IMG/VR virus record: IMGVR_UViG_3300028571_000122
Coordinates: 1-23,587 of that record
Strand: one strand, 5' to 3'
Origin: a virus
DNA length: 23,587 bases
Shown piece by piece: positions 1-23,587 of the stretch. The position numbers were made by a program, and so were the translations under genes. The notes beneath the pieces were generated by a model. That model had not been told where the DNA came from, ran no database searches, and saw only the letters and a list, made by a program, of their open reading frames with translations. Every line of letters begins with the position of its first letter. The first letter of the stretch is position 1.

Positions 1-12
1 AGGCTACAAGGC

Positions 13-246
13 ATGAAAGCCCCGCAAAAAAGCCTCAAAGATTGGTCGAGTCAAAACTGGCGCACCAAGTCCGGCAAGCCGTCGAGCGAAACCGGTGAGC
101 GCTACCTGCCCGAAAAAGCCATCAAGGCCTTGTCGTCGGCTGAGTATGCGGCCACCACCAAGGCCAAGCGCGAGGGCACCAAGGCAGGCAAGCAGTTCGT
201 CAAGCAGCCCAAGAAGGTGGCTGCCAAGGTTGCGAGGTTCAGATGA
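13..246 (+). CDS. Small basic phage protein, unknown function
   Basis: This 77-aa protein is lysine- and arginine-rich throughout, and its last 25 residues are especially basic (KQPKKVAAKVARFR end). It opens with an SLKDW...WRTKSGKPS stretch. Proteins with this look occur near the head-tail genes of other phages, but I cannot name a function. The charge suggests nucleic-acid contact, which is only inference. The ATG follows a purine-rich AAGGC. The stop overlaps the next start as ATGA, so the two small basic genes are probably translated together. The gene lies just upstream of the gp10-like tail gene. The window begins 12 bases before it, so its upstream context is unknown. Confidence 0.75.
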   Translation: MKAPQKSLKDWSSQNWRTKSGKPSSETGERYLPEKAIKALSSAEYAATTKAKREGTKAGKQFVKQPKKVAAKVARFR

Positions 247-539
247 AAACACCGGCATGGCAGCGCAAAGAAGGTCAAAACCCCCGTGGTGGGCTTAACG
301 CCAAGGGCAGGGCTGCGGCAAAGGCTGAAGGCATGAACCTGAAACCGCCAGTCAAGTCCGGCGACAACCCACGCAGGGCGTCGTTCTTGGCACGCATGGG
401 AAACAACCCCGGCCCTGAGTACAAAGACGGCGAGCCGACCAGGCTGCTGCTCAGTCTGAAAGCCTGGGGCGCGTCAAGCAAAGCTGACGCACAGGCCAAG
501 GCCAAGAAAATCTCGGCCCGAAACAAGGCTAAGAAGTAA
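243..539 (+). CDS. Small basic phage protein (RKEGxNPxGGLNAKGR type)
   Basis: This is a 98-aa, strongly basic protein. The N-terminal third carries WQRKEGQNPRGGLNAKGR, the middle has KPPVKSGDNPRRASFLARM and the tail ends in a Lys/Ala helix. I recognise this pattern from uncharacterised phage proteins (possibly DUF6321), but that name is from memory and no role can be given. The start overlaps the preceding stop by four bases (ATGA). The next gene begins two bases after its stop, so it is co-transcribed with the tail genes. A structural or DNA-associated role is possible from charge and position only. Confidence 0.75.
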   Translation: MKTPAWQRKEGQNPRGGLNAKGRAAAKAEGMNLKPPVKSGDNPRRASFLARMGNNPGPEYKDGEPTRLLLSLKAWGASSKADAQAKAKKISARNKAKK

Positions 540-541
540 CC

Positions 542-1948
542 ATGCAAATCTCAATTCTCAACGGCATCTATACGGACAACGGCCCGGACTTTCGCACGTC
601 CTATCCGGTCAACATGGTGCCGGTGCCCAAGAACAGCGGCATCAGCACCGGCTACCTGCGACCAGGCGACGGCCTCGTGGCCAACGGCAGCGGCCCAGGC
701 ATCGACCGAGGCGGCATCAACTGGCAGGGCGAGTGCTACAGGGTCATGGGCACCAAGCTGGTGTCGGTGGCCAGCAATGGCGCTGTGACCGTGCTGGGCG
801 ACGTTGGCGGCCCCGTCAACACGCTGGTGACGTTTGACTACAGCTTCGACGAGCTGGCCATTGCATCCGGTGGGCGGCTGTACTACTGGGATAACTCCAC
901 CCTGACCCAAGTCACCGACCCAGACCTTGGCCTGGTGCTCGACGTGGTGTGGGTGGACGGCTACTTCATGACCACCGACGGCGAGTTCCTGATCGTCACC
1001 GAGTTGTCCAACCCGCTGGATGTCAACCCGCTGAAGTACGGCAGCTCGGAGGTCGATCCCGACCCCGTGGTGGCGCTGCTCAAGCTGCGCAACGAGGTCT
1101 ATGCACTGAACCGCAACACCATCGAGGTGTTCGACAACACCGGTGGCGAGCTGTTTCCGTTTGCACGCATCGATGGCGCTCAAATCCAAAAGGGCGTGGT
1201 CGGCACCTTTGCCTGCTGCGTCTACATCGACCGCATCGCCTTCTTGGGCAGTGGCCGAAACGAGTCCCCGAGCATCTACGTGGGCGCAGCGGCCACCACG
1301 CAAAAAATCAGCACCCAAGAGATCGACGAGCTGCTGCTGACCTACACCGAGGCGCAACTGTCACTGGTCAAGCTGGAGGCGCGCAACGACAAGTCGCATC
1401 AGCACCTCTATGTGCACCTGCCAGACCGCACCATCGTCTACGACGCAGCCGCATCCGAGGCGCTTGGCGATCAGGTATGGTTTACCCTTACCACCACGGT
1501 GGTGGGCTTTGCGCAGTACCGAGCACGCAACCTCGTCTGGGCCTACGACAAATGGCTGGTGGGCGACCCGCAGTCCAGCACCATCGGCTATCTGGTGGAC
1601 GACATTGGCAGCCACTGGGGGCAACAGGTGCGCTGGGAGTTCGGCACCATCATTGCCTACAACGAGGGCAAGGGCGCGCTGTTCCAAAAGATGGAGCTGG
1701 TGAGCCTGACCGGACGAGTGGCACTGGGCACCAACCCGCAGATCAGCACCAGCTACTCGTTGGACGGCCTGTCCTACAGTCAGGACCGCTACATCTACGT
1801 GGGCACCATCGGCAACACCTCCAAGCGCCTAGCATGGTTTCAGCAGGGCCACATGCGCAACTGGCGCATCCAGCGGTTCCGTGGTGACAGCGATTCACAT
1901 ATTGCATTTGCACGACTTGAGATGCAGATCGAAGGGTTGCTGTACTGA
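542..1948 (+). CDS. P22 gp10-like tail/head-closure (packaged DNA stabilisation) protein
   Basis: At 468 aa this matches the length and layout of P22 gp10, which sits below the portal and gp4, helps hold packaged DNA in place and anchors the tailspikes and needle. Matching features are the opening phrase 'SYPVNMVPVPKNSGISTGYL' with a following 'RPGDG', the early 'YRVMGTKL' segment, a central 'LRNEVYALNRNTIEVFDNTG' segment, the 'IQKGVVGT' motif and repeated beta strands of a propeller-like fold. Its place immediately before a needle-like gene repeats the P22 order 10-26. The start ATG lies close behind the previous stop with only a weak AAGAAG upstream, so translation may depend on coupling. 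The stop overlaps the next ATG (TGATG). Confidence 0.85.
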   Translation: MQISILNGIYTDNGPDFRTSYPVNMVPVPKNSGISTGYLRPGDGLVANGSGPGIDRGGINWQGECYRVMGTKLVSVASNGAVTVLGDVGGPVNTLVTFDYSFDELAIASGGRLYYWDNSTLTQVTDPDLGLVLDVVWVDGYFMTTDGEFLIVTELSNPLDVNPLKYGSSEVDPDPVVALLKLRNEVYALNRNTIEVFDNTGGELFPFARIDGAQIQKGVVGTFACCVYIDRIAFLGSGRNESPSIYVGAAATTQKISTQEIDELLLTYTEAQLSLVKLEARNDKSHQHLYVHLPDRTIVYDAAASEALGDQVWFTLTTTVVGFAQYRARNLVWAYDKWLVGDPQSSTIGYLVDDIGSHWGQQVRWEFGTIIAYNEGKGALFQKMELVSLTGRVALGTNPQISTSYSLDGLSYSQDRYIYVGTIGNTSKRLAWFQQGHMRNWRIQRFRGDSDSHIAFARLEMQIEGLLY

Positions 1949-2817
1949 TGGCCACCGCACCCGTCTCCCGCAAGCTAAATCTGACCCGCGACCAGCTCGC
2001 GCAGTTCCTGACCGACCAGCAGCAGATCAGGCAGTTCGAGCTATTGTTCGCAACGGTCGACGCCATTGCACCTGATGTGATGCTGGAGATCAACATCGCT
2101 GCAGGTACTGCCCAGGCAACTGCTGTGCAGGCGCTGGGCATGATTTCTGCGCTGGCGCAGGAAGCCGCTGTCAGCTCTGCCGTGATTGATGGCAAGGCCA
2201 CGCTGGCGCTGGACCAGATCGCCTCGCTGGCCCAAGATGCTGCGGTCAGCATCGCGTCAACGGAGAACAAGGTCAACCAGGTGATGGCCCTGCTGGCTCA
2301 ACTGACCTCAGCCGTCGAAGGGCTGCAGATGACACCGCCAGCCAGAGAGTTCAAGCGTGCGCGGTACGGCTCGTTCTATGACACCACCACGCAGACGGCG
2401 ACGGTTATCAACACGGCCAAGGCGATCACGTTCAACAACACCGACCTGAGCAATGGCGTGTTTATTGGCTCGCCTACCTCGCGCATCATTGTGGACAGCG
2501 AGGGCATCTACAACTTCGACACCTCGTTCCAACTGGACAAGACCACAGGCGGCACGGCTGAGTTCTATTTTTGGTTCCGGCTCAACGGCGTGGATGTGCC
2601 GGACAGCGCCAGCCAGATCAGGATTCAAGGCAACAACGCTGAGATTTTTTCGTCGCTGAATTACTTTTTTGACCTCAAGGCCAACGATTATGTTGAGCTG
2701 ATGTTCTCGGTCACCGACCTCAGCGTCGAGGTTACCGCCTTTCCTGCGGCTGCACCGCACCCAGGTATCCCGTCCATAATTCTCACAGTCAACAACAACA
2801 TCGGAGGTGTTCAATGA
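1948..2817 (+). CDS. Probable tail needle / tail tip protein with TNF/C1q-like C-terminal domain
   Basis: This 289-aa protein has two parts. Residues 1-115 are predicted helical: an N-terminal TRDQLAQFLTDQQQIRQFE segment common in phage virion proteins, then alanine-rich heptad-like helices. Residues 120-289 are beta-rich and read like a C1q/TNF jelly roll (GIYNFDTSFQL, then EFYFWFRLNGVDVPDS, then a late YFFDLKANDYVELMFS strand pair). The tail needle of phage Sf6 ends in a TNF-like knob, and P22-type genomes place the needle gene (26) directly after gene 10, as here. The trimeric needle plugs the portal and contacts the host envelope. The N-terminus does not visibly match gp26, so a different tail-tip or fibre role remains possible. 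Confidence 0.5.
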   Translation: MATAPVSRKLNLTRDQLAQFLTDQQQIRQFELLFATVDAIAPDVMLEINIAAGTAQATAVQALGMISALAQEAAVSSAVIDGKATLALDQIASLAQDAAVSIASTENKVNQVMALLAQLTSAVEGLQMTPPAREFKRARYGSFYDTTTQTATVINTAKAITFNNTDLSNGVFIGSPTSRIIVDSEGIYNFDTSFQLDKTTGGTAEFYFWFRLNGVDVPDSASQIRIQGNNAEIFSSLNYFFDLKANDYVELMFSVTDLSVEVTAFPAAAPHPGIPSIILTVNNNIGGVQ

Positions 2818-3149
2818 CCGTCATCGTAAAAACCCTGGTGCCTCCCAAGCAAATGGAAGCCACTCAGACAACCCAATACACGGCAAGCGCTGTCAAGGCG
2901 CTGATCGACAAGGCCACCGTCACCAACACCGACACGGTGAACCGCACGTTCAGCGTTAACCTGGTGCAAGTGGGCGGCAGCGCTGGCAACGCCAACCTGA
3001 TCATCGACGACCGCACCGTGGTGCCAGGCGAGACCTACCTGTGCCCCGAGCTGGTCGGCCAAGAGCTGGATGCCGGTGCATTTATCAGCACCATCGCCAG
3101 CAACGCCACAGCACTGACGCTGCGCGTGTCTGGCCGCGAGATTACATAA
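2814..3149 (+). CDS. Small beta-rich phage structural protein, unknown
   Basis: This is a 111-aa protein with alternating beta strands and the pattern 'NRTFSVNLVQVGGSAGNANL' followed by 'VVPGETYLCPELVG'. That pattern resembles small Ig-like or capsid/tail decoration proteins that present a hydrophobic beta sandwich. No catalytic motif is visible. The ATG follows a strong GGAGGT site and overlaps the previous stop as ATGA. It lies between the putative needle and a cysteine-rich protein, so a virion accessory role is likely but unproven. Confidence 0.7.
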   Translation: MTVIVKTLVPPKQMEATQTTQYTASAVKALIDKATVTNTDTVNRTFSVNLVQVGGSAGNANLIIDDRTVVPGETYLCPELVGQELDAGAFISTIASNATALTLRVSGREIT

Positions 3150-3159
3150 GGAGAACCGC

Positions 3160-3567
3160 ATGGACTACGCAAAAATGCCAAAAATGATGCTTGCCGGGTT
3201 CGGTGGCATCCCTATGACCGAGCCGATGCTGACCAATGCAGAGAACAAAAAGAACTACGTCATTGCGGTGCAGGACTGGAACTACGGCCCCGAGATGCCC
3301 ACCAACGAGCCAGGCGCAAACAAGGAGTTCTATGCAGGGCTGGCCGAGGCCATGCAATGCGACGAGAAGGAAGCGCGGCGCAAGCACTGCTCCAACTGCG
3401 GCTACTACGACAACAGCCTGATGGCACAGGTTCGCATTGAGCGCATCCCGATGGCAGCCTACGACAAGGGCGCAGGCTTTCGTGGCCACTGCGAGAAGCT
3501 GAACTTCATCTGCAACGACATGCGCGTCTGCCAAGCCTGGGAAGACCGGGAAGAAGACGAGGATTGA
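3160..3567 (+). CDS. Small cysteine-rich phage protein, probable metal or Fe-S binding
   Basis: This 135-aa protein has five clustered cysteines in its C-terminal half: C77-x2-C80, C111, C118 and C124-x2-W127, followed by an acidic tail (EDREEDED). The C-x2-C ... C ... C-x2-W arrangement suggests a small metal or iron-sulphur site similar to HiPIP-like phage proteins. The N-terminal 70 residues carry no recognised domain. Translation starts at ATG 3160 behind a clear AAGGAG. It is embedded in the virion gene block, but a cysteine cluster is unusual for a tail structural part, so it may act in the infected cell. The same motif style recurs in two minus-strand genes of this window. Confidence 0.7.
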   Translation: MDYAKMPKMMLAGFGGIPMTEPMLTNAENKKNYVIAVQDWNYGPEMPTNEPGANKEFYAGLAEAMQCDEKEARRKHCSNCGYYDNSLMAQVRIERIPMAAYDKGAGFRGHCEKLNFICNDMRVCQAWEDREEDED

Positions 3568-3571
3568 CCAA

Positions 3572-3652
3572 ATGTCAAATTGTGAGAAAATGCAAGGGCT
3601 GAGCTTATCGAGCCGCCAGCAGCTCATCCGACCATTGAAAGGTTGCGCATGA
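3572..3652 (+). CDS. Possible 26-aa leader-like small ORF
   Basis: An ATG at 3572 opens a 26-codon frame (begins MSNCEKMQG, ends PLKGCA). Its TGA overlaps the next gene's ATG as ATGA at 3649-3652. A GAGGA lies eight bases before the start. It fills nearly the whole 81-base gap between the cysteine-rich protein and the next gene, in a genome with almost no other spare sequence. This suggests translational coupling. With only 26 codons, chance is a serious alternative, and no known family is recognised. Confidence 0.35.
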   Translation: MSNCEKMQGLSLSSRQQLIRPLKGCA

Positions 3653-4098
3653 CTGGTATCGATTGGCTGAGACTGAACCTGCAAAGGGTTCTTGCGCTAC
3701 CTGCGCCAGCCATCGAGTGGCTGCTCATGCTCTATGGAGCGATTCAGGTCTTTGATGACGTGGCCGATGGTGATGCCGTCGAGCGTGATGATTTGAACGC
3801 TGCGATCTGGAACACCCTGGTCGGCATGAGCCAAAACACATTTTGGATTGCAAACTCGCAAACCCTGACGCCTGTCGTGGCGTCAATGATTTTAAAGTGG
3901 CAAGCATCTGACCAGGCCGAGCGCAGTGGCAAGGCAGATGCACGCTCGTTTGTCTGGCGTGCAGGCTACTATGACGTGGTGCTGATGACGGTGGCGCTGT
4001 GCCACGGCACTCAGCGCGCCACTGAAACGGCGCAACAAGTCATGGAGCTGTACGGCGAGACGCTTGAAGATTACATGAAGGAGTTTGGCAATGCCTGA
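3649..4098 (+). CDS. Conserved phage protein in the P22 gene-14 position, unknown function
   Basis: This 149-aa, mostly helical protein contains EWLLMLYGAIQVFDDVADGD, AAIWNTLVGMSQNTFW and a C-terminal GETLEDYMKEFG. I recognise it as a type found in many podovirus-like genomes between the needle and ejection genes, but I do not know its role. By position it corresponds to P22 gene 14 (head assembly); sequence relationship is not claimed. An in-frame TTG exists at 3643, but GAAAGG at 3636-3641 has proper spacing (7 bases) only for the ATG at 3649, which is chosen. It overlaps the next gene by 8 bases. Confidence 0.75.
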   Translation: MTGIDWLRLNLQRVLALPAPAIEWLLMLYGAIQVFDDVADGDAVERDDLNAAIWNTLVGMSQNTFWIANSQTLTPVVASMILKWQASDQAERSGKADARSFVWRAGYYDVVLMTVALCHGTQRATETAQQVMELYGETLEDYMKEFGNA

Positions 4099-5026
4099 TC
4101 CAGTAACAGCCCTAGTTGTCGGAGGCTCTCAGCTTGTCGGCGGCATGGTGCAAAGCAGAGCAGCCAGTCAAACTGCTGGCGCACAAACGCAAGCTGCACA
4201 GGCTGGCATCGATGAGCAGCGTCGCCAGTTCGAGGCGGTGCAAGAAATCCTCAAGCCCTACGTCACCGCAGGCACCACTGCACTCGGTGGCCTGCAGCCT
4301 TACGCTGCAGCCGGAGCGCCTGCACTGGAGCAACAGCAGGCCATTGCCGGGTTGCTTGGTCCAGAGGCGCAGCAAGCAGCCATTGCCGCCATTGAAGGAG
4401 GCGCAGGCTTTCAGGCTCAAGTCCGGCAGGGCGAGGAAGCACTGCTGCAGCGTGCATCGGCCACTGGTGGCCTGCGCGGTGGCAATATCCAAGCCGCACT
4501 GGCACAGTTCCGGCCACAAATGCTGCAGCAGGAAATCGCAACCCAGTACGGTCGCCTTGGCGGCCTGACATCATTGGGACAAACCACTACGCAGAACTTG
4601 GCACAGATTGGCCAAGCATCGGCTGCAGGCACGGCCACGGCTGGCTTGAGAACTGGTGCAGACATTGCAGGATTGATGGGACAGCAAGGCGCTGCACGCG
4701 CTGGCGCAGAGCTGGCGCAGGGCCAAGCCTTTGCCAATGTTCTGAACCTGCCTGCTCAGTTCTTGGGTGCGCAGTACGGTGCCACCGCAGGCAAGGCTGG
4801 CACAGCAATGACGCCAGGCCTGGGCAACATCTTCAGCGACATTCGGCTGAAAAAGAACATCCAACGTATCGGCACCCGGTCAGATGGCCTGGGCGTCTAC
4901 GAGTTTGAATACACCTGGGGCGGCGGTCGTCAGATCGGTCTGATGGCGCAAGAGGTGCTGGGCATCTATCCTGACGCTGTGGGCCAGTCCGATGGCTATC
5001 TCACCGTGGACTACAGCAAGGTATAA
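4091..5026 (+). CDS. Putative DNA-ejection protein (P22 gp7-like position) with C-terminal S74-like module
   Basis: This 311-aa protein has two regions. Residues 1 to about 245 are Ala/Gly/Gln-rich and helical, with a glycine-containing hydrophobic N-terminus (TALVVGGSQLVGGMV), typical of proteins ejected with phage DNA into the host envelope. From residue 249 to the end it carries SDIRLKKNI ... YEFEYTW ... IGLMAQEV ... LTVDYSKV, the signature of the S74 intramolecular chaperone found on tailspikes and fibres. The long C-terminal helix usual for S74 domains is absent. The start is ATG 4091 behind AAGGAG; a TTG at 4085 is too close to that site. It is the first of three consecutive ejection-type genes, matching P22 order 7-20-16. 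Confidence 0.65.
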   Translation: MPDPVTALVVGGSQLVGGMVQSRAASQTAGAQTQAAQAGIDEQRRQFEAVQEILKPYVTAGTTALGGLQPYAAAGAPALEQQQAIAGLLGPEAQQAAIAAIEGGAGFQAQVRQGEEALLQRASATGGLRGGNIQAALAQFRPQMLQQEIATQYGRLGGLTSLGQTTTQNLAQIGQASAAGTATAGLRTGADIAGLMGQQGAARAGAELAQGQAFANVLNLPAQFLGAQYGATAGKAGTAMTPGLGNIFSDIRLKKNIQRIGTRSDGLGVYEFEYTWGGGRQIGLMAQEVLGIYPDAVGQSDGYLTVDYSKV

Positions 5027-5036
5027 GGAGCCACAA

Positions 5037-6506
5037 ATGGTCCAACCAATCAACTACTCACTCAACGTCCAGAGTCCTTTTGAGGCTGCTTTGGGCGGAT
5101 TCAAGATCGGCGCATCGATTGCCGACATTGGTGCTCAGCGTCAACTGCAGGAGCAGGAGCTGGTGCGCAAGCAGAACTTGCAAACGCAGGTCAATGCGCT
5201 GATTCAAAATAAAAACCCGACTGCGCGAGACTTCACCAACGTGGCCATGCTACTGCCTGAAAAAGAAGCAGCCAGCATGCGCGCCAACTTTGAGACCTTG
5301 TCCAAAGATCAGCAGGAAAACCGGTTGCGCTTTGGTGGTCAAGTCATCGCGGCATTCAGCGCCAACCAGCCTCAGATCGGCATCCAGCTTTTGAAGGATG
5401 AAGCATTGGCGAATCGCAACTCAGGCCGAGAGAGCGAAGCCAAAGCCTACGAGGTTGCAGCGCAACTTGCAGAAAATGACCCACTCTCAGCATTAAAAAT
5501 TGCTGGCATCAACATGGCCGTACTGCCTGGAGGTGACAAAACGCTGGAGTCTGCAATCAAGGCAATGAAGGCACCAAGCGAAATTCGCACAGCCGAGGCT
5601 GGCGCAACCAAAGAAGAACTGGTCACAGCCAACACTCCGACCCGCCTGGCGCTGGAGAACACGAACACGGCTGCCAACATCCGCAACCTGGACAGCCAGA
5701 TCGTGGAGCGCTCCAAGAGGCTGGTGCTCGATCAAGACAAGCTGAAATTAGACCGCGACAAGTTGCAGTCTGACGTTGAACTGAAACTCTTTGAGCTGAA
5801 CCAAAAGGGCACCACGCTCGATGCCAACGCAGCCAAGATCGTCAACGATGCAGCAATAGCTGCCGTCGGCTCTGAGCAGGCCGCAGGCCGCATGCTCGAT
5901 CTGGCCAGCCGCATGGAGTCGGCTGGCGGCGGTAGAGGCGCAGGGACATCGTTCTCTGAGAAGGTGAAAAACCTCACCGGCAACCAGGACGGATTCACGC
6001 AACTGCGCAACGAGTACACCAGGCTGCGCAATACGCAGGCCATCAAGTCGTTGCCACCAGGCGTGGCCACAGACAAGGACATCGAACTGGCGCTCAAGGG
6101 CTTGCCACCAGAGACGGCTGATGCAGCCGTGCTCGCTTCATTCCTGCGCGGCATGGCCAAGATGGCGCAGTACGAGGCGGTGGCCGAAAGCGCCAAGTCT
6201 GAGTGGGTGAACTCAAATGGCACCCTTGGCCGTGCTAACAAAGACATCGACATTGGCGGCATCCAAGTGCCTAAAGGCACCACCTACGTGGACTTTGCAC
6301 GCCAGTTCATGGATCAGCGTGCGCAAGACTTGGCCGCAGCTCAAGCTGGCCGTGCGGTGTCTGGCCGTGGTTACATGCGCTTTGCAAATCCCCAGACAGG
6401 CGCTGTGCCTGGTCAGAATTTATCGCCACTGCCCACGACGCCAGTGAACCCACCGGAGTTTGGAGGCGGTGTCACTGTGCCCACTCCGTTTACAGGCGCA
6501 CCATAA
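5037..6506 (+). CDS. Putative DNA-ejection protein (P22 gp20-like position)
   Basis: This is a 489-aa protein with long helices. A Gln/Glu-rich N-terminal segment near residue 40 (QRQLQEQELVRKQNLQTQV) and a coiled-coil-like region near residues 215-260 (RLVLDQDKLKLDRDKLQSD) stand out, and the tail is Pro/Gly-rich (ends PTPFTGAP). No enzymatic motif is seen. Length, helicity and its place between the gp7-like and transglycosylase-containing proteins fit the second ejection protein of P22-type virions (gp20). ATG 5037 is chosen because AAGGAG stands seven bases before it. The frame is open 45 bases further upstream, but that overlaps the previous gene and has no ribosome site. Confidence 0.6.
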   Translation: MVQPINYSLNVQSPFEAALGGFKIGASIADIGAQRQLQEQELVRKQNLQTQVNALIQNKNPTARDFTNVAMLLPEKEAASMRANFETLSKDQQENRLRFGGQVIAAFSANQPQIGIQLLKDEALANRNSGRESEAKAYEVAAQLAENDPLSALKIAGINMAVLPGGDKTLESAIKAMKAPSEIRTAEAGATKEELVTANTPTRLALENTNTAANIRNLDSQIVERSKRLVLDQDKLKLDRDKLQSDVELKLFELNQKGTTLDANAAKIVNDAAIAAVGSEQAAGRMLDLASRMESAGGGRGAGTSFSEKVKNLTGNQDGFTQLRNEYTRLRNTQAIKSLPPGVATDKDIELALKGLPPETADAAVLASFLRGMAKMAQYEAVAESAKSEWVNSNGTLGRANKDIDIGGIQVPKGTTYVDFARQFMDQRAQDLAAAQAGRAVSGRGYMRFANPQTGAVPGQNLSPLPTTPVNPPEFGGGVTVPTPFTGAP

Positions 6507-6507
6507 G

Positions 6508-9500
6508 ATGGCAACGCAACAAACCCCCACCAGCTACAAAGACCCGTTTTGGTCTGATCTGGCCGCTGGCACCGAGCAAAAGCTCGGCCTGCCAAGTGGC
6601 TTGCTGGTCTCGGTGCTCACACGAGGCGAGCGCAGCAATGCCGACCAGGTGTCTGAGGCAGGCGCAAAAACCCCCTTCCAGATCATTCCGGCCACTCGGC
6701 AGGCGGTGCTCAAGAAGTACGGTGTGGACGCCTACCTCAGCCCAGAGAACTCAGCCGAGGCCGCTGGCCTGCTGCTCAAGGAATCGCTGGACCGCAACAA
6801 GGGCGACATCAAGCTGGCGGCTGCCGAATACCACGGCGGCACCGATCCCAAGAACTGGGGACCACGCACCAAGGCCTACATGCAGCGCGTCTCGCAAGGC
6901 GTGCGCGAGCTGACGCCACAGGCTGCGCCAGCAGGCCGTCCTGCTGCCACCATCGCGGAGGGCGGCACGACCAGCACCTTTCAGCGTGCTCTTGGTGCCA
7001 GCAGTATGGCTGCTGTACCGCCGGATGCGATTGCGAGGGTCTACCAAGCCTACAGCTCTGGACAAATGACGCCTGAAGAGTCGGCAGAGTTTGAGGCCGA
7101 CGTTCGCGGCGGCACGCTCATGCTGCCCCGTGGCGCGGCTTTGCGTGGCGAGCAGCCTCAAGGTGCCAGACCAACCACGCCAGAGCTGCCTGCGGCTGTG
7201 CTGGAGGCCTACAGCACCGGACGCATGACACGCGAGGAGATGATGGAGCTGGAGCGCGACGTCTCCAGCGGCATGGCAAAGGTGCCCACCGGCTTTGCGA
7301 TCCAAAAGACCGAGCCGATGGGCATCGTGGGCGGCATCCGTGAGGCCATCACTGGCACCGAGCGCGCCACGCCAACCACGCAAGCACTGCCGGACTATGC
7401 GGCCATGCCCGAGCTAAACACCTTCAGCATGGCCAGCTTCAAGTCTGCCCTGGGCACGATGATCAGCAGCCCTGAAGAAACGGTCCAGATCATCAAGTCC
7501 AACTATCCCGGCGTGCAAGTCACCCAGGATGAGAAGGGCAACTATGTGATGCAGTCGTCCATCGACGGCCAGTTTTATGCCATCAAGCCTGGCTTCCAAG
7601 TCAGCGACATCCCACGCGCTGTCGGCGCTGTGGCTGCCTTCACACCTGCTGGCCGTGCCCTGACCATCCCCGGTGCCATCGTGGCCGGTGGCGCAACACA
7701 GGCCGCCATTGAGGCCACACAAGCTGCCACCGGCGGCAGATTCGACACTGGCGAGGTGGCGCTGGCCGGAGCGCTTGGCGGCGCTGGCCAGGCGGTCACC
7801 CGCATCCCGCAGGCCGTGCGCGACGTTCGTGCTGGCCGAGTGCCACCGGCTGCTGCCCCACCGGCAGCGCCAGCAGGAGCGCCTGGTGCGGCTCCTGTGG
7901 CCCCCGTGGCACCTGTCACGCCTGCCGCACCCGCTGGTGCGCCTATGGGCACGGCAATGGCCCCAGCGGTGCCACCGGCCCCGGCAGCCCCAGCAGCGGC
8001 CATGACGGCTGAGGAGCTGACAGCTACCACCCGCAGGGCGGCAGAGGGTGGTCTTGGCGCAGGCAGGGCCACTGAGATTTTGGCCACACAGGCAGCGCCT
8101 GACCCCAAGGTGATCGAAGCTGCGCGTCGGCTCAAGATCGAGGGCTACCTGCAGCCGGACCACCTGACCTCAAACCAAGCCTACCGCGAACTGGCGCAGG
8201 CCGTGAAGTCAATCCCCGGCAGCCAGGCGCGTGCGGCCGAGCTGACCGGCCTGGAGGCCGTGGGCAAGCAGGCAGACGACCTGATCACACAGATCGGCGG
8301 CATGACGGACCTGAGCCGCATGAACCAGGCCGTTCGCACGCAACTCGGCCAAACTGTGAAAAACCTAGAAACACAGGCAGACGACGCCTACAAGACGCTG
8401 CGCACCGACATTCCTGCTCAAACACGAGGCGCAGCCGACAATGTGCTGGCATTCATTGAGCAGCGTGTTAAAGACCTTGGTGGTGATCTAGAAAATTTAT
8501 CAGCTATGGAGAAAGAGATTCTTCGTAAGTTGACACCTACAAACATCAAAGACGATGCTGGCAAAGTGATTGGAAAGCGTCAACCGACTTACGCCTTGAT
8601 TGACGATGTTCGCATGGACATCGGCGATGCTACAAAAGCAAAGGGAACGTTCAAAGACGCAAACACTGGCGCTGCAAAAAACCTCTACAAACTGATCGAT
8701 GACGACCAGTTCAACTTGGCTGAAACCGTTGGCCGTGGTGAGCAGTACCGCCTGGCCAAAAGCCTGGTGCAAATGCGCAAGGGCTTCGAGGACGACATGG
8801 TGTCGCTGTTCGGCAAGCAGCTCGACCAAAGCCTGGTCACCAAGCTGTCAACGGCCACCACCTCGCTGTCCAAGGGCGACGGCGAGAAGCTGGTCAACAT
8901 CCTAAGCGCCATCCCAAAGGACATGCGCCAGATGGTGGCAGCCTCAGCCCTGAACACAGCATTCGGCAAGGCCACCCAGACCGGCACGCTGAACTTCAAC
9001 ACCTATGCCAACTGGTATAAAGGCTTGCTGGAGAACAAGCAGGCCTACGCTGCGCTGATGAACAACCTGCCGCAGCCAGCCAGGAAGTCGCTGTCGGACC
9101 TGTACCGGGTTGCTGACAACGTGCGCAAGGCCAGCCGCGAGCGCATCACCACAGGCCGCATCCAGGCCGTCCAGCAGGAGCTGCAAGGCGCAGACTCGCT
9201 GCTGGGCAGCGTCTACATGGTGGCCAAGCGTGCAGCCATTGGCCTGCCCATCGAGGCCGCCACGACTGCCGTGGGCCTGCCAGGCGCTGGTATTGCCTCC
9301 GGCCTGACAGCAGCCCTGAGCAAGGGCGTCAAGCCGCAGGTGATCAAAGCAGCCGACGAGCTGATTGCGTCGCCTGAGTTTCAGCGCCTGGCCATCGACG
9401 GCGCAAACAAAACACCGAGCCAAGCTACAGTGAGAGCTGTGGCACGATCAGCGGCATTTCAGCGCTTTGCTGAGGCTGCCAAAATGCCACGCGAGATGAG

Positions 9501-9567
9501 CTGGCGCGAGAGGTGGCTTGTGCAATCTATGCAAGCTGGCAGACAATCTACACAGGAGAACCAATAA
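6508..9567 (+). CDS. Large ejection protein with N-terminal lytic transglycosylase (SLT) domain
   Basis: This 1019-aa protein has a divergent SLT/GH23 fold in residues 12-130: a long helix with the probable catalytic E41 (VLTRGERSN), AGAKTPFQIIPATRQAV as the usual 'GLMQ.MPATA' segment, and an AAAEYHGG motif near 104-111. It would locally open peptidoglycan during DNA entry. Residues 178-213 and 231-266 are two copies of a ~36-aa repeat. Residues ~445-500 form a Pro/Ala-rich linker. The rest is helical, with amphipathic or hydrophobic stretches near 375-410 and 905-940. It holds the P22 gp16 position; an SLT domain on the third ejection protein recalls T7 gp16. ATG 6508 directly follows the upstream stop, and no strong ribosome site is visible. 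Confidence 0.75.
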   Translation: MATQQTPTSYKDPFWSDLAAGTEQKLGLPSGLLVSVLTRGERSNADQVSEAGAKTPFQIIPATRQAVLKKYGVDAYLSPENSAEAAGLLLKESLDRNKGDIKLAAAEYHGGTDPKNWGPRTKAYMQRVSQGVRELTPQAAPAGRPAATIAEGGTTSTFQRALGASSMAAVPPDAIARVYQAYSSGQMTPEESAEFEADVRGGTLMLPRGAALRGEQPQGARPTTPELPAAVLEAYSTGRMTREEMMELERDVSSGMAKVPTGFAIQKTEPMGIVGGIREAITGTERATPTTQALPDYAAMPELNTFSMASFKSALGTMISSPEETVQIIKSNYPGVQVTQDEKGNYVMQSSIDGQFYAIKPGFQVSDIPRAVGAVAAFTPAGRALTIPGAIVAGGATQAAIEATQAATGGRFDTGEVALAGALGGAGQAVTRIPQAVRDVRAGRVPPAAAPPAAPAGAPGAAPVAPVAPVTPAAPAGAPMGTAMAPAVPPAPAAPAAAMTAEELTATTRRAAEGGLGAGRATEILATQAAPDPKVIEAARRLKIEGYLQPDHLTSNQAYRELAQAVKSIPGSQARAAELTGLEAVGKQADDLITQIGGMTDLSRMNQAVRTQLGQTVKNLETQADDAYKTLRTDIPAQTRGAADNVLAFIEQRVKDLGGDLENLSAMEKEILRKLTPTNIKDDAGKVIGKRQPTYALIDDVRMDIGDATKAKGTFKDANTGAAKNLYKLIDDDQFNLAETVGRGEQYRLAKSLVQMRKGFEDDMVSLFGKQLDQSLVTKLSTATTSLSKGDGEKLVNILSAIPKDMRQMVAASALNTAFGKATQTGTLNFNTYANWYKGLLENKQAYAALMNNLPQPARKSLSDLYRVADNVRKASRERITTGRIQAVQQELQGADSLLGSVYMVAKRAAIGLPIEAATTAVGLPGAGIASGLTAALSKGVKPQVIKAADELIASPEFQRLAIDGANKTPSQATVRAVARSAAFQRFAEAAKMPREMSWRERWLVQSMQAGRQSTQENQ
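7039..7305 (+). repeat. Two-copy protein-level repeat inside the ejection protein
   Basis: Codons 178-213 and 231-266 encode related segments: VYQAYSSGQMTPEES...EFEADV and VLEAYSTGRMTREEM...ELERDV, each followed by a short beta-like end. The period is 53 residues. DNA identity between copies is modest, so the duplication is old or selected at protein level. Each unit looks like a helix-turn-helix hairpin with the core 'AYS[ST]G[QR]MT.EE'. Confidence 0.7.
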
Positions 9568-11688
9568 ATGTCAGTACTTTCGATTCAACCAACATACCCG
9601 ATCTTTACGGACATCGATGGCCAACCTCTTGAGGCTGGTTACATCTGGCTTGGCACTGCCAACCTTGACCCACAAACGAATCCAGTGCAAGTCTACTGGG
9701 ACGAAGCTCTAACAATCTTAGCGCCTCAACCCATCCGCACACTGGCTGGCTACCCATCGCGCAACGGCACCCCGGGCCGCTTGTACGTCAACAGCGACTA
9801 CAGCATCCGTGTGATGAACCGCAATGGCAGCACAGTTTACAGCGCACCAACAGCCACCGAGCGTTACAGCGAAGCCGTAGTCATTGGCGAGCAAATCCCA
9901 TCTGTCAAAGACTACGGAGCTGTTGGCGACGGCGTGACCAATGACCGCCAAGCCTTCATCGATGCAATTGCAGCCAACAGCATCGTTTACGTCCCTCCAG
10001 GCACATATCTTTGCAACGGTGGCTTCAGCCTCAAGTCCAACTTCAAACTGTTTGGCGCAGGCTCGGCCTCCATCATCAAGTGGGGCACAGAGTTTTCAAA
10101 GATCACCATCGCCAACATGGTCAACATAGTTGTTGAAGACTTGTTGATCAACGGTGGTGGCCAGACAAGCAACATCTACACGGGTGTGCGTGGTTGCGAT
10201 GGCATCAACATCAACGCTTCTTCCAACGTCAAAGTCAACCGTGTGACAGCCCAGAACATGGGCATCATCAACCAAGCCGATCCTTTTGGTGTTGCTCCAA
10301 CATATGACGTTTTTTACTCCGGTTACGGATTCACTGTTTCCGGTCGTTTTGGCCCCGTGAGCAACATCCGAATCAGCGACTGTACAGCCCTGCGCATCGC
10401 TGGCGCCGGATATCAAAAGGGCGATGGCTTCTACGTTGAAGGCTACGGCACAGAGGCCGGTGGCACTGATAGCATGGACGTGGTCATCGAGAACTGCTAC
10501 GCCAGCACCTGTGGTCGTCACTGCTACACAGTGGCAGGCGGATCCGGAGAGGACATCCCTTCTGGCGTGATTTTCAACAACTGTTACGGCGAGAAGTCGG
10601 CGTTGGATGGCTGTGACATTGAGGCAGGCTACGACGTTGTGCTCGACAACTGCATTTGGCGCGACTGCGGTAACGATCAAACCTACTACGATCCAGTTAA
10701 TGAATACGGTGCAGATTACCGCCTGCTTGCAGCTATCGCTGTTGACAACGAGTCCGAGCGCATCACGATCAACAACAACACTTTCGATAGCTGTTATTAC
10801 GGGTTTACGTATGGCAGCACAACAGATGTAAGCATCAGCAACAGCACGTTTCGGAACAGCACTGTTGCAGACATCACGCAAGGGCTGGCTGCTGGCATTC
10901 AAAATTTTAGATTGACCAACTGCGCGTTTGAGACTGCACTTGATTTCTTGAGTTACTACCGCGACAGCAACCCAAGCGGCTTCTATGCTTCCGGATGCTC
11001 CTTTGCTGGCAAGGTTGTAACTGTCGCAATGCGCGAAGGCGTCTTCAGCGGTTGCCGTTTTCTCAAAGGCATTGAGTTTCAAGGCGGTGGAGGCTTCAGT
11101 CGTCGCAACCGAATCGTAGACTCTACTTTTGAGGACTTTGCAGGCAGCGCCATTTTCGTTCCAACAGCAGGCGCTGGATACAGCGACTTCATCATTAAAG
11201 GCAATGTCTTCAACGGCGCTGGCAACATGGTGGATGGTATTCGTTTGCCTTTCGGCAGTGGCATTGCATGGATCGTCAGCAACAACAAATTCATCGGCCT
11301 CACTGGTTCTGGAGTCAACATCCAGGTCGGCGCAAACTTTCACTATTGCGATGTCACTGGCAACAATTTTGAATCTTGCGCCAATGGCATCTTGGCGGAT
11401 CAATCCATTAAGCAGTCAATCTTTGCGAACAACAGTTTTGGCAACATCTCAAACTGGTGCATCCGTATCCAAAACATCACTGGTGGCGACCCAATGTCTG
11501 ACGGCCCATCAATCATGAACAACATGGCTCGCGCTGGTTGTGTCAATGGAATCTCTATCGCAGTCAGCACTGGTACATACGACTACACAATGCTGGTTGG
11601 CAACAACGTTCATGCGTGCAGCGGAACAAAATGGTCGCTGGCTGCAGGCAACGCCAACGGCGTGGTTGCAAACAACATCACCACTTAA
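9568..11688 (+). CDS. P22-type tailspike with head-binding domain and pectate-lyase-like beta-helix
   Basis: At 706 aa it is close to the P22 tailspike (666 aa). Residues 1-110 match the gp9 head-binding domain (PTYPIFTDIDGQPLEAGYIW, later PIRTLAGYPSRNGTPG and YSIRV), which fixes the trimer to the tail machine. Residue 111 on begins a pectate-lyase-type superfamily segment (SVKDYGAVGDGVTNDRQAF) followed by hundreds of residues of right-handed beta-helix with ladder-like NN.F and SN..F repeats. Such spikes bind and usually cleave surface polysaccharide; active residues cannot be assigned by eye. AGGAG precedes ATG 9568. Its lower GC and more A-rich codons than neighbours suggest module exchange. 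Confidence 0.88.
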   Translation: MSVLSIQPTYPIFTDIDGQPLEAGYIWLGTANLDPQTNPVQVYWDEALTILAPQPIRTLAGYPSRNGTPGRLYVNSDYSIRVMNRNGSTVYSAPTATERYSEAVVIGEQIPSVKDYGAVGDGVTNDRQAFIDAIAANSIVYVPPGTYLCNGGFSLKSNFKLFGAGSASIIKWGTEFSKITIANMVNIVVEDLLINGGGQTSNIYTGVRGCDGININASSNVKVNRVTAQNMGIINQADPFGVAPTYDVFYSGYGFTVSGRFGPVSNIRISDCTALRIAGAGYQKGDGFYVEGYGTEAGGTDSMDVVIENCYASTCGRHCYTVAGGSGEDIPSGVIFNNCYGEKSALDGCDIEAGYDVVLDNCIWRDCGNDQTYYDPVNEYGADYRLLAAIAVDNESERITINNNTFDSCYYGFTYGSTTDVSISNSTFRNSTVADITQGLAAGIQNFRLTNCAFETALDFLSYYRDSNPSGFYASGCSFAGKVVTVAMREGVFSGCRFLKGIEFQGGGGFSRRNRIVDSTFEDFAGSAIFVPTAGAGYSDFIIKGNVFNGAGNMVDGIRLPFGSGIAWIVSNNKFIGLTGSGVNIQVGANFHYCDVTGNNFESCANGILADQSIKQSIFANNSFGNISNWCIRIQNITGGDPMSDGPSIMNNMARAGCVNGISIAVSTGTYDYTMLVGNNVHACSGTKWSLAAGNANGVVANNITT

Positions 11689-11709
11689 TTCATCGAAAGG
11701 ACTCTTATC

Positions 11710-11997
11710 ATGGCACTCCGTAAAAGCATCTCTATCGAAGGCGTTGTCAACGTCATGACAGAACATGGCCCGATCCCTGACGGTAGAAAATCAGTTTCCT
11801 TGAACGCTTACGTCAAAGTCGAAAGCGTTTCAGCAAACAAGAACTCAGCACAGGCATCGGTCAGCTTTACCGATGGCGCGAAAGCCATCACAAAAAGCTA
11901 CGTATTCAGCCCCAACATGGACGGTGACAACTTTATCAAGCAAGCCTACGCGCACTTGAAAACATTGCCCGAGTTTGCAGGCGCTGAGGACTGCTGA
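11710..11997 (+). CDS. Small phage protein downstream of tailspike, unknown
   Basis: This is a 95-aa protein with an alternating beta pattern (SISIEGVVNVMTEHG, SVSLNAYVKVESVSANKNSA) and a helical, acidic C-terminus ending in Cys. No recognised catalytic motif is present. It has a good GAAAGGA site eight bases before the ATG and lies between the tailspike and an appendage-like gene. Accessory or adaptor function in host attachment is inferred from location only. Confidence 0.7.
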   Translation: MALRKSISIEGVVNVMTEHGPIPDGRKSVSLNAYVKVESVSANKNSAQASVSFTDGAKAITKSYVFSPNMDGDNFIKQAYAHLKTLPEFAGAEDC

Positions 11998-11999
11998 TC

Positions 12000-12896
12000 A
12001 TGTTAAAAACAGTCTCATCCATCACCAACGCCATCGGCGCGTTGAACTACAAAGGCACTTGGGATGCCAGCACCAACAGCCCCGCGCTGACCTCTGGCGC
12101 TGGCACCAAGGGCGACTACTACCAAGTTAGCGTGGCAGGCTCCACCTCACTCGACGGCATCTCCAACTGGGGCGTCGGTGATGTAGCAGCTTTCAACGGC
12201 GCAACATGGCAGCGCATCGAAGGTGGCGCTGATCTGAACGGCGTCAATTTGTCCGTCACTGGCAACAGCGACATGGGCAACATCCGCATTGCTGGCAACA
12301 CCATCAGCAGCACCAACGCCAACGGCGATGTCATCATCGACCCGCAGCGTGCATTGCTGGTGGACACATCCACACGTCGTCAAAACTCGATTGCACAAGT
12401 TCGTGACTTGGCTGTGGTTCCCACGAACAATGGTGATTTTTTCCAGCAGTTTGACATTTCAAAAGGCGCAATAAATGGTCTTGTGGATGCCACTGCTTAC
12501 GAACTTTTTACGGCCTCGTCTCCGATTGCCTATGGTTTCCCGCAGGGATGCGCATTTGCAGGGCAGCTTTTTGTAGCCATTCATTACATGGACACTGAAG
12601 GCGGTCAGCGTTCACACCAAGTAATTTTTGACATTGGGGTCGGCACTGTCAACTCACAAAATATAACTTGGCAGTTTGACCAAGTGCGCGACTATTACGT
12701 TCAAGGTGGTGGCGGTACACCTGGCACTGTGGCGCTTTCTGCTGTAAATGTTGGCACTACTGCTGCAACTTTGGCGATCACAGTCACTGGTGGTACCTAC
12801 CCAGTTAACAGCGGGTTGAACCAAATTACTGCAAGGTTAATTGGCACTTCCGTCAGCTACGACGAGACTCGCAAGCTCTCCATACTACCCGCGTAA
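12000..12896 (+). CDS. Putative tail fibre / appendage protein
   Basis: This 298-aa protein has near its N-terminus the module NYKGTWDASTNSPALTSG ... GDYYQVSVAGSTSLDGIS ... GVGDVAAFNGATWQRI. I know this module from many phage tail-fibre and receptor-binding proteins, where it forms a small beta domain. Residues ~75-110 have short beta-prism-like repeats (NLSVTGNSDMGNIRIAGNT), and the C-terminal ~150 residues are a further beta domain of unknown fold. It begins three bases after the previous stop (TGATCATG) with a GAGG upstream. It could be a second receptor-binding part next to the tailspike, or a minor decoration. Confidence 0.65.
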   Translation: MLKTVSSITNAIGALNYKGTWDASTNSPALTSGAGTKGDYYQVSVAGSTSLDGISNWGVGDVAAFNGATWQRIEGGADLNGVNLSVTGNSDMGNIRIAGNTISSTNANGDVIIDPQRALLVDTSTRRQNSIAQVRDLAVVPTNNGDFFQQFDISKGAINGLVDATAYELFTASSPIAYGFPQGCAFAGQLFVAIHYMDTEGGQRSHQVIFDIGVGTVNSQNITWQFDQVRDYYVQGGGGTPGTVALSAVNVGTTAATLAITVTGGTYPVNSGLNQITARLIGTSVSYDETRKLSILPA

Positions 12897-12907
12897 AAGG
12901 TCACCAA

Positions 12908-13228
12908 ATGAATCAGATCACATGGACTATTGAAGAACTTGAACGCAACGCTTCCGACGGCCTAGTTGTTCAAGCAAGTTGGAAGGCCACCGCTGGTGAT
13001 GCCTTTGATGCACCAACTAAAGTTGGCATCGTCAAGCTGGAGCAAGGCAGCACCTTTGTGCCGTTTGAAGATTTGACCAAAGACATGGTTATATCATGGG
13101 TCAAGTCAGCACTCGGACAAATCAAAGTTGCCGAAGTTGAAGCACTGCTTTTAAGCACACTCGCTGCACGCACAGGCACGCAAACAATCGTCGGCAAGCC
13201 TTGGGCAACCGTTTACAAAATTAACTGA
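12908..13228 (+). CDS. Small phage protein of the ITWTI-ELERN type (DUF7936-like)
   Basis: This is a 106-aa protein beginning with QITWTIEELERNASDGLV and a following VVQASWKAT strand, then FVPFEDLTKDMVISWVKSAL. I recognise this arrangement from small proteins next to tail-fibre genes in many phages and cyanophages (DUF7936 from memory). No function is known to me; a chaperone or adaptor for the adjacent fibre is a reasonable guess from its constant position. An AAAGGT site lies before the ATG. Confidence 0.7.
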   Translation: MNQITWTIEELERNASDGLVVQASWKATAGDAFDAPTKVGIVKLEQGSTFVPFEDLTKDMVISWVKSALGQIKVAEVEALLLSTLAARTGTQTIVGKPWATVYKIN

Positions 13229-13240
13229 TAGGAGTCTGAC

Positions 13241-13594
13241 ATGGCACAGAATAGTCAAATTGCATTTGCTCCACTGGGCAATACCGTTGTCATCCCTGCT
13301 GCTGCTGTTGCTCCTACAGGCGTCCAGGCGCTCGTTGACGCACGTTTCGACGCACAGGCCGTAGGCCAGTACCGCATCATCAATTCAAGCGCCTATACGG
13401 TGTTTTTGGGCGTTGGTAGCACTGCTGCAATCGCTACGGCAAATGCTGTTGCGCCTGTTGCTGGCACGTCATCCGCAGCCATTGTGCTGGTGCCTGGTGC
13501 CGTTGAGGTGCTGCGCTTTGGGCGTGAGTCGTTTTTCAGTGGCTTGGCCTCGGCTGCTTCCACCGTCTACATCGTGCAGGGCGAGGGCATGTAA
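13241..13594 (+). CDS. Small beta-rich phage protein, unknown
   Basis: This 117-aa protein is rich in Ala, Val and Gly, with predicted beta strands (QYRIINSSAYTVFLGVG, SSAAIVLVPGAVEVLRFG, TVYIVQGEG). The pattern fits a single beta-sandwich virion accessory protein rather than a membrane protein, because charged residues punctuate the strands. AGGAG precedes the ATG. Its stop overlaps the next start (TAATG), tying it to the lysis genes in expression. Confidence 0.65.
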   Translation: MAQNSQIAFAPLGNTVVIPAAAVAPTGVQALVDARFDAQAVGQYRIINSSAYTVFLGVGSTAAIATANAVAPVAGTSSAAIVLVPGAVEVLRFGRESFFSGLASAASTVYIVQGEGM

Positions 13595-13797
13595 TGAGCC
13601 AGATCGATGCAACCGATGCACGACTTCAGACGCACGAAGAAATTTGTGCGCTGCGGTACGAATCCATCCAAAAATCGTTTGAGTCAAGCAGCAAGCGCAT
13701 GAGCCGCATCGAGTACATCCTCTATGCGCTGATCGCGGTCACGCTGCTTGGCCCAGGCTTTGCTGCTGAGATGTTGAAAAAGATGCTGGGGGTTTGA
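13594..13797 (+). CDS. Single-TM small protein, holin-like or haemolysin XhlA-like topology
   Basis: This 67-aa protein has a hydrophilic helical N-terminal half (residues 1-38) and one hydrophobic segment at about 40-60 (IEYILYALIAVTLLGPGFAA), ending in a short KKMLGV tail. This resembles small phage membrane proteins of lysis cassettes in which an N-terminal coiled region precedes one membrane helix, such as XhlA. It lies two genes before a recognisable three-TM holin, so it may be an accessory holin, antiholin or membrane anchor. Start and stop both overlap neighbours (TAATG and TGATG). Confidence 0.65.
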   Translation: MSQIDATDARLQTHEEICALRYESIQKSFESSSKRMSRIEYILYALIAVTLLGPGFAAEMLKKMLGV

Positions 13798-14252
13798 TGA
13801 TTGACCTCACCAAGGCCATTGGAGCCGTTGCTGCGAGCGTTGCGGCGCTTGGCGGCAGCTATACCTTGGCCGATAAATTTGGCTGGTTTGACCGAACAAT
13901 CATTGAGTGGTCGCCTGAGAATTTCAAGATCGTGGCCGAGCACGGCAAGCCGATCAATGTCACCGTTGCGCGGATTAAAAAGCGCGACGACTGTTCTGTC
14001 GAGAGCTTCACACCAAGCATCCGTGATGCAGCAGGCATGGTGCATGAGGCCACCACCACGGCCAGCAAGTTTAGCGGCCCAGCAGGACCACAGATCGACA
14101 CGTTCACCTATCAATTGACTATGGTGCAAAAAGAAAAAATCGCGGCTGGCAGCGCCACCTTGCTGGCAACGATCAAGTACAAATGCCCAGAGGGTGAGCG
14201 AGTGGTTCAATACCCGCGCCATCCAAACCTAAGTTTTGATCTGAAAGGGTAA
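13797..14252 (+). CDS. Membrane-anchored, probably periplasmic protein of the lysis cassette, unknown
   Basis: This 151-aa protein has a hydrophobic N-terminal segment (residues ~5-25, KAIGAVAASVAALGGSYTLA) that could be a membrane anchor. A predominantly beta domain follows, with two cysteines (in RDDCSVESF and IKYKCPEGE) placed so they could form a disulphide. I have seen related proteins next to phage lysis genes, but no function is known to me. The frame also has a TTG at 13794; ATG 13797, which shares its A with the preceding TGA and has a GGGGG upstream, is preferred. A spanin-like or exclusion role is only a possibility. Confidence 0.65.
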   Translation: MIDLTKAIGAVAASVAALGGSYTLADKFGWFDRTIIEWSPENFKIVAEHGKPINVTVARIKKRDDCSVESFTPSIRDAAGMVHEATTTASKFSGPAGPQIDTFTYQLTMVQKEKIAAGSATLLATIKYKCPEGERVVQYPRHPNLSFDLKG

Positions 14253-14254
14253 TC

Positions 14255-14746
14255 ATGGACTGGCTCAAACAGATCGCACCCACCATCGCAACTGCAATGG
14301 GTGGCCCCTTAGCTGGCATGGCGGTGTCTGCCATCTCCAAAGCCATTGGCGTGGACGAAGGCAAGGTGGGCGACTTGATCGCCAACAACAAGCTGACCGC
14401 CGACCAAATTGCCCAGGTCAAGCTGGCCGAGATTGAGCTGCAAAAACAAGCGCAAGAGCTGGGCCTGAACTTCGAGAAGCTGGAGGTTGAGGACCGCAAG
14501 AGCGCCAGAGATATGCAGGCAGCCACTCGCTCGATGATGCCCCCCATCCTGGCTGGCGCGGTCACTATCGGCTTCTTCGGCATTATGGTGATGATGTTCT
14601 TCAACCAGATCGACAGCAGCAACCCGGCCATCCTAATGATGCTGGGCAGCCTGGGCACGGCCTGGACGGGCATCATTGCCTACTACTTCGGCTCGTCTGC
14701 TGGCTCTCAGGCCAAGACCGATCTGCTTTCCAAGGCCGCAAAATGA
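14255..14746 (+). CDS. Holin of the three-TM GTA-type family
   Basis: This 163-aa protein has a weakly hydrophobic N-terminus (LKQIAPTIATAMGGPLAGMAVSAI, ~residues 4-27), a charged helical linker with many Gln and Glu (~45-90), then two strong membrane helices at about 95-117 and 124-146, ending in SSAGSQAKTDLLSKAAK. This layout and the SARDMQ ... YYFGSSxGSxxKT ending match the phage/gene-transfer-agent three-TM holin family. It would form the inner-membrane lesion that releases or activates the endolysin encoded next, whose start overlaps its stop (ATGA). Confidence 0.8.
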   Translation: MDWLKQIAPTIATAMGGPLAGMAVSAISKAIGVDEGKVGDLIANNKLTADQIAQVKLAEIELQKQAQELGLNFEKLEVEDRKSARDMQAATRSMMPPILAGAVTIGFFGIMVMMFFNQIDSSNPAILMMLGSLGTAWTGIIAYYFGSSAGSQAKTDLLSKAAK

Positions 14747-15180
14747 ATCTCACACCCAACTTCACCCTGGAAGAGCTGACGGCCTCAGAGACCGCAGAGC
14801 GCAACGGCTGGGACAACAGCCCCAATGACACCGAGCTGGCCAATCTGACGCGCCTGGCAGACTTTCTGGAGCAGGTGAAGGTGGTGCTTGGCGGCAAGCC
14901 GATCATGATCAGCTCAGGCCTGCGCACCAAGCTGGTCAATGATGCTGTGGGAAGCAAAGACACCAGCCAACATCGGACTGGCTGCGCTGCCGACTTCAAG
15001 GTGCCAGGCATGACCCCAGACCAAGTGGTGAAGGCCATCATCGCCAGCGGCATCAGCTACGACCAAGTGATCTCAGAATTCGGTCGCTGGGTGCACATCA
15101 GCGTGCCCAACAGCGTCGATGTCAGCCCCCGCAAGCAGGCGCTGATTATCGACAAGGCAGGCACCAGGCCGTTTGCCTAA
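14743..15180 (+). CDS. Endolysin, M15A peptidase
   Basis: This is a 145-aa single-domain M15A (VanY/hedgehog-like) peptidase. It carries the ISSGLR motif (residues 57-61), the zinc ligands H77 (SQHRTG) and D84 (AADF), and the late H118 (WVHIS), each in the family order. Such enzymes cleave peptide bonds in peptidoglycan, classically at D-Ala or L-Ala-D-Glu links. No signal sequence is present, so export through the upstream holin is expected. The length is normal for phage M15A endolysins. Its TAA lies inside the 4-base overlap with the opposing gene, leaving no room for a terminator between them. Confidence 0.88.
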   Translation: MNLTPNFTLEELTASETAERNGWDNSPNDTELANLTRLADFLEQVKVVLGGKPIMISSGLRTKLVNDAVGSKDTSQHRTGCAADFKVPGMTPDQVVKAIIASGISYDQVISEFGRWVHISVPNSVDVSPRKQALIIDKAGTRPFA

Positions 15181-15374
15181 AGGCGCTGGCACATCCCCTC
15201 ACCGTTGTAGGCTGGCCAGCCCGACTGGCCCTTGGTCTGCTTCCACAGCTTAACCATGTCGCAGTACTCGGCCTGCTGGCGCTCGGCCTCCTCAAAGTCG
15301 GACTGGCCGACGATGCCCATTGCAACGATCAGACCGATGACGGCCAGGATGACTTGGTAGCGTTTGAGTTGCAT
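15177..15374 (-). CDS. Small membrane-anchored phage protein, unknown
   Basis: This 65-aa protein has an N-terminal basic MQLKRYQ, a single hydrophobic segment (residues ~7-23, VILAVIGLIVAMGIVGQ) and a soluble Glu/Gln-rich remainder with two cysteines (C38 and C62). This form is familiar from small membrane proteins of phages of beta-proteobacteria, but the function is unknown to me. GGAGG right at the preceding stop serves as its ribosome site. It is the last gene of the leftward operon and ends inside the endolysin stop region. Confidence 0.7.
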   Translation of the reverse strand: MQLKRYQVILAVIGLIVAMGIVGQSDFEEAERQQAEYCDMVKLWKQTKGQSGWPAYNGEGMCQRL

Positions 15375-15384
15375 GGTGGCCTCC

Positions 15385-15534
15385 TCAGACTTTGAACTCG
15401 TTGGCCTTCAGGAAGGCGATCTCTTCAGGCGTGGCCATGCAGGCAGCCATCATGTGTTTTTGCAGGTAGGTCTGCAGCTTGGCCCTGTTGGAAGGTGTCG
15501 GGCACTTGCGGTAGGTTTCGATCAGTTTGCTCAC
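15385..15534 (-). CDS. 49-aa conserved-looking phage protein, GTG start
   Basis: Reading the minus strand gives a 49-codon frame starting at GTG 15534 behind a clear AGGAG (seven-base spacing) and ending at TGA 15385. Sequence landmarks are SKLIETYRKCPTPSNRAKL and KHMMAACMATPEEIAFLKAN, a short helical protein with two cysteines. The ribosome site, reading frame and fit to the otherwise empty gap make it a real gene. I recall similar short proteins in other phages, without a known role. Its stop merges with the ribosome site of the next gene. Confidence 0.7.
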   Translation of the reverse strand: MSKLIETYRKCPTPSNRAKLQTYLQKHMMAACMATPEEIAFLKANEFKV

Positions 15535-15607
15535 GGTCAGCTCCTGCTGGTTGTTGATGACTGCATCTTACCACGATTTCCCACAATATATTTAATCAGG
15601 ACAAACC

Positions 15608-15766
15608 CTAATCTTTTGGGATTTTTGCAACAATGATTTTGACCACCGTTTCGAGCGTCGTGAAGCGGTGCATGTTGGCGCATTCATAGCGTCGATACTT
15701 GGCATTGTCTGGACGCTGGCGAGTCTCCTCCACCAGCGTCCAGGTGCCGCAGACAGGGCACTTCAT
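15608..15766 (-). CDS. NrdR-like zinc-ribbon miniprotein
   Basis: This 52-aa protein matches the N-terminal zinc ribbon of the NrdR repressor: C3-x2-C6, an ETRQR motif, the YRRYEC segment with C29, and HRFTTLE. It lacks NrdR's ATP-cone. The expected fourth cysteine (C-x2-C) is Met32, and the adjacent His33 may substitute as ligand. Phages often carry such stand-alone ribbons, likely DNA-binding regulators. The frame is open upstream to 15853, but ATG 15766 has a GGAGAGGG site and overlaps the previous stop (ATGA), so it is chosen. Confidence 0.7.
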   Translation of the reverse strand: MKCPVCGTWTLVEETRQRPDNAKYRRYECANMHRFTTLETVVKIIVAKIPKD

Positions 15767-15897
15767 CAGTACCCTCTCCAGATGCGCACGTCCACCAGCC
15801 ACATCGAGACAAAGAATTCGCCATTGGCAAAGCCAACAGCGAACACCGGCCACTTGTGCATCAGCGTCTCGATGCTGATCTTGATCTGCTTTTTCAT
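15766..15897 (-). CDS. 43-aa small protein, unknown
   Basis: A frame of 43 codons begins MKKQIKISIETLMHKWP and ends in VDVRIWRGY. Both ends overlap neighbours as ATGA, and GAAGGTGG precedes the ATG. It is rich in aromatic and beta-branched residues and may form a small beta sheet. The chain of exact start/stop overlaps supports translation; nothing indicates a function. Confidence 0.6.
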   Translation of the reverse strand: MKKQIKISIETLMHKWPVFAVGFANGEFFVSMWLVDVRIWRGY

Positions 15898-16061
15898 GCA
15901 GCCACCTTCTTGCCCTCGTCGGCCAGCCCCTGCTTGATGTAGTGCAGCACCTGGGCGGCCAGGGTGCGCGTGTCGGCCTCGGCCTGGCGGCGCAGCGCCA
16001 GCTCCACGTCCGGTGGGATGCGGATCGTCATCCAGCGGTCCTTGGTCTTGTCGGTGGCCAT
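15894..16061 (-). CDS. Arc/CopG-like ribbon-helix-helix protein
   Basis: This 55-aa protein has a beta-strand segment RWMTIRIPPDVE (residues ~9-20), helix A (LALRRQAEADT) and helix B (LAAQVLHYIKQGL), the classic ribbon-helix-helix layout of Arc-type repressors, which bind DNA as dimers via the strand. The frame extends upstream to 16358, but the upstream part is arginine- and histidine-rich shadow sequence. ATG 16061 with GGGGG upstream overlaps the prior stop. It is a candidate regulator of early or late transcription; its target is unknown. Confidence 0.75.
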   Translation of the reverse strand: MATDKTKDRWMTIRIPPDVELALRRQAEADTRTLAAQVLHYIKQGLADEGKKVAA

Positions 16062-16300
16062 CAGTCGGTGCCCCCAGCGTTGGTGATCGCGTCCTCGAAC
16101 ATGTCGGCAGTGGCACCAGCACCGGCCAGCTCGATGGGGATGCCGTTGGTCAGCAAGCTGACCAAGTCCTCCTGGCCAGCCACCTCGATGTCGAAGCGTG
16201 TCTGGGCTGCGTGCCGGATGGCCTGCGCCTGGTTGCTTGCGCGGATCAGGCGGTGGCGGCTGGTCTCGATGTCGGTGACAACGTAAATGCGAGTGCTCAT
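16061..16300 (-). CDS. Small phage protein (RIYVVTDxE...RLIRASNQAQAIRHA type), unknown
   Basis: This is a 79-aa alpha/beta protein starting STRIYVVTDIETSRHRLIRA, followed by a helix with NQAQAIRHAAQ, then a C-terminal acidic part. Similar short proteins appear in many phage early operons; none has a function known to me. Start and stop both overlap neighbours as ATGA. The ribosome site (GAAAG, far upstream) is weak, suggesting coupling to the nuclease gene before it. Confidence 0.7.
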   Translation of the reverse strand: MSTRIYVVTDIETSRHRLIRASNQAQAIRHAAQTRFDIEVAGQEDLVSLLTNGIPIELAGAGATADMFEDAITNAGGTD

Positions 16301-16659
16301 GGTGTGTTCTTTCGTTGGTTAAAAAAGGCACTGATCTGCCCCTTGGCAGCTTCCGCACCTTTTCCCACTATACAACAGAATCCCACACTTTCAAGGTACG
16401 TGATCCAGTCTTTTTGCTCGGCGCTCAGACTGCCGCCTTTGGTGCGCTTCATCTCCACCCACAGCCCCCAGGCAGGCACAAACAGGTCGGGCACGCCAGA
16501 GGCCACGCCTTCGGCCTTCAATCGGCCAGCGGTGGCCGGACTGCGTGCGCCACCGTTGGGGATGGCAAAGATGCGCACGCCTGGCCAAGTCTGGCGAAAC
16601 CAGCGCACCAGCTCGCGCTGCTCCTCGTGCTCGGTCGGTATGCGGTCTAGAACGGACAT
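16297..16659 (-). CDS. VRR-NUC domain nuclease
   Basis: This 120-aa protein is a minimal PD-(D/E)XK nuclease of the VRR-NUC type: IPNGGARS (33-40), GVPDLF with catalytic D58, VEMK with E69 and K71, and EQKDW with Q82. In phages, stand-alone VRR-NUC proteins are thought to act as structure-selective or Holliday-junction endonucleases, often next to an SF2 helicase as here. The frame is open up to 16797, but ATG 16659 with GGGAG upstream is selected; it overlaps the previous gene by 13 bases. Confidence 0.85.
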   Translation of the reverse strand: MSVLDRIPTEHEEQRELVRWFRQTWPGVRIFAIPNGGARSPATAGRLKAEGVASGVPDLFVPAWGLWVEMKRTKGGSLSAEQKDWITYLESVGFCCIVGKGAEAAKGQISAFFNQRKNTP

Positions 16660-16856
16660 TCGCGCTCCCACTTGTCGCAGGCATCCATGCTGGCCGCAAA
16701 CTCCTCGGGCGGCGTCATGAAGAACTCGACGCATAGGCCATCGACCCCGTAGTGCTCGCAGGTGTGGCAGCACTTGGGTGGCCCGGCCTTGTCCCACTCA
16801 CGCCACTGAATCAAAAACTCCGGCTCGCTCGGTCTGGTGTTCGGTTTGTCAATCAT
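16647..16856 (-). CDS. Cysteine-rich small phage protein, probable metal binding
   Basis: This 69-aa protein has the spaced motif C30-x2-C33-x2-Y36 ... C42 ... C60-x2-W63, with extra cysteines at 29 and 67. The pattern suggests a small Zn or Fe-S site and echoes the cysteine-rich protein at 3160 and the tail of the Cas4-like nuclease. An in-frame ATG at 16862 has no space behind AAAAGGAG; ATG 16856 is six bases from it and overlaps the helicase stop as ATGA, so it is chosen. It sits between helicase and nuclease genes, and may assist them. Confidence 0.7.
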   Translation of the reverse strand: MIDKPNTRPSEPEFLIQWREWDKAGPPKCCHTCEHYGVDGLCVEFFMTPPEEFAASMDACDKWERECPF

Positions 16857-18457
16857 GCCCATCTCCTTTTCATCACTCTGAAAAATTTGCCATCGCGCTT
16901 GAACTCGATGCTGCTGGGAGGATTGCTGCTGCTCATCTCGGCCACTATGTATTCCAGCCAGTCACTTTGGCCTTGGCAGCGATGTGCTTGAGACAAATCA
17001 GTCCCAGAGCTATTTGCCATGATCATGCATTGCTGAATGGCTCTGTCCCCAGCATACCCATCGTGCAGGACAGGCAGGTACTCGGTGATGGCCGGATCGC
17101 TCAGGCCACCGTAGTAGGTCACGGCGATCATCTCCTTGCCACTGGCCTTGCTGACGTGCTTGCGCCAGGACCAGGCTGTCACGTCCAGGTCGCTCCTCTC
17201 CAGCCCCATGATGTCGTCGTTGCGCAGCTCCAGCTTCTTGCGCTCAGGCTCGGGAAATAGATTGCCACAAGCAGGGCAGGCAGACACCGAGATGGCGCAC
17301 AGCTCCCCGCAGTTGTCGCAGACCTTGACCGGTGCCTCACCGTTGCCCTCTCCGGCCTTCTTGGGCGGCTGCACAGCGGTGATCGGCCCGTGGGTGGCCA
17401 CCACCCCGGCGAAGTCCAGCACCAGGCAATGATCGATGTGCGACTTCACCCGCACGCCCCGGCCTGCCATCTGCACGTACAGGCTCGCGCTCATGGTCGG
17501 GCGCAGCATGGCGATCAGATCAATGTCCGGGTAATCGAAGCCGGTGGTCAGCACGTTGGCGTTGGTAAGAGCCTGCAGCCGTCCGGCCTTGAAGTCGGCC
17601 AGCATGCGCTCGCGCTCCTTTTTTGACGTCTCGCCGGTCACGCACTCGGCAGCCACCCCATGCTGGCGCAAGACAACGGCGATGTGCTCGGCGTGCTTGA
17701 CACCTGTGCAAAACACCAGCCACGCCTTGCGCTCGCCTGCCAGCTCGACGATCTCGCGCACCACGCGCTCGTTGTTGTCCTTGGTGTCCACAGCGGCCTG
17801 CAGCTCGGACTCGATGAACTCCCCGCCACGCTTGTGCACGCCAGTGGTGTCCAGCTTGGCCTTGGTGACCTTGCTGCGCAGCGTGGCCAGATAATTCTTG
17901 AAGATCAGCTCCTCGATGGTCACCGGCTCGATCAAGGCATCGAACAGCGCAGGCTTGTCGGTGATCAAGCCATGCCCCAGACGGTAGGGTGTGGCGGTGA
18001 GGCCAATCACCCGCAGGCTCGGATTGATGGCTTTTAGCTCGGACAGCAGCTTGCGGTAGCCTCCCTCGTCTTTGTGGTTGACCAGGTGACACTCGTCGAT
18101 CAGCACCAGATCGATGTGTCCCAGCTCCTTGGCCTTGGTGCGCACCGACTGGATGCCTGCAAAGGTGATCGGCTCGCCGAGCTGCTTCTTGCCAATGCTG
18201 GCGCTGTAGATGCCAAGCGGTGCACCAGGCCAATGCTGGCGCATCTTCTCAGCGTTCTGCTCGATCAGCTCCTTGACATGCGTCAGCATGAGCACCACGG
18301 TCTCCGGCCAATTCTGCAAGGCATCCTTGCACAGGGCAGCGACGATGTGGCTCTTGCCAGAGCCGGTCGGCAGCACCAGGCAAGGGTTGCCTGACTCACC
18401 AGCCTCAAACCAGGCATAGAGCTGGTCGATGGTGCGCTGTTGGTAATCACGCAGCAT
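16853..18457 (-). CDS. SF2 (DEAD/DEAH-type) helicase with C-terminal zinc ribbon
   Basis: At 534 aa it shows the SF2 motifs in order: LPTGSGKS (29-36, Walker A with K35), LIDECH (119-124), LTATP (153-157), NVLTTGFDYPDID (301-313) and QMAGRGVRV (329-337). A four-cysteine ribbon (C380, C383, C394, C397) follows, then an extra 130-residue C-terminal region. It would unwind or remodel DNA using ATP. In phages this type pairs with VRR-NUC nucleases and Sak4-type recombination genes. It starts at ATG 18457, sharing a base with the previous stop (TGATG). Confidence 0.9.
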   Translation of the reverse strand: MLRDYQQRTIDQLYAWFEAGESGNPCLVLPTGSGKSHIVAALCKDALQNWPETVVLMLTHVKELIEQNAEKMRQHWPGAPLGIYSASIGKKQLGEPITFAGIQSVRTKAKELGHIDLVLIDECHLVNHKDEGGYRKLLSELKAINPSLRVIGLTATPYRLGHGLITDKPALFDALIEPVTIEELIFKNYLATLRSKVTKAKLDTTGVHKRGGEFIESELQAAVDTKDNNERVVREIVELAGERKAWLVFCTGVKHAEHIAVVLRQHGVAAECVTGETSKKERERMLADFKAGRLQALTNANVLTTGFDYPDIDLIAMLRPTMSASLYVQMAGRGVRVKSHIDHCLVLDFAGVVATHGPITAVQPPKKAGEGNGEAPVKVCDNCGELCAISVSACPACGNLFPEPERKKLELRNDDIMGLERSDLDVTAWSWRKHVSKASGKEMIAVTYYGGLSDPAITEYLPVLHDGYAGDRAIQQCMIMANSSGTDLSQAHRCQGQSDWLEYIVAEMSSSNPPSSIEFKRDGKFFRVMKRRWA

Positions 18458-18693
18458 CAGGACTCCTCCATGATCTTGCGTGCAGCAAAGTGCCAGTAAT
18501 TGTTGCTGTGCTGCTGAGACTTATGAATCTCCATGAACTTGTCATGTAAACGCTTACGCTCGTCAGCACGGGCAAGCTCGACAAGGCGTTCAAGCTGGGC
18601 ATAATTACCACGCACCGTGTAAAGCATATTGGGCATTCCATCTAAATCAAACCCAGCCTCCAGCGCCTGCCGCAATAAATCTCTGTCGCTCAT
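18457..18693 (-). CDS. Small helical phage protein, unknown
   Basis: This is a 78-aa, largely helical protein starting SDRDLLRQALEAGFDLDGM, with a central ERLVELARADERKRLHDKF helix. No motif identifies a function. AAGGAT stands at a good distance before the ATG, and the start is three bases after the preceding stop. It is cotranslated with the helicase through a one-base overlap. Confidence 0.7.
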   Translation of the reverse strand: MSDRDLLRQALEAGFDLDGMPNMLYTVRGNYAQLERLVELARADERKRLHDKFMEIHKSQQHSNNYWHFAARKIMEES

Positions 18694-18696
18694 GAT

Positions 18697-19173
18697 TCAA
18701 TCCTTCCCAAACCCTGACACGTACGGCTGCCCGTGAGCCGTCATCCATGCGTCTCGGGCCTTGTGGTATTCATCGAGCAAGGTGCCCATCTCGTCCCAGT
18801 ATTTGTCCACCCCGCCGAGCATGACGCACTCCATGAGGATTGCGAAGCGGTGGCAGTAGTGGATGGCGGGGTCGCTGGCCTGCTCCGCGATCCGTGATTC
18901 AGCCTGCGCCATCATCACCCCGTAGGCCACCTCAACCTCATGCAGGCGGCGCAGCTCGTCGGCGGCTTCTTGTGCGCCAATGGCCAGAGACAGCCCCAGC
19001 CATTCCGCGTGCCGCAGGGCTTCGGGTGGCGTGGTGATGCTTATTCCGCTGGCGATCACCAAGTCGCACTCGTTGCACACGATGTCTTGGAACGGCTCGT
19101 TCGTCTTGGCGTCCAAGCAGTCATCGACACGGACGGGCTGCACCTTGTCGCAGCATGAGCAGTAAATTTTCAT
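18697..19173 (-). CDS. Phage protein with N-terminal CxxC pair zinc ribbon, unknown
   Basis: This 158-aa protein begins with a probable zinc ribbon: C5-x-C7-C8 and a second C-x2-C in DIVCNECDLVI (~31-38). The remainder is helical, with a leucine- and alanine-rich centre (LRHAEWLGLSLAIGAQEAAD) and a C-terminal DEYHKARDAWMTAHG. No known family is recognised. The start overlaps the nuclease stop as ATGA with GGGAGG upstream, so it belongs to the same operon. Confidence 0.7.
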   Translation of the reverse strand: MKIYCSCCDKVQPVRVDDCLDAKTNEPFQDIVCNECDLVIASGISITTPPEALRHAEWLGLSLAIGAQEAADELRRLHEVEVAYGVMMAQAESRIAEQASDPAIHYCHRFAILMECVMLGGVDKYWDEMGTLLDEYHKARDAWMTAHGQPYVSGFGKD

Positions 19174-20198
19174 CCCACAATCCTCCCGCCGAAGTCCCTG
19201 CGCATTTCGGCAATGAACGAATCACCACTGGCGCAGGCAGCAGCATTGATCAGCAATTCCTTGCTGCTGTAAACACCCTCAATCTCTGGGTCTCCGTTGG
19301 CCACGCTCACACCACCCACCACATACACAGCCGTGAAATCGTCCGGCCCGTCTTGGCGCTGCCAGGGCACCAGGTCAGGATGCAGCACATGGCCCTCGCA
19401 GCCGGTGTGCTGGGCCTCCAGCGGCACCACAGCATCCCAGCGCACACAGTGCCACTCGCTGGCCTTGGTGGCCGTGCTGTGCGCGCAGGTGCGGCAGTTC
19501 ACGTGCTTGGTGGTCTTGCTCTCGTGGCAAAACTCGTGCGCGTCGCAGAACTTGCACTGGTACCAGCTCGGGTCCGTGCTGATCGGTGAGGGCATGTGGT
19601 CGTCCAGCGCCAGCCGGTGGCCACGCTCAATGGCCTTCATGGCCACAGCCTTGTCGTAGGCCACGCGCTCGGTGTAGATGCGGTCGTCGTCCTTGCAGAC
19701 AGCCAAGTACAGGGCGCGGTCGATCTCGGTGCCGTGCATGTAGAGCTGCATCTGCACGAAGTGCTCGGGCTTGGACTTCTCGACCCCGTGCTTGTCCAGG
19801 TCATCAAACGACTTCTTGCTGTGCGTCTTGAACTCGGCGATGTGGCGCTTCTTGGGTGCCTCCGGCACGCCAGACTCAACGATGGCGTCCAGGCTGCCGG
19901 AGACGTGGCAGCCAAGATCGACTCGGGTCTGTTTGCCCGAGGTGCCGCGAATGTCCATGCCGATGGCTCTGAGGTCGGACACGATGGTGGCCTCCTCCAT
20001 CTGGCCCCTGCGAAACAAACGCAGGATGCGGCCAGGGAACTTGGGCTGCACAGCCCAGCGAAACGACAGCCACAGCCATCGGTCGCAAGGGTGGCCCAAC
20101 TGGCTGCAGCCCATGTGCCCCCTGGGCTGCTCAGCCTTTGCCTCGTGCGCCTTGTCAATCAAGGCCTGAATGGTATGCTCTGATTCGGGAATCTTCAC
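19170..20198 (-). CDS. Cas4-like PD-(D/E)XK nuclease with extra cysteine cluster
   Basis: Numbered from the GTG start, this 342-aa protein has the nuclease core D104 (SGSLDAI), E122-x-K124 (AEFKTH) and a following QMQ near 149-151. C38 and C215, C218, C224 are placed like the Fe-S cysteines of Cas4/AddB-type nucleases. A second set, C235-x2-C238, C251 and C267, follows. It probably acts as an exonuclease making single-stranded ends for the Sak4-type recombinase encoded upstream. The frame has an ATG at 20213 with no ribosome site; inside it AAGGAG sits six bases before GTG 20198, so that start is preferred. Confidence 0.8.
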   Translation of the reverse strand: MKIPESEHTIQALIDKAHEAKAEQPRGHMGCSQLGHPCDRWLWLSFRWAVQPKFPGRILRLFRRGQMEEATIVSDLRAIGMDIRGTSGKQTRVDLGCHVSGSLDAIVESGVPEAPKKRHIAEFKTHSKKSFDDLDKHGVEKSKPEHFVQMQLYMHGTEIDRALYLAVCKDDDRIYTERVAYDKAVAMKAIERGHRLALDDHMPSPISTDPSWYQCKFCDAHEFCHESKTTKHVNCRTCAHSTATKASEWHCVRWDAVVPLEAQHTGCEGHVLHPDLVPWQRQDGPDDFTAVYVVGGVSVANGDPEIEGVYSSKELLINAAACASGDSFIAEMRRDFGGRIVG

Positions 20199-20226
20199 TG
20201 GGTTCTCCTTCATGTAGTTGCCATTT

Positions 20227-20262
20227 GCCCCAACCTCCGCAAGAGGCTGGGGCTTTTCTTTT
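20227..20262 (+). terminator. Intrinsic terminator reading rightward, against the operon
   Basis: GCCCCAACCTC (20227-20237) pairs with GAGGCTGGGGC (20243-20253): ten pairs, one A/C mismatch, five-base loop. It is followed by TTTTCTTTT on the + strand. In the leftward direction the hairpin is followed by AAATGG with no T run, so it should terminate rightward transcription only. It fills the 66-base gap between the DUF669-like and Cas4-like genes. Confidence 0.75.
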
Positions 20263-20264
20263 GC

Positions 20265-20795
20265 TTACTTCTTGACCCAAGGAGGCGAGGCCTTGGCAGG
20301 CTTGGCTGGTGCGGCCTCGGCCACCTGGGCGGCAGCCGCAGGCGCTGCAGCTTTGAACGCAGGCGCAGCGCCACCGCTGATGGCGCGGTAGGCCTTGACC
20401 TCGTTGCTGGCCTCGTAAGTCTTGCCAGTCTTCTCATCCAGGCGCGAGGCGCGAATCGACAGCTTGATGTTGAGGCTGCCGCCAATGAGCTGGTCGGTGT
20501 CGGTCACCTTGGCCAAGCCAATGGCGCGCATGATGTCGCCAAGCTGCTGGCGTCCGATCTCCTCGGCCTTGGCGCTCGCGTTTTTGATGTTGAGGTTTGA
20601 GAACACCACCCGGCCCTGGTGCGTTGGACCGGTGATGTCCAGGCGCATCTTGATGTACTGGCCAGTGCCGTCGGCGGTGGGTTTCAGCTCGGCCTGCGTG
20701 ATGGTGGCGTTGTAAGCGCCTTCAGGAACCGGTGAGCTGATGCTGCTGCCCTGGGGCAGGTCGTTTGCGTCGAATGTTTGTCCAAGAAAAGCCAT
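20265..20795 (-). CDS. DUF669-like putative single-stranded DNA-binding protein
   Basis: This 176-aa protein has an OB-like beta domain (residues ~1-130): VPEGAYNATITQAELKPT, TGQYIKMRLDITGP, then NIKNASAKAEEIGRQQL and a helical DIMRAIGL segment. This matches the phage DUF669 family, often linked with Sak4-type recombinases and believed to bind ssDNA. The C-terminal 45 residues are Ala/Pro-rich and flexible, ending PPWVKK; unlike SSB, the tail is basic rather than acidic. AAGGAG precedes the ATG. It lies with the recombinase ATPase and one other gene in the first part of the operon. Confidence 0.8.
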   Translation of the reverse strand: MAFLGQTFDANDLPQGSSISSPVPEGAYNATITQAELKPTADGTGQYIKMRLDITGPTHQGRVVFSNLNIKNASAKAEEIGRQQLGDIMRAIGLAKVTDTDQLIGGSLNIKLSIRASRLDEKTGKTYEASNEVKAYRAISGGAAPAFKAAAPAAAAQVAEAAPAKPAKASPPWVKK

Positions 20796-20798
20796 GAG

Positions 20799-21185
20799 TT
20801 ACTCCTTGATGGTGATTTTGAAAGATGGGCGGCCAGGCTTGGCCGTGATAGCACCGGCCAGCGGCTTGGTGATTGACTCGTCTGCAGCCTTCCACAGCGC
20901 CATGCTGATCTCAGGCTTCCAGCGAAACAGGCGGCTCAAGTGCTCGGTCAGGCCGTGCTCAGCGGCCAGCTCCTGCAGCTTGTCGCTGTCCACCTTGCGG
21001 TCAATGCGGCCAGCAATCTTGACCACAAAGCCTTGCGGCTCGGCGGTCTCGGTGGTCTCAAACGACTCGGGCAGCTTGAGCATCTTGACGATCTGGTCCT
21101 CGATCTTGCGGCGCTCGGTGACTGCCTTCTCCTCGTCGGTCTTGTGGCGCAGCCAGTCTGCGCTCAGGGTTTTAAGGTCGCTCAT
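20799..21185 (-). CDS. Phage recombination-cassette protein, unknown
   Basis: This 128-aa protein has a helical N-terminus (LSADWLRHKTDEEKAVTERR), a central GFVVKIAGRIDRKVD strand pair and a tail with RPSFKITIKE. No catalytic motif is recognised. Similar proteins are found between Sak4-like ATPase and DUF669 genes in phages, which suggests a role with them, but it has no established name that I know. Its start overlaps the ATPase stop (ATGA) with a GGAG upstream. Confidence 0.7.
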   Translation of the reverse strand: MSDLKTLSADWLRHKTDEEKAVTERRKIEDQIVKMLKLPESFETTETAEPQGFVVKIAGRIDRKVDSDKLQELAAEHGLTEHLSRLFRWKPEISMALWKAADESITKPLAGAITAKPGRPSFKITIKE

Positions 21186-21859
21186 GCTCGTGCTCCAATC
21201 TTGGCGATGATGGCGCTGAGGTCCGGCGTCTCCCAGGCATCCAGCTTGCCGCTACGGTCCTTGGCCAACCACAAGCCATCGCTGTCGCACATCAGGGCAC
21301 GCTGCGTGGCACCCTCACCATCCTTCTCCACACGCAGGGCCAGCACTTCGTCAAAGAAGTAGGGCAGCGCCTGGCCGGTCTTGTTGCCCGGCATGCTGGG
21401 CGCGTACAGCACCCGGCCCATCTCGTCCTGCGTCTTCTCCAGTTTGGCGCTCATGTAAACATGGCGGCCAGGCAGATCGCGGAAGGCACGGATGATGTCG
21501 GCCATCTGCTCCTGCATGGCCCCATAGGCTGCGCGTGGGTCTTTGTTGACCTTCTTCTCGTGGTTGAGGCAGACCTCGGCGATCTCGCTGATCGAGTCCA
21601 GGGCCACCGACTGGTAAGCCTTGGCATCGTCCGAGCTGGTCAGCCATTCGTAGGCCTCCCGCAGATCGTCCATCGAGGCGATCTCGATGAAGGGCAGGTC
21701 TGCGTCCTGAATGGACAGCAGGCCACCTTCAGCGGACAGCACGATGGGGCTGGGCAGGCTTTTGATCAGCGAGGTTTTACCCGCACCGGCCTGGCCATAG
21801 ACCAGGACTTTGACACCGTTGGCAGCCAGGCTGCCGGTGGACTTCACGTTGATTGCCAT
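21182..21859 (-). CDS. Sak4-like RecA-fold ATPase (AAA_24), putative single-strand annealing protein
   Basis: This 225-aa protein carries Walker A GQAGAGKTS (22-30), a hydrophobic Walker B strand SVALDS with D88, and the AYGAMQEQMADIIRAFRDLP helix region (~110-130) typical of AAA_24/Sak4 proteins. These are short RecA-like ATPases that anneal or exchange single strands in phage recombination, usually with an SSB-like partner, here the DUF669 protein. It is the first gene of the leftward operon, 60 bases from the divergent promoters, with a strong AAGGAG before its ATG. Confidence 0.85.
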   Translation of the reverse strand: MAINVKSTGSLAANGVKVLVYGQAGAGKTSLIKSLPSPIVLSAEGGLLSIQDADLPFIEIASMDDLREAYEWLTSSDDAKAYQSVALDSISEIAEVCLNHEKKVNKDPRAAYGAMQEQMADIIRAFRDLPGRHVYMSAKLEKTQDEMGRVLYAPSMPGNKTGQALPYFFDEVLALRVEKDGEGATQRALMCDSDGLWLAKDRSGKLDAWETPDLSAIIAKIGARA

Positions 21860-21914
21860 GAGTGGCTCTCCTTTTTGGGTTGCTGCGCTTTCGGACCATC
21901 CAGTTGCGCAGTGC

Positions 21915-21944
21915 TTGCATCATAAACCGAAAATAGGGTATAGT
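21915..21944 (+). promoter_or_regulatory. Rightward sigma70-like promoter for HTH and primase genes
   Basis: The promoter has TTGCAT (21915-21920, -35), an 18-base spacer and TATAGT (21939-21944, -10). Transcription would start near 21951, about 33 bases before the HTH start. Both boxes lie within or beside the operator-like repeats. Confidence 0.6.
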
Positions 21945-21948
21945 GCAA
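21919..21948 (-). promoter_or_regulatory. Leftward sigma70-like promoter for the recombination operon
   Basis: On the minus strand TTGCAC (21948-21943, -35), an 18-base spacer and TATGAT (21924-21919, -10) form a good promoter. Its start would fall near 21912, about 53 bases before the ATPase gene. Its boxes overlap those of the rightward promoter, so the two cannot be occupied by RNA polymerase together. Confidence 0.6.
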
Positions 21949-21983
21949 GCACTCCCGCAAATATATTTTCAGAGGTGCAACTT

Positions 21984-22169
21984 ATGATGACTGTTGAGCA
22001 AATCAAAAAACGGCTAGAAGATGCCAATCTCAAGAGGGTGGCCGAGAACGCAGGCGTGCACCCGGCCACGGTTTACCGCTTCATGCAGGAGGAGTCCAAG
22101 CCCTTGTATGAGACGGTCAAGGCGCTGTCGGACTACCTGACAAGGCAGGAGGCCACAATCAATGGCTGA
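21984..22169 (+). CDS. Short HTH (Cro/C1-like) DNA-binding protein
   Basis: This 61-aa protein is mainly a single helix-turn-helix domain: helix 1 VEQIKKRLEDANL, HTH LKRVAENAGVHPATVYRFM (~17-35), and a C-terminal helix LYETVKALSDYLTRQ. This fits small XRE/Cro-type regulators, which usually bind as dimers. AGAGGT lies eight bases before ATG 21984; a second ATG follows at once. The open frame extends upstream across the promoters, but that part is not expected to be transcribed. It overlaps the primase gene by eight bases and very likely regulates the divergent promoters. Confidence 0.8.
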   Translation: MMTVEQIKKRLEDANLKRVAENAGVHPATVYRFMQEESKPLYETVKALSDYLTRQEATING

Positions 22170-23587
22170 CCTCTCCAACGTCCTCGGCGGCCCCTGGTCG
22201 CCACCACCAGAAAAAAGAGTTGCACCACCTGAGACACAGCTTCGAGACGCCATGATCGGTGCAGGCCTGGAGCCACCCGATCACATCGAGATGGACGGCA
22301 AGATTCACCGGTTCAAGTCAGGCACCAAGGGCACACCAGGCATCGACAAACCAGGCTGGTATTTGGTGTTCGGTGATGGCATCCCAGCCGGTCGGTTTGG
22401 ATGTTGGCGTGCAGGCATCGAAGTCACATGGCGTGCAGATGTAGGACGCAAGCTCACTGACTTCGAGGAGATGGCCCACGCAAGGCGCATCAATGAATCC
22501 AAGGTCTTGCGCGAAGCTGCCCAAGAGCGCCAACATCAAGTGGCCAGCGAGACGGTCGAGAAAATTTGGCTTAGTGGCGTCGCAGCCCACCCCGACCACC
22601 CTTACCTGAAGCGCAAAGGCATCCAGACCCACGGCGTGCGCACCACAGGCGATGGGCGGCTGATGGTCCCCCTCTACGATCAGGACGGCACCCTGAGCAC
22701 TTTGCAATACATCGATGAGGATGGTGGCAAGCTGTACCACCCCGGCGGCAAGTCGGGTGGCAAATTTTGGATGGTCGGCACAATGGACGAACCCGGCACC
22801 CTTTACGTGGCCGAGGGATTCGCCACCGCAGCCACCATCTATGAAACCACCAGCCGACCCTGCGTTGTTGCTTACAGCGCCAGCAGCCTGGTGCCGGTCA
22901 CATCAAGCCTGCGCGAGATGTACGGCGCAACTCAGGACATCGTTATCGTGGCAGACCATGACAAACACGGCGTGGGCCAGCGCTACGCAGACCAAGCCAG
23001 CGCAAAGTTTGGTGCTAGGGTGATCATCCCACCCATCGAGGGCATGGACGCCAACGACTACGTGCAAGCAGGACACAATCTCTCAGCCCTGCTGGTGCAG
23101 CAAACCGGCACAACTGTGATGGACAAGCTGCAGGTGGTGTTCGGTGACCAGCTCGGCAACGACTACGAGGCACCAGACGAGCTGGTCGAAGGCCTCATGA
23201 CCATCGGCAGCTCGGTGGTGGTGTACGGCGACAGCAACTCAGGCAAAACATTCTGGGCACTTTCAGTGGCCACGGCCATCGCCACCGGCTCGGACTGCTA
23301 CGGACGCAAGACCGACCCCGGCCTGGTGGTGTATCTGGCCAGCGAAGCCCCGGCCAGCATCCGGTCGCGCATGCAGGCCATCAAGAAGTTCCACGGCTGC
23401 AGCCTGGAGAACTTGGCGATGGTGCCGGTCCCGATGAACTTCTACTCAGGTGCCCAAGACGCACACGACGTGATCGAGATGGTCAGGGCCATCGAGAAGA
23501 TCAAGGGCAAGCCGGTACGCCTGATCATCGGCGACACGCTGGCCAGAATGAGCGCAGGAGCCAACGAAAACAGCGGCGAGGACATGG
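22162..23587 (+). CDS. Bifunctional primase-helicase, 3' end outside window
   Basis: The frame stays open for 475 codons to the window edge, so it is partial. Residues ~140-200 carry HPDHPYLKRKGI and a following RLMVPLYDQDGTLSTLQYI segment, as in phage/plasmid primases. A TOPRIM domain follows: E218 in LYVAEGFATAATIYE, D265-x-D267 in IVIVADHDKHG, and GMDANDYV. Then comes a RepA/AAA_25-type ATPase with Walker A GDSNSGKT (356-363) and Walker B-like LIIGDT near 454-459. No CHC2 zinc finger is seen in the first 200 residues. AGGAGG precedes ATG 22162. It would prime and unwind the phage origin. Confidence 0.85.
   Translation, partial: MADLSNVLGGPWSPPPEKRVAPPETQLRDAMIGAGLEPPDHIEMDGKIHRFKSGTKGTPGIDKPGWYLVFGDGIPAGRFGCWRAGIEVTWRADVGRKLTDFEEMAHARRINESKVLREAAQERQHQVASETVEKIWLSGVAAHPDHPYLKRKGIQTHGVRTTGDGRLMVPLYDQDGTLSTLQYIDEDGGKLYHPGGKSGGKFWMVGTMDEPGTLYVAEGFATAATIYETTSRPCVVAYSASSLVPVTSSLREMYGATQDIVIVADHDKHGVGQRYADQASAKFGARVIIPPIEGMDANDYVQAGHNLSALLVQQTGTTVMDKLQVVFGDQLGNDYEAPDELVEGLMTIGSSVVVYGDSNSGKTFWALSVATAIATGSDCYGRKTDPGLVVYLASEAPASIRSRMQAIKKFHGCSLENLAMVPVPMNFYSGAQDAHDVIEMVRAIEKIKGKPVRLIIGDTLARMSAGANENSGEDM

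Follow-up and report, generated by a model that had tools for sequence, protein, structure and literature searches.

Gene Arrangement of the Locus

The window, by which we mean the whole 23,587-nt stretch of viral DNA that was analyzed, contains a 124-bp intergenic region from which two operons diverge. To the left, on the minus strand, lies the gene of an AAA_24/Sak4-like ssDNA-annealing ATPase (21182–21859; Pfam AAA_24, E 2e-29; PHROG 124, Sak4-like, E 4e-58). This is the first gene of the leftward operon, which also encodes a DUF7173 protein, a DUF669 (SSB-like) protein, a Cas4-type exonuclease and a helicase. Rightward, on the plus strand, the first gene encodes a 61-aa Cro/C1-type HTH protein (21984–22169), and the second a primase-helicase with Toprim and AAA_25 domains (22162–23587, continuing past the window end; Pfam Toprim_3, AAA_25), whose counterpart in phage 1N2-2 is annotated as a primase-helicase. 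The two gene sets are read as early operons, with replication encoded rightward and recombination/repair leftward. The same divergent arrangement is present in Idiomarinaceae phage 1N2-2, Pseudoalteromonas phage H103 and Alcaligenes phage CASP1 (where the products are unnamed). We found no description of the window's early-promoter region in the literature searched. The last 8 bases of the HTH gene are also the first of the primase-helicase gene (22162–22169), an overlap that suggests translational coupling.

The regulator gene sits directly downstream in the rightward of the two transcripts. Its 61-aa product matches the HTH_3 profile above the curated cut-off (24.5 bits vs 23) as well as PHROG 18104, a transcriptional regulator, and has no match to the P22 Cro profile (PF14549). 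The AlphaFold model consists of four helices (pLDDT 92). Foldseek searches with this model returned P22 c2 and the Salmonella phage repressor 5d4z, with TM scores of about 0.6–0.7 but weak E-values (0.09 and above). Phage and XRE-type repressors are among the closest solved structures. A search of viral contigs for relatives of the CASP1 HTH protein found none.

Two Opposed Putative Promoters on the Same DNA

Two promoters facing away from each other can be read in the intergenic region. The rightward one has its -35 box, TTGCAT, at 21915–21920 and its -10 box, TATAGT, at 21939–21944; the leftward one, read on the reverse complement, has TTGCAC at 21943–21948 and TATGAT at 21919–21924. The first-pass annotation had described this opposed pair, and its letters, coordinates and equal 18-nt spacers were confirmed to the base, as was an exact 10-base inverted repeat with arms at 21910–21919 and 21944–21953. 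Each -35 box overlaps the opposite -10 box by two bases, and both promoters are contained in 34 bp (21915–21948). The -10 boxes are separate, 14 bp apart, and the start sites predicted 7 nt downstream of each, at 21951 (rightward) and 21912 (leftward), are ∼39 bp apart.

Taken alone, this one sequence provides weak evidence, because the -35 boxes are weak (3/6 matches to the consensus each, 8/12 per promoter), a standard promoter scan of the window lists neither promoter, and the number of inverted repeats is close to that in shuffled sequence: exact 10-bp inverted repeats within 40 bp occur four times in the whole window and commonly 0–5 times in shuffles, an unremarkable count. For the 124-bp region itself such a repeat is uncommon: when it was shuffled, just 16 of 5000 versions contained an exact 10-bp inverted repeat.

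Comparison with relatives turns this weak claim into a strong one. We enlarged the comparison set by querying with the left-hand ATPase, which gave 96 distinct related intergenic regions in 24 sequence clusters at 70% identity. The best rightward and the best leftward sigma-70 promoters, chosen independently, overlap in the window's geometry in 83 of the 96 regions and 19 of the 24 clusters, compared with 260 of 2880 shuffled regions (9%); related loci are not independent, so the locus counts overstate the evidence and the cluster counts are fairer. The retention of this face-to-face geometry supports the earlier proposal that polymerase would bind the two promoters in a mutually exclusive manner.

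The boxes themselves vary in a manner expected of promoters. Among 55 distinct close relatives the rightward -35 box is TTGCAT in 47 (it is lost in L051), and the rightward -10 box is TATAGT, TACAGT, TAAGAT or TATATT only, with T1, A2 and T6 invariant. The leftward -10 box is TATGAT, TAAGAT or TACAAT in 51 of the 55, all with T1, A2 and T6 kept; three of the remaining four have TACAGT displaced by one base, and the fourth has TAAAGT. Variation of both -10 boxes is thus almost wholly confined to TAnnnT, and the most constant letters are the ones on which sigma-70 depends most. The leftward -35 box is TTGCAC, TTGCAT, TTGAAC or TTGCAA in the window's own class, defined by an HTH protein with an HPAT recognition helix, and is a perfect TTGACA in many relatives with another HTH protein or none. 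In the distant relative L274 the standard scan itself reports an overlapping pair, TTGACA-18-TACATT and TTGACA-18-CACAAT (5130–5159 and 5164–5135, 10/12 matches each). From these comparisons we consider it very likely that the shared, overlapping promoter pair is real.

In one subgroup (L077, at about 2930–2970, L049, L078 and L079) the promoters approach perfect two-fold symmetry, TTGCAACTGTACC...GGTACAGTGCAA, with TACAGT in both -10 boxes. In the rightward 5′ UTR (21954–21980), the letters CCGCAAA and AGGTGCAA are strongly conserved in the HPAT class, beyond the needs of a ribosome-binding site.

A Hairpin at the Predicted 5′ End of the Leftward Transcript

Adjoining the left arm of the inverted repeat is a feature that had been overlooked, a hairpin on the minus strand (21883–21911) that would form the 5′ terminus of the leftward transcript. 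It has a lower stem of 6 bp, a 3x3 internal loop, an upper stem of 3 bp, which the window's sequence extends to 4 bp, and a short loop. Folding of the leftward leader as a single sequence was not significant (z -0.9), and it is covariation that shows the structure: among 34 distinct versions, compensatory changes occur at 7 of the 9 consensus pairs, and 99% of cells are paired, vs 71% in shuffled data. The lower stem, for example, reads CTGCGC/GCGCAG, CACCAC/GTGGTG, CGCTTC/GAAGCG or CTGCAA/TTGCAG. When the structure is slid by 1–3 columns, pairing falls to 31–41%, and RNAalifold, unaided, returns the same structure. The automated hairpin search was confined to the leader, and junk picks were removed by hand.

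In 88 of 98 distinct loci, the hairpin begins 7 or 8 nt past the end of the leftward -10 box, which places it at the first or second base of the predicted transcript. This position at +1, together with the freely changing stem sequence, points to a 5′ RNA structure rather than a DNA operator, and we hold with good confidence that the hairpin is a real structure of this kind.

In most records, a covariance model of the hairpin (E 4e-6 for the window) detects a single strong copy in the genome. The model misses 1N2-2 and L088, yet a similarly shaped hairpin is visible in both; in H103 and CASP1 the standard hairpin is absent by eye and by model. A search of positions 21500–22400 with the Rfam covariance models, at E up to 1, gave no match. 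L274 has three hairpins of similar shape (1289–1317, 5168–5196 and 5455–5483), each 7–8 nt past the -10 box of a TTGACA promoter, and one of these is located at a divergent face-to-face promoter.

What might such a hairpin do? A hairpin at the 5′ end stabilizes bla mRNA and impedes RppH (reviewed in PMC3997798). By analogy, the simplest role is protection of the 5′ end of the leftward mRNA, to which we assign about an even chance. The internal loop is more conserved than simple end protection would need: the A at column 8 is nearly invariant and that at column 22 invariant, next to stems that covary freely. Such conserved unpaired bases, as well as the three copies before three promoters in one genome, would fit a site in the RNA that polymerase or a phage protein reads, for antitermination or other regulation, rather than a 5′-end protector; but the hairpin is only about 29 nt long, and a site of this type would be expected on both early operons, whereas the covariance model finds no copy on the window's rightward transcript. 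We therefore regard this alternative as rather unlikely. Equally tentative is its broader form, that the hairpin with its conserved internal loop might be a so far undescribed regulatory site in RNA, such as a leader for antitermination or protein binding, which marks the early transcripts of a large phage group and acts together with a promoter/repressor cassette exchanged by recombination at the shared promoter. End protection stays the role that we assume below.

A Nearly Invariant Palindrome in the Shared Promoter

The right arm of the inverted repeat belongs to a perfect AGTGC-N2-GCACT palindrome, AGTGCAAGCACT (21942–21953), which had been noted in the first-pass annotation and is two bases longer than the arm. 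It overlaps the rightward -10 box and start as well as the leftward -35 box, and is a candidate operator of the 61-aa HTH protein. In its core (21944–21951), 7 of 8 columns are invariant; mean heterozygosity is 0.009, compared with 0.28 at the fourfold sites of the HTH gene, and none of 20000 resamples was as low. The palindrome is also class-specific: AGTGCAAGCAC/ATGCAAGCAC accompany proteins with the HPAT recognition helix only, and different right arms are found in loci with other HTH classes, with a P22_Cro protein or with no HTH gene. In L194 and L258, whose HTH proteins are 82% and 79% identical, TGCAAGCACT is kept despite changes in the surrounding sequence. GTGCAAGCAC recurs at the shared promoter in the records of the class, and no other site recurs likewise. 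We rejected a regulon of further operators, since weaker matches are scattered much like a control pattern.

The left copy of the palindrome, AGTGCTTGCATC (21910–21921), is imperfect, with two mismatches to AGTGCNNGCACT, and appears to be weaker and dispensable. Conservation of the repeat arms in relatives had been set beforehand as a check, and its outcome differed between the two arms: the right arm is nearly invariant in the HPAT class, but the left arm is variable, reading AGTGGTTGCATC in 18 of 55 distinct relatives and being lost in six loci that keep the gene pair (L029, L034, L040, L042, L051 and L194). On conservation, the original idea that the HTH protein operates on the promoter-embedded repeat survives for the right arm. 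A symmetric operator pair is not a necessity and is only partly supported, and the left arm is rejected as an essential operator because several relatives have lost it.

The conservation of the right arm has to be weighed against its role in the promoter. In loci with a non-HPAT protein or no HTH gene, TGTCAACA is the usual right arm, and the leftward -35 box TTGACA lies within it. We did not accept TGTCAACA in these classes as evidence for an operator, since it equals the -35 box and persists where the HTH gene is missing; part of the right-arm conservation may accordingly reflect the promoter rather than an operator. Carried to its limit, this argument would make the palindrome a promoter element only, the arms being -35 boxes with their flanks, with polymerase competition setting the balance between left and right and the HTH protein acting elsewhere. 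Loci with no HTH gene do keep the layout unchanged, with right arm GTGTCAACAAC, and loci of the P22_Cro and HYNTIREV types share TGTCAACA despite unrelated recognition helices. Nevertheless, in the window's class the leftward -35 box departs from TTGACA to TTGCAC, yet the palindrome hardly varies, even at bases that belong to neither hexamer. Promoter function alone leaves this unexplained, and the operator reading is favored for this class; we judge a pure promoter element to be unlikely.

Because the right site lies near the HTH gene, its correlation with HTH class could itself be partly due to linkage, and we infer binding of the HTH protein from the pattern of conservation. Conservation would also suit a host regulator or another phage protein as the binder; such a binder is improbable, however, given that different classes of neighboring HTH gene come with different sites and that the site recurs only at the HTH gene's own promoter. 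On balance, the HTH protein probably binds the right site.

An Exchangeable Right Half

In several pairs of relatives, the alignment shows near identity from the beginning of the ATPase gene across the hairpin as far as the left arm, and then an abrupt divergence into different right halves. The left operon retains its hairpin, and the right half is replaced by one with another HTH class, with a P22_Cro protein (PF14549, E 2e-17; the assignment was checked on one of ten such loci), or with no HTH gene and a primase or other gene directly next. Judged from these alignments, the shared promoter appears to be the point at which recombination joins the two operons.

In three pairs (L131/L129, L156/L151 and L123/L122) the change from identity to divergence is sharp and falls at the left promoter boundary, which is likely to be a recombination junction between operons there. 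The P22_Cro-like protein occupies the HTH position, upstream of the AAA_24 gene, in L125, L127, L130, L139, L141, L145, L149, L158, L172 and L180, where the promoter layout is kept and the hairpin mostly kept. In L164, L168, L176, L179, L184, L185 and L223, which have no HTH gene, primase or another ORF (PTCISFSGGRTSAYML...) directly follows, and the face-to-face promoters and the hairpin remain.

Search for Lysogeny Genes

We searched 16 records, consisting of the window and 15 related viral records, for lysogeny genes. No tyrosine integrase (PF00589), serine (resolvase-type) recombinase (PF00239) or S24 repressor was found in these 16 records, of which the window and some others may be incomplete. 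In 15 of the 16, the 61-aa protein or its ortholog gave the sole HTH_3 match; CASP1 has a second, weak one. Among 84,980 bacterial and archaeal species genomes we found no close relatives. In phages related to 1N2-2 (CRP-822-type), the integrase is reported to be absent in almost all members (PMC12629253). The phage therefore appears to lack lysogeny genes, and a lysis-lysogeny switch is unlikely.

These results bear on the earlier suggestion that the promoter pair is a minimal switch. A small Cro/C1-type HTH protein between divergent early operons would be suited to a bistable lysis-lysogeny or maintenance switch of the lambda type, cut down to one repressor and two operators. But in place of the two repressors and three operators of lambdoid phages there are at most two sites at the shared promoter, and the lysogeny genes missing from the 16 records, the lack of a second HTH_3 match in 15 records, the absence of close bacterial or archaeal relatives and the rarity of integrases in CRP-822-type phages all stand against it. 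A lambda-like decision switch is consequently unsupported and highly improbable, and we reject it. That the symmetry arose by chance and serves no function, as the weak -35 boxes, the negative scan and the ordinary repeat count might allow, is ruled out almost entirely by all comparative results, including conservation across 24 sequence clusters.

A Model for the Shared Early Promoter

We propose a shared early promoter with Cro-like self-shutoff by the HTH protein and a 5′ hairpin on the leftward mRNA, and consider this model as a whole to be probable. It builds on what comparison shows, namely promoter geometry, hairpin structure, and the near-invariance and class-specificity of the right site, and adds to these predicted start sites, HTH binding and dimerization, shut-off and RNA stabilization. 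Since the two sigma-70 promoters share the same 34 bp and face away from each other, one RNA polymerase would bind at a time. A leftward start would transcribe the recombination/repair operon; a rightward start would transcribe the genes of the 61-aa Cro-like HTH protein and the primase-helicase. As the HTH protein accumulates, a dimer would settle on AGTGCAAGCACT, and because this site covers the rightward -10 box and start as well as the leftward -35 box, a single bound dimer could turn off both early operons, including the HTH protein's own gene. In some phages the left copy may provide a second site of lower strength. The leftward mRNA would open, at +1 or one base later, with the stem-loop (21883–21911), which most likely shields its 5′ end from decay by pyrophosphohydrolase and RNase E.

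Comparison with Known Systems

By analogy, the region would work most like the Tn10 tet region and, in its self-repression, like Cro. In the Tn10 tet control region the divergent tetA and tetR promoters overlap and hold two similar palindromes, the tet operators, and the regulator is encoded by one of the transcripts. Tn10 TetR represses its own gene and the divergent gene (Bertrand 1983 and TetR text, PMC11686294). Overlapping divergent promoters are likewise found in the window and 83 of 96 relatives, with the regulator encoded in one transcript; that this regulator binds the promoter palindromes and represses both promoters, as in Tn10 tet, is suggested by conservation and class-specificity. 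Unlike TetR, the 61-aa Cro-like HTH protein of the phage is too small to hold an inducer domain. The phage region differs further in that only one of its two sites is well conserved, both transcripts are early operons, and the leftward one has a 5′ hairpin.

The resemblance to lambda OR/Cro lies in a small HTH_3 protein that is made from an early promoter and probably represses it. In contrast to lambda, no cI-like S24 repressor, three-operator array or integrase was found here, and the two promoters occupy one 34-bp stretch. In bidirectional promoters with a symmetric -10 box, the two directions share that box, and their starts are separated by 18, 10 or 23 bp (PMC12825309). The window's promoters resemble these in their pseudo-symmetry, divergent transcription and presumed mutual exclusion of polymerases, but each has its own -10 box, and the predicted starts are ∼39 bp apart. 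The 5′ stabilizing stem-loops of ompA and papA (references in PMC3997798) are, like the phage hairpin, located at the extreme 5′ end of the mRNA, here 7–8 nt after the -10 box in 88 of 98 distinct loci, with the start being a predicted one; the phage hairpin differs from them in its conserved 3x3 internal loop and its place on a phage early operon, and its stabilizing effect is putative.

What is new is that face-to-face early promoters occur together with a repressor half that can be exchanged and with a 5′ hairpin. This provides a compact, testable model of how early genes might be turned on and off, with no lysogeny module, in a widespread and mostly uncultured group of phages that comprises hundreds of IMG/VR contigs. 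It also suggests that recombination can occur at promoters of this kind, with the left operon keeping its leader and the right half being swapped together with its repressor. Finally, it adds an RNA structure with strong covariation that is absent from Rfam.

Among named phages, the early regions of 1N2-2 and H103 are arranged like that of the window, with an AAA_24-type ATPase to the left and an HTH gene followed by primase to the right, but their operator sequence differs and regulatory features are unannotated there. In 1N2-2 the likeness extends to face-to-face promoters, with arms TGTTGAC/GTCAACA, and to a hairpin of the same shape.
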